Below, piece by piece: positions 1-64,000 of a DNA stretch of 64,000 bases. The stretch lies in assembly GCA_030430495.1 (NCBI GenBank), contig JAUIKM010000007.1, positions 62,001 through 126,000 on the forward strand. Direction: 5' to 3'. The notes under the pieces were generated by a model that was not told where the DNA came from, searched no databases, and saw nothing but the letters and a program-made list of their open reading frames with translations. A program made the position numbers and the translations under genes. Numbering within the stretch: position 1 is the first letter of the stretch; the number at the start of each line of letters is the position of its first letter. The stretch is from a bacterium. GTDB taxonomy: Bacteria > Bacteroidota > Ignavibacteria > Kapaibacteriales > UBA7675.

Positions 1-130
1 AAACAAGGTGCCGTTTTTCACTACACTCGCGGCGGCGGCGGCGACGTTAAGCGCCGTGCGCACCATGCGCACGCCCGGCCTCTCCGTCAAATCGCTGCAG
101 GAATACTACGGCGCGGATTCACTGGCCTGA
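1..130 (+). CDS. carB: Carbamoyl-phosphate synthase large subunit, C-terminal end (partial)
   Basis: Only the last 42 codons are visible, read from base 2 to the TGA at 128-130; the gene starts before the window. The tail contains VPFFTTLAAAAA followed by a Leu/Val/Ser-rich stretch ending SVKSLQEYYG. This resembles the end of the allosteric (MGS-like) domain of CarB, where a VPYFTTLAAA-type strand and a final RSLQEY segment are common. CarB makes carbamoyl phosphate from glutamine, bicarbonate and ATP for pyrimidine and arginine synthesis. With so little sequence the call rests on the tail motif alone; another MGS-domain protein is possible. Confidence 0.65.
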   Translation, partial: NKVPFFTTLAAAAATLSAVRTMRTPGLSVKSLQEYYGADSLA

Positions 131-230
131 CAAAACGTTAAGCAGGATTTATGTTCAGCAGCAGCGTAACACTTTTGCAGTTTAACCTGTCTCTAACCAC
201 GTGCAGCGGCGCGATGGAGCGCGTGAACAA

Positions 231-1142
231 ATGAACACAGCCGCGCGCACCTGGACAATCGTTGAATTACTGCGATGGGGCACGGACTACTTTGCTGCCA
301 GAGATGTCGACAGCCCGCGACTTAGTGTGGAGTTGTTGCTCTGCCACGTAACCGGTCTGCAACGCATCGATTTGTATGTTCAGCATGACAAACCACTGGC
401 CGACGCTGAGCTGGTCGACCTTCGCTCGATGATCAAACGTCGTGCAAAGGGTGAACCGCTGCAATATATCCTGGGTTCGGTTGAGTTTCTGGGCTGTACG
501 ATCGCCGTGGAAACCGGCGTATTGATTCCGCGTCCGGAAACGGAATTCATTGTTGACGATCTGTGCAAGCGCCTGGAGAGCAACAAGGACCGTCGGCTGC
601 GCATCCTCGATATCGGCTGTGGTTCCGGGTGTATATCTGTTGCGTTGGCGCGCGCATATCCACTGGCGCGCGTCCTGGCGCTCGACGTCTCGGAGCAGGC
701 TCTGAGCATTGCAGAGCGAAACGCGGTGACAAACAAGGTGGAAAATGTCGTGTTCAGAAAGTGCGATATACTCAGTCAAATGCCGCGTATTCAGGCGCCC
801 TTTGATGTGATCGTTTCAAATCCTCCGTATATTGCGCATCGCGAAGTAGCGCAACTGCAGCGCGAAGTGCGTGATTACGAGCCACTGAATGCATTGACCG
901 ATCATGAGGACGGCCTGTCGTTCTACCGGCGTTTTGCGGAGATATTTCCACAAATGCTGGCTCCGGAAGGCCTGTTCTGCCTTGAGTTTGCCGACGGCGC
1001 TTCCGGGGAATTGGCGGAGATGTTCACAAAGGCGGGATATACGTGCGATGTGCTGCGGGATTTGCGCGACGAGCCCAAAGCGCTGCTGGGTAGCCGTGCG
1101 GCTAATACGCGCCCAAGCAACGAGTTAGGCGGGATGACATGA
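231..1142 (+). CDS. prmC: Peptide chain release factor N5-glutamine methyltransferase PrmC (HemK)
   Basis: A 303-residue SAM-dependent methyltransferase that methylates the Gln of the GGQ motif in release factors RF1/RF2. The N-terminal helical domain (about residues 5-80) is followed by the Rossmann fold with the SAM-binding loop DIGCGSG (about 127-133) and the diagnostic catalytic motif NPPY (about 197-200), preceded by a VSN. Length matches the family (280-300). An upstream in-frame ATG at 201 exists, but homology begins after the ATG at 231, so I chose that one. prfA is not beside it, unlike in many genomes. It is read in the same direction as carB with a 100-base gap. Confidence 0.93.
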   Translation: MNTAARTWTIVELLRWGTDYFAARDVDSPRLSVELLLCHVTGLQRIDLYVQHDKPLADAELVDLRSMIKRRAKGEPLQYILGSVEFLGCTIAVETGVLIPRPETEFIVDDLCKRLESNKDRRLRILDIGCGSGCISVALARAYPLARVLALDVSEQALSIAERNAVTNKVENVVFRKCDILSQMPRIQAPFDVIVSNPPYIAHREVAQLQREVRDYEPLNALTDHEDGLSFYRRFAEIFPQMLAPEGLFCLEFADGASGELAEMFTKAGYTCDVLRDLRDEPKALLGSRAANTRPSNELGGMT

Positions 1143-1206
1143 TGGTTGTGTCAAGCCTGTATTTGTAGTTTACAGAAATTTAATTACCCCCGTGGTGGTA
1201 TTTTCA

Positions 1207-1214
1207 TAACTTTG
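1207..1214 (+). promoter_or_regulatory. Bacteroidetes-type -7 box before the STAS gene
   Basis: TAACTTTG fits the TAnnTTTG -7 consensus used by the primary sigma factor in Bacteroidetes. It lies 30 bases before the ATG at 1245. The expected TTTG -33 element about 20 bases upstream is weak (ATTAC), so this rests on the -7 box and its position. Confidence 0.5.
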
Positions 1215-1244
1215 TAGCTTCAAAACACATCGCAAGGGACCTTA

Positions 1245-1595
1245 ATGTTTGACCAGATCAAATCCGAAGACTGTGGAGATTATACGCTCTTCACGCTTCG
1301 TGGCCAGTTTATCGGCGGCGACGAAACTGACAGGCTTCGCCAGCTTTTGAGCGGTGTGGCCGAACAACAAGACAACATTGCGATTGTCGATCTCGCCAAC
1401 GTTACCTACATCAACTCGACCGCATTGGGTGTGCTTATCTCCGCACATGCGCGCTTCACAAAACGCAACGGGCGCGTCGTTCTCTGTAATATCAGCGACA
1501 ACATTGAGAACATCTTCATTATCACAAAGCTGACGCTGGTATTCGAGATTTACGACACGGTCGATGAAGCCAAGAGCAAAATTTCCGAATCATAA
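1245..1595 (+). CDS. STAS-domain anti-sigma factor antagonist
   Basis: A 116-residue single STAS domain protein of the SpoIIAA/RsbV type. In partner-switching systems such proteins bind an anti-sigma kinase when unphosphorylated and are released when a conserved Ser is phosphorylated. That Ser is visible in YINSTALGVL (Ser58), at the start of the helix following the central strand VDLANVTY. The protein is soluble and starts at ATG 1245, downstream of a TAnnTTTG box. No RsbW-like kinase or sigma factor is beside it, so its partner must be encoded elsewhere. It is followed after 28 bases by the exbB gene, with which it may be co-transcribed. Confidence 0.88.
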   Translation: MFDQIKSEDCGDYTLFTLRGQFIGGDETDRLRQLLSGVAEQQDNIAIVDLANVTYINSTALGVLISAHARFTKRNGRVVLCNISDNIENIFIITKLTLVFEIYDTVDEAKSKISES

Positions 1596-1623
1596 ACTTT
1601 CAATCTATCTGGAGTCAGTTTCC

Positions 1624-2406
1624 ATGAAGAACGCTTTTAACGCGATCGTCATTATCCTTGCGCTGGTATTGTCGTATTTGTTTTTTGAGTTTGTGATGGG
1701 CAATCCTGGCAACTTTGAAGACCCGGATGTCAGGCACCTTCCGATTCAGGGCAATATCATGGGCATGATTTACACGGGCGGTCCGCTCGTATCGCTCCTG
1801 ATCGCCTTCATCCTCATTGCGACGACATTTATCATCGAGCGTGCTTTTTCGATCAGCAAAGCGCGCGGTAAAGGCAAACTGGAAACCTTCATCAAAAATA
1901 TCTCGCAGCAGCTGAGCAAGGGCGACATCGACGGTGCGCTCAAGTCTTGCCACACCCAGCGCGGCAGCATGGCGAACATCATTCGCGCCGGCCTTGAGAC
2001 CTACGAAAAGGTCAAAGGCGACGACGAACTCAATCGCGAGAAAAAAATGACGGAAGTCAAACGCGCGATTGACGAAGCCACGAACCTGGAAACGCCGCTG
2101 CTTGAGAAAAACATGGTTATTCTCTCGACGGTTGCTTCGATCGCCACGATGATCGGTCTGCTCGGCACGACGATCGGTATGATCCGCGCCTTTGCCGCTG
2201 TGGCAAAAGGCGGTACGGTATCGGCTACGCAGCTTTCGCTCGGTATCTCCGAAGCTCTCTACAACACGGCCGGCGGTCTGATTGGCGCTGTGCTCTCTAT
2301 CGTTGCGTACAACTACTTCACGACCAAAGTCGACAACTTCATCTACATGATCGACGAGGCGATTCTGAGCGTGACCGAAATCCTCTCTGTCAAAATCAAA
2401 GACTAA
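1624..2406 (+). CDS. exbB: ExbB/TolQ-family proton channel protein
   Basis: A 260-residue inner-membrane protein of the MotA/TolQ/ExbB family. With ExbD it forms the proton channel that energises TonB. Hydrophobic segments are seen near residues 4-24 and 45-68, and in the C-terminal half at VILSTVASIATMIGLLGTT and LYNTAGGLIGAVLSIVA, the conserved pore-lining pair of this family. A charged cytoplasmic stretch rich in Lys/Glu lies between. The start at ATG 1624 follows GGAG at about 1610; an in-frame ATG at 1564 overlaps the STAS gene and lacks support. It heads an exbB-exbD-exbD-tonB-tonB operon. Confidence 0.93.
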   Translation: MKNAFNAIVIILALVLSYLFFEFVMGNPGNFEDPDVRHLPIQGNIMGMIYTGGPLVSLLIAFILIATTFIIERAFSISKARGKGKLETFIKNISQQLSKGDIDGALKSCHTQRGSMANIIRAGLETYEKVKGDDELNREKKMTEVKRAIDEATNLETPLLEKNMVILSTVASIATMIGLLGTTIGMIRAFAAVAKGGTVSATQLSLGISEALYNTAGGLIGAVLSIVAYNYFTTKVDNFIYMIDEAILSVTEILSVKIKD

Positions 2407-2420
2407 CTGAAGCTGGTCGG

Positions 2421-2446
2421 GACGAAGAGTCCTTTGACTCTTCGTC
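2421..2446 (+). terminator. Hairpin between exbB and exbD (attenuator or mRNA-stability stem)
   Basis: GACGAAGAGTC and GACTCTTCGTC form a perfect 11-bp stem with a CTTT loop, followed by TTTCC rather than a long T-run. The position inside the operon suggests partial termination or 3'-end protection that lets exbB be made in excess over exbD, matching the high ExbB:ExbD ratio of the complex. The function is inferred. Confidence 0.7.
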
Positions 2447-2476
2447 TTTCCGGCTCTTTCCTTTGGAGGATTCAGC

Positions 2477-2992
2477 ATGCCTAAAATCAAGAAAAAACGC
2501 GTCGGTTTTGTGCTCGACATGACGCCGCTTGTTGATATCGCATTCCTGCTCCTGACCTTTTTCATGTTTACCGCCAAGTTTAAATCGGAAGCTGAGGCCG
2601 AACAGAAGTTCACCATTCAGCGCCCGGTGGCGTCGGCGGACACGTCAAAGATTCCCGAAGCGGATGTTGCGATGATCAAGATCGGCATCGATACGGTCTA
2701 CAACGACACTGCGTACTACTACTCGCTCTCGAATGAGATGACGCGGGAAAATGTCTACCGCAGCGTTGACGGCCTTACGCCCGAACAGCAGGAAAAGGCG
2801 CTGATCAAAGTGGCAAATATTGAAATGCTTGAGCAGCTGGTCGCCAAAACGCGGACGGAAAATCTCAAGACGCAATTTGCCATAGACGCGGACAAGTCGA
2901 TCCGTTACAAGTACATCGAAGATCTCATGAATGTGATGCAGAAGTACAACGCGACGGAATTCAACTTTGTGACCGACAAGCGCGGCGGCTGA
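2477..2992 (+). CDS. exbD: ExbD/TolR-family protein (first copy)
   Basis: A 171-residue single-pass protein: short basic N-terminus (KIKKKRVGF), one membrane helix with the channel Asp in LDMTPLVDIAFLLL (the second Asp is the family's proton-carrying residue), then a periplasmic domain. It starts at ATG 2477 behind GGAGG. Residues 4-30 are almost identical to the second ExbD copy just downstream, whereas the periplasmic domains differ strongly. That fits tandem duplication followed by divergence of the part that contacts TonB or peptidoglycan. Confidence 0.92.
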   Translation: MPKIKKKRVGFVLDMTPLVDIAFLLLTFFMFTAKFKSEAEAEQKFTIQRPVASADTSKIPEADVAMIKIGIDTVYNDTAYYYSLSNEMTRENVYRSVDGLTPEQQEKALIKVANIEMLEQLVAKTRTENLKTQFAIDADKSIRYKYIEDLMNVMQKYNATEFNFVTDKRGG

Positions 2993-3105
2993 TATACGCC
3001 GGCTGCAACCGCCACGGGTAACGGAACTCATGGCGGTAACTCAATTGCTTGGATTTTAGTCTTCTTTTCAGTCCGTTATACTTCATTTCTCCGGGAGAAA
3101 ACGCC

Positions 3106-3660
3106 ATGGCAGGCGGTGGACAACTAGGTGGTGATGGTGGCAAGCAGCAGAAACGCGGCTCTCTGGCAACCGTGCGCAAAAAGAAAAAGCGCGTCGGTTT
3201 TGTGCTGGACATGACGCCGCTTGTAGATATTGCATTTCTGCTGCTGACCTTCTTCATGTTTACAACGACCATGGCGCAGCCGCAGGTGATGGAGATGTCC
3301 ATTCCGCCCGAGCGTCAGGAGCAGGTAGACGTGAAGGAATCGGAGCTCATGACGCTGATTGTGCGCGGCGACGGCAAGCTTTTTTACAAGCTTGGCTCCG
3401 AAACAGCCAGAGGTGTCGCAATGGAAGATTTGCGCACCCTGGCCATCAATAAAAACCTTGAAAAGCGCAATGCCCTCATTACGGCGCTAAAAGTCTCGGA
3501 GGATGTCGAATACGGAGTAGTGATTACCGTCCTCGACGAACTGAACCTCGCCGAAGTCGAGATCACGAACCAAATCGTGGCCGACGGCGACAAACGCGAA
3601 CGCAAGTTCGCCCTCGTGCCGATGACTGAAGAAGACAAAATCGAAATTGAGGGATTATGA
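3106..3660 (+). CDS. exbD: ExbD/TolR-family protein (second copy)
   Basis: A 184-residue second ExbD. A Gly/Gln/Lys-rich cytoplasmic leader precedes the KKKKRVGFVLDMTPLVDI segment, which matches the first copy nearly residue for residue, then the membrane helix and a periplasmic domain beginning PQVMEMSIPPE. The start chosen is ATG 3106 behind CGGGAG; an in-frame TTG at 3049 would add an untypical hydrophobic leader. The stop overlaps the next gene by four bases (ATGA), so translation of ExbD and TonB is probably coupled. Confidence 0.92.
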   Translation: MAGGGQLGGDGGKQQKRGSLATVRKKKKRVGFVLDMTPLVDIAFLLLTFFMFTTTMAQPQVMEMSIPPERQEQVDVKESELMTLIVRGDGKLFYKLGSETARGVAMEDLRTLAINKNLEKRNALITALKVSEDVEYGVVITVLDELNLAEVEITNQIVADGDKRERKFALVPMTEEDKIEIEGL

Positions 3661-4514
3661 CAGCCGCTATTATCAAGCGCACTTTTGACATTGTCTATGG
3701 AGCAAAAGAAATAAGACGCACGGCTTCTGTGCGCACCGTCAACAGCTTTTTGATCGCACTCGGAATTACGGCCGCAATGGTTCTGCTGGGTGCGATGATG
3801 AATCACAACAGTCCGCAGCCGCAGGTTCCAGGTATTATTCCTGGCGGCGGAATTGAAGTGGAACGTTGGGCCGACGAACAGGAAGATATCGGTCAGCCTG
3901 AAACGGCGATCGAACCTGAGATTGAAGTACTTTATCCGCCGCCTTCGGCAGATGAATACCTGGAAGAAGTCGGAATCCCCGAGCCTGTTGAAGACGAATT
4001 GTTTGAAGAAATCGAGGAGATCGAAGACGAAGTTTTCAGCTCTATGGAGTTCGACGACAGACCGTTGGACAACAATGCCAACTCTTCGCATTCGCTCTCT
4101 AATGGATCAGGCCCTCAAATGGGAGGTGGAAATCCTTCCGGCGGAGGAGAGGGACTACTCGATGGACCTTCCGGTCCCGGGACCGCTCTCGACGCCGTTG
4201 AAGAACTGATCAACAAGCCGAATCAGGTGGGGATCTATGACGATCCGCCTGTGATTAACCTCGATGAATTACAGCGTCGCGTCGAATTTCCACATTTCGC
4301 CTCATTGCGCGAATTGGAGGGAAACGTGATTGTTCGGGCGCTGATCGACATTGACGGATCTGTGAGGCGCGTGGTGGTTCTGCAAGCCGATCATGATGTG
4401 TTCGTTAAAAACGCCGTAGATGCAGTGTACGACGTGAAGGCGACTCCGGCATACCTCGACGGAAAACCCGTCGCATGCTGGGTAAGCATTCCGATTCGTT
4501 TCCGTCTGCGTTGA
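3657..4514 (+). CDS. tonB: TonB-family energy transducer (first copy)
   Basis: A 285-residue protein with a cytoplasmic N-terminus, one membrane anchor near residues 30-46 (SFLIALGITAAMVLLGAMM), a long acidic Pro/Glu periplasmic linker (about 60-200, with a Gly/Ser-rich patch), and a C-terminal TonB domain (about 205-285) beginning DELQRRVEFP and ending IPIRFRLR. It carries PMF-derived force from ExbBD to outer-membrane receptors. The linker is dominated by Glu/Asp rather than the usual Pro-Lys repeats. It is coupled to exbD by an ATGA overlap and followed after 77 bases by a second tonB. Confidence 0.9.
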   Translation: MTAAIIKRTFDIVYGAKEIRRTASVRTVNSFLIALGITAAMVLLGAMMNHNSPQPQVPGIIPGGGIEVERWADEQEDIGQPETAIEPEIEVLYPPPSADEYLEEVGIPEPVEDELFEEIEEIEDEVFSSMEFDDRPLDNNANSSHSLSNGSGPQMGGGNPSGGGEGLLDGPSGPGTALDAVEELINKPNQVGIYDDPPVINLDELQRRVEFPHFASLRELEGNVIVRALIDIDGSVRRVVVLQADHDVFVKNAVDAVYDVKATPAYLDGKPVACWVSIPIRFRLR

Positions 4515-4591
4515 ACCCCGGGGAACTGAATGCCGCGGGAATTGCTTCCGAAACAAGGGAACAATAATAGATAACCGGAGTATTCGAGTTT

Positions 4592-5380
4592 ATGGCAACT
4601 ATAGCAGCCACGAACAAGAGTAACAGTGGGCGTTACGGCGCTCCTGAATTGAAACAGTATATCAAGACGTCGACCTGGCGGTCGTTTCTCGGCGCTCTGG
4701 GCCTTTTTGCTCTGATCATCGGCAGTTATGCGGTTTCACAAAGTATGGCTAACGCCGAAGATGTGAAATTCATGGCGCCGCCGGTCAAGCTGAAACTGTC
4801 GCAGTTGCCGCCGCCGCCGTCCGCCAACGATGCGGCGCCGCCAATGCCGCCGCCGCCTTCGGAAGTAGTTATTGCTTCCGGTCCGGCAGCACGCGCCGGT
4901 ACGCCGGTTCCTGTGCCCGACGCCATGATTCCCGAAGACATCCAGGACTTTGCCAACGTCGACGAGATTGCTCGTGCGACGGCCGAAGGCGGAGATGAGG
5001 ACTTCTCGGGCTTTGGCGACAATGATGGTTTTGGCGAGGTGCAGCTTGATATTGCTCCCGAGGTTGTGGAAGAACCCGATGCTTTTGAATTTATCCCGGT
5101 CGAGAAAGAACCGTATATCGATCTGGGCGAACTGCAGCGCAAGGTGAAGTATCCGCCGATCGCGCAGCGCGCCGGGCTCGAAGGCAGCGTGGTGATTCGC
5201 GTGCTGATTGATGTTGACGGTAAACCCAAAAAACATCTTGTTCAGCAGAGCGACAACGAAGTTTTCAATGAAGCGGCAGTTGCAGCCGTAATGTCGTCGG
5301 TCTTTACGCCGGCCATTCAGAATCAGCAGCCGATTCAGTGTTGGGTCAGTATTCCCATCACGTTTAAACTTCGCAATTGA
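4592..5380 (+). CDS. tonB: TonB-family energy transducer (second copy)
   Basis: A 262-residue TonB. The membrane anchor is near residues 32-50 (FLGALGLFALIIGSYAVSQ), followed by a Pro-rich linker (LPPPPSANDAAPPMPPPPSE) and an acidic segment. The C-terminal TonB domain (about 180-262) starts DLGELQRKVKYPP and ends CWVSIPITFKLRN. Its C-terminal domain closely resembles that of the first TonB (shared ELQR, GxVxIRxLIDxDG, CWVSIPI), but the linkers are unrelated. Two TonBs with two ExbDs behind one ExbB suggest two transducer sets sharing a channel, perhaps for different receptors. Confidence 0.9.
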   Translation: MATIAATNKSNSGRYGAPELKQYIKTSTWRSFLGALGLFALIIGSYAVSQSMANAEDVKFMAPPVKLKLSQLPPPPSANDAAPPMPPPPSEVVIASGPAARAGTPVPVPDAMIPEDIQDFANVDEIARATAEGGDEDFSGFGDNDGFGEVQLDIAPEVVEEPDAFEFIPVEKEPYIDLGELQRKVKYPPIAQRAGLEGSVVIRVLIDVDGKPKKHLVQQSDNEVFNEAAVAAVMSSVFTPAIQNQQPIQCWVSIPITFKLRN

Positions 5381-5400
5381 TTCAAACGACAAATGAGCGG

Positions 5401-5433
5401 ATGGCAGGTGGTTATTTAATAACTGTCTGCCAT
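5401..5433 (+). terminator. Hairpin after the TonB operon
   Basis: ATGGCAG pairs with CTGCCAT, and inside it GTTAT pairs with ATAAC, giving a two-part stem 20 bases after the second tonB stop; TTTCCGTTT follows. It is likely a terminator or 3' processing stem closing the tonB operon. Confidence 0.55.
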
Positions 5434-5500
5434 TTCCGTTTAGTGCAGCGTGTTGCTGTCCGGCCGCTGCAGTAATTCCGCGATTCCCGGCTTACCGCGA

Positions 5501-5719
5501 ATGAACAAACTCTGGCTGACGATCAATGTTACCGCACGAGCAATGGTGTCCCTTGTCGGGCTTGTCCTGTTGTTTGTGGCCGATGAGTTTTACGTCGGCA
5601 ACGTTGTGCTGATCAGAACAGCCGCCGTGGTTTTCATTCTGTTCGGCATTTATCGCGTGGTGACTTTCTACGGCAATTACCAGAGCTATCGACGCGAGAG
5701 CGAAAGGGAGGAACGATGA
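5501..5719 (+). CDS. Small membrane protein of unknown function
   Basis: A 72-residue protein with two hydrophobic segments (about 10-26 and 33-52) and a charged tail rich in Arg/Glu (SYRRESEREER). No family recognised. The start is ATG 5501; an earlier in-frame codon at 5450 lies in the untranslated region after the operon hairpin. Its stop overlaps the start of the next gene by four bases (ATGA at 5716), so the two are translated together. In related genomes a short membrane protein of this kind often sits between tonB and the PstS-like gene, but its role is unknown. Confidence 0.72.
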   Translation: MNKLWLTINVTARAMVSLVGLVLLFVADEFYVGNVVLIRTAAVVFILFGIYRVVTFYGNYQSYRRESEREER

Positions 5720-6657
5720 ACACATTACGGGATTCAGGTGCGCGGGCCTTTTCCGCGCTGGTTTGCCTCTTTGTTTTGTCGGCGTGCAATTCGGGCGACG
5801 CGTCGGAGGACAAGGTCCCAACGACGGGTTCGATGGCGGGTGAGGCGACCATCATTTGCGACGCCGCCGTCTACGACGTCATGATGCCCGCCCTGCAGAT
5901 GCACGACTCTGCTTATCCTCATGCTCATATCACAGTTGAGCGTCTGGATGCGCGCATGGGCATGCAACAGCTGATGGCCGGCAATACACCCGGCCTGATC
6001 ATTGCACGCGACTACCTTCCCGATGAAGATTCGCTGCTCCAGAGTTTTGACGTCGAGCACTACACCGAGTACATCTTTGCTCAGGACGCACTGGTGTTTG
6101 TCGTGCGGGACGACTACCCGATCGACACGCTCTCGCATACTTTGCTGCGGCGCAAACTGCTCAGCGCGGATCCAGTTCTGCGTGAGAGTTTTCCGCAGCT
6201 GGAAGCCGAACCGCATTTTGTCTGCTCGAATATCAATTCTTCCGCATATGCCAATATCCTGTTGAAAATCACGGATATGCAGGCGCCGCTGGCCCGGTTC
6301 CAGTTCGCCGGCACGGCCGATTCCGTTTTTGCGGTCGTGCGTTCGGCGGAAAATGTGATCGGCGTTGCGTTGCTGTCGCAGGCCGTCAAACAGACGGACC
6401 TGCGCATGGTTCCGGTTGGGTTTATGCGTGAGGACGGCGTTCAGATTCCGCCGCGTCTGGTGCATCAGTCGCGCATCGTGATGGACATGTACCCGTACCC
6501 GATCAATATTCGCGGTTGGTTGTTGAAAGGAATGACACAGGACGTGGTGTGGGGGACATTTGTCTACCTGGCGCGCGATCCGGAAGTGATGCTCTACTTC
6601 CGCGATGCTGGAATAGTGCCCGAGCACGCTCACTTCAATCTGAAAGTCTCTGAATAG
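5716..6657 (+). CDS. PstS-like periplasmic substrate-binding lipoprotein
   Basis: A 313-residue lipoprotein. The signal peptide ends in the lipobox LSAC (Cys about residue 24), followed by a Ser/Gly linker and a two-lobed periplasmic-binding fold of the PBP-like/PstS type (EATIICDAAVYDVMMPAL, then FAQDALVFVVRDDYP, where PstS proteins have the AxDxLxxIVN-type strand). There are no pstCAB permease genes nearby. Its place in the tonB-TPR operon suggests a role in envelope function or substrate sensing rather than classic phosphate uptake. The ligand cannot be told from sequence. It overlaps the upstream small membrane protein by four bases. Confidence 0.78.
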   Translation: MNTLRDSGARAFSALVCLFVLSACNSGDASEDKVPTTGSMAGEATIICDAAVYDVMMPALQMHDSAYPHAHITVERLDARMGMQQLMAGNTPGLIIARDYLPDEDSLLQSFDVEHYTEYIFAQDALVFVVRDDYPIDTLSHTLLRRKLLSADPVLRESFPQLEAEPHFVCSNINSSAYANILLKITDMQAPLARFQFAGTADSVFAVVRSAENVIGVALLSQAVKQTDLRMVPVGFMREDGVQIPPRLVHQSRIVMDMYPYPINIRGWLLKGMTQDVVWGTFVYLARDPEVMLYFRDAGIVPEHAHFNLKVSE

Positions 6658-6692
6658 TATTTCTGTAGCATAATCATGAGGATGTGCGGATC

Positions 6693-8432
6693 ATGCAAAG
6701 ATCTGTAATGGCAGTTCTGGCTGTCCTTTTTGCCGCTCTCAACGTCGCGCCTGCCTTGTCGCAGTCCAGCTACGACAAAGCCCGTGAATATCTGGCCGTG
6801 CGCGACTTTCTGAGCGCGGCACCGCACCTGGTGGCGGCAGCCAAAGAATCGCCCAAAAACAAGGAAATCCTGACGCTGACCGGCGATGCCTTCGTTGAGC
6901 TTGAAAAAGCCGACTCGGCATTGATTTACTATAAACGCGCACTTGATGTCGATGATGAAGATCTGTTCGTAGTGCGCAAAACAGCCCGTACCTATGCATT
7001 GCTTTCGCAGTTCCAGGAAGCCCATGAGCTGATGGAAGATGCGTTCGATCTCAACGATGACGATGTGTATAACTACCTGACGCGCGGTGAGATATACATC
7101 ATGCAGGATTCGCTTACACGGGCGGATCACTCTATTCGCAAAGCGCAATCCATCGATGACGAAATCCCCGACACGTACGTAGCCCTGGGCGATCTCTACT
7201 ACGCTCAGAAGGTCTACCAGCTGGCCAAAACCAACTACGAAGAAGCAATCGCTCGCGATACGACGCTGCTGGAGCCGCGCATCAAACTGGCGCGCGCCTA
7301 CTGGGCTCTGGCCGGCAAAGCGGGCGACCGCCAGGCCAGCAACGACCTGCTGAAAAAGTCGCTGATCCAGTGGGACATGGTGACAAAGCAGGATACCAAC
7401 AATGCACCGGCATTCTGGGAAAAGGGACGCATTCTCTATCTGGCGCAGCAGTATTCGCCGGCGGCGCGTGCGCTCTTGCGCTACACCGTCCTGCGGCCTG
7501 ATCGTCCGCTGGCCTACTGGTGGCTGGGACGCTCTTTCTACGAGGTTCAGGCGATCGATTCCGCCATCATCTACCTGGAACTGGCGCGCCAGAAAGTCGA
7601 CACGGTTGCCGATCAGGCTTCGCTGATGCTGGCGCGGACCTATTACCTCGGCAAGCGATTTAAAGATGCCGCCGCACAATTCGGCGCACTTAAGGGTAAA
7701 GTTGAGTTTGAGGTCAAGGACTACGAGCGCTACGGCCGCTCCGCCATCCTCTCGGGCGATACGGTGACCGCCATTACCAACCTGCGCGAGGCGCTTGACA
7801 AGGAACCCGATTGCAAATTGCAGCTTATGTTCGGCAACGTGTTGCGATCCGGAAATCAATACGACGAAGCCATCGACGCATTCCACAAAGTGTTCGAAGT
7901 GTGTGATACACTCGTCGATGCCGACAGGGCGCGCGTGTACTTCTACATCGGAATTTCAAACTTTTCGCGCGGCAGTCTGGACTCGGCTGCGACGGCGCTG
8001 GCGGAGGCCGTGCGCCTGGATTCCAGTAACTCCTTTGCCCTCCAGCGTCTGGCGTTTACCTACCGCGAAATGGACAGTACCGACAAGGCCATGGAGGCCT
8101 TCCGTGCGACGATCGACGTGCTCAGGCGCGAGATTGAAGCCGCCGACAGCGAAGCGGAAAAGAGCCGACTGTTCAAGCAGGTCGACGGTTCATATGTCGG
8201 TCTGGCCGGAATTATTTTCGGGACCAAGGATTTCAACGAATTGATCCGCGTGTGCCGCGAATGGACCGCATTCAACGATAAATCCGAATACGGTTATCTC
8301 TACCACGCTATCGCAGAACAGTCCCTGCAAAATGTAGAATCGGCTTGCACGTATTACCGCAAGGTGTTGGGAATCAATCCCAGCAACAAAACTGCGCGTC
8401 AGAATGTGGATGCGCTTGGATGCGGCAACTGA
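6693..8432 (+). CDS. Periplasmic TPR-repeat protein
   Basis: A 579-residue protein with an N-terminal signal peptide (residues 1-25, ending ALSQS) and TPR-like helical repeats along its whole length, for example ALIYYKRALDVDDEDLF, AKTNYEEAIARDTTLLEP and ACTYYRKVLGINPSN. TPR arrays are protein-binding scaffolds. Start: ATG 6693, nine bases after GAGGAT; a GTG at 6684 in the same frame is less well placed. It is the last gene of the tonB-pstS-TPR set and probably helps assemble or regulate that envelope machine. The specific partner is unknown. Confidence 0.8.
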   Translation: MQRSVMAVLAVLFAALNVAPALSQSSYDKAREYLAVRDFLSAAPHLVAAAKESPKNKEILTLTGDAFVELEKADSALIYYKRALDVDDEDLFVVRKTARTYALLSQFQEAHELMEDAFDLNDDDVYNYLTRGEIYIMQDSLTRADHSIRKAQSIDDEIPDTYVALGDLYYAQKVYQLAKTNYEEAIARDTTLLEPRIKLARAYWALAGKAGDRQASNDLLKKSLIQWDMVTKQDTNNAPAFWEKGRILYLAQQYSPAARALLRYTVLRPDRPLAYWWLGRSFYEVQAIDSAIIYLELARQKVDTVADQASLMLARTYYLGKRFKDAAAQFGALKGKVEFEVKDYERYGRSAILSGDTVTAITNLREALDKEPDCKLQLMFGNVLRSGNQYDEAIDAFHKVFEVCDTLVDADRARVYFYIGISNFSRGSLDSAATALAEAVRLDSSNSFALQRLAFTYREMDSTDKAMEAFRATIDVLRREIEAADSEAEKSRLFKQVDGSYVGLAGIIFGTKDFNELIRVCREWTAFNDKSEYGYLYHAIAEQSLQNVESACTYYRKVLGINPSNKTARQNVDALGCGN

Positions 8433-8497
8433 CCGACGGCCGGAAATTTCACGGTTGATCCGGTTCGTTGTCAATTAAAACGGACCGGTCTCCGTGC

Positions 8498-8528
8498 TTT
8501 GATTATCGAGGGTATTGCCGTATATTTG
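8498..8528 (+). promoter_or_regulatory. Bacteroidetes-type promoter for the DUF177-rpmF-fab operon
   Basis: TTTG (8498-8501), a 19-base spacer and TATATTTG (8521-8528) match the TTTG-N19-TAnnTTTG consensus exactly. The ATG at 8541 is only about six bases beyond the predicted transcript start, so the leader is very short. Confidence 0.75.
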
Positions 8529-8540
8529 CAGGCTGTACTT

Positions 8541-9068
8541 ATGCTGAAAGTTTCTATTAAGGGGCTTAAGGACGGCCTTCACGGGTTTGAGGCGCGTGCT
8601 GATTCGACTTCCATCGACGGAATGTTCCCCGAATTTATCGGGGAAGTTGTTGTGCGGGGAAATGTTCGAAAAGTCGGCATGCGCTTTATAGTTGAAGGGC
8701 ATGCCAGTTGCGAAGCGCAACTGGAGTGCGACGTTTCCGGTGAACCTTTTCAGCAGAAGATTGAAACCGACATCAGCGTTCCCTATGTGGCGGATACAAA
8801 CATGTTCCACCTGCACAGGGACGACGTCGACCCCGAACCGCCTTATTATCTGCACGAAGACGCGTCGGAAATTGATCTGACCAACGAAGTGCGCGAAGAG
8901 TTGGCGGTTCACCTGCCGATGAAACGCGTGGCGCCGCAGTATCGGGATCAGGATCTTTCGGCTCTGTATCCCGACGTCAGCGAAGATGCGGATAGCGGGG
9001 ACGACGGAGAAGCGCCGATCGACAAGCGCTGGGAAGCGCTGAAAAACGTGAAATTTTCAGACAACTGA
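8541..9068 (+). CDS. DUF177 (YceD-like) protein
   Basis: A 175-residue acidic protein of the DUF177 family, recognised by its position directly before rpmF and by the central pattern LECDVSGEPFQQKIETDI followed by an acidic segment. DUF177 proteins are implicated in 23S rRNA accumulation or large-subunit assembly. The start is ATG 8541, just behind a consensus promoter; the frame is open upstream to 8499, but that part lies before the predicted transcript start. It is followed after 44 bases by rpmF, the usual arrangement across bacteria. Confidence 0.85.
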   Translation: MLKVSIKGLKDGLHGFEARADSTSIDGMFPEFIGEVVVRGNVRKVGMRFIVEGHASCEAQLECDVSGEPFQQKIETDISVPYVADTNMFHLHRDDVDPEPPYYLHEDASEIDLTNEVREELAVHLPMKRVAPQYRDQDLSALYPDVSEDADSGDDGEAPIDKRWEALKNVKFSDN

Positions 9069-9112
9069 CCTATATCAATTGCCGGTTTGCCGGCAGGGGA
9101 AGAATCGCCGTT

Positions 9113-9295
9113 ATGGCACATCCTAAACGCAAAATCTCCAAAACGCGCCGCGACAAGCGCCGCACGCACTACAAAGCTGTTGCACCGTCCTTCGGCACCT
9201 GTCCGCAGTGCAACGAGCCGAAGCTCAATCACGCCGCCTGCAAATCCTGCGGCTACTACAATGGTCGTCGTGTAATTGAACCGGTGGAAGCCTGA
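9113..9295 (+). CDS. rpmF: Ribosomal protein bL32
   Basis: A 60-residue basic protein starting MAHPKRKISKTRRDKRR, the standard bL32 N-terminus, followed by a zinc-ribbon with two Cys pairs (CPQC and CKSC). It is a component of the 50S subunit. Presence of all four Cys shows this is the zinc-binding (C+) form. Start ATG 9113. It heads the fatty-acid/phospholipid cluster, an order conserved from E. coli to Bacteroidetes, which links ribosome and membrane synthesis. Confidence 0.97.
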   Translation: MAHPKRKISKTRRDKRRTHYKAVAPSFGTCPQCNEPKLNHAACKSCGYYNGRRVIEPVEA

Positions 9296-9335
9296 GGGTA
9301 ACCGGAATCATAGTACAACCATTGTGGGGACGCCA

Positions 9336-10394
9336 TTGAGCAATTCAAGCGAATCCAGGGTTGTAAGGGTTGCGTTGGATGCAATGGGCGGTGACTTCGC
9401 TCCAGTAAACGAAGTCGCCGGCGCCGTGGCGGCCATGCGCGACCGCGATCCATCCAGCTTCGAGATCGTGTTTGTCGGTCGTGAAAACGACATCAAGGCC
9501 GAACTTGCCAAACACGACACCAAAGGTCTGAATTATTCTATCGTCAATGCTACCGACGTCGTCGGAATGCACGATGACCCGGCCTCCGTGTTCAGAAGCC
9601 GCAAGGAATCGTCCCTCTATAAAGGGATCGACCTGCAGGCCAAAGGCTATGTCGATGCATTTATGTCCGCCGGCAATACCGGCGCCGTCATGAGCGTTGC
9701 TACGCTGTCCCTCGGTCGTATCAAGGGCGTCAGCCGCCCCACCATAGGCAGTTTCATTCCGACCTCGAAAAACGGCCACACATTGGTCCTCGATGTCGGA
9801 GCCAATGTCGATTCCAAACCCAGATTCCTTTACGAATTTGCCGTCATGGGCAGTATCTATACGCGCCGGATCAGATCGATCTCGCTGCCGCGTGTCGGCC
9901 TGCTTAATATCGGTGAAGAGCGCAATAAAGGGTCTGAAACGGTGTTGAAGGCGCACGAACTGCTCGAAGAAAGCTCACTTGAGTTTATCGGCAACGTCGA
10001 GGGCGGCGACATTCTGAACGGACATGCCGACGTGGTTGTCTGCGATGGATTTACCGGCAACATCGTGCTGAAGTTCGCCGAGAGTTTTCTGACGCTGTTT
10101 AAAGCCAAGGTGCGCTCCTATGCCGAGCGCGGTCTGCTGAACAAATTGGCCGTGGCGGCGATCCGACCGATTCTGAAGCGTATTCTGACCGGTCTGGACT
10201 ACGAAGAGTACGGCGGCGTGCCGCTCCTTGGCGTGAACGGCGTCGTTATTATCGGTCATGGCCGCAATTCCGCACGCGCCATGCACAATGCACTTCTCCT
10301 GGCGGAGAGCGTCGTTAAGAACAAAATTAACGACCACATTCACAATGCGCTGAATCCGCCGAGCCTCTCCCAAGTTTCCTATGAAAAATCCTGA
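9336..10394 (+). CDS. plsX: Phosphate acyltransferase PlsX
   Basis: A 352-residue enzyme that converts acyl-ACP and phosphate to acyl-phosphate, the first step of phospholipid synthesis with PlsY. Typical opening VVRVALDAMGGDFAP; other family landmarks are SAGNTGAVMS, VLDVGANVDSKP and the GFTGNIVLK segment. No ATG precedes the conserved opening; TTG 9336 lies six bases after GTGGGGA and is the best start (GTG 9324 is an alternative). It overlaps fabH by 14 bases. Confidence 0.95.
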   Translation: MSNSSESRVVRVALDAMGGDFAPVNEVAGAVAAMRDRDPSSFEIVFVGRENDIKAELAKHDTKGLNYSIVNATDVVGMHDDPASVFRSRKESSLYKGIDLQAKGYVDAFMSAGNTGAVMSVATLSLGRIKGVSRPTIGSFIPTSKNGHTLVLDVGANVDSKPRFLYEFAVMGSIYTRRIRSISLPRVGLLNIGEERNKGSETVLKAHELLEESSLEFIGNVEGGDILNGHADVVVCDGFTGNIVLKFAESFLTLFKAKVRSYAERGLLNKLAVAAIRPILKRILTGLDYEEYGGVPLLGVNGVVIIGHGRNSARAMHNALLLAESVVKNKINDHIHNALNPPSLSQVSYEKS

Positions 10395-11397
10395 TCGAAG
10401 AGCCATAATCTCTTCGGTGGCGCACTATGTGCCGCCAGAAGTGTATACCAATGCCTTTTTTGAAGAACGCCTCGATACGTCGGACGAATGGATCCGCACG
10501 CGCACCGGCATCCGCGAACGTCGTTTTGCGTTTAATGCCGGTACGTCGACGCTGATGAAACCGGCCGCCGAGAAGGCGATGGAGCGCCGCGGCCTGGGCA
10601 AGGACGACATCGATATCGTCATTTGCGCCACTGTCACGCCCGACCACGTTTTTCCTTCGACGGCCTGTATTCTGCAGGACGCGCTGGGCCTGACGAACTG
10701 CTGGGGTTTTGACATTTCCGCTGCCTGCTCCGGCTTTTTGTTTGCCCTGCAGACTGCACGCAGTTTAGTTGAATCCGGCGCTGCCAATCGGATTCTTCTC
10801 TGCGGCGGTGATCGCATGAGCGCGATCATCGACATGAAAGACCGCACGACCAGCGTGCTGTTCGGTGACGGCGCCGGTGCGGTGATCGTGGAGGCGGATG
10901 AGAATCCCGGAACGGTGGGCATTGCAGACAGCGTGCTGCACATCGACGGAGCAGGTAAAAGGTTCCTGTTTCAACCGGCCGGCGGCAGCGTAAAACCACC
11001 CAGCACAGACACGGTTGAAAATCGCGAGCACTACGTCAAACAGGACGGAAAGACGGTGTTCAAAGCCGCCGTCGTCGGCATGGCCGAAGTGACGGTCGAC
11101 ATTATGGAGCGCAATAATCTTTCGGCCGACGATGTCGCCTGGCTGGTGCCGCACCAGGCCAACCTGCGCATTATCGACGCCACCCGCGAGCGCATGGGAC
11201 TGGATCCCAAAAAAGTCATGATCAACATCGACAGGCTGGGGAACACTACCGCCGGGACCATTCCTATCTGTCTGTCCGAATGGTATGAGCAGGGAAGACT
11301 GAACAAAGGCGACAAGCTGATTCTCTCCAGTTTCGGCGCCGGATACACCTGGGGCAGCGTGTACCTTCAATGGGAGTTACCCAAGTATGAATCCTGA
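10381..11397 (+). CDS. fabH: 3-oxoacyl-ACP synthase III (KAS III)
   Basis: A 338-residue thiolase-fold enzyme that starts fatty-acid synthesis by condensing acetyl-CoA (or branched acyl-CoA) with malonyl-ACP. The catalytic triad is visible: Cys116 in SAACSGF, His258 in VPHQAN and Asn288 in LGNTTAG. Length is normal for FabH (about 320-340). ATG 10381 overlaps the end of plsX and the gene overlaps fabD by 11 bases, so the three are translationally linked. Confidence 0.96.
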   Translation: MKNPDRRAIISSVAHYVPPEVYTNAFFEERLDTSDEWIRTRTGIRERRFAFNAGTSTLMKPAAEKAMERRGLGKDDIDIVICATVTPDHVFPSTACILQDALGLTNCWGFDISAACSGFLFALQTARSLVESGAANRILLCGGDRMSAIIDMKDRTTSVLFGDGAGAVIVEADENPGTVGIADSVLHIDGAGKRFLFQPAGGSVKPPSTDTVENREHYVKQDGKTVFKAAVVGMAEVTVDIMERNNLSADDVAWLVPHQANLRIIDATRERMGLDPKKVMINIDRLGNTTAGTIPICLSEWYEQGRLNKGDKLILSSFGAGYTWGSVYLQWELPKYES

Positions 11398-12313
11398 AGC
11401 ATTGCTGTTTGCGGGACAGGGCTCGCAGTACGTCGGGATGATGCGCGATCTGACGGCCGGGTTTCCCGCCGCGCAGGAACGATTGCAGCGCGCCGACGAC
11501 ATTCTCGGTTTTGCTCTGAGCGACATTTGTTTTGACGGTCCGGAAGAGCGGCTGAAAGAAACGCGCTATACGCAGCCCGCGCTGTTTGTGCACGAGGCAA
11601 TCCTGGTGGATCAATTGCGCGAACGCCTCAGCTTTTCCGCTGTGGCGGGACACTCGCTGGGCGAATACTCGGCGCTCTATGCCGCCGGCGTTCTCGACTT
11701 TGAAGCGGCGCTCAGACTCGTGCGGCTGCGCGGCGACCTGATGTTCCGCGCCGGCGAAGACGCGCCTGGTACAATGCTCGCCGTCCTTGGCCTGCCCGAC
11801 GAAAAAGTGATCGGCCTGTGCGAGGAACTGCAGGACGGAGAACACGTCATTGTAGCAGCCAACTTCAACGCACCGGGACAGGTTGTCGTGTCGGGCTCGG
11901 CCGACTACCTGCGTGACAAACAAGAGAAATTCAAGGAAGCCGGCGCACGCCGGGTGATGGAAGTAAAAGTCAGTGGAGCGTTTCATTCGCCCCTGATGGA
12001 AAGCGCGCGCAAGACGCTGGCGTCGGCCATTGACAATACGGCCTTCAACGATGCTGCGGTGGACGTGTACTGCAACTCGCGCGCGGCAGCTCTGCGCTCG
12101 GCGTCGGACCTGCGTGAAGCGTTGGTGGAACAGCTCGTTTCGCCGGTCCTGTGGACGCAGAGTCTGAATGCCATGCATGCGGCGGGTATCCGTTCCTTTG
12201 TGGAAATCGGACCAGGGAAAATCCTGCAAGGCATGCTCAAACGCACGCTGACGGACGTGGAAATCAGCGGCGTCGATACCGCCGAACAGCTTAACAGTTT
12301 CAGGCAGGCCTGA
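11387..12313 (+). CDS. fabD: Malonyl-CoA:ACP transacylase
   Basis: A 308-residue acyltransferase that moves malonyl from CoA to ACP. The opening FAGQGSQYVGM, nucleophile Ser90 in GHSLGEYSAL and catalytic His200 in SGAFHSPLM are all present. Length matches the family. Start ATG 11387 lies inside the fabH end. Confidence 0.96.
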   Translation: MNPEALLFAGQGSQYVGMMRDLTAGFPAAQERLQRADDILGFALSDICFDGPEERLKETRYTQPALFVHEAILVDQLRERLSFSAVAGHSLGEYSALYAAGVLDFEAALRLVRLRGDLMFRAGEDAPGTMLAVLGLPDEKVIGLCEELQDGEHVIVAANFNAPGQVVVSGSADYLRDKQEKFKEAGARRVMEVKVSGAFHSPLMESARKTLASAIDNTAFNDAAVDVYCNSRAAALRSASDLREALVEQLVSPVLWTQSLNAMHAAGIRSFVEIGPGKILQGMLKRTLTDVEISGVDTAEQLNSFRQA

Positions 12314-12346
12314 GCCTGACCGCATCAAACTCCGGGACCAGTCAAA

Positions 12347-13096
12347 ATGTCGGATCAGAAAGAAACCCAGGTTGCCCTCGTAACCGGCGGATCCCGCGGC
12401 ATCGGCGAAGCGATTGTGCGTCGCCTGGCGGCCGACGGTTTTCACGTGGTGTTTACCTACAATTCCAGTTCCGCCGCGGCGGAAAAGATTTGCGCCGATC
12501 TGCACGAAGCGGGGCGGAAAGCCGAAGCCGTTAAAGCAGACATAGCCGATGCCGGGCAGGTGCAAAACCTGATCGATGAAACCATCAAGCGCGGCGGCCG
12601 TCTGGACGTGCTCGTCAATAACGCGGGAATTACGCGGGACACGCTGCTGATGCGCATGTCCGAAGACGACTGGAACGCCGTGCTGGACACGAACCTGAAA
12701 GGCGCATTCCTGACGAGCAAAGCCGTCTGTCGCCAGATGATGCGTCAGCGCAGCGGCCGCATTATTAACATCGGATCGATTGTCGGCCTGGGCGGCAACG
12801 CCGGTCAGGTTAACTATTCGGCTTCCAAAGCCGGGCTCGTTGGACTGACAAAATCCCTGGCAAAGGAACTGGCATCTCGTAATATTTTAGTAAATTGTGT
12901 GGCTCCGGGCTACGTGAAAACTGACATGACGGGCAAACTGACCGACGACCAGGTCAACGCTTTCCTCGACTCCATTCCGTTGCGACGTGGCGCCGAGGGT
13001 GCAGAGATCGCTGGAGCCGTCAGTTTTCTCGCTTCCGGTGACTCCGCCTATATCACGGGACAGGTTCTGAACGTCGACGGCGGTCTGGCGATGTAA
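12347..13096 (+). CDS. fabG: 3-oxoacyl-ACP reductase
   Basis: A 249-residue classical short-chain dehydrogenase reducing beta-ketoacyl-ACP with NADPH. Seen: cofactor loop TGGSRGIG (residues 13-20), NNAG (91-94), catalytic Ser144, Tyr157 and Lys161 (YSASK), and the C-terminal VDGGLAM. Its position between fabD and acpP is the standard fab order and supports FabG over other SDRs. Confidence 0.95.
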   Translation: MSDQKETQVALVTGGSRGIGEAIVRRLAADGFHVVFTYNSSSAAAEKICADLHEAGRKAEAVKADIADAGQVQNLIDETIKRGGRLDVLVNNAGITRDTLLMRMSEDDWNAVLDTNLKGAFLTSKAVCRQMMRQRSGRIINIGSIVGLGGNAGQVNYSASKAGLVGLTKSLAKELASRNILVNCVAPGYVKTDMTGKLTDDQVNAFLDSIPLRRGAEGAEIAGAVSFLASGDSAYITGQVLNVDGGLAM

Positions 13097-13188
13097 ACTC
13101 ACGGCGCGGGGCGGTTTCCGCCGATTGCGCTGTGTAAAATGTGAATCTTCCGTTTACACTTTCATAACTGATTTGCAGGAATACGACT

Positions 13189-13428
13189 ATGTCGAGTGTT
13201 GCAGAAAAAGTCCAAACGATTATTGTTAACAAGTTGGGCGTAGAATCTTCGCAAATTTCTGACGATGCGTCATTCACGAACGATCTTGGCGCCGATTCTC
13301 TCGATACGGTCGAGCTGATCATGGAATTCGAGCGCGAGTTCAACATTTCGATTGACGACAGTGACGCGGAGAAAATCCAGACGGTCGGCGACGCGATCAA
13401 ATACCTTGAGAGCAACATTTCCTCCTGA
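13189..13428 (+). CDS. acpP: Acyl carrier protein
   Basis: A 79-residue acidic helical protein with the phosphopantetheine attachment Ser37 in [10 protein letters not shown]. It carries growing acyl chains on the 4'-phosphopantetheine arm. Start ATG 13189 behind AGGA. The 92-base gap from fabG holds CATAACTGATTTGC, a possible imperfect -7 region, so extra transcription of acpP is plausible, as is common for this abundant protein. Confidence 0.97.
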
Positions 13429-13553
13429 TACAGGAGGGCAATAGAGATGACAGGCTGCGTCGCGATGTCTCCCGTCGCCGCGTGGCCTTCTTGAATTATC
13501 CAGTGCACGGCGGCGACTGAGCTGCTCCAACCAAACCAATCGCAGTCTGTTCA

Positions 13554-14813
13554 ATGGCTCGTCATGATTTCCCACGTATAGTTGTAACCGGTTTGGGTGC
13601 AGTAACACCCATCGGCAATACTGTTGAAGAGTATTGGGCCGGGATGATGGAAGGCCGGAGCGGCGCAGGGCCGATCACGCGCTTTGACGCCTCTGAGTTT
13701 AAAACGAAATTCGCATGTGAAGTCAAGGGCTTCGATCCGCTGCAGTTCATCAACCGCAAGGAAGTGCAGCGCATGGACCTGTTTACGCAGTTCGCCATGG
13801 CGGCCGCGGACATGGCCGTGCAGGATTCGGGCCTCAACCTCGACAAAGTCAACCTGGAGCGCGCCGGCGTCATCGTCGGCTCCGGGATCGGCGGCATGTG
13901 GACCTACCATCATCAGCAGCAGCAATTGTATCTGCGGGACGGCAAACCCGACCGCATTTCGCCCTTTTTTGTGCCGATGCTAATCTCGGACATTTCTCCC
14001 GGTCACATCGCTATTCGCTATGGGTTTAAAGGACCCAATTACGGAACGGTCTCAGCCTGCGCCACCTCCAACCACAGCATTGCCGATGCGCTGATGTTGC
14101 TGCAACGCGGCGACGCCGACGTCATGCTGGCCGGTGGTAGCGAGGCGGTCATCTGTCCGATGGGCATCGGCGGTTTTAACGCGATGAAAGCGCTCTCGAC
14201 GCGCAATGACGATCCGTTGACGGCCAGCCGTCCCTTTGACGCTGAACGCGATGGTTTTGTCATGGGCGAGGGCGGTGGCATTCTCGTCATGGAAACACTT
14301 GAGCACGCCATGGATCGCGGCGCTCGCATCTACGGTGAAATTGCCGGTATCGGTCTGACCGACGACGCTTTTCACATTACCCAGCCTGCCGAAGGCGGCG
14401 AAGGCGCGGTGCGCGCAATGCGCATCTGCATTGAAGACGCGGGTTTGACAATTGACGATATCGACTATATTAACGCCCACGGAACATCGACGCCGTTCAA
14501 CGACCGAAACGAAACCAAAGCAATTGAGACCGTTTTCGGCGAGCGTGCAAGCAAACTGGCTGTCAGCAGCACAAAGTCCATGACCGGACACCTGCTCGGA
14601 GCCGCCGGCGCCATTGAGGCGATCGCAGGCATGCTGGCGATTCATCGCTCGGCCCTGCCGCCGACGATCAACTACCGGACGCCGGATCCCGACTGCAACC
14701 TGTTCTACGTTCCAAACAAACCCGTCGAGCGCCCAGTGCGCGCCGTTGTGAGCAACACATTCGGCTTCGGCGGACACAACGCATCGATTTGCATGAAAGC
14801 CTTTGAAGAGTAA
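13554..14813 (+). CDS. fabF: 3-oxoacyl-ACP synthase II (KAS II)
   Basis: A 419-residue condensing enzyme that elongates acyl-ACP with malonyl-ACP. The Cys-His-His triad is visible: Cys169 in VSACATSNHS, His309 in NAHGTSTP and His346 in TGHLLGAAG; the Gly-rich FGFGGHN near the end is typical. Start ATG 13554, as two His-containing residues later the conserved PRIVVTGLGAVTPIG begins. Confidence 0.96.
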   Translation: MARHDFPRIVVTGLGAVTPIGNTVEEYWAGMMEGRSGAGPITRFDASEFKTKFACEVKGFDPLQFINRKEVQRMDLFTQFAMAAADMAVQDSGLNLDKVNLERAGVIVGSGIGGMWTYHHQQQQLYLRDGKPDRISPFFVPMLISDISPGHIAIRYGFKGPNYGTVSACATSNHSIADALMLLQRGDADVMLAGGSEAVICPMGIGGFNAMKALSTRNDDPLTASRPFDAERDGFVMGEGGGILVMETLEHAMDRGARIYGEIAGIGLTDDAFHITQPAEGGEGAVRAMRICIEDAGLTIDDIDYINAHGTSTPFNDRNETKAIETVFGERASKLAVSSTKSMTGHLLGAAGAIEAIAGMLAIHRSALPPTINYRTPDPDCNLFYVPNKPVERPVRAVVSNTFGFGGHNASICMKAFEE

Positions 14814-14843
14814 CGGAACCCTCACGATGGGAACGGCAGCCGA

Positions 14844-15662
14844 ATGCCGGGCTTGATACACCAAATACAGCAGAAAATTCTTCGCCTCGCGTCATTGTCG
14901 GACTCTCAGTCTCGGCCATACGACGCCGAGCAATTTCCAGCACTGAATTTTCTTGATCCCGAGAGCAAGAGCCGCCTGGAGCACAATCTGGGCGTGCGCA
15001 TTCACAATATCCCGATATTTGAGCAGGCTCTGGTTCACCGCTCCTACCTGCAACTGGCCGAAGACGAAAACATCAAGTCCAACGAACGCCTCGAGTTTTT
15101 CGGCGACGCAATCCTCAGCTCGATTGTAGCCGAAAAACTGTTCTACCTGCACAAAGACGTCTCCGAAGGCGAGCTGACCAAGATGCGGTCCTGGCTCGTC
15201 AACCGCAAGTCGCTCGCCTATTGCGCGCGCCAGCTTGACCTGACCAGTTTTCTGATGGTCAGCCTCAGCGCGCGTCAGTCCCTTGAACAGGGCAATGAGT
15301 CGATTCCCGCCGATGCGCTCGAAGCCATTATTGCCGCCATCTACCTCGATTCCGGCGCTGATACGGCGCGGTCCTTCGTCGTGTCCAACATCCTGACGCG
15401 CATTATGAAAGAGACCGAATTGATGCGCGACACCAACTACAAAAGCATCGTGCTCGAACACTCGCAGGCGGCCGGCAAAGGCGTTCCGCGTTATTCCGTC
15501 GTGGATGAATCCGGCCCCGACCACGATCGCCAGTTTACCGTTGAGTTGACGATCAATTCGGAGACCGTCGGCCGCGGCACCGGCCGCAACAAAAAGGAGG
15601 CGGAGCAGGACGCCGCCAGCAATGCCATGCGCGCACTTAAAATCAAGGTCAAACGCGACTGA
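14844..15662 (+). CDS. rnc: Ribonuclease III
   Basis: A 272-residue double-strand-specific endoribonuclease that processes rRNA precursors and structured RNAs. The RNase III signature NERLEFFGDAILSS (about residues 73-86) with catalytic acidic residues is followed by a C-terminal double-stranded RNA-binding domain (about 195-268, ending KKEAEQDAASNAMRAL). The N-terminal extension of about 45 residues is a little longer than in E. coli. It closes the fab cluster. As the window also encodes long RNA helices (six Y RNAs), it is a plausible processing enzyme for them, but that is inference. Confidence 0.95.
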   Translation: MPGLIHQIQQKILRLASLSDSQSRPYDAEQFPALNFLDPESKSRLEHNLGVRIHNIPIFEQALVHRSYLQLAEDENIKSNERLEFFGDAILSSIVAEKLFYLHKDVSEGELTKMRSWLVNRKSLAYCARQLDLTSFLMVSLSARQSLEQGNESIPADALEAIIAAIYLDSGADTARSFVVSNILTRIMKETELMRDTNYKSIVLEHSQAAGKGVPRYSVVDESGPDHDRQFTVELTINSETVGRGTGRNKKEAEQDAASNAMRALKIKVKRD

Positions 15663-15927
15663 CATGCAATTCCGCGCGACCGCGGGTTGCGCGTGCAACA
15701 ATTCCTTTGCGCTGCGTCTCTTTCTTCATGTCAAAATATTTCCCGGTCGACTGCGACTGAATCGACGTGTATCAAGGTACATCGGCGCGCTTGCGATTTG
15801 GCGGCATTTTTTAACCAATTGACGCTTGCGCGTGTCTCCTTCGCATTCCCGTGCAACAGCAACGCGAACGGAGTGTTTATCGCTCTTGTATCAAGGGCCC
15901 GAATACAGATTACAGAGGAGAAGGACG

Positions 15928-18900
15928 ATGACAAAAGGCAGGCTGTCTGGTATCGGGTTGGCGGTTGTGATGTTATTCCTGGGCGTCGTTGCGGCGCAGG
16001 CGCAGTTTGGCAAAAACAAAGTACAGTATCAGGATTTTGATTGGCATTTCATTCAGTCCGAACATTTTGACGTCTACTACCACCAGGGTGGCAAGTACCT
16101 GGCCGACTTTACCGCCGTAGTTGCCGAACGCATGCTTTTTGAGCTACAGCGCGATGTTAACTACAGCATCACCCAGCGCATTCCCATCGTTGTGTACAAT
16201 TCGCACAATCAATTTCAACAGACCAATACAACGCGACAATTCCTGTTCGAGGGCATCGCCGGTTTTACCGAGCCGCTCAAGAACCGCATCGTGCTGCCCT
16301 TTGAGGGCAAGTGGGAGTTTTTCCGACTCCTCATCCGGCACGAGCTCGTTCATGCGTTTATTAACGACATGTTTTACGGCGGCTCCGTCCAGTCGCAAAT
16401 AACAAATAATATTCGCGTGGAATACCCGCTCTGGATGAGCGAGGGTTTTGCCGAGTACAGCGCCGTGCGCGGTCTGGACACCAAAACGGACATGTTTCTT
16501 CGCGACCTCAGCATCAGTGAAAATCTGCCCGAGTTGATGGAGCTGGGCGGCTATACGGCCTATCGCGGTGGTCAGGCTTTCTACTGGTACGTCGAAGACA
16601 AATACGGCCGCGCCAAAATAGGCGAGCTGACCAATCGCATCCGCAGCATCGGCCGCGTGAATGGCGCGTTTGAGAGCACATTCGGCATGGACGTCGAGGA
16701 ATTCTCCGAACAGTGGCGGCGCGATATGAAGAAAATTTACTGGCCCGACATCGTCAAGTACGACGACGTTGAGGACTTTTCAACGCGCATCACCGACCAC
16801 GAGAAAAACCGAACCTACTTAAACACTGCGCCGGCCATTTCGCCCAATGGTGAACGCATGGCTTTTATTTCCCTGCGCGACGGATTCTACAGCCTCTACC
16901 TGATGGATCTGGACACGCGCACACGTCGAGTTAAACAGCTCGTGGAAGGATCGCGCGGACGCGACTTCGAGGATCTGAATATTCTTTCTCCCGGTATCTC
17001 CTGGGACCCCGAAGGTCGCCGCGTGGCCATCAGCGCCAAAGCCGGCGGCAACGACGCCCTTTTTATCATCGATGCCGAAACGGGCGATGTTGAAAAATTC
17101 GACCTTGGTTTTCGCATGATGACGAGCGCCAAATGGTCGCCCGACGGAAAGTCCATCGCACTTGTGGCCTCGATTGAGGAAACACCGGACATTTTTGTCT
17201 TTGACCTTGCTTCCGGCGAGGTCCAGAACCTGACGGAGGACATCTTTACCGACCTCGCGCCGGCATGGGGACCGAACAGCGACGTGATCTACTTCGTCTC
17301 CAATCGCGCCGACAATCTGGCTCCCGGCATTGCTGCGGATAAACTCAAGATGTGGGAATACGATCGCGATCAAAAAGACATCTACTCAATCGATGTTAAC
17401 ACGCGGCAGATGAAACGCCTTACTTTTGACCCCACGTACTACGAAACGTCGATTGCGGCTTCGCCCGACGGCTCCTCAATCATGTACGTTTCGGATAAAA
17501 GCGGCATCGGCAATATCTACGTGATGGACCTGGCTTCGGGCCAGTCCTATCCCAAAACCAACTCGCTCAGCGGAATTGAACATCTCTCGCTGTCGAGCGA
17601 CGGCGGTAAACTGTTGTTTACATCGCAGAACGGCGGCAGCTTTGACATTTTCATGCTGCGTTTTCCCTTTGACCTGCCCGACAAGGAACCGGTATTAACA
17701 GAATTCCGCAAGCGCACCTTGCGGGAAGCCGGACTTCTGGCCGAGGCGGATGACAGCGCCGATGAGAAGCCGTCCGAACCGGATAAACCGGAGGTATCGC
17801 CGACGGATTCACTTGTTGGATACGGCGACTTTAACGTCGATTTCTCGCGCCAGAAAGCGGTGCAGGCCAATCCCGACGCCATTGCCGACCTGGGCGATGA
17901 CGACGCGGCCAAGCCGGTGATTCAGGTTGATGATGAATTTGAATCGCAGCAGTACAAGATTGCGTTTTCGCCCGATTTGATTTTTGCCAATGCGGGTTAC
18001 GACACCTTTTTTGGCGTGCAGGGCGCGACGCAAATGCTGTTCAGCGACATGCTCGGCAACCATCAGATTTTCTTCTCGGCGAATCTTCTGTTAAACCTGA
18101 ACAACAGCGACTTTTTCCTGTTGTATTCTTATCTGCCCGAACAGATCGACTACAATTTCAGCGGTTTTCACACAGCCCGCTTTGTTTCACAGGACGATCC
18201 GTTTGAGTTGGACGGCACGGCGGTGTATCGATTCCGCTACTTTGGCGCCGGCGCCGGTGCAAGCCTTCCGTTTAACACATTCGACCGCCTTGAAGTTGGT
18301 CTTACCTGGTTAAACACTTCAACGGAGAATGTCGACTATCCGGCCGAACCGACAATCTCGCGCATGCACTTTGTGCCGGAGATCAAGTTCGTGCACGACG
18401 ACATCATGTACGGCTACAGCGGTCCTTCGCGCGGCACGCGCTATTTTCTGGAAGCGCAGGGCTCGCCCAAATTTTCCGACAGCCAACTCGGATTTGTCAC
18501 CTTTCAGGCGGATTTCCGGCACTACGTCGACGTTGGCTCGGGCTTTACACTGGCACTTCGCGGCGCCGGCGGCGCGAGTTTTGGTGAGGATCCGCAGGCA
18601 TTTTTTGTCGGCGGTACGGAAAACTGGATTAACCGGACGTTCAGCAACGACCGTCTTCCGTACACTACGGCCGAGGATCTGTATTTCCTCTCGCCTGGTT
18701 ATCCGCTGCGCGGCTGGGATATTAACGAGCGCAACGGCACGCGCATGTTTGTCACGAATGCCGAGTTCCGTTTTCCAATTTTGTTAAACGTCTTTTTCGA
18801 CATGGGCGGCGCCTGGACGGACGAGTTTGTCGCTTCGCGCATCAACGCAAACGGCAATCGCGAAGCGCGCGATCTGCTTATGAGCACCGGTCTGGGTTTG

Positions 18901-19008
18901 CGCCTTTACCTGCTCGGTTTTCCGCTTAAAATTGACGTTGCCTGGAAAAACAACTTCGAGAAATTCTCGAAACCCGTCTGGCTCATTTCCCTCGGTCAGG
19001 ATTTTTAA
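15928..19008 (+). CDS. Large envelope protein: M-type peptidase domain, beta-propeller and outer-membrane barrel
   Basis: A 1026-residue protein. After a signal peptide (residues 1-29, ending AAQAQ) comes a peptidase-MA-like region with a zinc motif HELVH (His138, Glu139, His142) and a downstream MSEGFAEYSA segment that supplies the usual third ligand Glu. About residues 260-620 hold TolB/WD40-like strands with SPDG repeats (for example KWSPDGKSIALV and AASPDGSSIMYVS), forming a propeller. An acidic linker leads to a C-terminal D15/BamA-like barrel (about 680-1026) with PLRGWD and a final aromatic residue in SLGQDF. The start is ATG 15928 behind GAGGAG. It probably sits in the outer membrane; the substrate is unknown. 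Confidence 0.82.
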   Translation: MTKGRLSGIGLAVVMLFLGVVAAQAQFGKNKVQYQDFDWHFIQSEHFDVYYHQGGKYLADFTAVVAERMLFELQRDVNYSITQRIPIVVYNSHNQFQQTNTTRQFLFEGIAGFTEPLKNRIVLPFEGKWEFFRLLIRHELVHAFINDMFYGGSVQSQITNNIRVEYPLWMSEGFAEYSAVRGLDTKTDMFLRDLSISENLPELMELGGYTAYRGGQAFYWYVEDKYGRAKIGELTNRIRSIGRVNGAFESTFGMDVEEFSEQWRRDMKKIYWPDIVKYDDVEDFSTRITDHEKNRTYLNTAPAISPNGERMAFISLRDGFYSLYLMDLDTRTRRVKQLVEGSRGRDFEDLNILSPGISWDPEGRRVAISAKAGGNDALFIIDAETGDVEKFDLGFRMMTSAKWSPDGKSIALVASIEETPDIFVFDLASGEVQNLTEDIFTDLAPAWGPNSDVIYFVSNRADNLAPGIAADKLKMWEYDRDQKDIYSIDVNTRQMKRLTFDPTYYETSIAASPDGSSIMYVSDKSGIGNIYVMDLASGQSYPKTNSLSGIEHLSLSSDGGKLLFTSQNGGSFDIFMLRFPFDLPDKEPVLTEFRKRTLREAGLLAEADDSADEKPSEPDKPEVSPTDSLVGYGDFNVDFSRQKAVQANPDAIADLGDDDAAKPVIQVDDEFESQQYKIAFSPDLIFANAGYDTFFGVQGATQMLFSDMLGNHQIFFSANLLLNLNNSDFFLLYSYLPEQIDYNFSGFHTARFVSQDDPFELDGTAVYRFRYFGAGAGASLPFNTFDRLEVGLTWLNTSTENVDYPAEPTISRMHFVPEIKFVHDDIMYGYSGPSRGTRYFLEAQGSPKFSDSQLGFVTFQADFRHYVDVGSGFTLALRGAGGASFGEDPQAFFVGGTENWINRTFSNDRLPYTTAEDLYFLSPGYPLRGWDINERNGTRMFVTNAEFRFPILLNVFFDMGGAWTDEFVASRINANGNREARDLLMSTGLGLRLYLLGFPLKIDVAWKNNFEKFSKPVWLISLGQDF

Positions 19009-19034
19009 CATCCGCCGTTTGTGTTAACATTCTG

Positions 19035-19067
19035 GAGCCGCTTGAAGCATTTCGGGCGGCTCTTTTT
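19035..19067 (+). terminator. Rho-independent terminator
   Basis: GAGCCGC (19035-19041) pairs with GCGGCTC (19056-19062), followed by TTTTTG. It lies 27 bases after the stop of the large barrel protein and ends that transcript. Confidence 0.85.
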
Positions 19068-19367
19068 GTTTAATATTTCTCGTACCTGCGCCGATGCCTG
19101 ACCGCCCTTGAGCCATTCACTTTGTTCCGGTCTCGGTCTTTTTGACTCTTTTGTTTGTCAACGGGTTTCAAGCTTGAAGTCTCGCCGTCTGTTTGGAATC
19201 TTCGAATCTCAAAGTCCACAGCAGCGGAATCAGTCCCGAGTTGCATCCCTGCACTGTCGCGTGAAAAGCAGCCGGCTCGTCTATCACTTTCTCACACAGC
19301 GATTTACTCGGTCTTCGCCTCGAATATTGATTCTCACGTTAGGCCGACTACCGGTCAGCCCAATACG

Positions 19368-19498
19368 CCGACGATTGATGCTGTTCTCGCTCCGGCGATC
19401 GATGCTGTTCTCGCTCCGACGGTCGATGCTGTTCTCGCTCCGGCGGTCGATGCGATTTTTGCGCCGACGATCGATGCGATTCTCGCTCCGGCGATCGA
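19368..19498 (+). repeat. 24-bp tandem repeat, about 5.5 units
   Basis: Units start at 19368, 19392, 19416, 19440, 19464 and 19488 (partial). Each is a variant of CCGGCGATCGATGCTGTTCT plus four bases. Read in the frame of 19155-19652 they give the octapeptide P-(A/T)-(I/V)-D-A-(V/I)-(L/F)-A. Changes between units are mostly conservative in that frame (ACG/GCG, ATC/GTC), which hints at past coding, but a working gene is not demonstrated. Confidence 0.85.
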
Positions 19499-20109
19499 AC
19501 CGAAGACTTTCTTAAGGTCCAGTCTCTTCACGCAGAGCAGGAAGACTGCGCTTGCCGCGCATGTCGTCGCTGTACATCAGTCCACTGGCAAGGGGGAGTA
19601 TGCTCGTTTGTCGTCGCTCGACGTCTTTGATGTTAGACCTGAATCACATTAACGCAAGATCTGGCCCGTTCAAACCTGAACTCTGCCCGCTGACACTTTT
19701 CCGCTTGCAGAAACAGCAGACGTTTGGCATGTTGCTTTTGTCGAACCGTCCGGAGGTTTCGGCCGCGCCGCAGTGAAAACGCCCATGTGAAGGGCGTGGA
19801 CCGCAGAAAAATTAAACCGCGAAAATCGGGGGAAGGAACTCGTGCCCCGGACGGAAAAAAACGCGAAAATTTGGCAAGGTGGTGGAGGCCTGTTCACGTT
19901 TGTGCTTCGCACCGCCTGTCCACACCTGTCTCCTGACCGCGCATGAAAGTGTTCTGATCGTCCTCGAAGTACTGATTGTCGTTGGACAATACTTCTGCTG
20001 CCAAACAGATCCCTAATACTTGCCCAAGTTGACTTATAAGAAAAAAATACAGGCCGCTGGAATACATGCACGCAAACAGTATCGGTAAGCCAGGTAAATC
20101 GGCGCGTAG

Positions 20110-20346
20110 ACACTTGAGTCCCGGCGCCAAACAAAAGATTAATTCAATCGGTCGGCAACCAACCAACAACTGAACACTTGAGTCCCGGCGCCAAACAAAA
20201 GATCAGGAAAAGCAGTCGGTCGGTACGTGCGTGAACACCCGAATTCCGGTGAAAAACAACCAATCAGGTCGGGCCGACAAACAACAAATGCGAACTCAAT
20301 CCCCGGGCCGCTGTGGCAAACAACAGCAAGCCGCTGAGTTAACAAG
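20110..20346 (+). repeat. About 60-bp direct repeats with an identical 30-bp core
   Basis: The core beginning ACACTTGAGTCCCGGCGCC and ending AACAAAAGAT is identical at 20110-20139 and 20174-20203. Two weaker relatives follow at about 20233 (ACACCCGAATTCCGGTG) and 20292 (ACTCAATCCCCGGGCC), each ending in CAAACAACA-type sequence and spaced about 60 bases. The spacing and decay resemble an old tandem array. There are no cas genes, and the units are too unlike for CRISPR. Confidence 0.75.
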
Positions 20347-20506
20347 TAGTTTAATGTTCCAGCTGCATAACTTCGACTGCGGCGCGATGAATGCCAGATA
20401 CAGCTGTTAAACAGCAGCCGAGTTGTCTGCGAATCATCAGTATTAACAAATGAGTGAAAAGGCTTTGCCGCAATCGCCGAGATTCAAAGATCACTGAAGC
20501 GACAGC

Positions 20507-21709
20507 TCAGTCCTTGAACACGTACACTGCGCCCAGAATCGGATCACTGGAGGCGTGGCTGATAATGCGTTCGATGTTTTTGGCGCTGCAGACCGAACCG
20601 GCGGAGAGGAGTTTCATGCCGGAATTCGTGACGATATCGCGGGCAATACGCATGCCGTCTTCCAGTTCGTAAATTTTTAGGGCGCGCACGTTTTTGGCCA
20701 TGGTCTCTGAGGAAATGGTCCAGAGATACTCGTCCAGCAGCTGCGTGAAACGCGGGTCAAAAACGTGGTTGTCCTGGCGTTTGACTGCGTCGAGTGCGTC
20801 AAGCGGATCGAGCTTGAGTATGTCGCGATAGTTAACATAATCCAGCACAACGCGGATGATGCGCGACTGGATCGGAATTTCGTAGAGTTTAAGTCTGTCC
20901 GGAAAACCGGAGCCGTCGTAATTTTCGTAGATATGTTTAATAATGTTCGCCGCATTTTCCAGCCGTTTGGACGGCTCCAGCATGCGCGCGGCGTAAATAG
21001 GCACCTGGCGCATCAGTTCAGTTGTGGCTTTGCCTTCGAGCACCACCGGTTGATTGATCAGATTGTCCGGCAAAACCAGCTTGCCCAGCATGCACAAACT
21101 GGCCGCAATGCGCGTGTCTTCGATTTCTGCTTCGCCAAGGTCCTCAAATGCGCGTGCAATCCAGACGCTGGCCTGAATAACGCGTTCCTGCGTTTGTTGC
21201 GAGTCCGGAATGCGGCAGTGGACCATGTTGACCGCCACTTCCAGCAACTCCAGCAGGTCCTTGTTCATTTGTTCGGTCAGACGGCGCAGGCGCTTGCGTT
21301 CGATGTTGACCTGATCGTGCAGCCGTACGATGCGGGCGCCGGCCTGAACCTTTGCCAGCAATTCGTCCGGCGTCGCCGGCATGGGGAGGAAGTCGTCGGC
21401 TCCCCGGGAAAGCGCCTCGACGCGCTCATCGCTGACCGTGCTGTCGACGAGCATAATGATGTAGATATCGTTCAGCAGAGCCGACTCTTTGATCTCGGCG
21501 CAGAGCGCCGGCCCACCGCGTCCGCCGCAGTGCATGTCGCACAGCAGGATGGAAGGCTGATTGTGCTCCAGCGCCTTGCTGAATTGTGCGCTGTCGGTTT
21601 CCGCGCTGACGCTCGCACCGGTAAAGAGGCGTTCCAGCAGCTTTTGTATGTGTGCTGCCGTCCCGGCGTCATGATGAAGAATGGCGATCGAAATCACGTC
21701 GTATGACAT
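20507..21709 (-). CDS. Response regulator with degenerate HD-GYP-like output domain
   Basis: A 400-residue protein. N-terminal REC domain (about residues 5-125) with phospho-acceptor Asp in LLCDMHCGG, Thr/Val near VDSTVSD and a Lys-less C-terminal end. A short coiled linker follows, then an HD-GYP-type domain (about 150-350). The GYP-side motif is recognisable as YENYDGSGFPD, but the metal-binding His-Asp of HDIGK is replaced: the sequence reads AASLCMLGKLVLPD. Cyclic-di-GMP phosphodiesterase activity is therefore unlikely. It starts eight bases after motB and is the last gene of the motA-motB operon, suggesting a flagellar motor or chemotaxis role. Confidence 0.8.
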   Translation of the reverse strand: MSYDVISIAILHHDAGTAAHIQKLLERLFTGASVSAETDSAQFSKALEHNQPSILLCDMHCGGRGGPALCAEIKESALLNDIYIIMLVDSTVSDERVEALSRGADDFLPMPATPDELLAKVQAGARIVRLHDQVNIERKRLRRLTEQMNKDLLELLEVAVNMVHCRIPDSQQTQERVIQASVWIARAFEDLGEAEIEDTRIAASLCMLGKLVLPDNLINQPVVLEGKATTELMRQVPIYAARMLEPSKRLENAANIIKHIYENYDGSGFPDRLKLYEIPIQSRIIRVVLDYVNYRDILKLDPLDALDAVKRQDNHVFDPRFTQLLDEYLWTISSETMAKNVRALKIYELEDGMRIARDIVTNSGMKLLSAGSVCSAKNIERIISHASSDPILGAVYVFKD

Positions 21710-21716
21710 GGCGGTC

Positions 21717-22622
21717 TCACTGCTGAACGTCGTCGGTTGTCAGCGCGGCGACGAGAATGGAAATGCGGCGATTGGATGGATCAAAAGGATTGTTCGGCGT
21801 TCGCGGTTGTTTGTCCGCAAAACCGACGACTTTGCGGATCTGGAAACCCAGGCCCTTTTTCTCGAGGTAGCGCCGGGCGGCATTGGCCCGATCCGCGGAA
21901 AGTTCCCAGTTGGAGTAGCCGTTGGCGTGGCCGAAGGGACGCGAATCGGTGTGACCTTCAAGATTGATCGTATTCGGGAGCCGTATCAGCTCGCCGGCCA
22001 GCAAATCCAGCACGGCGCGGGCGTCGTTGGTTAAGCGGGCGCTGCCGAGTTCAAAAAAGACCGATTCGCTGGTTTCCAGAAGTTCGATGCGCAGGCCCTC
22101 ATCGGTCAGCTTGACCTCGACAGAGTTGAGCAGATCCTGAAAAGCCGGTTTTTCTTTGAGGCTGGTTTCGAGTTTCTCCAGAATCTCCTGCTCCTTGTCG
22201 ACCAGGACCTTCATGTACGCCACGCTGTCCGCCACCGCGGCGCTGTCGCGAATCTCCGAGAAAAAGACGGCGCGTTGTTGCGGCGTCAGGTTGCTGAAAT
22301 CCTCGCTCAATTCTTCCGGACTGGGCTGAAACTTGCTGCCGCGTCCGCTCTTGAACTCATACTGGGCCGGAGCGTTGTTCAGCATGTCGACGGGCAGGCG
22401 TTTGCCGGTTTCAAAGCTGAAGACGCCGGGATCGCTTACGTAGCTGGCGATGCGTTTGCGCGTCTCGTCATTCAGACCGAGGATCCACATTACGAGGAAA
22501 AAAGCCATCATAGCCGTCACGAAGTCGGCATAAGCCACCTTCCAGGCGCCGCCATGGTGTCCGCCGTGGCCGCCCTTCTTGATCTTTTTAATAATAATCG
22601 GCTGTTCGCTTTTTTCAGACAT
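21717..22622 (-). CDS. motB: Flagellar motor stator protein MotB
   Basis: A 301-residue stator subunit. Short basic N-terminus with a Gly/His patch (KKGGHGGHHGG), one membrane helix with the essential proton-binding Asp in VAYADFVTAMMAFFLVMW, a periplasmic linker, and an OmpA-like peptidoglycan-binding domain (about 165-295) with NLEGHTDSRPFG. With MotA it forms the ion channel that drives flagellar rotation. It lies 25 bases after motA on the minus strand. Confidence 0.94.
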   Translation of the reverse strand: MSEKSEQPIIIKKIKKGGHGGHHGGAWKVAYADFVTAMMAFFLVMWILGLNDETRKRIASYVSDPGVFSFETGKRLPVDMLNNAPAQYEFKSGRGSKFQPSPEELSEDFSNLTPQQRAVFFSEIRDSAAVADSVAYMKVLVDKEQEILEKLETSLKEKPAFQDLLNSVEVKLTDEGLRIELLETSESVFFELGSARLTNDARAVLDLLAGELIRLPNTINLEGHTDSRPFGHANGYSNWELSADRANAARRYLEKKGLGFQIRKVVGFADKQPRTPNNPFDPSNRRISILVAALTTDDVQQ

Positions 22623-22647
22623 GTTGCTGCTCCGGCGCCCTTAGTTG

Positions 22648-23502
22648 TTAACGCGCCTGTTTAACGGCTTCTTCTGTTTCAGCAAAACTGGGACGAGCTT
22701 CCAGCGGGATCGCGCGTCGCGCGTATTCCACGGCCACAATCGGGGGCGCGCCTTTGACAAAGGAGAGCACGCCGGACTTGATGGCCGCCATGTATTTGGA
22801 ACCGGCGTCGATATTTTCTTCCATATTTTTGACCAGCGGACCGACAAAACCATAAGAGAGCAGAATGCCGAGGAATGTACCCACAAGAGCTGCCGAAACG
22901 CTGTGCCCGATCACCTCGGCGGGCTGGTCGATCTTGCCCATGGTAATAATGACCCCGAGTACCGCCGCAACGATGCCGATGCCGGGGAAGGCGTCGGCGA
23001 CGGTGTTGAGCGCCGTCGGAGCTTTGCTTTCCTCGTGGTGCATTGTCTCGAGGTCCAGCTCCATCATGTCCTCAAGGTCGTGATTGGCCACGCCGCCGTT
23101 GAGCACAACTTTAAGTGTGTCGCAGAAAAAGTCGACAGCGTGATGGTTGTTCAGGAAGGTCGAATACTTGGAGAAAATAGAGCTTGACTCGGGATGTTCG
23201 ATGTGTTGCTCCAGACCGATCAGGCCCTCTTTTTTGGCCAGCTGGAAGGTTTCGTACATCAGGCGCAACAAGTCGAGGTAGACTTCCTTGTTCATGCCGC
23301 TGCCCTTGAGCGTGCCGATCACCCCGGAAATTGTGGCTTTGATCGTCGCCGGCGTATTGGCTACAACGAAGGAACCGATGCCCGCCCCGCCGATTATGAT
23401 GAACTCGCTGACCTGGAGGAGAATAAGAACATTGCCGCCGTGCATCAGGTAGCCGCCCATGACGGCTCCAAAAACGATAACGAATCCAACGATTACGAGC
23501 AT
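22648..23502 (-). CDS. motA: Flagellar motor stator protein MotA
   Basis: A 284-residue four-helix membrane protein. The N-terminal helix pair (residues 1-50) is followed by the large cytoplasmic loop with the charged residues that contact FliG, then the conserved DAFPGIGIVAAVLGVIITMG and a final helix LVGTFLGILLSYGFVGPL. No flagellar structural genes are in the window. It heads the motA-motB-regulator operon; the intergenic space to the divergent PTPS gene (23503-23788) should hold both promoters, but I found no clear -7 box there. Confidence 0.94.
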   Translation of the reverse strand: MLVIVGFVIVFGAVMGGYLMHGGNVLILLQVSEFIIIGGAGIGSFVVANTPATIKATISGVIGTLKGSGMNKEVYLDLLRLMYETFQLAKKEGLIGLEQHIEHPESSSIFSKYSTFLNNHHAVDFFCDTLKVVLNGGVANHDLEDMMELDLETMHHEESKAPTALNTVADAFPGIGIVAAVLGVIITMGKIDQPAEVIGHSVSAALVGTFLGILLSYGFVGPLVKNMEENIDAGSKYMAAIKSGVLSFVKGAPPIVAVEYARRAIPLEARPSFAETEEAVKQAR

Positions 23503-23788
23503 AGGCTACATGTCTGTCGCGTGAGTGATTTTTCCCGGCGATGCGACCGCAATCACATCAAATATTCCCAACTTTGAATCGTGAAATTAGTCAATTCTGG
23601 TCCTATTTTACAATATACCAACACCCTTTTATCCGATTGTCGTCCATTCTGCGGCTATCTTGAATCAAAACATTGCGCGTTCGCGGACAAGCGGGAATAC
23701 TTCCGGTACTGTCGGTGTTCCGTTGAGCGACAATTCTCATGAATGGTCCCTGTCCAGACTGTAACCCCAATTCACGGAGCCTGCGCAC

Positions 23789-24235
23789 ATGTTGTACGTG
23801 ACCCGAAAATGTACATTCTCTGCGTCACATCGCCTGTATAACCCGGATTTCGATCACGCTCGCAATGAAGAGGTGTTCGACAAGTGCAACAACGTGCACG
23901 GGCATAATTATACGCTCGAAGTTACCGTTGCCGGTCTGCCGGATGCCGCTACGGGTTATGTGATCGATCTGAAGATCCTGAAGAAAATTATCGACCGGGA
24001 AATTATCTCCAAGGTCGATCATCAGCACCTCAACGATGTGGAAATGCTGCGCGGTTACATCCCGACGGCCGAAAATCTGGCGGTGGTGTTCTGGCAGGTG
24101 CTGGACAAACACATCGAATCCGGCAGCCTGCACGCACTTAAACTGTTTGAGTCCGAAAACAATTTCGTCGAATACAACGGTGATCCAGTCATTCTGCATC
24201 GCTATAATCACGCCCTGGATGCGGAGGTTGTTTGA
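23789..24235 (+). CDS. 6-pyruvoyl-tetrahydropterin synthase / QueD-family enzyme
   Basis: A 148-residue T-fold enzyme acting on dihydroneopterin triphosphate. The zinc ligands and active-site Cys are visible in FSASHRL and DKCNNVHGHNYTLEV, and the catalytic Asp/His pair in VDHQHLND; the C-terminal Glu of ESENNFVEY binds the pterin. The spacing C-N-N-x-H-G-H-N-Y is nearer to animal PTPS than to bacterial QueD (C-xx-LHGH). Translation is coupled to folE, which makes the substrate. It may make a tetrahydropterin or feed preQ0; no queC, queE or sepiapterin reductase is nearby to decide. Confidence 0.85.
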   Translation: MLYVTRKCTFSASHRLYNPDFDHARNEEVFDKCNNVHGHNYTLEVTVAGLPDAATGYVIDLKILKKIIDREIISKVDHQHLNDVEMLRGYIPTAENLAVVFWQVLDKHIESGSLHALKLFESENNFVEYNGDPVILHRYNHALDAEVV

Positions 24236-25029
24236 GCAAGGACAATACAACAAAGTCTGATGAAAACGGCGTGAACGCCTCCAACGGCAGTTTTAACAAA
24301 CAGGATGAACCCGAAATTCATCCCGTGATGTCGCATTCGCACTGTTCCGATGACGACGACATGCCGGCCGTGCTGCGTTCCGTTCCGTTTCCGCGCGTCA
24401 GTGAGTCCGGTAAGCCGCTCTTTGACGCCAACGGCAATTGCGCAATCAGCGCGGATGAGCGCGAGGAAATGCTGCGGCAGGCTGAGAACAAGTTTGCCGA
24501 GCTGTTCGACATTCTGCGCATCGATCGCAATGATCCCAATGCCTACGACACGCCGCGTCGCCTGGCGCGCATGTGGGTAACCGAGCTTTTTCGCGGTCGT
24601 TTCCAACCGCCGCCGGTCAACACGGTTTTTCCCAATCGCAAGCGCGTCAATGAGTTGATTATCACCAAGGGCATTCAGGTGATGTCGGTCTGTTCACATC
24701 ACTGGCAGCCAATCAGCGGCGTCTGTCACATCGGTTATATTCCGGGCGACTCCATCCTGGGGCTCTCCAAATTCACGCGCATTGTCGACTGGATCGCCCG
24801 ACGCGGCCAGATCCAGGAAGAACTGGGCGAGCAGGTGGCCGATTACCTCGAGAAACTGCTTAAACCACGTGCGCTCGGCGTGGTGATCAGCGCGCGGCAT
24901 TACTGCATGATCGCCCGTGGCGTTTCCGGCGACGAGGACAAAAGCGTTACCGTTACGTCCGTGATGCGTGGAATGCTGCTTCGCAATCTCAACCTGCGCA
25001 ACGAATTTCTTAAACTTATCGGCCAGTGA
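24232..25029 (+). CDS. folE: GTP cyclohydrolase I
   Basis: Up to 265 residues. It converts GTP to 7,8-dihydroneopterin triphosphate. The catalytic core (about residues 80-262) contains the zinc ligands in SVCSHHWQPISG and the second Cys in ARHYCMIARGV. The N-terminus carries an unusual 70-residue Asp/His/Ser-rich leader (MSHSHCSDDDD). Start: TTG 24232 overlaps the PTPS stop and follows GGAGG; an internal ATG at 24328 would remove about 32 residues and leave the core intact. The pair with PTPS forms a two-step pterin route. Confidence 0.92.
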   Translation: MSKDNTTKSDENGVNASNGSFNKQDEPEIHPVMSHSHCSDDDDMPAVLRSVPFPRVSESGKPLFDANGNCAISADEREEMLRQAENKFAELFDILRIDRNDPNAYDTPRRLARMWVTELFRGRFQPPPVNTVFPNRKRVNELIITKGIQVMSVCSHHWQPISGVCHIGYIPGDSILGLSKFTRIVDWIARRGQIQEELGEQVADYLEKLLKPRALGVVISARHYCMIARGVSGDEDKSVTVTSVMRGMLLRNLNLRNEFLKLIGQ

Positions 25030-25060
25030 TCCCGGCTGCACCTGACCGCTTAAACAAATC

Positions 25061-25095
25061 AGCCCGGAGTGTTAAACAACGCTCCGGGCTTTTTT
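25061..25095 (+). terminator. Rho-independent terminator after folE
   Basis: AGCCCGGAG (25061-25069) pairs with CTCCGGGCT (25082-25090), followed by TTTTT. It ends the PTPS-folE transcript, 40 bases before the end of the convergent rpiA. Confidence 0.9.
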
Positions 25096-25133
25096 ATGAG
25101 CTTTTTCAATCCATTCTTGTTTGTCAGCGGGAG

Positions 25134-25883
25134 TCAGGCGATCGGTCCCTGCGGGTCGCGCACGGCGCAGGTCAGGAGCCGCACGCCATTGGGCGAGGCC
25201 AGCATCAGTTCGTCGGCCAGGGCAATAAACAGTCCGTGTTCAACAACTCCCGCGCGTCCGTCCAGGCTCGCGGCCAGGTCCAGCGGATCGTCGATCGCGC
25301 CGAAATCGCAGTCCAGAATCACATTGCCGTTGTCGGTGAACACCGCGTCGCCGTTGGCCTGCGTGCGCGTGTTCACCTCTGCGCCCAGCTGCTCCAGGAA
25401 GCGCCGTTCTGCGCCGGAAGCGAAGGGCAGCACTTCAACCGGCAGCGCAAATCCCGCGCCGAGATGTTTAACAAACTTGCTCTCGTCCGCGATAACAATA
25501 AAACGGGCGCAGTTCTGCGCCAGCACCTTTTCGCGCAGCAATGCGCCGCCGCCGCCCTTGATGGCGTCCAGATTGGCGTCAATTTCATCCGCGCCGTCGA
25601 TATAGATATCCAGCCGCGGATGCGCGTTGAGGTTTGAGAGGGGAATGCCGACGCACAGTGCAAGGTCTTCCGTCTGCTGTGAGCTGGGAATCCCGACAAG
25701 GTCGGTCAGCTCGCCCGCGGAAATTCGTCGCCCGATTTCTTCGAGCGCAAAACGCACGGTGCTGCCCGTGCCGAGACCCACAACCATGCCTGAGCGAATC
25801 TCGGCCGCGGCGCGCACGCCCGCGTCTTTTTTCAGTTGATCCTGCGGCGAAAGTTCCTGATCATGCGTAGAATTGCTGCTCAT
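25134..25883 (-). CDS. rpiA: Ribose-5-phosphate isomerase A
   Basis: A 249-residue enzyme interconverting ribulose-5-phosphate and ribose-5-phosphate in the pentose phosphate pathway. Motifs: MVVGLGTGSTVRFALEEI near the start, YIDGADEIDANLDAIKGGGGAL with the catalytic Asp pair, and VIADESKFV. The chosen start, ATG at 25883, gives MSSNSTHDQ; an in-frame upstream extension to 26012 would add 43 residues without homology. It is monocistronic and convergent with folE. Confidence 0.94.
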   Translation of the reverse strand: MSSNSTHDQELSPQDQLKKDAGVRAAAEIRSGMVVGLGTGSTVRFALEEIGRRISAGELTDLVGIPSSQQTEDLALCVGIPLSNLNAHPRLDIYIDGADEIDANLDAIKGGGGALLREKVLAQNCARFIVIADESKFVKHLGAGFALPVEVLPFASGAERRFLEQLGAEVNTRTQANGDAVFTDNGNVILDCDFGAIDDPLDLAASLDGRAGVVEHGLFIALADELMLASPNGVRLLTCAVRDPQGPIA

Positions 25884-26343
25884 AGTAGTCCTGTTTGGTT
25901 CCGTATTGACTGGGCCGTAGGCGACGAATATCGGCCCATTTTCTTTGCACGCCAAAGCGGCGGGAATAATTCGCTCGCGGGGATGGTCGGAGATTTCGCG
26001 GGACAGCTTCATAGAGCGCCCTATCTGCAGTTACCGCACCGGAGTGAGACGTCTGGATGTTCGAATCTCTCGATCAGGTACGGGCAACGAGCGCCGAATG
26101 GCAGGATACCTGCAACAGCAAACGTCGGCATCAATCGCCCGAAAATATGGTGCTGCCTGAATTCCTGTTGAAATATGATAGACTCGTTGAGTTTTCCACA
26201 TTTCAACGGGACAAATGTTAAGTAGTTTTTCTTCCTTCCCTTGAAGCTAAGAAGGGGGAGTTTACACCAGGGCATGTCTTATTCATGCAAAGCAAGGCAG
26301 CCAACATTGGAGAATTGGCAATCAGCGACTTTTTCTCGGCCTG
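25884..26343 (+). other. Intergenic region with no recognised feature
   Basis: The stretch separates rpiA from the unknown gene at 26344. It becomes AT-rich towards the right, especially 26160-26260. I see no gene, repeat or stem strong enough to call. Promoters for both flanking genes should lie here. Confidence 0.4.
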
Positions 26344-26955
26344 ATGCATGCAAACAGAAGTGAAGAGGCTTCTACCATCGCAACAAATTTATACAGCAGA
26401 TATTCAGGAAAATTTCAGTCCGATGATGAGAGTGTCTTCTGGAAAGCAGCAATCCTGAGTTCTGAGATCAGCCTGGCTCCATCCAGCCGAAGCGCCGAAT
26501 TCAATCAAATATTCAGGCAGATTGAGCAGGCGGGGTTTGAGTCTGTTTTTAAGCACGGTATCAGAGACCGCTTTGGCTGTAACTTGGCGCTCATCCCCAT
26601 TCAACACATATTGTTGCTGGAATCACTTAACAGCAACAGGTGGAATAAAACTGCCAAACGCAACTACAGGCAGTTCGTAGAAAAGGTAGAGCGCCTTCAA
26701 GAGAAGATTCGAAGTGAAGATGTTAAATCAAGGAATGCCCATCTGGTGACAGTACAGATGCAGTTCTTACAGGAAGCGCCAAATCAGACAGTGCTCGTAA
26801 AGCTCCTCTCCAAAGCGATAGATCTGCTGTCCGATACTTCAATAGTCGGTGCTTGCAAGCGAGATTCAACAGAGTTCATCGCAGCAGAACAAGCCATTGT
26901 GATAATTGGGAAATTAACTGTTTCATTGTACCACACAACAATTGATGGAGGATGA
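26344..26955 (+). CDS. Unknown protein with atypical composition
   Basis: A 203-residue soluble, mostly helical protein; no family recognised. It is rich in Ser, Gln, Ile, Asn and Lys (for example RNYRQFVEKVERLQEKIRS), and its DNA is clearly more AT-rich than the flanking housekeeping genes, with AGA/AGG and AAT/ATA codons that neighbours avoid. No transmembrane segment. The start ATG at 26344 has no good ribosome site; TTG/ATG codons further in are possible. The composition and isolation suggest horizontal acquisition. The partial protein at the right end of the window has a similar helical, Gln/Asn-rich look, but I cannot show relatedness. Confidence 0.5.
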   Translation: MHANRSEEASTIATNLYSRYSGKFQSDDESVFWKAAILSSEISLAPSSRSAEFNQIFRQIEQAGFESVFKHGIRDRFGCNLALIPIQHILLLESLNSNRWNKTAKRNYRQFVEKVERLQEKIRSEDVKSRNAHLVTVQMQFLQEAPNQTVLVKLLSKAIDLLSDTSIVGACKRDSTEFIAAEQAIVIIGKLTVSLYHTTIDGG

Positions 26956-28204
26956 GCACACAATCACAATAACTTAAGCGGGGCAAGTGTGGTTGTACAA
27001 CTTTACCAGAGAACGGAGGTCGTCTCATAACAAAGACGGCATCCGGCCCGGCAAGGATGTTTAACACGATTCCTGGCTGGGGCAAGTATTGCTTTCCGAG
27101 CTGCACGTACTGTTTTCCCGTCGGGCACGTGAACTTGCCGCTCTCATCGAATGCAATGTCGATGATGAGAGTCGGCTCTTTGCAGCGTTAATCAGGATCG
27201 GCGTAGAAGCCAAATGAAGGCAGACGCAAAATCTTGCAATCACAATCGAAACACCAATGTACCCGGCAACGGTCCCGATCGGCTCGATTGGTTGCGGCGA
27301 GACCGCAGTGCCGCACCCTTAAGCAGAAGCCGGGTGCAAGATGGGCAAGCGTTCGGAGTAATTCAAGACAAATGCAAGATCGAACTTGCCTCAAACAATG
27401 TTGATGCAAATTCTGAGAGCACGAATGCAACAGCAGCCTGGATTGCCGGCGACCGCCGCCCGATGGTTTTCGGTGCCGCTTTGCGTGAAGCGTACAGTTC
27501 TGTCTTGAGCCGCGATGAACTCCGGCAGTTGCGTTTAACAAACGGTGGAGTCGCCGCCGCGCTTAAACAGAGGCTGGGGAAGTTCAACGGCCAAGTCCAG
27601 GATGCGACAGTACATGTTAAAAGCGGGCCGGCGCTCAGGTGAGGGACCACTGCGCCTTGTGTTTTACTCGCCATGCGCAAGCTGACCTGCTGAAAACACC
27701 CGAACGGCGGGGATGAGATGTGTAATTGCGATCGTGGAACTGTCCATCCTCGCCGGATCGGGTTTTGCAATATCATACTCAGTAGTGGAGTGCGGTGTAA
27801 CCGGAATCCACCACGACCGGCGGCGCACGGCCGGCCTGCGGAGGAGAGGCCGTGCGCCAAAGTTGAGGCTGTGTGATCCAGCCGCGCAGAAATGCAGGAG
27901 CATACGTTCAATTCCAGGCTACGGCTTGGTCCGCATGCAATGGATTGACGGAATCGCTCCCGCCTGTTGACAATCAAGCGGGCCGAAAGGAATGTGTGTG
28001 AACGTTAATGGTATCTCCCAAACGATCCGAGCGTTCACAGATTCCCGACGGTCGGGAGGTGGTCCTCGCCCGGCACGGGCTGTAGCCTGGAGGATCACGT
28101 CCTATTGTTTTTGATCGCGGGCATGTGTGAAATGTTAACCGATAGTACGTCCGGCCGAAATGCGGTGGCACATTTTTGTTGAACAAGCGCTCCACCGGGA
28201 ATGA
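26956..28204 (+). other. Accessory stretch with hairpins and no supported gene
   Basis: About 1.25 kb between the unknown gene and kptA. Several open frames overlap on both strands (27214-27642 plus, 27363-27977 minus), but none has a ribosome site, motif or consistent codon use. It contains one strong stem at 27822-27858 and a smaller one around 28048 (CCCGACGGTCGGG). It may be remnants of a mobile or gained segment; no transposase or integrase motif is seen. Confidence 0.45.
27822..27858 (+). other. Perfect 11-bp hairpin
   Basis: GGCGCACGGCC (27822-27832) pairs perfectly with GGCCGTGCGCC (27848-27858) around a 15-base loop. There is no T-run, so it is not a standard terminator. It could be a structured RNA or a protein-binding palindrome in otherwise gene-free DNA. 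Confidence 0.7.
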
Positions 28205-28750
28205 TCACTGTTCAACGGCCAGATATTCCGCCGGCACGTGATCCGTCAGCCATACGCCGTTGGCGGAGAGATAAAACACAAAACCCTGCCGCGCCATTTT
28301 CGCGGTATCGACCAGCAGAATTACCGGTTTGCCGTAGCGAATGCCGACCTTGTGCGCCGTATCGCGATCCGCCGAAAGATGCACGTGATGCCGCGCCATT
28401 TTGTTGAGGCCCCGCGCCAGAATCGCATCGATATTGCGCTCGGCCGTGCCGTGATAGAGCAGGGCGGGCGGCGCCTGCTGTTCAAACCGAAGATCCAGAT
28501 CCAGCGAGTGCCCCTGCGCCGCGCGAATGCGCCTTCCGTCTTTGGAGATCACAAAGCGCTTTTTGTCGTTTGTGCGCACAACTTCGTCCAGCGTCCGGCG
28601 CTCTATTGTCCGGCCGTTTTCCGCGGCTTTGACGAGCAGCTCTTCGACGTCGGCCCAGCCCTGCGCATCAAGCGCAATGCCGATGGTTTCGGGCTTGTGC
28701 CGCAGAATCAGGCTGAGGAATTTGGAGATTTTTATGTGATCGGTTTGCAT
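28205..28750 (-). CDS. kptA: RNA 2'-phosphotransferase (KptA/Tpt1 family)
   Basis: A 181-residue protein that removes an internal 2'-phosphate from RNA with NAD+, giving ADP-ribose 1'',2''-cyclic phosphate. The N-terminal winged helix opens KISKFLSLILRHKPETIGI, with the family Arg-His pair (RH). Next come the RxxQGH motif (RAAQGHSLD), YHGT (LLYHGTAERN) and the HVHLS segment, so all four catalytic-site elements are present. Length matches the family. In eukaryotes it finishes tRNA splicing; in bacteria the natural substrate is uncertain. It stands alone here, 20 kb from the Y RNA/Ro locus. Confidence 0.93.
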   Translation of the reverse strand: MQTDHIKISKFLSLILRHKPETIGIALDAQGWADVEELLVKAAENGRTIERRTLDEVVRTNDKKRFVISKDGRRIRAAQGHSLDLDLRFEQQAPPALLYHGTAERNIDAILARGLNKMARHHVHLSADRDTAHKVGIRYGKPVILLVDTAKMARQGFVFYLSANGVWLTDHVPAEYLAVEQ

Positions 28751-29324
28751 CAGATTCCATGTGCCGAAAGATTGAGAGTTCAGGAGACTGCAATGTATGG
28801 CGCTCGCTGCGGCCGAGCAAAGGCGCGTGCATCAAATACAGGTCCCGTTCAGAAGCGAAAACGGCCCGCTTAACCACGAAATTGCCTACGCTCAGTTTTT
28901 TACGATGGAACGCGATTTGCATTGGGGCTATTCTTGTGGCGGCGCGCGCAGACCGGTTGCGGGCGCGGCAGGAGATCACTGGGTTGATGGCATGCTGAAC
29001 GAGCCCGCGTTGAAGCGGGTAAGGGAAGCTATATTGGTGGGTATCGTTTTTGGAAGGGTGGTGGTGTCGGGGTGGGTCCTTTGATCTCACTAAAAAACAC
29101 CCAATCAAAACCCAATAACTTCAAACTCCCACAGCACCCGCTCTTCCCGCACAAACGCTCGCGTCCCCTTCTACGCGCCCGCACATTACCCGATTGTTAA
29201 CTTCGTATGTGCGCTCGTTTAACTTCAATATTCAACGCCGCAAACCGCGCGCCTCGGCCATTTTTGTTAAATTTGTACTTCTACATCTGTGACAAACAAG
29301 AAAATCAAGCCAAGAGAGAGAAAC
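28751..29324 (+). other. Intergenic region with promoter only
   Basis: No supported gene. A frame at 28797-29084 is open but has no ribosome site and weak composition. The right end carries a Bacteroidetes-type -7 box for the CoA-transferase gene, and 29290-29302 holds one inverted copy of a 13-mer that recurs elsewhere in the window. Confidence 0.45.
29268..29275 (+). promoter_or_regulatory. Bacteroidetes-type -7 box before the CoA-transferase gene
   Basis: TAAATTTG fits TAnnTTTG and lies 50 bases before the chosen ATG at 29325. The -33 position has no clear TTTG, so confidence is moderate. Confidence 0.5.
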
Positions 29325-30596
29325 ATGAAAGTCGTCAGTGCGAGCGAAGCCGTTAAGTGTGTCAGGTCCCGAAACAACGTGTTTGTGCACAGTGTCGCCG
29401 CCGCGCCCCGGGTGCTCATCGATGCGCTGATGCTGCGCGCGCCCGAACTGCGCGACGTCAATATGTACCACATCCATACCGAAGGACCCGCGCCCTATGC
29501 GCAGCCCGACTGCGCCGCCAGCTTTAACACCAATGCCTTTTTTGTCGGCGCCAACGTTCGCAAAGCCGTCGCCGCCGGCGATGCCGACTATATTCCCGTC
29601 TTTCTGAGCGAGATTCCCGCTTTGTTCCGCGACGGCATTATTCCTCTTGATGTGGCCATGATTCAGGTTTCCACGCCGGACCGCCATGGTTTTTGCTCCC
29701 TCGGCGTGTCCGTCGACATCGCCCGTGCCGCCATCGACGCCGCCAAAATTGTGATTGCGCAAATCAATCCGCACATGCCGCGCAGTCATGGCGACGGCCT
29801 GATTTCCACCGCCGAAATCCACTACGCCGTTGAACACGCCGAGTCGCTGCTCCAGATTGAGCGGCCGGTTCTGACCGAGATAGAACAGGCGATAGGGCGG
29901 CACGTGGCCGGTTTGGTCGAGAACGGCGCTACCCTGCAGATGGGCATCGGCGCCATTCCCGATGCCGTCCTCGGCGCTCTTGGCGGCCATCGCGATCTCG
30001 GCGTGCACACGGAAATGTTCTCCGACGGTCTGATCGATCTGGTCGAGAGCGGCGTGGTCAACGGTCGTTGCAAGACAATCTACCCGGAGCGCATCGTCAG
30101 CGGATTCGTCATGGGCAGCAAACGCGTCTATGACTTTATCGACGACAACCCGCAGGTGGCGATGCTCGATATCGCTTTTGTCAACAACACTGCAATTATC
30201 AGCCAGAACCCCAAAGTCACCGCCATCAACAGCGCTATTGAAGTCGACATCACCGGCCAGGTCTGTGCCGATTCCATCGGAACGCGCCAGTATTCCGGCG
30301 TCGGCGGCCAGATGGACTTTATCCGCGGGGCCTCGCTCTCGCGCGGCGGCAAACCGATTATCGCGCTGCCTTCGTCCACTCGCCGCGGCGAATCGCGCAT
30401 CGTGCCCTTTCTCAAACCCGGCGGCGGTGTCGTCACAACGCGCGCGCACGTGCACTATGTGGTGACCGAATACGGCGCGGTCAATTTGTACGGTAAAACT
30501 CTGCGGCAGCGCGCCCGCGCGCTTATCGGCATTGCTCATCCGGATCACCGCGAAGCGCTCGAAGCGGCCGCGTTTGAACGTTTTCACACGATCTGA
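29325..30596 (+). CDS. Acetyl-CoA hydrolase/transferase family protein (4-hydroxybutyrate CoA-transferase-like)
   Basis: A 423-residue two-domain CoA-transferase. It exchanges CoA between acetyl-CoA (or similar) and a carboxylate through a glutamyl-CoA intermediate. The catalytic Glu is in LGVHTEMFSDGLIDL; the Gly-rich LQMGIGAIPDAVL and the C-terminal VVTTRAHVHYVVTEYG are typical. The start is ATG 29325 behind GAGAG; an upstream in-frame start at 29289 would add 12 basic residues. Acetate, succinate or 4-hydroxybutyrate are possible acceptors; the sequence does not decide. Confidence 0.87.
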   Translation: MKVVSASEAVKCVRSRNNVFVHSVAAAPRVLIDALMLRAPELRDVNMYHIHTEGPAPYAQPDCAASFNTNAFFVGANVRKAVAAGDADYIPVFLSEIPALFRDGIIPLDVAMIQVSTPDRHGFCSLGVSVDIARAAIDAAKIVIAQINPHMPRSHGDGLISTAEIHYAVEHAESLLQIERPVLTEIEQAIGRHVAGLVENGATLQMGIGAIPDAVLGALGGHRDLGVHTEMFSDGLIDLVESGVVNGRCKTIYPERIVSGFVMGSKRVYDFIDDNPQVAMLDIAFVNNTAIISQNPKVTAINSAIEVDITGQVCADSIGTRQYSGVGGQMDFIRGASLSRGGKPIIALPSSTRRGESRIVPFLKPGGGVVTTRAHVHYVVTEYGAVNLYGKTLRQRARALIGIAHPDHREALEAAAFERFHTI

Positions 30597-30610
30597 TCCC
30601 TCCTGGTCGA

Positions 30611-30642
30611 TTTCGCAGAAAGCAGGCCCGGCGCTATATTTG
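30611..30642 (+). promoter_or_regulatory. Promoter giving a near-leaderless rnhB transcript
   Basis: TTTC (30611-30614), a 20-base spacer and TATATTTG (30635-30642) fit the Bacteroidetes consensus with one mismatch. Transcription would begin within a base or two of the ATG at 30648, so the mRNA would be leaderless, unless the in-frame GTG at 30693 is the true start. Confidence 0.6.
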
Positions 30643-30647
30643 CGCCG

Positions 30648-31304
30648 ATGCGTACACGTGGCGGACATTCCGACGTCGAGCTGTTTCCCGCGGTGGAAGA
30701 CGGTCCCGACAGCAGTCGCGAGGAGCGATTCTGGCGTCGCTCCGGCCTTGTCGCCGGCGCGGATGAGGTGGGGCGTGGTTGCCTGGCCGGCCCCGTTGTG
30801 GCGGCCGCCATTATCCTGCCGCCTTATATCAGCCTGCCGGGAGTGCGCGATTCCAAACAGATTTCGGCTGAGCGCAGGGAAGCGCTCTTTGACCAGATCC
30901 GCGATGCGGCCGTCAGCTGGTCCGTCTGTTTCCGCGACGCCCGCTTTGTTGAAGAGCACAACATCGTGCAGGCATCCGTGCGCGCCATGAATACCGCGCT
31001 GTCCCGCCTGCGTCCCCGTCCGGTTCACGCGCTTATTGACGGAAACTATTTCCACGGCGATATCTGTCCGTTTACGACAATTGTCAAAGGCGACAGCCGT
31101 TCGATCTCGATTGCGGCGGCGTCCATCCTGGCCAAGGTCATCCGCGACCGCTGGATGGCGCGCATTGCCGACCGCGAATTTCCTGTGTACGGATTTGCCC
31201 GGCACAAGGGCTATGCCACGCAGATTCATCGCGATGCACTTCTGGCGCATGGTCCCTGCCGCCTGCATCGCCGCACATTTATCGGGCGCATACTGAATGT
31301 ATAA
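30648..31304 (+). CDS. rnhB: Ribonuclease HII
   Basis: A 218-residue RNase H-fold enzyme that cuts RNA in RNA/DNA hybrids and removes single ribonucleotides. The motif AGADEVGRGCLAGPVVAAA contains the first catalytic Asp-Glu; further acidic residues lie in HALIDGNYF and in the SISIAAASILAKVIRDR helix. About 35 residues precede the conserved part, more than usual, so GTG 30693 is an alternative start. It follows the CoA-transferase by 50 bases but has its own -7 box. Confidence 0.95.
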   Translation: MRTRGGHSDVELFPAVEDGPDSSREERFWRRSGLVAGADEVGRGCLAGPVVAAAIILPPYISLPGVRDSKQISAERREALFDQIRDAAVSWSVCFRDARFVEEHNIVQASVRAMNTALSRLRPRPVHALIDGNYFHGDICPFTTIVKGDSRSISIAAASILAKVIRDRWMARIADREFPVYGFARHKGYATQIHRDALLAHGPCRLHRRTFIGRILNV

Positions 31305-31309
31305 CTTTG
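31278..31309 (+). promoter_or_regulatory. Promoter at the rnhB end for the dihydroorotase-like gene
   Basis: TTTA (31278-31281), a 20-base spacer and TAACTTTG (31302-31309). The -7 box overlaps the rnhB stop. The leader to ATG 31448 would be about 130 bases, with no obvious riboswitch fold. Confidence 0.55.
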
Positions 31310-31447
31310 GCCCCTTTTTTAAACAGCCTCTCTTGTTAGTCCTGCAGCCGGAAGCGACAAGTCGTTGCGCCGGTCGCGCGTTGTTAAACAACAATTCAGC
31401 GGGCGGCGGAAGTCGGACGTTCTGAACATGTCATTGCGGAGTCTCCC

Positions 31448-32734
31448 ATGAAAGTTTTGCTGCGCGGTGTAACGCTGGTTGATCCCGGTGTGGAAAGCTC
31501 TGCCGCCGGTCAGGACGTACTGATCGCCGACGGCACGATTGCCGCCCGCGGCGAAGCATTGTCGCTTCCCGACGATGCACGCGAAATCGACGCGCGGGGC
31601 GACTACCTGATTCCCGGCTTGTGCGATCTGCGCGTCACCGTCGGCGAGCCCGGCAACGAACAACGCGAAACCATGCTCGCCGCGCAGACGGCCGCCGCCA
31701 ACGGCGGCGTCACCGCGTTCCTGTGCACGCCCGACTGCGACCCGCCGCTGGATTCGCCTGCCGCCGTACACTATCTGCGCTCCCTCGCGCACCTGCCGCT
31801 CGTTGATGTTCACGCCTCCGCGCGCCTGACGCGCGCCGGCGACGAAACGACCCTGGCGCCCATGCTTGAACTCGTTGATTCCGGTGTTAAGGTTTTCGGC
31901 AACGGTGCACGGCCAATAAAAGATGCCGAAATGCTGCGCCGCGCGATGGCATATCTCGGTCCGAGCGGCGCGGTCGCGGCCGATCTGCCGCTGGAGAGCT
32001 CGCTGGCGCAGGGCGCCCAGATGAACGCCGGTCCCGTGGCCGACGAACTTGGCCTGCCGGCTTCGCCTGCGTTGGCGGAAAAACTGGGCGCGGCGCGTCT
32101 GCTGTGGCTGGCGCAACAGAGCGGCGCGGCCGTACATCTGCCCGCGGTCGGCTGCCGCGCGACACTTGACTTCCTGCGCGCCGAGCGCGCCGCCGGAGCG
32201 GAGTTCAGCGCCGCCTGCAACGTGCTCAACCTGGCGCTGACAGACGACAGGCTTCGCAGTTTCAACACCTGGTTTAAACAACATCCGCCGCTGCGTTCGG
32301 TGGACGATGCGGCCGCTCTGCGTGCCGCAATTGCCGACGGAACCATCGACTGCGTTGCGAGCAATCACCACGCCTGTGCGCTGCACGAAAAAGACGTCGA
32401 GTTCGAAGTAGCGGAAGCCGGCTCGCGCAACCTGGAGCTGTTGCTGCCGATGTTGTGGTCTCTGGGAGTATCCGCCGGAAAAATCAGCCCGCAGCGATTC
32501 GTCGAACTTGTTTCCACCAATCCCCGCAAAATCCTCGGTCTGCCGCCGCTCAGCCTGTCTGCCGGCAGTGCGGCCAACTGCGCGCTTGTTTCCACCAATC
32601 AGCTGATCATTTCGACTCTGCCCGCGCCGCAGAGCGATTTTGCTCTGGATCCCGACTGGTTGAAGGCGCGTGTGCGTTACACGTTTAACGCCGCGCAGGT
32701 ATGGGACTGCGCCGCCGCGGCTCTGCTCGATTGA
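31448..32734 (+). CDS. Dihydroorotase-like protein lacking the metal-binding site
   Basis: A 428-residue amidohydrolase-fold protein aligned end to end with class I dihydroorotases (opening MKVLLRGVTLVDPG, then DYLIPGLCDLRV, KVFGNGARPI, and a closing VRYTFNAAQVWDCAAAALLD). The zinc motif H-x-H of PGLxDxHVH is replaced by PGLCDLRVTVGEPG. The Lys/carboxylysine and later His positions are also not conserved, and the DHAPH segment reads SNHHAC. It is therefore probably inactive, like the PyrC' subunits that hold aspartate transcarbamoylase dodecamers together. No pyrB lies beside it, so that role is inference. Confidence 0.85.
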   Translation: MKVLLRGVTLVDPGVESSAAGQDVLIADGTIAARGEALSLPDDAREIDARGDYLIPGLCDLRVTVGEPGNEQRETMLAAQTAAANGGVTAFLCTPDCDPPLDSPAAVHYLRSLAHLPLVDVHASARLTRAGDETTLAPMLELVDSGVKVFGNGARPIKDAEMLRRAMAYLGPSGAVAADLPLESSLAQGAQMNAGPVADELGLPASPALAEKLGAARLLWLAQQSGAAVHLPAVGCRATLDFLRAERAAGAEFSAACNVLNLALTDDRLRSFNTWFKQHPPLRSVDDAAALRAAIADGTIDCVASNHHACALHEKDVEFEVAEAGSRNLELLLPMLWSLGVSAGKISPQRFVELVSTNPRKILGLPPLSLSAGSAANCALVSTNQLIISTLPAPQSDFALDPDWLKARVRYTFNAAQVWDCAAAALLD

Positions 32735-32806
32735 TCGGGCAACACCGAAAGAATAGCCACTCGCCCGACTGAAGACTCAACACCGGACCGTGCCGAGGGC
32801 CGGAGT

Positions 32807-33946
32807 CTATCGCAGTGCAATGGCCTGCGCCAGCGCGGCCTTTGGATTGACCACGCCGTATCCCTGACGCCGTTTATCCACCTGCGGCAGGATTTCAGCC
32901 GTGCCCGTGAGGATGTTTTTCACTGTTTCCGGTTTGAGGCCGGGATTGACTTCCAGCATCTGGGCGATCAGCGAGGCGACAATCGGCGCGGCAAAGGACG
33001 TGCCGTCCACGTGCTGGTAATAGGGTGAGATGATTTTCTGTACCACGAGCCTCTGAGAAATGGCGGTGCGTTTTTCCGCCGTGTCTTTCAAAGTCAGAAT
33101 CGCAGTATCAAGTTTAGTTCGGCCGATCAGGTCGGGCAGGACGCGGTTCATTTCCGCGTCAGGCAAGGCGTCGAGCGCACAAAGCACGGCCGCCTCTATC
33201 TGCGTTGGCGTGTCCAGCAGCATCGGGGCCGGCAGCCAGATGGCCGGCGCGATAACTTCCGGCTTGCGCTGGCCGCTCACCGTCACGCCGAAACTCGAAT
33301 TGTACATGCGGTTGTCGCGCGAAGCAAGCGTATTGCCATCGTCGAGCCCGCCGACGGTAATTGCAGCGGGGGAGAGTGCGGGCGGCCTCAGAGGTTTGGC
33401 CGCGTCGTTGCCGGCCGCCGCCACGGTGATCACGCCCTCGTGATAAAGTTCCTCCACCAGCTCGGTCACCGGGTGCTGCGGCCTCGGATCGATTTCATCG
33501 GCGTACACCGAGAGATTGATCACACGGATATTCAGCTTGCGGTGATTCAGCAGGCACCACTGCAGCGCACGCACAATCACGCTCGTGGGTATGCGACCGC
33601 GCGGGTTCATAGTCCTGACCAGCACAACTTCTGCTTCGCCCGCGAGCGAGGTGTACAACATCCGCGACAAGTACCCGTTACCGGCTGCTGTGCACGCCGT
33701 CATGGTGCCGTGCCAGGTGTAGAATGCCTCTACGTGCGGCGGCAGGTCGCCCTCGCGATCTTCGACGGCGTCAAAATAGCGCCGGATGCGAACGCGGGGA
33801 TTCATCAGGTCGGGATGGGGAACAAAGCCTGAATCGATCAGGGCAAGGCAGACGCCTTTTCCATTGACATTGCTGTTTCCGTGAAGACGTGCCGGGATGG
33901 AAAGCGCCGGAAATATTGCGCTCAGCCGCGGTTCCGTTTCGGACAT
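32807..33946 (-). CDS. Subtilisin-like serine protease without a signal peptide
   Basis: A 379-residue S8 family protease. The catalytic triad is visible: Asp in CLALIDSGFVPHPDL, His in YTWHGTMTACTAAGN and Ser in VDGTSFAAPIVASLIAQ, with the oxyanion Asn in VAAAGNDAA. There is no signal peptide, prodomain or membrane helix, so it probably acts inside the cell or leaves by an unusual route. A non-standard insert of about 80 residues sits between the oxyanion site and the Ser (rich in Leu/Asp/Thr). The ends of the gene are clear: start ATG 33946, stop 32807. It is monocistronic and convergent with the preceding plus-strand gene. Confidence 0.9.
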   Translation of the reverse strand: MSETEPRLSAIFPALSIPARLHGNSNVNGKGVCLALIDSGFVPHPDLMNPRVRIRRYFDAVEDREGDLPPHVEAFYTWHGTMTACTAAGNGYLSRMLYTSLAGEAEVVLVRTMNPRGRIPTSVIVRALQWCLLNHRKLNIRVINLSVYADEIDPRPQHPVTELVEELYHEGVITVAAAGNDAAKPLRPPALSPAAITVGGLDDGNTLASRDNRMYNSSFGVTVSGQRKPEVIAPAIWLPAPMLLDTPTQIEAAVLCALDALPDAEMNRVLPDLIGRTKLDTAILTLKDTAEKRTAISQRLVVQKIISPYYQHVDGTSFAAPIVASLIAQMLEVNPGLKPETVKNILTGTAEILPQVDKRRQGYGVVNPKAALAQAIALR

Positions 33947-34492
33947 GTGCCGCTTTTCTCCTGCCTCTGCCGTTGTATGCCGTCAATACGCCTGTGTGGT
34001 TCGATACCACCTTTTAGTGCACTGCAAAGATACGGCCTTCGGCGGCAATTCAGTAAAGTTGATGCCTGAATGCGCGAAAAAAACGACCCCGCGCGACAAA
34101 TTTCACAAACGCCGCCTTCCAGTTTCGAAACACTCGTCAGTCGCAAATATTGGTTGTGGAAAACTTTACCTTGAGTTTTTGTGATTATTACTTTGTGATC
34201 AGTCACACGAGCCGTAGATTAGTAATCTGATTCTTAAATCAGCTATGTAAGAGGGCAAGTCGCGGGAGGCGCACTTTATCACTTGTTTAATAAAGTCCGC
34301 GAATCTTCATACCTGAGAGTTCCTTGTATTTTCCCAATCTGTCATGCAGTCGAATGCTGCGAAAATTTCATTTCGCCGTAGGGGATTCCTTTGCTCAAAA
34401 ACGAGTATTGGTCTGAACAAAGGGTCAGTCGTAAAAGCACTTGTTAAGCACATTGATGTTTTGTTAACATTTATTTGGTGGAGGCTCCGACA
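33947..34492 (+). other. Intergenic region with no recognised feature
   Basis: AT-richer than its surroundings. Small stems are present (GATT-AGT-AATC and CTGATT-CTTA-AATCAG near 34218-34242) but I cannot assign them. The promoters of the divergent flanking genes should be here. Confidence 0.4.
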
Positions 34493-34840
34493 ATGAATTT
34501 GTCGCGTAGTAAGGCTATTCTGTTTTCGTTTGTTTTTGTTTTCATGGCACTGTCTAACCTTGTCGCCGATACGGTGAACTTTCCTCACATCAACAATGTT
34601 GACGAGTCGTTTTGGGTTGTAATGCACTACCAGGACGGTTCCAGTCAGAGCGTCTACCTCAATGCCAATTACACAACGAATGTCTCTGTAAGCAAGACTG
34701 TGACTGGTGTGACGGTTAACGGAACCTTCGTCGGCTCCGGCACGGATGCCGATGTGACTCTGACCACCTCGACGCAGATTAACGTCGATTTTAACACTTC
34801 AGGACAGGTTGCATACGAACTCATTGATGTCGAAGTGTGA
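34493..34840 (+). CDS. Small secreted protein of unknown function
   Basis: A 115-residue protein with a clear signal peptide (hydrophobic residues 8-23, cleavage after ALSNLVA) and a mature part rich in Thr, Val, Asn and Ser, likely all beta-strand (VSKTVTGVTVNGTFVGSG). No Cys. Start ATG 34493 behind GGTGGAGG; an upstream GTG at 34475 lies before the ribosome site. Composition is AT-rich compared with neighbours. No family recognised. It is isolated between long non-coding stretches. Confidence 0.7.
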   Translation: MNLSRSKAILFSFVFVFMALSNLVADTVNFPHINNVDESFWVVMHYQDGSSQSVYLNANYTTNVSVSKTVTGVTVNGTFVGSGTDADVTLTTSTQINVDFNTSGQVAYELIDVEV

Positions 34841-35392
34841 TTTATTTATTCCAATCAGTGAAGGTGTTTATTATGAATTACACGACACTTTTTGAAGACG
34901 ACTGCCTGGGTTGATTTTTGGGATTGTTGTTGCGCACGCAATCGTATATGCTCTATTCCTTGTAGAAAGTGAAGAATAGCAGCGTGTTTAACTGTACGCC
35001 GTTGCCCGCTGTATGTGGGTGGTATCTGTGCGCGCTTGCAAGCCGAAGATCTTACACCCTGCATATACATTTTCAGCACACAGCCGGAAACTGCTACCGG
35101 CTGTGTGCTTTGCTGTTTGGTGACAGAAATGAGATTTAGTAAAAGCTTATCAACTAGCTTACAGAGGTTCGCGCTGCCCAAGGCCAAGTGTGACAGGTTC
35201 AACCATGTAGGAAACCGACAAAATATCGTCTTTTATAGTATGCCAACCCGCCTTTAGCGACTCCGAGGGCGTGAGAGAACTCGCGAGATGCGCATATTGC
35301 TTTCGTGTGCTTTTGTCGAATTGATGCAAGATTTGCAATTTACGGCGCTTCGCGAGACAGAGGGAAGTCGAGGGCATGGTTAGCATAGCCCA
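34841..35392 (+). other. Intergenic region with a terminator-like stem
   Basis: No supported gene. The main structure is the stem at 35077-35107. The rest shows nothing I can name; the promoter of the kinase gene should lie near its right end. Confidence 0.4.
35077..35112 (+). terminator. Strong hairpin, possible terminator
   Basis: CACACAGCCGG (35077-35087) pairs perfectly with CCGGCTGTGTG (35097-35107), followed by CTTTGCTGTTT. The T-run is interrupted, so termination is likely but not certain. It lies 237 bases after the secreted-protein gene and could also be the end of a small RNA. Confidence 0.6.
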
Positions 35393-37384
35393 TTGCGAAC
35401 CTATTGGAACAACCTAGTGGCTGGTGCCGTGCAAGTGAAGACGGAATCCATCACCGAATCTCAGAGCCTGCCAGATTTGTCTGCCAAACTCGTAGACGAA
35501 CTGGAAGAACTGCGCCGTTCCAAACCCGTCGAAGCTATTTCTGTCTGTGATGCCCACCTCGGCCGTGTCGAACAATCCCTCGCAGAGTTGCCTGCCAATG
35601 CAAAATTGCAAAGCATTCGTGGTTCCTTGCTTTTGATCCGTGGTACCGCACATTACAATTTGATCGAACTGGATCAGGCCAAGGACGATTTGGAAGCAAG
35701 CCTTGAATTGTTCCGACAACTCGGCAACGAAAAGGAAACTGCCCGTAGCCTCATCAATCTTGGACTGACGGTAAAAGCAGGCGGCAACCTTTCATTGGCC
35801 ATGGAATATTTTCACCGCGGCCTCGACATTTCGCGAAGTTGTGGATTCACGCGCGGTGTAATGTCTGTCCATCTCAATATTGGTAATATCTACTTTGATC
35901 TCGGTGACTTTCCCAGTGCACTTGAACACTATCAGCAGAGTCACGTCATCAATAAGGATGTTGGCCATCAATTAATTGAGTGTTCACAGCTCTCCAACAT
36001 CGGTCAGGTGTACCGCGAACTCAAACAATATGATCGCGCCATCGAACACTTCCAGCGCAGCCTGGCAATTCTCGTAGAGTGCAATGATAAACGTCGCCAG
36101 GTGCGGCTTCACAGCAATATGGTCGGCGTGTACAATCTGATGGGGCGGCTGGACGAGGCCCGCAAACACGCCGAAACGGCTTGGGAGCTGGCCCAGGAAG
36201 TCGACTCGCCGATGGGACTCGTTTTCTCCCTGGGGGCGCTGGCCGATATCGAAGTGATGGAAAAACACTTCGACAAGGCGCTTATGCTGCTGGAACAGGC
36301 GCTGACTTCCGCGCGCGAAATCCAGATGACCAAAGGCATCGTCGACAGCCTGGTCGAGATCGGGCGCGTGCGCATGGCCCGCGACGAGTTTGAAGAAGCG
36401 CGCCTCTCATTTTATGAGGCGCTTTCAGTTGCCGAGAAGTTTGAACTACCTTCCGCAGTGATGCGCGTGCATGAAATGCTCGCCGATTACCACGAGCGCA
36501 CCGGCGCAGCCAATAAAGCGCTGCATCATTTCCGTCTCTTCCACAAGGCCGAGCGCGCAATTATCAACGAAGAGACGACGCGGCGTACGATGGCGTTGCA
36601 GACCTGGCACGCCAGCGAGCAGTCGATCAAGGAAGCCGAAATCCACCGCCTGAAAAGCGTTGAACTCGTCAAGGCCAACCAGCAGTTGCGCAAAGTCAAT
36701 CGCGAGAAAAACGAATTCCTCAGCATTGCGGCACACGATCTCAAAAATCAGCTCTCCGCCATCGTGCTGGCCTGCAGCGTCGTGCACAAAGCGCCCGAGC
36801 GTTTTACCGAGCAGGAGTTGCATCGCCAGATCAACAGCATCGGCGTCACCGCCGAACACATGCGCGAGATAATTCTCAACCTGCTCGACGTTAATCGACT
36901 TGAGAACGGCAAACTCGACATTTACTCGGCGGCCTTTAACCTCTGCAGCACGTTGCAGTCCGTCACCGACAACTACACTCAACGCGCCGCCGCCAAAAAC
37001 ATTAACATTCACGTTCAGTGCCCCGAAGGAGACATCTACGTCTTCGCGGATCGCGATCTGTGCAAGGAAGCCGTCGAGAACCTGCTTTCCAACGCGATTA
37101 AATTTTCGCCGCTCGGTAAAAACGTCTACCTGCGCGCCTGGCGTCACGGGGACAATGTGCGCATTGCCGTGCAGGACGAAGGCCCCGGTTTTAAACCGGA
37201 AGACCGCAACGACCTCTTCGGCAAGTTTTCACGCCTCTCGGCCAAACCGACGGCCAACGAACATTCAACCGGTCTGGGGCTGTGGATTGTTAAAAAACTG
37301 ATCGACGCCATGGGCGGAAGCGTGTGGTGCGACAGCGTTCCCGGCAACGGCGCGACATTTACGATAGAACTGCCCGCAGCCTGA
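35393..37384 (+). CDS. TPR-domain sensor histidine kinase
   Basis: About 660 residues with no membrane segment. The N-terminal half (about 40-400) is a TPR array (for example LINLGLTVKAGGNLSLAMEY and YDRAIEHFQRSLAILVECND), followed by a coiled coil (about 405-445). The kinase core has the H-box AHDLKNQLSAIV, the N-box VENLLSNAIKFSP, and G-boxes DEGPGF and GLGLWIVKKLIDAMGG, so it should be active. It is a cytosolic sensor that probably binds a partner protein through the TPRs. The start is uncertain: TTG 35393 is the longest; GTG 35417 or 35435 are as likely, and none has a clear ribosome site. No response regulator is adjacent. Confidence 0.87.
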   Translation: MRTYWNNLVAGAVQVKTESITESQSLPDLSAKLVDELEELRRSKPVEAISVCDAHLGRVEQSLAELPANAKLQSIRGSLLLIRGTAHYNLIELDQAKDDLEASLELFRQLGNEKETARSLINLGLTVKAGGNLSLAMEYFHRGLDISRSCGFTRGVMSVHLNIGNIYFDLGDFPSALEHYQQSHVINKDVGHQLIECSQLSNIGQVYRELKQYDRAIEHFQRSLAILVECNDKRRQVRLHSNMVGVYNLMGRLDEARKHAETAWELAQEVDSPMGLVFSLGALADIEVMEKHFDKALMLLEQALTSAREIQMTKGIVDSLVEIGRVRMARDEFEEARLSFYEALSVAEKFELPSAVMRVHEMLADYHERTGAANKALHHFRLFHKAERAIINEETTRRTMALQTWHASEQSIKEAEIHRLKSVELVKANQQLRKVNREKNEFLSIAAHDLKNQLSAIVLACSVVHKAPERFTEQELHRQINSIGVTAEHMREIILNLLDVNRLENGKLDIYSAAFNLCSTLQSVTDNYTQRAAAKNINIHVQCPEGDIYVFADRDLCKEAVENLLSNAIKFSPLGKNVYLRAWRHGDNVRIAVQDEGPGFKPEDRNDLFGKFSRLSAKPTANEHSTGLGLWIVKKLIDAMGGSVWCDSVPGNGATFTIELPAA

Positions 37385-37485
37385 GCCGGCGGTTAACTCT
37401 CACCTGCAAAAACTCCTGAAAAATTCCTTCTTGTTTGTCATGCAGTGATCATTGTTCAACACGCGTTTAAACCGGAGATTGATAC

Positions 37486-38769
37486 GTGAGCGGCGACAGT
37501 CCTGAAACTGTTAAACACAATGGCGTTGTGCGCCTGACCGGCGTAGTCCAACACTATGCCTGGGGCGGCGAAAAATTTATTCCAGACCTGATAGGAGTCG
37601 ACAACTCCGACGGACGCGAGTTCGCCGAACTCTGGCTGGGGACACATCCCAAAGGGCCGTCAACCATTGAGTTAAAGGGCGAAACCATCGAGCTGGCGGA
37701 CTTCCTGCAACGCGATCCCGCTCACAGACTCGGTGAGAAAACCTCCAGCCTGTTTAACAACGATCTGCCGTATCTGTTTAAGGTGCTCGACGCGCGTAAA
37801 ATGCTCTCCATCCAGGTGCACCCCGACAAAGCGCGCGCCGAGCGCGGATTTGAAGCGGAGGAACGCGCCGGCATCGACCGCGCTGCGCCCAACCGCAACT
37901 ACCGTGATACAAACCACAAACCCGAACTCCACGTGGCGCTTACCGATTTCTGGATGCTGCACGGCTTCCGCGCCGCCGAGGAAATCGCCGCCGAGTTCCG
38001 CCGCGTACCGGAGTTCCTCAACCTCGTCTACGAGTTCGAAGACGACCTGGCCGCCGGCGGCAGCGACGCCGGTCCACGAGCAGTCGAGAACCTGTACAAA
38101 ACGATCATGACCATGCCGCAGGGGCGCGTCGACGCATTTCTGGAGCCGCTGCTCCAACGCCTGATGCCGCGCTACGGCGGCGGCGAACTGTCCAAAAACT
38201 CGCCCGACTTCTGGGCCGCGCGAGCCGCTGAACACTTTCCGCTGCCCGACGGCCATCGCGACCGCGGCATCTTTTCCATCTACATGATGAACCTCGTGCA
38301 GCTCAAGCCGGGCGAAGCCACGTTCCAGGACGCCGGTATTCCGCACGCCTACCTGGAAGGCGCCAACGTTGAACTCATGGCCGGTTCCGACAACGTGCTG
38401 CGCGGCGGACTGACGCCGAAACACATCGACGTGCCGGAACTGCTCGACACGCTGACCTACGCGTGCGGCCCCGCCGAGATTATCACCGGCCGGCAGGAGG
38501 GCGATGTGAAAATTTATCCCACTCCGGCCATGGACTTTGAGCTTGCGCTGCTGGAGCTGAGCGCCGGCACAAACACAAAACGCAGCGCCGATCACGGACC
38601 GGACATTCTGCTGCTGATGGAAGGTCAGGCCCGCGTGCAGTCCGACGACGGAACATCGATTGAGCTGAGCCGCGGACAGGCCTGTTTTGTGCCGCACAGC
38701 GCCGCGTATGTCGTCACGTCGGACGCCGCCGGTCGGCTGTTCCGCGCCGGCGTGCCCGATCCGCGTTGA
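37486..38769 (+). CDS. manA: Mannose-6-phosphate isomerase, class I
   Basis: A 427-residue zinc enzyme interconverting fructose-6-P and mannose-6-P for GDP-mannose and glycan synthesis. Zinc ligands are seen in LSIQVHPDKARAE (Gln, His), the Glu of NHKPELHVAL, and the His of AGIPHAYLEGANVELM; the active-site GSDNVLRGGLTPKH follows. Start GTG 37486 behind CCGGAGA. Length slightly exceeds the E. coli enzyme (391). Monocistronic. Confidence 0.94.
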   Translation: MSGDSPETVKHNGVVRLTGVVQHYAWGGEKFIPDLIGVDNSDGREFAELWLGTHPKGPSTIELKGETIELADFLQRDPAHRLGEKTSSLFNNDLPYLFKVLDARKMLSIQVHPDKARAERGFEAEERAGIDRAAPNRNYRDTNHKPELHVALTDFWMLHGFRAAEEIAAEFRRVPEFLNLVYEFEDDLAAGGSDAGPRAVENLYKTIMTMPQGRVDAFLEPLLQRLMPRYGGGELSKNSPDFWAARAAEHFPLPDGHRDRGIFSIYMMNLVQLKPGEATFQDAGIPHAYLEGANVELMAGSDNVLRGGLTPKHIDVPELLDTLTYACGPAEIITGRQEGDVKIYPTPAMDFELALLELSAGTNTKRSADHGPDILLLMEGQARVQSDDGTSIELSRGQACFVPHSAAYVVTSDAAGRLFRAGVPDPR

Positions 38770-38878
38770 CAGTTGCGATGTTTCGCCCCGTCGGCTTCTG
38801 TTCGGCTTTTGGTCTGCAGGTTTTGATTGCTCATATTGCAGGCCTGAATCAGAATCTCATTAAACACGGGGCCGGACA

Positions 38879-39433
38879 TTGGACAGCAGGCCGACGTTGC
38901 CCGTAGACGGGCGTTTAACATCATCGTCAGATAAATCCGCGGGCTCATCAACCTGGCTGATAGTCGGTCTCGGCGTTGGCCTCGGGTTGATTCTGCTCGG
39001 CCTCAACTTCATCAAGTTCGCCTATCTGCAGAACGTCGTCTCGTTTGAACTCTCCGTTGCTGTGGCCGTCATTGTTGTGCTGGCTTTTGTGTTTGTTATT
39101 CGGTGGCAAACAAGAGATCAAGCAAAAAAGGACGCCGCGGAGGCCGCTCAAAAAGGCACTCCTGCGAGCGGGAGTGAGCAAACCGCGCGTGCAATAACTG
39201 TCACGACAGAAGAAAATCCAGTGCTGAGCATGCGCGAAAACCAGGTGCTGGAAGGCATGTGCCGCGGCGAAACCAACCGCGAAATTGCCGAACGGCTGTT
39301 TGTTTCGCCGAATACCGTCAAAACCCACGCAGCCAATATCTACAGCAAGTTGGGCGTCAACCGCCGAGCCCAGGCGGTCCACCGCGCCCGCGAGTTGGGG
39401 ATTATCGTCGAAAACGGCTCAAAAACGGACTAA
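38879..39433 (+). CDS. Membrane-anchored LuxR-type transcription regulator
   Basis: A 184-residue protein. After 25 polar residues come two membrane helices (about 26-45 and 54-74), a charged linker, and a C-terminal LuxR/GerE helix-turn-helix (about 112-175) with SMRENQVLEGMCRGETNREI and SPNTVKTHAANIYSKLGV. It lacks a receiver domain, so it would bind DNA while tethered to the membrane. The start is TTG 38879 (no ATG fits before the first helix). The input signal is unknown; the next gene, also membrane-bound, could be linked. Confidence 0.82.
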   Translation: MDSRPTLPVDGRLTSSSDKSAGSSTWLIVGLGVGLGLILLGLNFIKFAYLQNVVSFELSVAVAVIVVLAFVFVIRWQTRDQAKKDAAEAAQKGTPASGSEQTARAITVTTEENPVLSMRENQVLEGMCRGETNREIAERLFVSPNTVKTHAANIYSKLGVNRRAQAVHRARELGIIVENGSKTD

Positions 39434-39566
39434 AAACGGGTGAGTTCACCGCAAATTCACCCGAACGGATGATGCTCGCCGCCGCCGCTCCAGACTAGAT
39501 TGCCGCCGTAGTTAAACGCGTTCAACAATTGGCCCGTTTGCACGGGCGTACATTGGAGCAGAAAAC

Positions 39567-40103
39567 ATGATTTCGAGTGTACGGAAGTACGGACTTTGGG
39601 GCGGCGCTGCTGCTTGTATTCTCATTCTGGCAACGTCCTCCACAATTGATTGGCAGGCCCTGCAGGCTGCGGCCGCCGGCGGCGAACCAGAATTTACAAC
39701 AAGAGATGTTGTTCTGGGAATTTTGCGTTATCCCCTGATTATTGTTACGATCATTTTGGGCGTTCGTGCTCTTCGTCGGGAGCGCGCTCCACGGGGTATT
39801 AGTTTTGGCGAGGCGTTTAAGGCCGGTGCAATAATTTCAGCCATCGCGGCCGGATTTGTCATGCTGGCGCATATTATTTACTACAGTGCGGTTGCGCCGG
39901 AATCGCTCGACATAATGTACAGCATGGGCGTTGCCACCGGCGAGCTGCAGGATGGGGAATTGCGCTGGTTTTTCCACCCCCTGGTCCACTCGCTGTTTTA
40001 CTTCTTCGAGACATTCGTTCTTGGCCTCTTCGTCAGCCTGATAAGCGGGCTGCTTTTTCGCGGTCGCACAAACGCCAAACCAGCCACTCCGGCTACCACC
40101 TGA
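39567..40103 (+). CDS. DUF4199-like membrane protein
   Basis: A 178-residue integral membrane protein with four predicted helices (about 8-24, 48-66, 82-106 and 140-165). The segment SFGEAFKAGAIISAIAAGF resembles the DUF4199 family widespread in Bacteroidetes, of unknown function. Start ATG 39567 behind GGAGCAG. It lies between the membrane-bound LuxR regulator and the copper ATPase; no function can be inferred from that. Confidence 0.65.
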   Translation: MISSVRKYGLWGGAAACILILATSSTIDWQALQAAAAGGEPEFTTRDVVLGILRYPLIIVTIILGVRALRRERAPRGISFGEAFKAGAIISAIAAGFVMLAHIIYYSAVAPESLDIMYSMGVATGELQDGELRWFFHPLVHSLFYFFETFVLGLFVSLISGLLFRGRTNAKPATPATT

Positions 40104-40189
40104 AGCATAAAAATCGGTCCAATCTCAAGAGCGCCCAAACGTCCATTGCAGACTAAGCTCTGAATGTTTCTCTTTCGAAAGGAGTAGAC

Positions 40190-42487
40190 ATGTCGACCTC
40201 CGTTGAAAACGACATTAATAACTCCGCCGCGGGGCAGGTGCATATTCAGGCCCCGGTTGACGGAATGAGCTGCGCTTCCTGCGCCTCCGCCGTTGAAACC
40301 ACTCTGCGCACGCAGTCTGCCGTGCGCACAGCCAATGTCAATTTTGCCGACCGCTCCGTCACGATTGATTTCGACGCGGAGCAGACCTCCTTCGGCCGCC
40401 TGCAGGAGCTTGTTTCCGATGCAGGTTATACCCTTTTGTTACCCCCGGCTCCATCCGCTGAATCGACCGACGCACAGCAGACGCGCGACGAGCGACGCCT
40501 GCGCGAGCTGCGTCGCAAAGTCTTCGTGTCCGCCGCATGTGCTGCTGTCGTGATGTTCCTGGCGACGTTCCTGCCGCATCTGGCCGAGAGTTTCGCGAGC
40601 CGCTGGTCCGGCGCGTTGGCCTGGGCGCAGCTGCTGCTCAGCCTGCCGGTGATGATTTACGGCGGCAGTGAATTTTTTGGGCGCGCTTTTCAACTGGCGC
40701 GTCGCTTTCACGCGAACATGGACACGCTTGTCGCGCTGGGCGCGGGCGCCGCCTGGCTGGCCGGCCTGCCCGCCGTTTTTGCGCCCGATTGGCTGCTGTC
40801 GATCGGCATTGCGCCGCATCTCTACTTTGAAGCCGCGGCGCTGATTATCGCCCTGGTTCTGCTCGGTCGGCTGCTCGAAGAACGCGCGCGCCATCGCGCC
40901 TCCGCCTCGCTTAAATCACTCATATCTCTTCGTCCCGACACGGCGCTGGTGCTCAGCGGCGGCGATTTTGTCGAGCGCAGCACCGCGGAAGTGTTACCCG
41001 GCGACGTTGTACGCGTGCGCGCCGGCGAACGCGTGCCCGTGGACGGCGAGCTGCTGGAAGGCAGCGCGCTGTTTGACGAAAGCGCACTGACGGGCGAGTC
41101 CATGCCCGTCGAAAGAACGGCGGGACAACTTATTCCCTCCGGCGTTGTCAATCTGCAGTCGGCGTTGAAAATGCGCGCCACGCGCCTGGCCGCCGACAGC
41201 AGCATCGAACGCATCATCCGCATGGTGCGCGACGCTCAGGGCTCGAAACCGCCCGTTCAACGCCTGGCCGACCGCGTGGCTTCGATCTTTGTGCCGGCGG
41301 TTCTCGTCATCGCCATTCTGACCTTCGCCGCCTGGATGATCTTCGGCGGCACGGCGGTGCTCACCGACGCGATTGTCGCCGCCGTCTCCGTTCTGGTGAT
41401 CGCCTGCCCCTGTGCGCTGGGCCTGGCGGTGCCGACCGCCGTCATGGTCTCCGTCGGGCGTGCCGCCGAACGCGGCATCCTCGTGCGCGACAGCGCCGCC
41501 CTGGAGATAGCCGGCAAGGTTCGCACGGTCGTGTTTGACAAAACCGGCACGCTGACTGTGGGCAAACCGGCGGTGCTGTCGGAAGAGTGGTTCGTCGCCG
41601 ACGAAGAAGTTCCGCGCCTGAGAATGCTGACGGCCGCGGCGGAGCAACGCTCAACGCACCCGCTGGCGCAGGCGCTGAGCGAACATCTGCTCGCGGTAAT
41701 CGACTCCGCCGCCACAGCGCCGGACGGCAGCGTCAACGAAGTGCGCGGCAGGGGACTGATCGCCGAGTTCGGCGACATCAAACTCGTCGTCGGCAACCGC
41801 GCATTGATGGAAGATGAAAGCATCGCAATTGCAGATTCCGCGCGGCCTCGCATCGCCGAGCTGGAAACGGGCGGCTCCGGCAGCCTCGTTTTTGTTGGCT
41901 GCGACGGGCGTCTGGCGGCGATCTTCAGTCTGGGCGACGCCGTTCTGCCGGAAGCGCCCGATCTGATCAAATCGCTGCGGGAGCGCGGCGTTCTGCCCGT
42001 GCTGGCCAGCGGCGACACGCCCGGCGCGGTGCGCTCTCTGGCCGAAGCCGTCGGAATTGAAGAATACTATGCTCAGGTTTCGCCGGAAGGCAAGGCGGAG
42101 ATTATCGAAGAACTGCGCCGCCGCACGGGAGCGCCCGTGCTCATGGTCGGCGACGGCATCAACGATGCGCCGGCTCTGGCCGCGGCGGACGTGGCCGCGG
42201 CGATCGGCGGCGGCACGGACGTGGCGGCGGAAACAGCGGCGATAACACTCAACAGCGGCGTGGCGGCCGTCGACCGTTTGTTTAATCTCTCACACGCAAC
42301 AATGCGGACGATGCACCAGAATCTGTTCTGGGCGTTTATTTACAACGTCATCGGCATTCCGATTGCGGCGGGCGTGCTCTATCCGGCATTCGGCTTTTTG
42401 TTAAGTCCCATGATTGCGTCGGCGGCCATGGCCTTCAGTTCGGTGTCGGTGGTATTCAACAGCCTGCGGCTGCGCTCAAAGATTTAA
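40190..42487 (+). CDS. copA: Copper-exporting P-type ATPase
   Basis: A 765-residue P1B-type ATPase. Domains in order: N-terminal metal-binding HMA domain with GMSCASCASAV (Cys28, Cys31); eight membrane helices; actuator motif LTGESMPV (TGE); the intramembrane copper site CPC in IACPCALGLAVP; phosphorylation site DKTGTLT; ATP-binding HP (STHPLAQAL); and GDGINDAPAL. The CPC and membrane Asn/Met-Ser residues indicate Cu(I) export. Start ATG 40190 behind AAAGGAG. It precedes ctaA, fitting copper delivery or protection in a cell with heme-copper oxidase. Confidence 0.95.
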   Translation: MSTSVENDINNSAAGQVHIQAPVDGMSCASCASAVETTLRTQSAVRTANVNFADRSVTIDFDAEQTSFGRLQELVSDAGYTLLLPPAPSAESTDAQQTRDERRLRELRRKVFVSAACAAVVMFLATFLPHLAESFASRWSGALAWAQLLLSLPVMIYGGSEFFGRAFQLARRFHANMDTLVALGAGAAWLAGLPAVFAPDWLLSIGIAPHLYFEAAALIIALVLLGRLLEERARHRASASLKSLISLRPDTALVLSGGDFVERSTAEVLPGDVVRVRAGERVPVDGELLEGSALFDESALTGESMPVERTAGQLIPSGVVNLQSALKMRATRLAADSSIERIIRMVRDAQGSKPPVQRLADRVASIFVPAVLVIAILTFAAWMIFGGTAVLTDAIVAAVSVLVIACPCALGLAVPTAVMVSVGRAAERGILVRDSAALEIAGKVRTVVFDKTGTLTVGKPAVLSEEWFVADEEVPRLRMLTAAAEQRSTHPLAQALSEHLLAVIDSAATAPDGSVNEVRGRGLIAEFGDIKLVVGNRALMEDESIAIADSARPRIAELETGGSGSLVFVGCDGRLAAIFSLGDAVLPEAPDLIKSLRERGVLPVLASGDTPGAVRSLAEAVGIEEYYAQVSPEGKAEIIEELRRRTGAPVLMVGDGINDAPALAAADVAAAIGGGTDVAAETAAITLNSGVAAVDRLFNLSHATMRTMHQNLFWAFIYNVIGIPIAAGVLYPAFGFLLSPMIASAAMAFSSVSVVFNSLRLRSKI

Positions 42488-42538
42488 ACCGCCTTTCGGG
42501 CGGCCGGTCAGCAACAATACTTGAATTCGGAGGTTACC

Positions 42539-43513
42539 ATGCTCGGACGACTGAATGCATACCAGAAGAGTGCGGTCATCACAGTTTTTGCCACGCTGTT
42601 TCTCATTCTGGTTGGCGGGCTGGTGCGCGCCGCGGGCGCGGGCCTGGGTTGTCCCGACTGGCCACACTGTTTTGGTTCGTGGATTCCGCCGTTTTCGGTG
42701 GAGGATCTGCCGCCCGAATTCGACGCTTCGCAGTTTAACGTTGTCAAGACCTGGATCGAATATGTTAACCGACTTGTCGGCGTTGCGATCGGTCTGCTGA
42801 TAACGCTGACTTTCTGGCGGTCGTTTAAGTACCGTCGCTCACAACCTGCTGTGTTTCTTTCGTCGGCGGCGGCATTTGTCCTGGTGCTTTTCCAGGGCTG
42901 GCTGGGCGGTCAGGTCGTCGCCAGTGAACTGGAGACCTGGCTGATAACGGCGCACATGCTTCTGGCGATGTTAATTGTCAACCTGCTTGTCTACGCCGTG
43001 TACCGCGCAATGTCGGATGACTTCCGGCAGAACCTGCGGGCGGCGACGCGGCAACGCCTTTTGCTCCTGTTCGGCGGACTGCTTGGCTCGGCATTGGTTC
43101 AGATGGTGCTGGGCACGCAGGTACGCGAACAGATTGATCACATCACCAACACCACTCCGGACCTGCCGCGCGAGTTCTGGGTGCCTTCACTTGATGTTGT
43201 GTTTGAAATTCACCGCAGTTTTTCCTGGCTCATTTTGCTCGTCAGTTTGTACCTGGGGTGGTATGTTAAACAGCATGTTTCATCGGCGTTGCTGCGTCGC
43301 TGCGGCTTTGGTGTGCTGACGCTGGTGCTGGCGCAGGTCGCGAGCGGAATCGGCATGCAGATGTTCAACATTCCGCCGGCATTCCAGGTTGTGCACCTTG
43401 TGCTGAGCGCGCTGATGGTCTGCCTGGCCTTTTTTGGCTGGTTGGTGGTTCGTCGCAGCTCGGATGTGGTTCTGGAGGGCGCTTCTCTCACTCCGGCTGC
43501 CGGCGGTTATTAA
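42539..43513 (+). CDS. ctaA: Heme A synthase (COX15/CtaA)
   Basis: A 324-residue membrane protein with eight helices that oxidises heme O to heme A for cytochrome aa3-type oxidases. Family landmarks: the opening helix with LVGGLVRAAGAGLGCPDWPHCFGSW, conserved His residues in TAHMLLAML, and the second four-helix repeat with EIHRSFSWLI and VVHLVLSALM. The Cys pair CPDWPHC in the first loop is present. Start ATG 42539 behind CGGAGG; an upstream TTG at 42521 precedes the ribosome site. No ctaB or cox genes are in the window. Confidence 0.92.
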   Translation: MLGRLNAYQKSAVITVFATLFLILVGGLVRAAGAGLGCPDWPHCFGSWIPPFSVEDLPPEFDASQFNVVKTWIEYVNRLVGVAIGLLITLTFWRSFKYRRSQPAVFLSSAAAFVLVLFQGWLGGQVVASELETWLITAHMLLAMLIVNLLVYAVYRAMSDDFRQNLRAATRQRLLLLFGGLLGSALVQMVLGTQVREQIDHITNTTPDLPREFWVPSLDVVFEIHRSFSWLILLVSLYLGWYVKQHVSSALLRRCGFGVLTLVLAQVASGIGMQMFNIPPAFQVVHLVLSALMVCLAFFGWLVVRRSSDVVLEGASLTPAAGGY

Positions 43514-44343
43514 CGCGATGCCGCGGCCGTTTGTTTAAATGTCGTTTTTGACTGAGCTGGAGAGCGCTTCGCCATCTCACTGGTCGTTCGCCGGCTTGCG
43601 TTTCTTTTTGCTCGTCAACGGACTTGAAATTTCAGGCTGTGCGGTTTGCGGCTGGAAACATTCCAGCACAAAAACTTCGCGTTTCTCATGCGGCGACAAA
43701 CAGAAAAATCATAAGAGCCTGAGGGCGAACCGCAGGTGAGAACTCAAAGCGATCAGAGAAAAGTGGGAGAGTGCCGAACCGGCCGCGGAGCAACAAGCCA
43801 CAGAGCGTGATTTCGACAACATGTGGAGTTGCGCGCCGCGAACAGTGCAATTGACGGTTGTTGTGCATGCCGCAAGGCCGCAGTTACGCCCCTGGTGCGG
43901 TGCTGATTAATTGTCCGTTTGACGGGAATTTTCAGCCGTTCAGTTGAAGGTAAAGGTCGTTCAGACGGAATATCAAAACATGCGAAAATTCTGTTCGGGG
44001 TCGGATGGAAAATCACTAAGTTAAAGTGCGGTTTTCCGGGCCCCACTGGGGCCCCCACCCCCTCCACCTCCTTGCCAACATTTTCCCGAATTTCCCAGCA
44101 CGAAGCACGCCCAGCCTGCCCCGAATAAACGCGGTTTCCTGTCGAAAGTCTCGCGGTTTAACATTCAGTCCGGCCCGAATGTCTCCGCTGCGGCGCTGTC
44201 GCATCCCGGATGATACAACGCCCGCAACATGTTCAATTATCGCACAGCACACCAGCGGAAAAACGTCAACGTGCCGTTTTCACCGCTGAACGTAGCTGAA
44301 AATGTGCTTGAACGGGCGAAATCGGCTTACGAAACTGCGCCGT
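43514..44343 (+). other. Long gene-free region, possible structured RNA
   Basis: About 830 bases between ctaA and the convergent end of prmA. Open frames are short and without ribosome sites. Stems are seen at 44038-44054 (GGGCCCC-ACT-GGGGCCC) and weaker ones before it. I compared it by eye with RNase P, tmRNA, SRP RNA and 6S landmarks and found none. A TTTTTGCTCGTCAACGG at 43604-43620 resembles the dispersed 13-mer motif of this genome. Confidence 0.4.
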
Positions 44344-45192
44344 TCAGGCGAAACGAAACGCCAACGCCGTCCACTCCGATTCCGATGTGCGCTCCGTCAG
44401 CTCCAGGCCGTGTCCGGCCGCGTCGGCGATAATAATGTCGGCTTCTTCCGTCAGAATGCCCGACAGCAGGAGGGGACCGCGCGAGCTGCGCAGCGATTCG
44501 ACAAAATTGCCCAGACACTGGCGCAGCACGACCGTGTTCACGTTGGCCACTATGCCGTCGGCGGGCGGGAGCGGCGTCTGAATAAGGTCCGCCTTGTGAA
44601 TGTCAATACGGCCGTCCATGCCGTTGGCCTCAATATTCTCGGCGGCGTTTTCCGTCGACCATTCGTCGAAGTCGAGCGCCAGCGCGTGTTCCGCGCCAAG
44701 CCGAAGCGCCAGAATAGCCAGCACGCCCGTGCCGGTGCCGGCGTCGATCCAGAACGTTCCCGGTTTGACGTGCCGTTCCAGCATCGCCGCAATCAGGCGG
44801 GTCGTTTCGTGATGACCTGTGCCGAAAGACATCTGCGGCGCGATAATGAGCGTGATTTCGGCGTCGCTTTGTGCGGCTTTCCAGGGCGGCGCGATGGTAA
44901 TGCGGTCGGAGATGCGAACGGCGTCAATCGACTCTTCCCAGCGCGCGTTCCAGTTTTCTTCCTCAAGCTCCTCAATGCGCGCTTCGCCGAACGGAATGTT
45001 CATGCCGCGCCAGTACGATTCTATGTCCGCAATCCAGTCTTTATCATACTGATCCTGATCAAAACTGACGACCAGCGCATTGTCCTCCTGGTTGATACCG
45101 AGGAAGGGATAAGGTACCAGCGCGGCGGCGGCGTTTTCGTGATGATCGGCGGGAATGTTCCAGCCGACCAGAATGAATCGTCTTTTTGTCAT
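44344..45192 (-). CDS. prmA: Ribosomal protein L11 methyltransferase
   Basis: A 282-residue SAM-dependent enzyme that methylates L11. An N-terminal substrate-binding part (about 1-95) and a linker rich in Trp/Glu (EENWNARWEESID) precede the catalytic fold with the signature QMSFGTGHHETTRLIAAML and SAM loop DAGTGTGVLAILALRLG. The NILA-type motif reads VANVNTVVLRQC here, a mild variant. The chosen start ATG at 45192 (MTKRRFILVGWN) removes 11 residues of a longer frame. Monocistronic. Confidence 0.92.
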   Translation of the reverse strand: MTKRRFILVGWNIPADHHENAAAALVPYPFLGINQEDNALVVSFDQDQYDKDWIADIESYWRGMNIPFGEARIEELEEENWNARWEESIDAVRISDRITIAPPWKAAQSDAEITLIIAPQMSFGTGHHETTRLIAAMLERHVKPGTFWIDAGTGTGVLAILALRLGAEHALALDFDEWSTENAAENIEANGMDGRIDIHKADLIQTPLPPADGIVANVNTVVLRQCLGNFVESLRSSRGPLLLSGILTEEADIIIADAAGHGLELTERTSESEWTALAFRFA

Positions 45193-45449
45193 TGTGCTGT
45201 TCCGCAAAAAAATTCGCAACACCAAAAATATTGTTCGCCCGTCGGAAGAGTGTATGTCAACAAATGCTCCGGCGGATTGTACTGCATCGAAGAGGATGAC
45301 AGGGACAATGAAGCATGGGCAGCCTGCGGCGACGCATCATTGCCAAAATAATTATCCGGCGTTTGGCCCGGAAAAACAGAGCCACCGAAATCAGGCCGCC
45401 GCCGTTGGCCGGCAGACGTAGGTAAAACACTCGTCCTTTTGCGTTGACA

Positions 45450-45478
45450 TTGAATTCTACACAGGTTTTGTAATTTAG
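45450..45478 (+). promoter_or_regulatory. Possible promoter for the YtxH gene
   Basis: TTG (45450-45452), an 18-base spacer and TAATTTAG (45471-45478), one base off TAnnTTTG. A sigma70-like TTGACA also begins at 45444. The ATG is at 45494, behind AGGGAGG. Confidence 0.4.
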
Positions 45479-45493
45479 GATCAGGGAGGTTTT

Positions 45494-45973
45494 ATGAGCA
45501 GCAATTCGAATGACAGGAACGACTCCTACTCGAAGGGATTTATATTCGGCGCGCTTGCGGGCGGCGCCGTCGGCGCTGTGGTAGCACTTCTGTTTGCGCC
45601 GAAAAGCGGTTCGGAGCTGCGCAGGGATATTGCCGACAAGTCCACGGAAGTATACAACGATGTATATTCCCGTGCATCGGAAATGACCAACGACGGTCGC
45701 GATCGCATGGAGCGTTTTGTTAATGAAGGCAAACGCCGGGCGGACGACCTCGTTAAGTCGACGCGCGAGCAGGCCAGCCATCTCCTGTACGAAGCCGAAG
45801 GACTGATCGGCGAGGCGCGCGTTCGCGTCAACACCGCGCAGGAAGAAATCAAAACCAGCCTGAACAAGGTGCGCGACGCCGCCGGCGAAGCACGCGAAAC
45901 GTTCAAGCGCGAAATGACCAAAGAGGAAAACGCCAACTCCAAACCGGCGGAGATTAAACCGGACAACGCTTAA
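45494..45973 (+). CDS. YtxH-domain protein (stress/envelope-associated)
   Basis: A 159-residue protein with the YtxH pattern: a short polar N-terminus, one Gly/Ala-rich membrane helix (GFIFGALAGGAVGAVVALLFAPKSGSELR, residues 15-43), then a long amphipathic, charged helix rich in Ala/Glu/Arg. Such proteins are small membrane-anchored, often stress-induced proteins of unknown mechanism. Start ATG 45494. It is followed after 37 bases by a DUF948-like protein, its usual partner. Confidence 0.82.
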   Translation: MSSNSNDRNDSYSKGFIFGALAGGAVGAVVALLFAPKSGSELRRDIADKSTEVYNDVYSRASEMTNDGRDRMERFVNEGKRRADDLVKSTREQASHLLYEAEGLIGEARVRVNTAQEEIKTSLNKVRDAAGEARETFKREMTKEENANSKPAEIKPDNA

Positions 45974-46010
45974 TCATCGGCCGCTCGGCCGCCAAGGCAG
46001 GTAATAGCAC

Positions 46011-46499
46011 GTGCATGAATTTCTCGAAGTAACTCTGTATGTCATGGCCATCCTGGCCATGTTTACATTTGCTGTACTTTGTCTCTATCTCGTACTGAAA
46101 CTCGGGCCGCTGGTGCGCCAGATACAAAGCAGTCTGGCGCGTACACAGGAAACGCTGGAAATCGTCGGTGAAAAGGTTGAGCCGACCGTGCGCTACATGT
46201 CCGAACTCAAACGCGAACTCGTTCCGATTCTGCGCAACATGCAGGAAACGACCAAAACGTCGATTTCCATCTCGCATAAAGTCGACACACAGCTGGGCAA
46301 AACCGGCGAAATCGTCGATGAAATTGCCGGAATCGCCGAGCGCGTCAGCAACCTTGAGCGCGACTTTGAAGATCGCATCGTCGAGCCGATCCGCCAGATC
46401 GGTACGGTGGTGACGAGTACAAGCCGGGCAGTCAAAACCTTCGCCAACGTCATGGCGGGGGACCAGTCGGAGCCGCCGCGCAACGGCATACACAAGTGA
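46011..46499 (+). CDS. DUF948-like membrane-anchored coiled-coil protein
   Basis: A 162-residue protein: one N-terminal membrane helix (about 5-27, VTLYVMAILAMFTFAVLCLYLVL), then a long coiled-coil-like region of VxxxVxPTVxxMSELKREL type, as in DUF948 proteins that accompany YtxH. Start GTG 46011 behind GGCAGG. The ATG four bases later is out of frame. Function unknown; the operon with YtxH suggests envelope stress. Confidence 0.75.
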   Translation: MHEFLEVTLYVMAILAMFTFAVLCLYLVLKLGPLVRQIQSSLARTQETLEIVGEKVEPTVRYMSELKRELVPILRNMQETTKTSISISHKVDTQLGKTGEIVDEIAGIAERVSNLERDFEDRIVEPIRQIGTVVTSTSRAVKTFANVMAGDQSEPPRNGIHK

Positions 46500-46560
46500 G
46501 CCGCAGTCGCTGAATGACTCCCGCTGGACCCGTGGGTTGTTAAAGTCAGTGAACAAAACT

Positions 46561-46594
46561 AAAAGCCGCAGTCGAGCAATCGATTGCGGCTTTT
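46561..46594 (+). terminator. Rho-independent terminator (bidirectional)
   Basis: AAAAGCCGCA (46561-46570) pairs with TGCGGCTTTT (46585-46594), with A and T runs on both sides. It serves the YtxH/DUF948 operon and also the convergent secreted-protein gene ending at 46646. Confidence 0.9.
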
Positions 46595-46645
46595 GTGTTT
46601 TCTGCCGTGGCGCAGGTTGATCGGCGGTGTGCCGGATTCGCGTAT

Positions 46646-47524
46646 CTAACGGCGTGCGATTACCACTGCGCGACTGACGCTCAGGTCAAAGACCTGAACC
46701 GCGCCGTCGTCTTTTGTGCGTTTCAGCACAAAGGCGATCAACTCGTCGGCGTCGAGCGCGTCGACCAGGCCGGAGTCCCGATGGAGTTTGTAGCGGCCGT
46801 TCATTTCCAGTTTGACGTCCTGCGGCGGAGAATCCTTGAACATCATCGCCATAAACCCTTCGCCCAGTTTCAGGTCGACATTTTCAGCGGCATAAACCAC
46901 GCCGGTCTCATCGTAACTGTACACCATGTCGTAGTCGACAATAATATTAACCAGTCCGGCATCGACCGGTTCGTTGACATGCGTCTGCCACGAGCCGCCA
47001 GGCGCGACGTCCTGCTCGGGGTAGGGGAAGAAGAGATATTGGTCGAGCCCACCGACGATTGCCGCCAGTGCTTTGGCATCCGGACCCAACCGCGCCGGGT
47101 TGTCAAACTTGTCCCGCAACACCGTGTCCACAAAAGTGTAGCTGATGCAATGACCCTGTTCGTTTAAACAAAAGTCAATTTCCGTGCCTTTGAGCGAGGG
47201 CAAGGCGTAGGTCGTATCTACAGCGCCGCCTTGTTGGCTGTCCGTTTTCATCTTGCCGTCGACGACGATGTTGTTTAAAGTCACGCGCATTGTGCGGCAG
47301 TCTTTGTCCACGCCGGTATTTTCAACCTGCATATCGATCGCGTAATCAATGTCCGCGGCAAACTGCTCGACGCCGCTTTCATCTTTGCCCTGAATGACGA
47401 CATTGATGTTTGCCTTGTAGTTTGCCGTTCCGTCGAGGACGACTTCAAAAGGGAGGTCGGCGGCATGGGCGCATACAACCGTCAGAAAGGCGATTAAACT
47501 CACAGGCACTGAAGACAAATTCAT
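46646..47524 (-). CDS. Secreted protein of unknown function (DUF6263-like)
   Basis: A 292-residue protein with a signal peptide (residues 1-21, ending CAHAA) and a long beta-rich mature part: repeated amphipathic strands (YAIDMQVENTG, VDYDMVYSYDETGVVYAAENVD) and a central PGGSWQTHVNEPVDAG. The PGxSW segment with flanking strands resembles DUF6263-type periplasmic proteins of Bacteroidetes; no enzymatic residues are recognisable. It follows a short secreted protein on the same strand, 50 bases away, and they probably share a transcript. Confidence 0.68.
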   Translation of the reverse strand: MNLSSVPVSLIAFLTVVCAHAADLPFEVVLDGTANYKANINVVIQGKDESGVEQFAADIDYAIDMQVENTGVDKDCRTMRVTLNNIVVDGKMKTDSQQGGAVDTTYALPSLKGTEIDFCLNEQGHCISYTFVDTVLRDKFDNPARLGPDAKALAAIVGGLDQYLFFPYPEQDVAPGGSWQTHVNEPVDAGLVNIIVDYDMVYSYDETGVVYAAENVDLKLGEGFMAMMFKDSPPQDVKLEMNGRYKLHRDSGLVDALDADELIAFVLKRTKDDGAVQVFDLSVSRAVVIARR

Positions 47525-47574
47525 GTTAACATCCTTTTGGTTCTTGCCGTCGAGGCGCTTGATATGACAGGTAG

Positions 47575-47796
47575 TTATCGTTGTTGCCGGACTGCCAGTC
47601 TGTTCTCAATGGAAATGCGGGCATTCGTGAACTTCACGCCATCCACCAGCATGAGTTGAGAATCTTCGACGGCTACCGCAAAATGATTCTCCTCGTCGAA
47701 CTGCACCGTCGTCGGCAGTTCCTGCGCCCAAATGGACTGCCGGCCGATTATTAACCACAGCAGCAGCACCGGCAAACAGCATGTCATTCTTTGCAC
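47575..47796 (-). CDS. Small secreted protein
   Basis: A 73-residue protein: signal peptide (about 1-25, ending SIWAQ) and a 48-residue beta-rich tail (ENHFAVAVEDSQLMLVDGVKF). No family recognised. It starts at the ATG ending at 47796 and precedes the larger secreted protein. Its start is divergent from the promoter of the Y RNA array. Confidence 0.55.
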   Translation of the reverse strand: MQRMTCCLPVLLLWLIIGRQSIWAQELPTTVQFDEENHFAVAVEDSQLMLVDGVKFTNARISIENRLAVRQQR

Positions 47797-47944
47797 TGTT
47801 GTCCTCGTTTCCGTTCAATTCCGATCCACCCAATTTACTGATTTTATTGAGATTAGGACGCTTTCAGAGTGCTCAGGGCGGGGGGAGGTTCAATTGTTGG
47901 CGCGGTCGGCGCACAAAAAAAATATCTACTCCCTTATTTTTCGC

Positions 47945-47976
47945 TTGACTTGCGCTTGTCTACTGACTTATATTTG
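47945..47976 (+). promoter_or_regulatory. Bacteroidetes-type promoter upstream of the Y RNA array
   Basis: TTG (47945-47947), a 21-base spacer and TATATTTG (47969-47976) match the consensus. Transcription would start near 47983, about 210 bases before the first Y RNA helix. Confidence 0.65.
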
Positions 47977-48154
47977 CATCGTTGATTTGACGCGGGGCGC
48001 ATTGCCTGATAAATTCCTCTTGAATTTTCTTGTTAGTCCCGCAGTAAAAAGTCAACAGTTTTTAAGTCGGTCGCTCATTCGGCGAGTTAACAACAGGTGC
48101 GCCGGCGTCCGGTACGAAAATTTGCATGTCTCTTAAAACAGGGGAGGCTATACG

Positions 48155-48184
48155 ATGATTCATTTTGATGTTCAGCCGCAATAA
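48155..48184 (+). CDS. Nine-codon leader ORF ahead of the first Y RNA
   Basis: ATG at 48155, encoding MIHFDVQPQ and ending at TAA 48182-48184, with GGGGAGG seven bases upstream (48141-48147). The ribosome site is as good as that of any gene in the window. The ORF ends ten bases before the first Y helix. It could be a leader peptide or chance; no codon-use test is possible on nine codons. Confidence 0.35.
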   Translation: MIHFDVQPQ

Positions 48185-48194
48185 TTGCAATACC

Positions 48195-48294
48195 GGCGTC
48201 CGGCGCGGATAATGGTTACTTCGCATGGAGCAACGGACTACCTAATCCGTCCCGAGGTTCGATTCCTCATACCATTCCAAATTTTACCGACGCC
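48195..48294 (+). ncRNA. Y RNA 1 (tRNA-mimic type, near-complete cloverleaf)
   Basis: Terminal helix: GGCGTC (48195-48200), bulged C48201, GG pairing with CC (48287-48288), closed by GACGCC (48289-48294). A second helix AATGGT/ACCATT (48211-48216/48271-48276) is followed at once by TACTTCG (48217-48223). Inside is a tRNA-like fold: D-arm CTTC/GGAG (4-base loop), anticodon-like stem ACGGA/TCCGT with an 8-base loop, and a T-arm GAGG/CCTC with loop TTCGATT. CCA (48277-48279) follows the acceptor-like strand. The bulged-C helix is the Ro-binding signature of Y RNAs. The short D-loop without GG and the outer helix argue against a true tRNA. Confidence 0.85.
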
Positions 48295-48331
48295 TTTGTT
48301 TAAGCGCGGCTGATTGCTCAACAGCGACAAT

Positions 48332-48460
48332 TTGCACCCGGCGCTGAAAACGGTTACTTCGACTGTCACTCGATGTGGGTTCGACTCCCACCCGGAGCGG
48401 GGTTTCCCGCCCGGCGGCTCGTCCGGCAGAGCCGACTCCGTTTTCCATTTTCCGGTGCAG
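48332..48460 (+). ncRNA. Y RNA 2 (T-arm mimic type)
   Basis: Terminal helix: TTGCACC (48332-48338), bulged C48339, GG/CC (48340-48341/48452-48453), GGTGCAG (48454-48460, one G-U at the end). Second helix GAAAACGG/CCGTTTTC (48346-48353/48438-48445), 8 perfect pairs. TACTTCG at 48355-48361. A canonical T-arm GTGGG/CCCAC with loop TTCGACT (48375-48391) follows, then further hairpins (GCGGG-GTTT-CCCGC; CGGCTC/GAGCCG). It ends six bases before Y RNA 3, so the two are probably cut from one precursor. Confidence 0.85.
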
Positions 48461-48466
48461 CGTTAT

Positions 48467-48584
48467 TTGCGTCCGGCGTTCGAGGTCGGTTACTTCGAAC
48501 CCGGGCCCCATCGGGATCTTTTGCAGGTCCGGATGGGGCCCGTGGCAAGATCACCAAATGACTGCCTTACATTTCCCGACGCAA
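48467..48584 (+). ncRNA. Y RNA 3 (hairpin type)
   Basis: Terminal helix: TTGCGTC (48467-48473), bulged C48474, GG/CC (48475-48476/48576-48577), GACGCAA (48578-48584), all paired. TACTTCG at 48491-48497 preceded by a short GGT/ACC helix. Instead of a T-arm it carries one 11-bp hairpin CGGGCCCCATC/GATGGGGCCCG (48502-48512/48532-48542) with a 19-base loop. The helix sequence differs from copies 1 and 2 on both strands while pairing is kept. Confidence 0.85.
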
Positions 48585-48757
48585 TGTATTGTTGCCGCGC
48601 AGCAGAAAAACGCCCAACGAAAAGAACAGAACCGCAGTCACACTGACTTAAACTGTTCAGTCCGCATACAAACCGCACAGGTCTTGCATCCGACCGTCAA
48701 TGCGTCGGCATCTGCGCTCAAAACTGCACGTGCCGCCTGACAACCTGCATTAACATG

Positions 48758-48789
48758 TTGATTGAATGCGGCCAGGTCCTGTCTGTTTG
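48758..48789 (+). promoter_or_regulatory. Possible internal promoter for Y RNA 4
   Basis: TTG (48758-48760), a 21-base spacer and TCTGTTTG (48782-48789), one base off TAnnTTTG. It lies in the only long gap of the array (48585-48803), with the predicted start a few bases before the Y helix at 48804. Confidence 0.4.
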
Positions 48790-48803
48790 CCGCATCAGTC
48801 AAT

Positions 48804-48926
48804 GTTGCGTCCGGCGTCTGGAGACAGCTACTTCGAACTGAGGCCCTTGCGCGGCTCTGCGAGCCGCGCATGTTGGTAAGTTTCTGGATTGATACAATCC
48901 GCTGTTTTCGCCTTTTCCGGCGCAAC
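48804..48926 (+). ncRNA. Y RNA 4 (hairpin type)
   Basis: Terminal helix: GTTGCGTC (48804-48811), bulged C48812, GG/CC (48813-48814/48917-48918), GGCGCAAC (48919-48926, one U-G). Second helix GGAGACAGC with GCTGTTTTC (48820-48828/48901-48909), nine pairs with two wobbles. TACTTCG (48829-48835) follows it directly. The effector part is a perfect 10-bp hairpin TGCGCGGCTC/GAGCCGCGCA with loop TGC (48848-48870) and a smaller GGATTG/CAATCC stem (48886-48900). TTTT follows the 3' end, a possible terminator. Confidence 0.87.
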
Positions 48927-48997
48927 TTTTTGCCAGGTTGACATTGGCGTTCAGCGATGTTGAATTCACGTTGAACTCGATGCGCGATCCCAGGACT

Positions 48998-49100
48998 CAA
49001 CGCCCGGCGATTGAAATGGATACTTCGGTATAGAGCACCGGACTGTTCCGGCGGGACGTCGTTCCCATTCGCATGCCATTTCTACTTTTTTCCGGCGTTG
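48998..49100 (+). ncRNA. Y RNA 5 (tRNA-mimic type)
   Basis: Terminal helix: CAACGCC (48998-49004), bulged C49005, GG/CC (49006-49007/49092-49093), GGCGTTG (49094-49100), fully paired. Second helix GAAATGG/CCATTTC (49013-49019/49076-49082). TACTTCG at 49021-49027. The middle reads like a tRNA: TAGAGCA typical of a D-loop end, an anticodon-type stem CCGGA/TCCGG with a shrunken 4-base loop CTGT, and a T-arm-like GGGA/TCCC with loop CGTCGT (49053-49066). Confidence 0.85.
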
Positions 49101-49140
49101 TTTGATTCCGCTGATACAGAAGATTGTATTGCATCGACTT

Positions 49141-49277
49141 TGTTAAACACATCCGGCGCAGATGACGGATACTTCGACTACGTCCACGTGGGTTCGAATC
49201 CCACTCGCCGCAGCCCCGTCTGCAGCGATGCTTTTGGTGAAGCAGAAACCGTTGTTGTTTTTCCGATGTGTTTAACA
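49141..49277 (+). ncRNA. Y RNA 6 (T-arm mimic type, longest Ro helix)
   Basis: Terminal helix: TGTTAAACACATC (49141-49153), bulged C49154, GG/CC (49155-49156/49263-49264), GATGTGTTTAACA (49265-49277); 13 perfect outer pairs. Second helix GATGACGG/CCGTTGTT (49161-49168/49249-49256) with wobbles. TACTTCG at 49170-49176. A canonical T-arm GTGGG/CCCAC with loop TTCGAAT (49188-49204). It ends 169 bases before the Ro60 start codon. The long perfect helix around the same bulge makes this the clearest member. Confidence 0.9.
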
Positions 49278-49446
49278 GTTTAACACTGAAAGCTTGCACT
49301 GTCCGGCCGATCGATTCTCGTACAGAGACGAACAAAAAAATCATGTCAGAAAGGTGGGTACGAATGTAGCCGCCCGGATTTATTGCGCTGTTAAAACGAT
49401 CAAATCGGTCGTGGACGACGATGCGCACATCGCATAGGAGGCCGTC

Positions 49447-50952
49447 ATGGCTCGATTTAACACTATTGCCTCGGTGCCGACTGTTGAAAACCTTGCAGGA
49501 GGCAACGTATTCCCGATTTCGCCGCGACGCGAATTTGTTTTTCTCGTGCTGACGTCGCTGATGCAGGATACGTTCTACGAGAAAGCGGATGTGCGCATGG
49601 CCCGATTGCGCGAGTTGATTCCGCTCGTGGGCCGCCGCTTTGCGGCACAAACGGCCATGTACGCACGTCACGAACTGGGCCTGCGCAGCGTCAGCCACGT
49701 CATTGCGGCTCTGCTGCCGTCGGTGACGGAGAATTCTCTGTCATACGGCGGAAGCGATTTTTTCCGCCAGGTCGTGCGCCGCCCGGACGATATGACGGAA
49801 ATCATGGCCGCGTTTGAGATGTTTAACAAATCCTCGGCAGGGGATAAACTTAAACTCCCGTGGGCGCTGCGTCGCGGTTTTGCCGCGGCGTTTAACAAGT
49901 TCGACGAATACCAACTGGCCAAATACCGCGGCGAAGGCAAAGCCTGGACCCTGCTCGACGTCATGCGTTTGGTGCACGCCAAACCGACGGAAGCAAATGC
50001 GGATGCGTTGGCAAAACTGGCGGCGGGCGAACTGCGCTCCACCTCTACCTGGGAAGCGCGCCTTTCCGCCGGTGAGGACAAAGCGCTCGTCTGGCGTGAA
50101 CTCGTCGAAGGCGGACAACTGGGAATGATGGCTTTGCTGCGCAACCTGCGCAACATGGCCGAACAATGTGAGGAATCCACGTGGCTCGCAGCGCTGGAGC
50201 AATTGTCCAACGCCGAACGCGTGCGCGCCTCGCTGATCATGCCTTTTCGTTTTCTGACGGCGTCCAAAGTCATCGAGTTCTCGCGCATGGCCGCCGCGCG
50301 TAAAGCAGGCGCGCTGGAGGCTCTGTCCGCAGCACTCGAACACTCGCTGGCCAACGTGCCGGAACTCGGCGGGCGCACGCTTGTGGCGGTCGACATTTCC
50401 GGCTCGATGAGCCAACCGCTTGCAGCCATGTCGCGCGCTACCGCCGTCGACGTCGCCTCGCTGTTCGGCGCGGTGATGGCCAAAAACATGCGGGCCGAGC
50501 TGATGGCTTTTGCCAGTAATGCAGGTTTTGTGCGCTTCTCTTCGGCCGACTCCCTGCCGACGATCGCCGAATGCATTAAAACCGGCAGCGGCGCGGGCAT
50601 CAAAGGCTGGGGCACCTGCGCTCCGGCCATCCTGGAGAAACTGCTGCGCGGCAAACACGCCTTTGATCGCGTTGTGATTATCTCCGATATGCAGACCTGG
50701 CAACACAGCGATTTCGGCAACGGCGACTTCCAACCCCTGTGGCACCGCTACCGGCGGCGGATAGCGCCGACGGCCAGGCTGTTCACGATCGACATTTGCG
50801 GGTACGGGCACTCGCTTGTACCCGAGCACAATGTCGCCGCCGTGGCCGGCTGGTCGGATCGAATCTTCACGTTCATGTCGATGCTCGACAAAGAGCCCAA
50901 ATCAATTGAACGGACGATTGAGGCCGCATTCCCGCTCGCAGACGGCAACTGA
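49447..50952 (+). CDS. rsr: Ro60/TROVE-domain RNA-binding protein (Rsr)
   Basis: A 501-residue Ro orthologue. The TROVE HEAT-repeat ring covers about residues 1-300, with the family segment EYQLAKYRGEGKAWTLLDVM and LVHAKP near 155-180. The C-terminal vWA domain (about 310-495) has an intact MIDAS: Asp316, Ser318 and Ser320 in VDISGSMS, Thr in GWGTCAP, and the later Asp in IISDMQTW. Ro rings bind Y RNAs on the outer surface and misfolded RNA ends in the cavity; bacterial Rsr works with PNPase or other nucleases in RNA turnover. Start ATG 49447 follows a perfect AGGAGG. Six Y RNAs lie directly upstream. Confidence 0.96.
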   Translation: MARFNTIASVPTVENLAGGNVFPISPRREFVFLVLTSLMQDTFYEKADVRMARLRELIPLVGRRFAAQTAMYARHELGLRSVSHVIAALLPSVTENSLSYGGSDFFRQVVRRPDDMTEIMAAFEMFNKSSAGDKLKLPWALRRGFAAAFNKFDEYQLAKYRGEGKAWTLLDVMRLVHAKPTEANADALAKLAAGELRSTSTWEARLSAGEDKALVWRELVEGGQLGMMALLRNLRNMAEQCEESTWLAALEQLSNAERVRASLIMPFRFLTASKVIEFSRMAAARKAGALEALSAALEHSLANVPELGGRTLVAVDISGSMSQPLAAMSRATAVDVASLFGAVMAKNMRAELMAFASNAGFVRFSSADSLPTIAECIKTGSGAGIKGWGTCAPAILEKLLRGKHAFDRVVIISDMQTWQHSDFGNGDFQPLWHRYRRRIAPTARLFTIDICGYGHSLVPEHNVAAVAGWSDRIFTFMSMLDKEPKSIERTIEAAFPLADGN

Positions 50953-51055
50953 TCGACAAAACCGCCGCGCGGACTACCAAAGTCGCGCGGCGGTTGGTAT
51001 TTTAAAGGCCCGGCGATCGTCAAAGCAAAAAACAGGAGAAGGATGGGAACCCGGA

Positions 51056-51526
51056 ATGGAAAAAATTGAGCTCTGGCGCCTGCTGGACCAGAACCTCTGG
51101 ACCACCTCTCGCACGGCGCGCTTTTTTGAATGCGCCGCCAGCACCATACGTCTGCACGTGCAGCAACTGACGGCGGAAGGCCGCCTGCAGACGGTCGATT
51201 TTCACGGTAAAAACAAAATTCACCTCTCGCTCATCCACGTGGCGGACCTCAATCTGCTGCGACCGGAGAGTGTACCCGCCTCGCGGCGACTGCCGCGCGC
51301 CACCATGTCCAAAAAGCAGCTGACCAAACTGTTGGAGCGGGAAACGCTGACGCTGGAAGAAGTCTGTGAAGAGGCCGGCGTCAGCCAGGCGCTCGTCTGG
51401 CAACGCGTCGCCGTCGCCGCCAAGCGCGGCGAGTCGATCGGTTATGCATTTGAAGGCGGCCGTCTGCGAATCTACCATCGCTCGGAACTGGCGCTTTTTG
51501 GACGCAAGTACGCCCGCCGCGGGTGA
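51056..51526 (+). CDS. Small protein with two helix-turn-helix segments, downstream of rsr
   Basis: A 156-residue basic protein. The first HTH-like segment is at about 15-45 (TTSRTARFFECAASTIRLHV) with a following wing (FHGKNKIHLSL); the second, at about 95-130, is LTLEEVCEEAGVSQALVWQR. A basic hinge separates them. It could be a transcription regulator or an RNA-binding partner of the Ro/Y complex. It begins 103 bases after rsr on the same strand. The ATG at 51056 has no good ribosome site of its own; GGAGAAGG instead serves an ATG at 51043 that encodes MGTRNGKN and stops inside this gene, so translation may be coupled. No family recognised beyond HTH. Confidence 0.7.
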   Translation: MEKIELWRLLDQNLWTTSRTARFFECAASTIRLHVQQLTAEGRLQTVDFHGKNKIHLSLIHVADLNLLRPESVPASRRLPRATMSKKQLTKLLERETLTLEEVCEEAGVSQALVWQRVAVAAKRGESIGYAFEGGRLRIYHRSELALFGRKYARRG

Positions 51527-51664
51527 GGGCGGCGGAGGTTGAGCCGGCCTGGCATGCCTGAGAGACCGGGAGTGAGCGGAGTCGTTTTCCAGCGTAAACG
51601 CTTCGAATTGGCGGGTGAGCGGTCAGGTGTGCGGTGCAAAAGTTGAAAATTACGTGAACTACGC

Positions 51665-51697
51665 TTGAGCTGCGAGCTCTACGGGCTCACAGCTCAA
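51665..51697 (+). terminator. Hairpin after the Ro locus
   Basis: TTGAGCTG (51665-51672) pairs with CAGCTCAA (51690-51697), with an inner GAGC/GCTC. ATTC follows rather than a T-run. It lies between the HTH gene and the antiporter and may end the Ro-locus transcript. Confidence 0.5.
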
Positions 51698-51755
51698 TTC
51701 ATTTCGCCGCCAGGCGGCGCGCCCTGCGGGGCGAACCGAAAGGTCTGACTGCCTC

Positions 51756-52907
51756 ATGCACATGGATCCCCTCATTCTCTACGTCAGCGCCGCGGTTTTT
51801 CTGGTGCTGCTCGTCGGCGCGGCGGCTAAACGACTTAAACAGCCCAACGTCGTCGGCTACCTCATTGCCGGGGTGGTTATGGGGCCCTTTGGTCTGGGGC
51901 TGCTGACGGATGTACACCTGCTGACAACCATTGGCGCGCTGGGCGTGGTGCTGCTGATCTTTTTTGTCGGCATGGAACTGGAGCCGAAGGAACTGATTGC
52001 CAACTGGCGCGTGGCGATCTTCGGCACGACGCTGCAGATAACATTCAGCGTGGCGGCCGTCGGCGTGCTGGGCTGGGCGCTGGAATGGCCTCTGGCGCGC
52101 ACCATTCTCGTCGGTTTTGTCATCAGCCTCAGCAGCACCGCCGTGGTGTTCAAGTTGTTGAGCGACTTCAAGGAACAACAGACGGCGACGGGCAGGCAGG
52201 TGTCCAGCATTCTGTTGACGCAGGACCTGGCGCTGATCCCGATGATGATCATCATTGCACTGGTCGGCGGTGCGACGCCCTCGGCGGCGGAAGTGAGTCT
52301 GCAGGTCGTCGGCGGGATATTGCTCATGGCTCTGTTTGTCTGGCTGATTCGCGCGGGAGAGATCAACCTGCCGATGCTGCGCTTCCTGCAGGACGACAAG
52401 GAAATGCAGGTTTTTGCGGCGCTGGGCATGTGTTTTGGCCTGGCGCTGATCACCGGCTTGTTCAACCTTTCCTCGGCGTTGGGCGCGTTTCTGGCGGGTA
52501 TGCTGGTGGCGGCTTCGCGCGGAACGCGATGGATTCACCATTCGCTGCTGCCTTTTCACGTTGTGTTTGTGGCCGTCTTTTTTGTGTCGATCGGCATGCT
52601 AGTGGACCTGAAGTTCCTGCTGGATGAATGGCCGCTGATTTTGACTCTGGTGTTTATTGCTCTTGTAATCAATTCCGTCATCAACGCCGGAGCGCTGCGC
52701 CTGCTGGGCGTGGAATGGCGTCCGGCGCTCTACGCCGGGGCGCTGCTGGCGCAGATCGGCGAATTCAGTTTTGTGCTGGCGGCCGTGGGACGCCAGGCCG
52801 ACATCATCTCCGACTACGGCTACAGCCTGGCTATTGAAGTCATTGCTATTTCTCTGATCGTGAGCCCGATCTGGATTACGACCGTTAAAAAACTGACCGG
52901 AAACTGA
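51756..52907 (+). CDS. KefB/CPA2-type cation:proton antiporter
   Basis: A 383-residue integral membrane protein with 12-13 helices of the CPA2 Na+(K+)/H+ exchanger family. Seen: GYLIAGVVMGPFGLG in the first repeat, FFVGMELEPKEL, the conserved TQDLALIPMMI with the ion-binding Gln-Asp, and LGAFLAGMLVAASR. It lacks the C-terminal TrkA-N/RCK domain of full-length KefB/KefC, so it is the short form. Start ATG 51756 (or 51762). It lies 13 bases before corA, with which it probably forms an operon for cation homeostasis. Confidence 0.88.
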   Translation: MHMDPLILYVSAAVFLVLLVGAAAKRLKQPNVVGYLIAGVVMGPFGLGLLTDVHLLTTIGALGVVLLIFFVGMELEPKELIANWRVAIFGTTLQITFSVAAVGVLGWALEWPLARTILVGFVISLSSTAVVFKLLSDFKEQQTATGRQVSSILLTQDLALIPMMIIIALVGGATPSAAEVSLQVVGGILLMALFVWLIRAGEINLPMLRFLQDDKEMQVFAALGMCFGLALITGLFNLSSALGAFLAGMLVAASRGTRWIHHSLLPFHVVFVAVFFVSIGMLVDLKFLLDEWPLILTLVFIALVINSVINAGALRLLGVEWRPALYAGALLAQIGEFSFVLAAVGRQADIISDYGYSLAIEVIAISLIVSPIWITTVKKLTGN

Positions 52908-52920
52908 AGCGCCGCGGCGC

Positions 52921-54003
52921 ATGGAGCCCAGGATGTTGAAGATTCGCATTCCGCTCGATTTATTCAAACGCAATCCAGGCATGCCGCCCGGCACGCCCGT
53001 TTTTATCGGCGATCAAAAAATCGAGAGCGTCTACGTTCACCTCACCGATTTCGATGAAGACTCGGTGGTTGAACACGAAGCCGGCGGGATGGACGACCCC
53101 GTCGTCAAGGCCGAGCCGCAGGGTACGCGCTGGCTGAACATCTGCGGCGTGCACGAGATACCCGTGCTGGAAGCGCTGGCCGAGCGCTACAAGCTGCACC
53201 CGCTGACGGTTGAGGACATGGCCAACACGCGTCTGCGTCCCAAGGTGGAAGAGTTTGAAGGGTATCTCTACCTGATTACCCGCATGATTTACATGGACGA
53301 CAAACACGAACTCGATACCGAGCAGGTAAGCATCGTGCTGACAGGACAAACCGTCGTCACCGTGCAGGAGCGCCGCGAGGACGTCTTTGAACCGCTGCGC
53401 AAGCGCATCGAAGCCGGCAAGGGCCGCATCCGCACCGCCGGCAGCGACTACCTGCTTTACGCCATCGTCGACGCCGTGGTCGACCACTATTTCCAGGTGC
53501 TGGAGCACCTGACGGTGCGGGCGGATGCGCTGGGCCGCAATCTCTACGACAACCCGCAGGACGACGTGCTGGATGAAATCAGCGATCTGAAAGCAACGGT
53601 GATGGACGTGCGGCGCGACGTCTGGCCCATGCGCGAGCTGATAGCCAGACTTCAGCGCGACGAGGCCGGCGTCTTTTCCGAGGGAACGCGCACCTACCTG
53701 CGCGACGTCTACGATCACATCATGCAGGTCATGGACCTGCTGGAGCAGCTGCGCGAAAATCTGGACAGCATGGGCGAGCAGTTCCTCTCCGGACTGAGCC
53801 GCCGCATGAATGAGGTGATGAAAACGCTCACCATTTTTTCGACCATTTTCCTGCCGCTGACTTTTGTGGCCGGTCTATACGGCATGAACTTTGCCTACAT
53901 GCCGGAGCTGCAACTGCACTGGGCGTATCCGGCCACCCTGGGACTGATGCTCTGTATCGCCATCGGTTTGTTTTTCTATTTCAAACGCAAAAAATGGATG
54001 TAA
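52921..54003 (+). CDS. corA: Magnesium/cobalt transporter CorA
   Basis: A 360-residue protein with the large cytoplasmic funnel domain (about 1-290) and two C-terminal membrane helices. The selectivity motif YGMNFAYMPEL (GMN at about 321-323) sits at the end of the first helix; the second helix LGLMLCIAIGLFFYF ends in KRKKWM. It is a pentameric Mg2+ channel. Start ATG 52921 or 52933 (MLKIRIPLD). Transcribed with the antiporter. Confidence 0.95.
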   Translation: MEPRMLKIRIPLDLFKRNPGMPPGTPVFIGDQKIESVYVHLTDFDEDSVVEHEAGGMDDPVVKAEPQGTRWLNICGVHEIPVLEALAERYKLHPLTVEDMANTRLRPKVEEFEGYLYLITRMIYMDDKHELDTEQVSIVLTGQTVVTVQERREDVFEPLRKRIEAGKGRIRTAGSDYLLYAIVDAVVDHYFQVLEHLTVRADALGRNLYDNPQDDVLDEISDLKATVMDVRRDVWPMRELIARLQRDEAGVFSEGTRTYLRDVYDHIMQVMDLLEQLRENLDSMGEQFLSGLSRRMNEVMKTLTIFSTIFLPLTFVAGLYGMNFAYMPELQLHWAYPATLGLMLCIAIGLFFYFKRKKWM

Positions 54004-54122
54004 AAAAGACGCGAAAACACAGCGCGGCGCGGTTTCCACAACGCTGACCAGCAAGAGGAAAAAAGCAAGCCCAACCGCAAAGCGGGAGGCGAAGCGTTCA
54101 GGCAAAAATCCCTTAAACAACA

Positions 54123-54153
54123 AAGTCCTCCGAACACCAGGTCCGGAGGACTT
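54123..54153 (+). terminator. Bidirectional terminator between corA and the DUF6580 gene
   Basis: AAGTCCTCCG (54123-54132) pairs with CGGAGGACTT (54144-54153). It lies between two genes that end towards each other and can serve both. Confidence 0.75.
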
Positions 54154-54180
54154 AAACAATCAGTTAAACCGCCGATGCGC

Positions 54181-55151
<971 letters not shown>

Positions 55152-55161
55152 GTGATTCGGC

Positions 55162-56310
55162 ATGTTCAACAGCAAACGATACCCGCGGATGAAACCTGAG
55201 CTGCGCGCGCCCTTTGGTCGCTTACTTTTGACTTTTTGTTTGTCAGCGCTGTTGATGTCCTGCGGCGACGAGGACGTCATAACGGACCCGCCGCCGAATG
55301 CCGACGCGTCGGTGTACATCCTCTGCGAGGGCACGCGCGGGGCGGACAACTCGACGCTCAGCCGCTGGAATCCCGAAAGCGAGGCGATGGAAAACGACGT
55401 GTTCCGCCGCTTGAATCCCGGCCTGCGCCTGGGCGACACGGCCAACGACATGCTTTTGATCGGCGACACGGTGTTTGTGGCGGTCGACGGTTCGCGCACT
55501 ATTGAATATTTCAACCGGCGCAGCGGGGAGTGGCTGGGACGCATTATAATGCCGGACGATTATTCACCGCGATTTCTGGCAGGCGTTTCCGGTGATCAGA
55601 TCTGGGCCAGCGTGGCGCTTAAACACTGCGTCCTGCCGATCAATCTTCAGTCGTCGACACAGCCGTCGGCGGACGACTGCATCGCCGTGGGCGCCGCGCC
55701 GGAAAAAATGGCGCTGCACGGCAATCTGCTGGCGGTGGCCAACTCGGGCTTCGGCACGGTGTTCCGCGATCATCCCGACGCCGGGACCGTTTCGATCATC
55801 GATACGGACACACAACGCGAACTGCTGAAGCTGCGCCCGGGACCAAACACGACCGACGTCTGTTTCAACCGCGACGGCACGCGCCTGTACGCGCATTACC
55901 TGCACCTGCCGGGGCCGGACTGGCCGAAAAACGACTCGCTGGCGGGCGTCGTGGAGTACAATGTCGGCGACTGGCGCGAACTGCGGCGTTGGCGTCTGCC
56001 CTCGGTGATGTACGACCTGGTTTACGACGAACAGCGGGACCTGTTGTTCACCGTCACGCTGGACGGCCTGGTGCGGATAGACCCGCAACAGGAGGGCGAT
56101 GCGATCCAGATAGTGTACCCGAAGCAGGGCCCGGAGAATGAGCACTGGTACTCGCTGGCTTACGATTCTCACGAACGCGAATTTTGGATAGGCAATGCGC
56201 GCAACTTTGTGGTGGGTGGACAAGTACTACGCGTGAAACAAAACGGGGCGCTGCTGGGTCGCTATGAAGTCGGTCGCAATCCCGGCGCGTTTTTGTTCAG
56301 CCGCGATTAA
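55162..56310 (+). CDS. Surface lipoprotein with beta-propeller repeats (YncE/DUF5074-like)
   Basis: A 382-residue lipoprotein. The signal peptide ends in LMSC (Cys about residue 34); the mature part has repeated propeller blades, such as DMLLIGDTVFVAVDGSRTIEY, KMALHGNLLAVANSGFGTVF and VCFNRDGTRLYAHYLHLPG. Such lipoproteins accompany TonB-dependent receptors (often cobalamin or metal) in Bacteroidetes, but no receptor is adjacent. Start ATG 55162; ATG 55189 is also possible. Confidence 0.75.
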   Translation: MFNSKRYPRMKPELRAPFGRLLLTFCLSALLMSCGDEDVITDPPPNADASVYILCEGTRGADNSTLSRWNPESEAMENDVFRRLNPGLRLGDTANDMLLIGDTVFVAVDGSRTIEYFNRRSGEWLGRIIMPDDYSPRFLAGVSGDQIWASVALKHCVLPINLQSSTQPSADDCIAVGAAPEKMALHGNLLAVANSGFGTVFRDHPDAGTVSIIDTDTQRELLKLRPGPNTTDVCFNRDGTRLYAHYLHLPGPDWPKNDSLAGVVEYNVGDWRELRRWRLPSVMYDLVYDEQRDLLFTVTLDGLVRIDPQQEGDAIQIVYPKQGPENEHWYSLAYDSHEREFWIGNARNFVVGGQVLRVKQNGALLGRYEVGRNPGAFLFSRD

Positions 56311-56633
56311 ACAGCCTGCGAATACAAAACAGGAAAGCAGGTTTGTTTCAAAAACCGCAAACCTTTGTTCTTTAAAACTGTACTCCCGATGTCCTTTGGC
56401 GTACAGGCATGCAGCACACGTGTAACTTCTTGCGGTCGCCCGCATTGTTTGCTCACGAGGGCGGACATCGATGCGACGGTGTGATTCGGCGTTAAGGAGG
56501 CGCCGAGCCACAAGTGAAACGACCGTTACAGGAAAGTTGCCATCGCCGGGCCTCGCGGCCCGGAACACCATGAAAAGAGAAGAAATGCCGGGCAGTTTCG
56601 AGTTAACTGCCTTTTGCATTTCGGGAGGAAGAA
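56311..56633 (+). other. Intergenic region with one GC hairpin
   Basis: No gene seen. CCGGGCC-TCGC-GGCCCGG (about 56548-56565) is a strong stem. AAGGAGGCGCC near 56495 looks like a ribosome site without a gene behind it. The right end holds the ribosome site of the next gene. Confidence 0.4.
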
Positions 56634-57110
56634 ATGAGACTGGTTCAGGGTTTGTTAATAATTGCCGCCGTGTTTGCGGCATTGGCATATTCGTTTAACA
56701 AAAAGTCCGTCTCCGCAGGCGAACTTGCCGAGACGCACATGGTCAACCCGGCGCAGATGAGCCTGGTGGAAAATCTGGACGCAGCGCCGGACGCCCGACT
56801 GGAAGTTATGCGCGCCTCCGTGCACGGCGATGTCCTGCACGCCTTTGTCCAGTACTCGTCCTGCGCCGATCTGGAGTTTGAACTCGTCGGCAGCCGCAAC
56901 TTTGCCGAGTCGTTTCCCATTCAGGCCCAGGTTGTCATTCGCGCCGTCGGTACGGACAGCGGCTCCGACTGCGACGTCCTGCGCTCGAAGGATCTGCGTT
57001 TTAACCTGGCCAACCTGCGCAAGACCTACCACAACCTGTACAACATGTCGAGCGGCACGATTCTGATTCAGTTGAACGACTACCCGACGCTGATTCGCTA
57101 CGACTTCTGA
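56634..57110 (+). CDS. Secreted protein of unknown function
   Basis: A 158-residue protein with an N-terminal hydrophobic segment (residues 4-20, LVQGLLIIAAVFAALAYSF) that is a signal peptide or anchor, and a beta-rich periplasmic part with two Cys (SSCADLEFEL and GSDCDVL), possibly disulfide-bonded. No family recognised. Start ATG 56634 behind CGGGAGGAAG. Monocistronic, followed by a good terminator. Confidence 0.7.
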   Translation: MRLVQGLLIIAAVFAALAYSFNKKSVSAGELAETHMVNPAQMSLVENLDAAPDARLEVMRASVHGDVLHAFVQYSSCADLEFELVGSRNFAESFPIQAQVVIRAVGTDSGSDCDVLRSKDLRFNLANLRKTYHNLYNMSSGTILIQLNDYPTLIRYDF

Positions 57111-57166
57111 TTCGGCTGAGATGCATCTGCGCCACAAAACAATTCATCAATGACTTATACTTTTCA

Positions 57167-57193
57167 AAGCGCGCCACGATGGCGCGCTTTTTT
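57167..57193 (+). terminator. Rho-independent terminator
   Basis: AAGCGCGCC (57167-57175) and GGCGCGCTT (57181-57189) form a 9-bp stem with loop ACGAT, followed by a run of T. It ends the secreted-protein transcript before the carotenoid genes. Confidence 0.92.
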
Positions 57194-57351
57194 GTATTCG
57201 TTTACAGCCGGGCCGGTTTCCTCAGCGCTTTGCATGCAGGTTTTTCACGCGCGGCGGGGCGGCGTTGCATCGGGCGTGAACCGGACAGTTGTGAGTGCGG
57301 CCAAAGCGGGCTATCTTATAACCTTTTGCAGACACAGATCGACTCGCTGCC

Positions 57352-58023
57352 ATGCAGGCCGAATATTTACTGTTCAACCTGATCGTGATTATCGGGCCCT
57401 TTGTGGCCGGATTTTTCCCGCGCACCCGCTACGTCCACATGTGGCCGCAGGTATTCGGTGCGGCGCTGATCGTGCTCGTACCCTACATCATCTGGGACAT
57501 TCAGGTGACCGGGCGTCACTGGTGGTTCAACGAGCTCTACACCATGGACTGGCGTCTGCTTGGTCTGCCGCCGGGCGAGTGGCTGTTTTTTATCACCGTG
57601 CCGTTTTCCTGTCTGTACATCTGGCACATGCTGCCGGAGAGCTGGAGTGAATTCAGGGTCGATGCGCGGATCTGGCGACTGGTCCTGTTCGTTCTGCTGC
57701 CGCTCAGTTTTGTCCTGTGGCTGTCCGGCAAGGAGTACTCGGCACTGGCGGCGTTGGCAATGGGGCTGACGCCGATCGTTGACCTGCTGCTCAAAACGCA
57801 TATTTTCAAACAAATCAAGATCCTGGTTTTCATCCCGACCGTGGTGGGCCTGACCTTCATTTTCAACACGTGGCTCACCTGGCGGCCCGTGGTGCTCTAC
57901 GGCGTGGAGTACCAGCTGGACGTGCGCCTCGGCACAATACCGCTTGAAGATTTTTTCTACGGCATGTCCCACCTTTGCTACTGCGCCATTGTCTTTGAGT
58001 GGCTCAAAAAACGCAAAGACTGA
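57352..58023 (+). CDS. Lycopene cyclase, fused CrtYc-CrtYd type
   Basis: A 223-residue integral membrane protein with six to seven helices and two homologous halves of the lycopene-cyclase domain. Family motifs: LPPGEWLFFITVPFSCLYIW in the first half and LGTIPLEDFFYGMSHLCY in the second, where the P-x-E-(D/E) acid pairs are thought to be catalytic. It cyclises lycopene to beta-ring carotenoids. Start ATG 57352. It is followed by crtI and crtB, so the cluster should yield a beta- or gamma-carotene. Confidence 0.9.
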   Translation: MQAEYLLFNLIVIIGPFVAGFFPRTRYVHMWPQVFGAALIVLVPYIIWDIQVTGRHWWFNELYTMDWRLLGLPPGEWLFFITVPFSCLYIWHMLPESWSEFRVDARIWRLVLFVLLPLSFVLWLSGKEYSALAALAMGLTPIVDLLLKTHIFKQIKILVFIPTVVGLTFIFNTWLTWRPVVLYGVEYQLDVRLGTIPLEDFFYGMSHLCYCAIVFEWLKKRKD

Positions 58024-58202
58024 ATGCGCGCCGCCGCGCGGTTCCACACCGACACGAACGTTCTACTCTCACTATGCGGCTGTTGCCGCAGCCTTTGCAA
58101 CCATTCGTTCCGTTAGGTATTGCACGCCGCTCCGGATTTGGTTTTGTTGGGATTGTCGCTCAGCCTGCGGAGCGCGTGGAAGTATCATCTGGAGGAAACA
58201 TC

Positions 58203-59720
58203 GTGAGCAAGGATCGCAGAATTGCGGTGATTGGTTCCGGCTTCGGCGGCCTGTCGGCAGCCATCCGCCTGCAGGCGCGCGGCTTCAATGTCAGCCTGTT
58301 TGAGAAAGGACCGGCGATCGGCGGGCACGCCGCGCAGTTGCGGCGCGACGGCTATACCTTCGACATGGGGCCGAGCCTGATTACAGCGCCCTTTATTCTG
58401 GAGCGTTTGTTCCGCGCGGGCGGCCGCGAGCTGAGCGACTACCTGGAACTGCTGCCGCTCGATCCGTTTTATCGCATCTATTTCCACGACGGCTCCAGTC
58501 TGGACTACACGGGCGACGCGGATGCGATGCGTCGCCGCATCGGCGAACTTGCGCCGCGCGATGCGGAACACTACGACCGTTTTATCGCCGATACACGGCG
58601 CATTTATGACGCGGTTATCACCGACGGGCTGGGTTCCGCGCCTTTTGACTCGCTCGGCACGATGGCCGACTTCATTCCGCAGGCTTTACGACTGAAAGCT
58701 TTTACACCGGCCTACAAATTTGTACAGCGCTACTTTGAGGATCCGCGCATTCGCTTCACCTTTTCGTTCCATCCCTTGTTTATCGGCGGTAGTCCCTTCC
58801 GCGCACCCTCCGTCTACCTGATGATTCCATATCTGGAAAAAAGCGGCGGCGTCTGGTTTACGCGCGGCGGAATGTACAGCGTGGTCGAAGCTCTCGGGCG
58901 ATTGTTCAGGGAGCTGGGCGGCGAAATCAACGTCAACGCCGAAGTCAACGAGATAGTTGTCGAAAATGGCCGAGCCGTCGGTCTGGAGTCGGCCGCGGGC
59001 CCCTGGCGCGGCGACGCCGTCGTGTCCAATGCCGATGTGGCGCACACGTACGGGCGGCTGCTCGCGCCGCGGCACCGCCGCAAGTGGAGCGACCGCAAAC
59101 TGGACAAAGTCAAATACTCGATGAGCTGTTTCCTGCTGTACATCGGCGTGCGCAAACAGTACCCGGAATTGCTGCATCACACGCTCATTCTTTCCGAGCG
59201 CTACCGCGAGCTGGTAGCCGATATTTTTGATCGCAAGGTTCTGCCCGACGACTTTTCCATGTACCTGCACGTGCCGACGCGCACCGATCCCGGCATGGCC
59301 CCGCCGGGCTGCGAGAGCATGTACGTGCTGATTCCCGTGGCGAATCTGCAGGCGGACATAGACTGGTCCGTCCGCGGTCCGCGCTTTGCGGACGCCGTGC
59401 TGGACTACCTCGAAAACGACTTCGGCATGCAAGGCCTGCGCGCGAACATTGAAGTACTCGAAACGTACGGCCCCGAAGATTTTGCGCGCGAGCGCAATTC
59501 GTGGTTCGGCAGCCCCTGGGGGATTGAACCGCGACTGACACAAACGGCCTGGTTCCGTCCGCACAACCGCAGCGAAGATGTGCGGAACCTCTACTTCGTA
59601 GGCGCCGGCACGCATCCCGGCGCAGGCGTGCCGGGCGTCATGCTCTCGGCCGAAGTTACCGAGAAAGTGGTCCTGGCCGACCTGGGGCAGCCGGCCGCCG
59701 CCGCGGAGGTGAAAACATGA
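58203..59720 (+). CDS. crtI: Phytoene desaturase (CrtI type)
   Basis: A 505-residue FAD-dependent enzyme that desaturates phytoene to lycopene. The dinucleotide-binding motif IAVIGSGFGGLSAAIRLQARG starts at residue 6; the C-terminal FAD motif NLYFVGAGTHPGAGVPGVML is present. Start GTG 58203 follows GGAGG by seven bases; a longer frame opens at 57999, overlapping the cyclase gene, but has no homology. It overlaps crtB by four bases (ATGA). Confidence 0.95.
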   Translation: MSKDRRIAVIGSGFGGLSAAIRLQARGFNVSLFEKGPAIGGHAAQLRRDGYTFDMGPSLITAPFILERLFRAGGRELSDYLELLPLDPFYRIYFHDGSSLDYTGDADAMRRRIGELAPRDAEHYDRFIADTRRIYDAVITDGLGSAPFDSLGTMADFIPQALRLKAFTPAYKFVQRYFEDPRIRFTFSFHPLFIGGSPFRAPSVYLMIPYLEKSGGVWFTRGGMYSVVEALGRLFRELGGEINVNAEVNEIVVENGRAVGLESAAGPWRGDAVVSNADVAHTYGRLLAPRHRRKWSDRKLDKVKYSMSCFLLYIGVRKQYPELLHHTLILSERYRELVADIFDRKVLPDDFSMYLHVPTRTDPGMAPPGCESMYVLIPVANLQADIDWSVRGPRFADAVLDYLENDFGMQGLRANIEVLETYGPEDFARERNSWFGSPWGIEPRLTQTAWFRPHNRSEDVRNLYFVGAGTHPGAGVPGVMLSAEVTEKVVLADLGQPAAAAEVKT

Positions 59721-60658
59721 TTCACACACTTTCAAAGGACGGCGTAACTCTTGCACCTGCAAGGAGTTACGCGCGGGACTTCTGGCGCGATGCGCGCCTG
59801 GAAAACGACTTCAGATACATGCGGCGGCTGACCGAAAAGAATGCTCGCTCGTTCTATCTGGCCGCGCGATTTTTGCCTGAACGCAAACGCTGGGCGACAT
59901 ATGCTGTCTACGGTTTCTGTCGCTACGCAGATAACATCATCGACAACCCGCGCGATCGCAGCATCGACGAGCTGCGCCACGAACTCGAATGTCTGCGCGT
60001 TGAGCTGCGAACGGCATTCCGCACCGGCGAGTCCGAGCACCCGATCCTGCGGCCTTTTGTTGCGACAGCTTCCATCTTCGGCATCCCGCTCGAATACGCA
60101 CTTGAGTTGATCGAAGGCGTCGAAATGGATCTGTTGTACGACCGCTATCAAACCTTCGACGACCTGTATCTGTTCTGCTATCGCGTTGCCGCCGTCGTTG
60201 GACTGATGATGACCTACGTCCTGGGAACCAATAACCCCGCGGCATTCTGCTACGCCGAGCAACTCGGCATTGCCATGCAGCTGACGAATATCCTGCGCGA
60301 CGTGCAGGAAGACAAGAATATGGGGCGGATATACCTGCCGCGCGAGGAGTTGTGTCAGTTCGGTGTCACCGAGCGCGACATCATCGAGGAAAACATCACG
60401 CCGGAAGTGCGCGAATTGCTGCGCTACCAGGCTGAGCGCGCGCGAAACTACTACAAGGAGTCGATGCCAGGCGTGCGCATGCTCGACTCCGATGCGCGAT
60501 TTACGATCTACGCCGCCGCGAATATCTACGGCGAAATTCTGGAGCGCCTGTCGCAACGCGACTACAATCCCTTTCTGGGCCGCGTTGTGGTGCCGACCCG
60601 GCAAAAATCCATGATCCTGCTGCGCGAAGTCCTGCGCTCCCGATTTGATCGCGCGTAA
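59717..60658 (+). CDS. crtB: Phytoene synthase
   Basis: A 313-residue trans-isoprenyl diphosphate synthase that condenses two GGPP to phytoene. Both aspartate-rich motifs are seen: YADNIIDNPRD (Asp-rich site 1) and LTNILRDVQEDKNMGRIYLP (site 2). The N-terminal SFYLAARFLPERKRWATYAVY is typical. Translation is coupled to crtI by ATGA. The order cyclase-crtI-crtB gives the full route from GGPP to cyclic carotene. Confidence 0.95.
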   Translation: MIHTLSKDGVTLAPARSYARDFWRDARLENDFRYMRRLTEKNARSFYLAARFLPERKRWATYAVYGFCRYADNIIDNPRDRSIDELRHELECLRVELRTAFRTGESEHPILRPFVATASIFGIPLEYALELIEGVEMDLLYDRYQTFDDLYLFCYRVAAVVGLMMTYVLGTNNPAAFCYAEQLGIAMQLTNILRDVQEDKNMGRIYLPREELCQFGVTERDIIEENITPEVRELLRYQAERARNYYKESMPGVRMLDSDARFTIYAAANIYGEILERLSQRDYNPFLGRVVVPTRQKSMILLREVLRSRFDRA

Positions 60659-60769
60659 AATTGGCCGGCAATCAACTGTGGAGCCTCCTGCCGCTCCCGG
60701 ACGCCGCCGGAAACAAGAGTCCATCGCAATTTGTCGGCTGCCCTGATGCCACGTCCCGGGGCATGTTGT

Positions 60770-61309
60770 TTACTTGTCATCTTCCCGCGGTGGACTGCCG
60801 GGAATGATATGTCCGCTGCTGTCCGGAGCAATCTGAACGGTATAACTGAAAGAACCGGAAGAGGAGACCGACCTTGTGGTGTCGGATTGCGGCGCCGTGT
60901 CGGTCGGTGCAGGCGTGCTGACCACATAGGAATAGGAGAGCGTTGATCCGCCGCTGTTCTGTGCGCCCGCCGCGTTGTCATTTGGCTGGTCGATAATAAA
61001 CTTGATGCCGATTTCGCGGTTGGCCAGCACCTTGACTTTGCGGTTTTTGACGCGCTGAAAACGCAGCATGCGCACGAGGCGCAGCGCCTCCTCATCACAG
61101 CCGCTGCCGATGCCGCGCACCACGCGTGCATTGGCTACCTTGCCGTCGTCGTTGACCGAATATGCCACATACACCGTGCCCTGGACTTTTTTGGCGCGCG
61201 CCTTTTCGGGATAGCGCAGGTTGGCGTCGATAAATTCCTGCATGGTCTGGCGATCGCCCACAATCTTGCCGATCTGCAGAAAATCCTTGGCTTTTTTGCC
61301 GCGCTTCAT
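60770..61309 (-). CDS. Unanchored TonB C-terminal-domain protein
   Basis: A 179-residue protein with a TonB C-terminal domain (about 15-95: FIDANLRYPEKARAKKVQGT, VYVAYSVNDDGKVANARVV, and a CDEEALRLVRML helix) but with no signal peptide or membrane helix in front and a Ser/Thr/Pro-rich tail (about 110-179). Standard TonB proteins have an N-terminal anchor. The chosen start is the ATG at 61309 (MKRGKK); the longer open frame to 61456 adds a basic, unanchored leader. It might be a cytosolic TonB_C protein or have lost its anchor. Confidence 0.72.
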   Translation of the reverse strand: MKRGKKAKDFLQIGKIVGDRQTMQEFIDANLRYPEKARAKKVQGTVYVAYSVNDDGKVANARVVRGIGSGCDEEALRLVRMLRFQRVKNRKVKVLANREIGIKFIIDQPNDNAAGAQNSGGSTLSYSYVVSTPAPTDTAPQSDTTRSVSSSGSFSYTVQIAPDSSGHIIPGSPPREDDK

Positions 61310-61445
61310 TGTCGATTCTCCCGTTTTCCACACACTGTTGCATCCGGTTTTACGTCCAGAGCAGCCACGTTGCGGACGGCGGAGCCGAATTCTCCGTCTG
61401 CCGCCGACGTGCCGCCCGATCTGTCCACAAACCTGACGAATAACG

Positions 61446-62501
61446 ATGAACATCAATTACATTGCAGCGCACCGTATTAACAAATCCGTCAACGAAACCG
61501 GCGCTACGGTTCGGCTCGCGACGGAATTGCTGACCGTGGATCACAAATCCGAACAATTGCTGATCGGCTGCAATGAGCTGTTCGCCACTTCGCCCTCGCT
61601 GACCTATGCCTCGTTTGACATGTATTCCGGCAAGCGATTTCCGGAGCTTTTCCTCGACTTCCGCGCCGACTCGCACGCCGCCGGATTTCTGGAGTTTTCC
61701 CGTCAGGCGACGCAGGAACTCTGCGACGACATCAGTGTGATTCCCGCGGCCAAGGGCGGCTGGCTCCTCTTTGCCGACTACTCCAGCGGCGACGGCAACT
61801 ACCTGGCGGTCTGTTATCTGCGCGAGCAGGACGGCCTGCGTTTTTCCTTTCCGGCGGGGGCGGCCGCTCCGCAGTTGCTGGACACGTCCGCGCTCGACCC
61901 GGAACGCCTGGCGATGGCCTGCCGCATTGACAAGATTCGCTACTCAAACAATCTGGGCGCTTATCTGACGCTCACCAAAAACTCGCGCCTGCGCGACATT
62001 TCCGAGTACTTTGTCGACTGGCTTTCGACCGATCTCGACAGCATGGCCAACAAAACCACCTACACGCGTGCGGTCACGGAAATTGTTGACGGTATGCCTT
62101 GTCCGGTGGATCCCGCAACGGGCGAAATCATGCAGCCCGAACAGCTGCGCGAGCGCGTGCTCGACTATGCCACAGCCGCGGCGCGCAACGCACCGGACAA
62201 AACGGTCAACCTCGCTGAAATGAGCCGCGAAATTTACGGCGACGACGAAGCCATGACGCGTTTTGCCGACGAAAACGGCTACGAAGTTCCTGACGATTTC
62301 CAACCCGACATCAAGATCCTGCAGCGCCGCACGCGTGTGGACGTGTATGCGGAGGGCGTCAAGCTCCAGTTCCCGCTTTCCCTCTTCAACAAACTCGTGC
62401 GCATCGACGGTAAAAATTCCGCCCGCATCATCATCGAATCGGACGAAATGGCCAATCTGGTGCGTCGCCAGCTGCAGCAACAGAGCTCAGAGGAGCACTG
62501 A
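61446..62501 (+). CDS. Nucleoid-associated protein, NdpA/YejK family
   Basis: A 351-residue protein of the 37-kDa nucleoid-associated family. The family pattern includes an N-terminal INYIAAHRINKS, a central KDNNLGxYLTLTK-like segment (YSNNLGAYLTLTKNSRLRDISEYF) and a C-terminal RRTRVDVYAEGVKLQFPLSLF. The members bind double-stranded DNA; the role is poorly known. Start ATG 61446. Divergent from the TonB_C gene. Confidence 0.85.
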   Translation: MNINYIAAHRINKSVNETGATVRLATELLTVDHKSEQLLIGCNELFATSPSLTYASFDMYSGKRFPELFLDFRADSHAAGFLEFSRQATQELCDDISVIPAAKGGWLLFADYSSGDGNYLAVCYLREQDGLRFSFPAGAAAPQLLDTSALDPERLAMACRIDKIRYSNNLGAYLTLTKNSRLRDISEYFVDWLSTDLDSMANKTTYTRAVTEIVDGMPCPVDPATGEIMQPEQLRERVLDYATAAARNAPDKTVNLAEMSREIYGDDEAMTRFADENGYEVPDDFQPDIKILQRRTRVDVYAEGVKLQFPLSLFNKLVRIDGKNSARIIIESDEMANLVRRQLQQQSSEEH

Positions 62502-62805
62502 GGATTTGTCCGCCCCAATCTGCGTGTTATGATCTGACTTCTGATTGCAGCGCCGCTGCGGCTTTGGCCTTCCGGCTCGCTTTCTGACATTCTTGTTTGT
62601 CAGCGGGGTGGGCGCGTCGCGTTGTGTTGGTGGAGGAAACGTGCTGCCGGTGGAGGCGGCAGAGGAGGGGCCATTGATCACAAAGGATTGTATTCGTTAA
62701 ACACCTTGACGTTGTTTAAAACTCAGTTACTTCTGTCTGGCCCGTTAACAAAATCATCATAAAGCGAGCCGCCCGCTGCAAGCGGAGGCGCTGCAATCCG
62801 CCGTG
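62502..62805 (+). other. Intergenic region with a copy of the dispersed 13-mer
   Basis: About 300 bases without a gene. It contains CTGACATTCTTGTTTGTCAG (62584-62603), a small inverted repeat (CTGACA/TGTCAG) that includes the recurrent TTCTTGTTTGTCA. Otherwise unremarkable; it lies between two convergent genes. Confidence 0.5.
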
Positions 62806-64000
62806 TTACATCGTATGCGTTTCAGCTGCGTGACGATTCAGCCAGATCCTGAATTCACCGACGCCAAGACTGCCCTCAATTCCCGCGTCGTCAACTGCCG
62901 AGTTGAACCTGTGAAGAGTCTTTGTGAATTGATTTGACACCAACTCTCGGCTGCGTGTTGATTGGGCTTCAATTATCAGATCGGGAAGGCGCTTGAGGAA
63001 ATTCAGAATGATGCGCCAGGGTTTGGTTAACATGCCGGCTTTTTTAAGATTGCGTTCAGCCGAACGCACCAGGCCCTCCATATTCTGGTAGTCGGCCGAT
63101 TCGAAGGCGCAAACAGGCAGGAACATTCTGCCGATGGCGCGGATGTCATTGCGGCTGGCGCTGCTGCCGGCGCTGTCGTTTGAACAGAATGGTATGGCTT
63201 CGAGAAAACGACGCGCGTCGCGGGCACGACCGAGCATCAGCAGTAAAATCCCGCCGTTGTAGCGCAGTGCGAGTACGCGGGCCTGGTTGATCTCCACAGA
63301 TTGTGTGTTTAACCACTCTTCCAGTTCGGTGATGTTAACCATTGATTCAAATCGCTCGCGGCGATCGGAGTCGTTCAGACAACAGAGAACGACAGCGTAA
63401 TAAATATTGTGTTGTAGTTCGATCAGTTCGCGCGGGCTGAGTCTCTCGGATTGCGTCGATTCTATTTGCTGCAATGAGACAATGCCGTTATATGCCTCGC
63501 TGAGGTTCTGCTCGCGAATAGCGCTGTTGATCAAATTGGAGTTAACGATGATTCTGTGTTTAACTGTATTGCCGCGCAGGTCGGGGTGTTGTTGCATCAG
63601 AATATTTGCCAGCCGCAGGTGTTCGCCGGCCTTCGGATGGCTCGATATGTATGGGGAAACACGCGGTAAATTCTGCACGCCGTCATACAGACAAATCAGT
63701 GAACAAATCATGTGGAATCTGATTCCCGCGCGTAGAGAGAGAGCCCGGTCGGGAGACTTCATTAATGCGTCGGAGGCAATTTCCTGGAGCTCCGCAGCGG
63801 TCTGCCGTGATGTTAAGTTTCCGCGATTCCTGAAACAATAAAACGCTCTGTCATAGAGGTCCTGGTAGGCCAGGTAGTTGACCTGATGAGTGGAACACTC
63901 CTTACAGCGTTGATGAATGCGCTCCAGTTCACTCCGCACACCGGTGGGCCAGGAATCCAGCAGGACTTCACGTTGCATATTGTACAGTTGCTGTTGCACC
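62806..64000 (-). CDS. Unknown helical protein (partial at window edge)
   Basis: At least 397 residues; the frame is open to the right edge, so the N-terminus is probably missing. It is a soluble, alpha-helical, repeat-like protein rich in Leu, Ser, Asn and Arg (for example LRLANILMQQHPDLRG and RRFLEAIPFCSNDSAG), suggesting a TPR-like solenoid. Cys residues are scattered (CKECSTH near the start). No family recognised. No neighbour on the minus strand in the window. Confidence 0.6.
   Translation of the reverse strand, partial: VQQQLYNMQREVLLDSWPTGVRSELERIHQRCKECSTHQVNYLAYQDLYDRAFYCFRNRGNLTSRQTAAELQEIASDALMKSPDRALSLRAGIRFHMICSLICLYDGVQNLPRVSPYISSHPKAGEHLRLANILMQQHPDLRGNTVKHRIIVNSNLINSAIREQNLSEAYNGIVSLQQIESTQSERLSPRELIELQHNIYYAVVLCCLNDSDRRERFESMVNITELEEWLNTQSVEINQARVLALRYNGGILLLMLGRARDARRFLEAIPFCSNDSAGSSASRNDIRAIGRMFLPVCAFESADYQNMEGLVRSAERNLKKAGMLTKPWRIILNFLKRLPDLIIEAQSTRSRELVSNQFTKTLHRFNSAVDDAGIEGSLGVGEFRIWLNRHAAETHTM

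What the first reader, a model, noticed from the sequence alone, without database searches (positions are those of the whole stretch)
48211..48279. Y RNA 1 encloses a near-complete cloverleaf with a CCA after the acceptor strand
Bases 48211-48276 fold as acceptor (6 of 7 pairs), D-arm (4 bp, 4-base loop), anticodon-type arm (5 bp, 8-base loop) and T-arm with TTCGATT. CCA follows at 48277-48279. It could be cut by RNase P/RNase Z-like activity or modified by tRNA enzymes (pseudouridine in the T-loop). The short D-loop lacking GG argues that it is not an elongator tRNA.
Basis: partly seen in the sequence, partly recalled or inferred. Interest (0 to 1): 0.62.

Follow-up and report, generated by a model that had tools for sequence, protein, structure and literature searches.

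The report
tRNA-derived module inside bacterial Y RNA
The stretch is the head of one of six small "Y RNAs" beside a bacterial Ro60 gene; the head is built from part of an arginine-type tRNA, but its apparent acceptor stem is really the Y RNA's own stem, and comparison shows that bacteria and phages graft tRNAs onto Y RNAs in at least three different ways.

Summary
The locus is a Y RNA array: CCGGCG-N(8-12)-TACTTCG occurs six times in 48200-49176 and nowhere else in the window (0.01 expected), just upstream of a Ro60/Rsr gene (TROVE). Unit 1 (48193-48297) has a Ro60-type stem with a bulged C. Its "acceptor" AAUGGU/ACCAUU is the Y RNA upper helix, found with different bases in every unit, and it continues into the Ro60 stem. 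CCA is therefore internal, unconserved, and encoded in only about 4 of 42 tRNA genes of this genome. The head is genuinely tRNA-derived: it aligns to the genome's own tRNA-Arg(UCU) better than any of 4,642 other windows. Known YrlA is a circularly permuted tRNA, with the Y stem entering at the anticodon. Unit 1 keeps tRNA order (D3'-anticodon arm-T), and so do many relatives. A pattern for intact "sequential" Y RNAs hit 14 viral contigs, and all 14 encode TROVE. A third form enters at the D-loop. Unit 1 itself is degenerate: below Rfam's tRNA and YrlA thresholds, 8-nt anticodon loop, no GG D-loop. Verdict: a new variant of a known kind. TruB modification is plausible; CCA-dependent or RNase P/Z processing is unlikely.

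The parts
48193..48297 (+). Y RNA unit 1 (ends approximate); the finding lies inside it
   Evidence: CCGGCG-N11-TACTTCG at 48200-48223; outer stem GGCGTC 48195-48200 / GACGCC 48289-48294, or the same with a bulged C plus CGG/CCG; upper helix
48211..48216 (+).
   Evidence: pairs with 48271-48276; all six units have a different paired sequence here
48217..48223 (+). constant UACUUCG motif at the start of the effector; C48219-C48222 also the 5' strand of the D-like arm
   Evidence: 6 of 6 units; invariant in 14 sequential units of other bacteria
48227..48251 (+). tRNA-derived D-arm 3' strand (GGAGC) and anticodon-type arm with 8-nt loop
   Evidence: alignment to own tRNA-Arg(UCU); hairpin in 0.9% of shuffles
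48254..48268 (+). T-arm, 4 bp, loop UUCGAUU; position equivalent to U55 is 48259
   Evidence: sequence
48271..48276 (+).
48277..48279 (+). CCA, in the internal loop between upper helix and Ro60 stem; judged incidental
   Evidence: not at this position in the other units; about 4/42 own tRNA genes encode CCA
48332..48460 (+). Y RNA unit 2, permuted YrlA-like effector (T-arm, CCGG hairpin, D-like arm)
   Evidence: weak YrlA RF02553 hit 19.7 bits, E 0.39; fold z -3.0; tRNA-Leu-like T-arm region score 37
48467..48584 (+). Y RNA unit 3, effector a long hairpin without T-arm
48804..48926 (+). Y RNA unit 4, hairpin effector without T-arm
48998..49100 (+). Y RNA unit 5, perhaps a decayed relative of unit 1 (GUAUAGAGCACCGGACUGUUCCGG)
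   Evidence: tRNA alignment 27, not above chance
49140..49278 (+). Y RNA unit 6, permuted YrlA-like effector with canonical T-arm; 13-14 bp outer stem
   Evidence: weak tRNA hit 18.6 bits
49447..50952 (+). Ro60/Rsr gene (TROVE + vWA_Ro60), 501 aa
   Evidence: PF05731 2.9e-28 and PF25045 1.6e-7; the only TROVE in this genome
47945..47974 (+). promoter-like site upstream of the array (TTGACT-18-TATATT), unproven
   Evidence: 3 such sites found, 1.2 expected

Best explanation
Bases 48211-48279 are the upper helix and effector module of the first of six tandem Y RNAs that partner the Ro60 orthologue encoded at 49447-50952. Shown from sequence: Ro60-type lower stem, upper helix, constant UACUUCG, and an effector that keeps part of a tRNA-Arg-like tRNA (3' strand of the D-arm, anticodon arm, T-arm) in normal tRNA order, with the Y upper helix where the acceptor stem would be. 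Inferred: Rsr binds the lower stem; the tRNA-shaped head projects from it and docks on a tRNA- or structured-RNA-binding partner, most likely PNPase as in the Deinococcus/Salmonella RYPER complex, gating which RNAs reach the nuclease. TruB probably makes pseudouridine at U48259. No aminoacylation, decoding or CCA-dependent processing is expected.
For: Six copies of the Y 5' module against 0.01 expected. Every unit has an outer stem of at least 6 bp and an upper helix whose sequence differs but stays paired. Ro60 gene 1.2 kb downstream on the same strand. The head resembles the genome's own tRNA-Arg(UCU), score 44 against a null maximum of 37, with A-U to G-C double changes in the anticodon and T stems. 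The same UACUUCG plus T-arm layout surrounds other TROVE genes: 268 units, 20 in reversed control. Sequential D-AC-T order recurs: 26 distinct units, 23 with an anticodon hairpin, shuffle mean 3.1 and maximum 10. A pattern for it hit 14 viral contigs, all encoding TROVE. Literature: YrlA's tRNA-like domain is modified by TruB/DusA and binds PNPase (PMC8394870; PMC4726728; PMC7790460).
Against: No orthologue of unit 1 itself was found (no second copy in this genome; best Ro60 relatives 38-43% identical), so its own structure has no covariation support. It lacks a full D-arm and GG D-loop, has an 8-nt anticodon loop and a 4-bp T-stem, and scores below tRNA and YrlA models. An alternative fold is 0.7 kcal/mol lower. 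PNPase docking, Rsr binding and modification are inferred, not tested. Expression is unknown.
Confidence: 0.72

Rival explanations
1. Unit 1 is a real Y RNA, but its tRNA-like head is a decaying graft: the Y stem and Ro60 binding are kept while the head drifts and is no longer recognised by tRNA enzymes or PNPase.
For: Degenerate D-arm, 8-nt loop, mismatch in the T-stem, no tRNA-model score; unit 5 looks like a still more decayed version; units 3 and 4 show that a tRNA head is dispensable.
Against: Two double changes keep pairs relative to tRNA-Arg, and the T-loop UUCGAUU and its closing G-C are intact.
Confidence: 0.22
2. The head is a decoy or sensor for anticodon nucleases: Y RNAs with an anticodon arm (unlike YrlA) present a tRNA-Arg-like loop that ties up or reports the nuclease, in an RNA-repair setting.
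For: Anticodon arms are kept in sequential and D-loop-entry Y RNAs of many taxa and phages; competitive inhibition was proposed for YrlA (PMC7790460); this genome has RtcB.
Against: RtcB is not near this locus; anticodon loops differ widely in length and sequence between units; no functional test.
Confidence: 0.12
3. One reading: the cloverleaf is excised by RNase P/RNase Z-like activity to a 69-nt RNA ending in CCA.
For: Cloverleaf geometry and a CCA at the right place in the sequence.
Against: The 'acceptor' is the Y upper helix and CCA sits in an internal loop closed by the Ro60 stem; CCA is not conserved and is rarely encoded in this genome.
Confidence: 0.04
4. Chance resemblance: an ordinary Y RNA loop that happens to fold into three arms.
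For: Fold energy of the 69-mer is not unusual (z -0.94).
Against: tRNA-Arg alignment beyond 4,642 windows; same order of arms in unrelated Y RNAs.
Confidence: 0.04

Closest known systems
YrlA, tRNA-like bacterial Y RNA (Rfam RF02553; structure PDB 6CU1)
   Same: Ro60-binding lower stem, upper helix, tRNA-derived effector with canonical T-loop, encoded beside rsr. Units 2 and 6 have its order T-arm, acceptor-like hairpin, D-arm.
   Different: YrlA is a circularly permuted tRNA (PMC11472068) described as mimicking the D, T and acceptor arms (PMC8394870). Unit 1 keeps tRNA order, has an anticodon-type arm and uses the Y helix in place of an acceptor. Rfam YrlA does not match it.
Sequential Y RNAs beside TROVE in Saprospiraceae, Rhodothermales, Verrucomicrobiota, Acidobacteriota and viral contigs (found here)
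   Same: UACUUCG then D3', anticodon arm, T-arm, then the Y upper helix.
   Different: They keep a full D-arm with GG and usually a short UUCG/CGAR acceptor helix, and score 42-57 bits as tRNA. Unit 1 has lost the D 5' strand and the CGAR.
D-loop-entry Y RNAs (found here; e.g. L208, L199, L090, L082, viral L232-L234)
   Same: Effector starts inside the D-loop: D3', anticodon arm, T-arm.
   Different: They go on with an acceptor hairpin and often the D 5' strand; unit 1 goes straight to the upper helix.
Deinococcus radiodurans Y RNA in RYPER
   Same: Presumed job: tether between Rsr and PNPase and gate for substrates (PMC4726728).
   Different: Not tested here; sequence not compared.
tRNA-Arg(UCU) of the same genome
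   Same: 36 of 46 aligned columns from D-arm 3' strand to T-arm.
   Different: No acceptor stem, no 5' D strand, extra base in the anticodon loop, shortened variable loop.

Membership tests
Bacterial Y RNA (Rsr/Ro60 partner) | encoded next to a Ro60/TROVE gene | tested here: met
   TROVE at 49447-50952, PF05731 2.9e-28
Bacterial Y RNA (Rsr/Ro60 partner) | paired 5' and 3' ends with a Ro60-type stem (bulged C, internal loop) | tested here: met
   outer stems of 6-14 bp plus CCGGCG / UUUUYCCG in all six units
Bacterial Y RNA (Rsr/Ro60 partner) | bound by Rsr in cells | not testable with these tools
   needs pull-down
YrlA (RF02553) | reaches the Rfam gathering score | tested here: not met
   no unit 1 hit at E<=10; unit 2 only 19.7 bits against 69
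YrlA (RF02553) | circularly permuted order T-arm, acceptor hairpin, D-arm | tested here: not met
   unit 1 order is D3', anticodon arm, T; units 2 and 6 do have YrlA order
tRNA (RF00005) | covariance-model or ARAGORN score | tested here: not met
tRNA (RF00005) | 7-bp acceptor with free ends, 7-nt anticodon loop, GG D-loop | tested here: not met
   helix continues into the Y stem, 8-nt loop, GCAU D-loop
tRNA-like substrate of TruB | T-loop UUCRANN closed by G-C | tested here: met
   G48257-C48265, UUCGAUU; the modification itself not testable here
Sequential (tRNA-order) Y RNA | UACUUCG followed by D, anticodon and T arms inside a Y stem | tested here: inconclusive
   order and motif met; complete D-arm and CGAR not met in unit 1

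The most novel reading that the evidence does not exclude
Bacterial Y RNAs are a general scaffold onto which whole tRNAs are grafted at different breakpoints (anticodon, acceptor end or D-loop). The non-permuted ones carry anticodon arms resembling many tRNA species and serve as decoys or sensors for tRNA-cutting or tRNA-processing enzymes in Ro60 systems; unit 1 is a reduced tRNA-Arg-type example.
Probability: 0.2. Interest if true: 0.75.

Novelty: new variant of a known kind. Interest (0 to 1): 0.52.

Why it matters
tRNA mimicry by bacterial Y RNAs has been described for one permuted form that lacks an anticodon arm. The non-permuted and D-loop-entry forms seen here across several phyla and viral contigs would be read as tRNA genes by standard tools (ARAGORN calls five of twelve checked 'tRNAs', one of them selenocysteine). 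They offer natural controls for which part of the tRNA shape the Ro60/PNPase machine or tRNA-modifying enzymes read. That the graft point moves suggests that the tRNA elbow, with T-loop and D-loop, matters rather than the ends.

Tried and rejected
Rejected: unit 1 as a tRNA gene or pseudo-tRNA on its own; CCA as a processing signal; fold energy as evidence (z -0.94). Too permissive to use: a loose Y descriptor (990 hits, 717 in reversed control) and the 3-mismatch genome pattern. No loci from a single-protein genome-contig scan. A unit-1-like viral pattern with GGAGC gave only protein-coding or repeat hits without TROVE, so no close relative of unit 1 was found. MAFFT placed unit 1 badly in the sequential alignment, so arms were parsed directly; anticodon hairpins were chosen for pairing, hence the shuffle controls. 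No covariance model was built, because it could not be told from tRNA. Chen 2014, Wang 2018 and the Sim/Wolin reviews are not held, so whether sequential Y RNAs are already described there is unchecked.

Full report
What is there. The finding lies between 47.9 and 49.4 kb, in a non-coding stretch upstream of a 501-aa protein with TROVE and vWA_Ro60 domains, the Ro60/Rsr orthologue and the only TROVE gene in the genome. The exact pattern CCGGCG-N(8-12)-TACTTCG occurs six times, all on the + strand between 48200 and 49176; 0.01 are expected. Each copy starts a unit with an outer stem of 6-14 bp, CCGGCG opposite U-rich UUUUYCCG, an upper helix that differs in sequence but stays paired, and UACUUCG at the start of the enclosed domain. 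This is the anatomy of bacterial Y RNAs: Ro60 stem with bulged C, then an effector (PMC4726728; PMC8394870).

The observation. The T-stem is 4 bp plus a C.A mismatch, and the D-like arm has one G-U. The isolated cloverleaf is the minimum-energy fold of the 69-mer but not more stable than shuffles (z -0.94). Inside the full unit it is the best fold once the Y stem is formed, 0.7 kcal/mol above an alternative.

What the 'acceptor' and CCA are. In all six units the bases just before UACUUCG pair with bases just before the 3' internal loop: AAUGGU/ACCAUU, GAAAACGG/CCGUUUUC, UGGAGACAGC/GCUGUUUUCG and so on (units 3 and 5 are weaker). CCA lies in the internal loop between it and the Ro60 stem. It is not at this position in the other units, and only about 4 of 42 tRNA genes in this genome encode CCA. 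Excision with a CCA end is therefore unlikely.

The tRNA-like domain is real. Bases 48217-48271 align to the genome's own tRNA-Arg(UCU) from the 3' strand of the D-arm through the T-arm with score 44. The best of 4,642 other windows scores 37 and shuffles reach 30. One pair in the anticodon stem and one in the T-stem differ from the tRNA on both sides and stay paired. The anticodon loop has one extra base (CUACCUAA) and the variable loop is short. The 5' D strand is supplied, if at all, by the constant CUUC. ARAGORN and the Rfam tRNA and YrlA models do not recognise it. It is a reduced tRNA graft, not a tRNA.

Relatives. Around 116 TROVE loci (one protein-guided scan plus genome searches), UACUUCG-type anchors followed by a T-arm number 268, against 20 in reversed sequence. 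By simple rules, 101 distinct units in 69 loci have the permuted order T, acceptor hairpin, D, that is, the Y stem enters at the anticodon, as in YrlA, whose crystal structure is a circular permutation of tRNA (PMC11472068). About 14 units have full tRNA order (UACUUCG-UA-D-AC-T, often closed by CGAR opposite UUCG), in Saprospiraceae, Rhodothermales, Chitinophagaceae, Verrucomicrobiota and Acidobacteriota. A further group starts in the D-loop and runs D3'-AC-(V)-T-acceptor hairpin-D5'. The rules are crude; 115 units with only a T-arm were not assigned.

Tests of the sequential class. An anticodon hairpin is present in 23 of 26 distinct units, against a shuffle mean of 3.1 and maximum of 10. 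At four of its five positions the pairs take four or five forms while all stay paired in the 13 bacterial units (these hairpins were chosen for pairing, which the shuffles allow for). A blind pattern, TACTTCGTAGCTCA-N(2-6)-GGTAGAGC, scanned over 2.9 million viral contigs gave 14 hits, and all 14 contigs encode TROVE (some near-duplicates, 12 distinct). A D-loop-entry pattern gave 5 hits, 3 with TROVE in the held DNA. Rfam scores the sequential units as tRNA at 42-57 bits, and no YrlA match appears among the 150 matches listed for those loci.

Where unit 1 fits. It has tRNA order and an anticodon-type arm, and the Y helix follows the T-arm directly, as in Saprospiraceae L149. It lacks the complete D-arm of the sequential class and the acceptor hairpin of the D-loop class. 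The window thus holds both permuted (units 2, 6) and non-permuted (unit 1, perhaps unit 5) heads, plus two plain hairpin heads (units 3, 4).

How it most likely works. Shown: sequence anatomy and neighbourhood. Inferred from the literature: Rsr binds the stem; the tRNA-like head docks on PNPase, gating structured-RNA decay; TruB can modify the T-loop (PMC8394870, PMC4726728). A decoy role against anticodon nucleases was proposed for YrlA (PMC7790460) and would suit heads that carry an anticodon arm, but nothing here tests it, and RtcB is elsewhere in this genome.

Limits. Unit 1 has no close relative, so its own arms lack covariation. Expression is unknown. The key papers on bacterial Y RNAs were not readable here, so the novelty of the non-permuted classes is judged from secondary sources and Rfam only.

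Noticed in passing
L169, L154, L152, L141, L151, L147, L155, L163 and others: 27 of 80 named Ro60/TROVE loci carry at least 5 tRNA genes within about 4.5 kb; L169 (Acidobacteria) has 30 tRNAs covering most amino acids around Ro60 and Y RNAs. The window has none.
   Followed up: partly
L153:3887, L136:4353, L164:3803, L155:3693: ARAGORN calls sequential Y RNAs tRNA-SeC(UCA), tRNA-Pro(AGG), tRNA-Thr and tRNA-Leu: likely false tRNA genes in annotations.
   Followed up: partly
L082:6100, L083:5917, L090:5874: Y RNAs of one family (f35) appear to carry a tRNA-Leu-like head with variable arm, broken at the D-loop.
   Followed up: partly
window 51053-51526 (ORF 50816-51526): Small ORF just after Ro60 (MEKIELWRLLDQ..., helix-turn-helix-like) without a Pfam match.
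   Followed up: no
window 48584-48803: 220-nt gap between units 3 and 4 and a CCGGCGTCCGG copy at about 48103 without TACTTCG; possibly remnants of further Y units.
   Followed up: no
L034-L044 (e.g. G002, G011, G014): Other genomes of the same order carry a more distant TROVE type (28-35% identity over the vWA half); a loose motif scan showed no obvious array of this kind there.
   Followed up: partly
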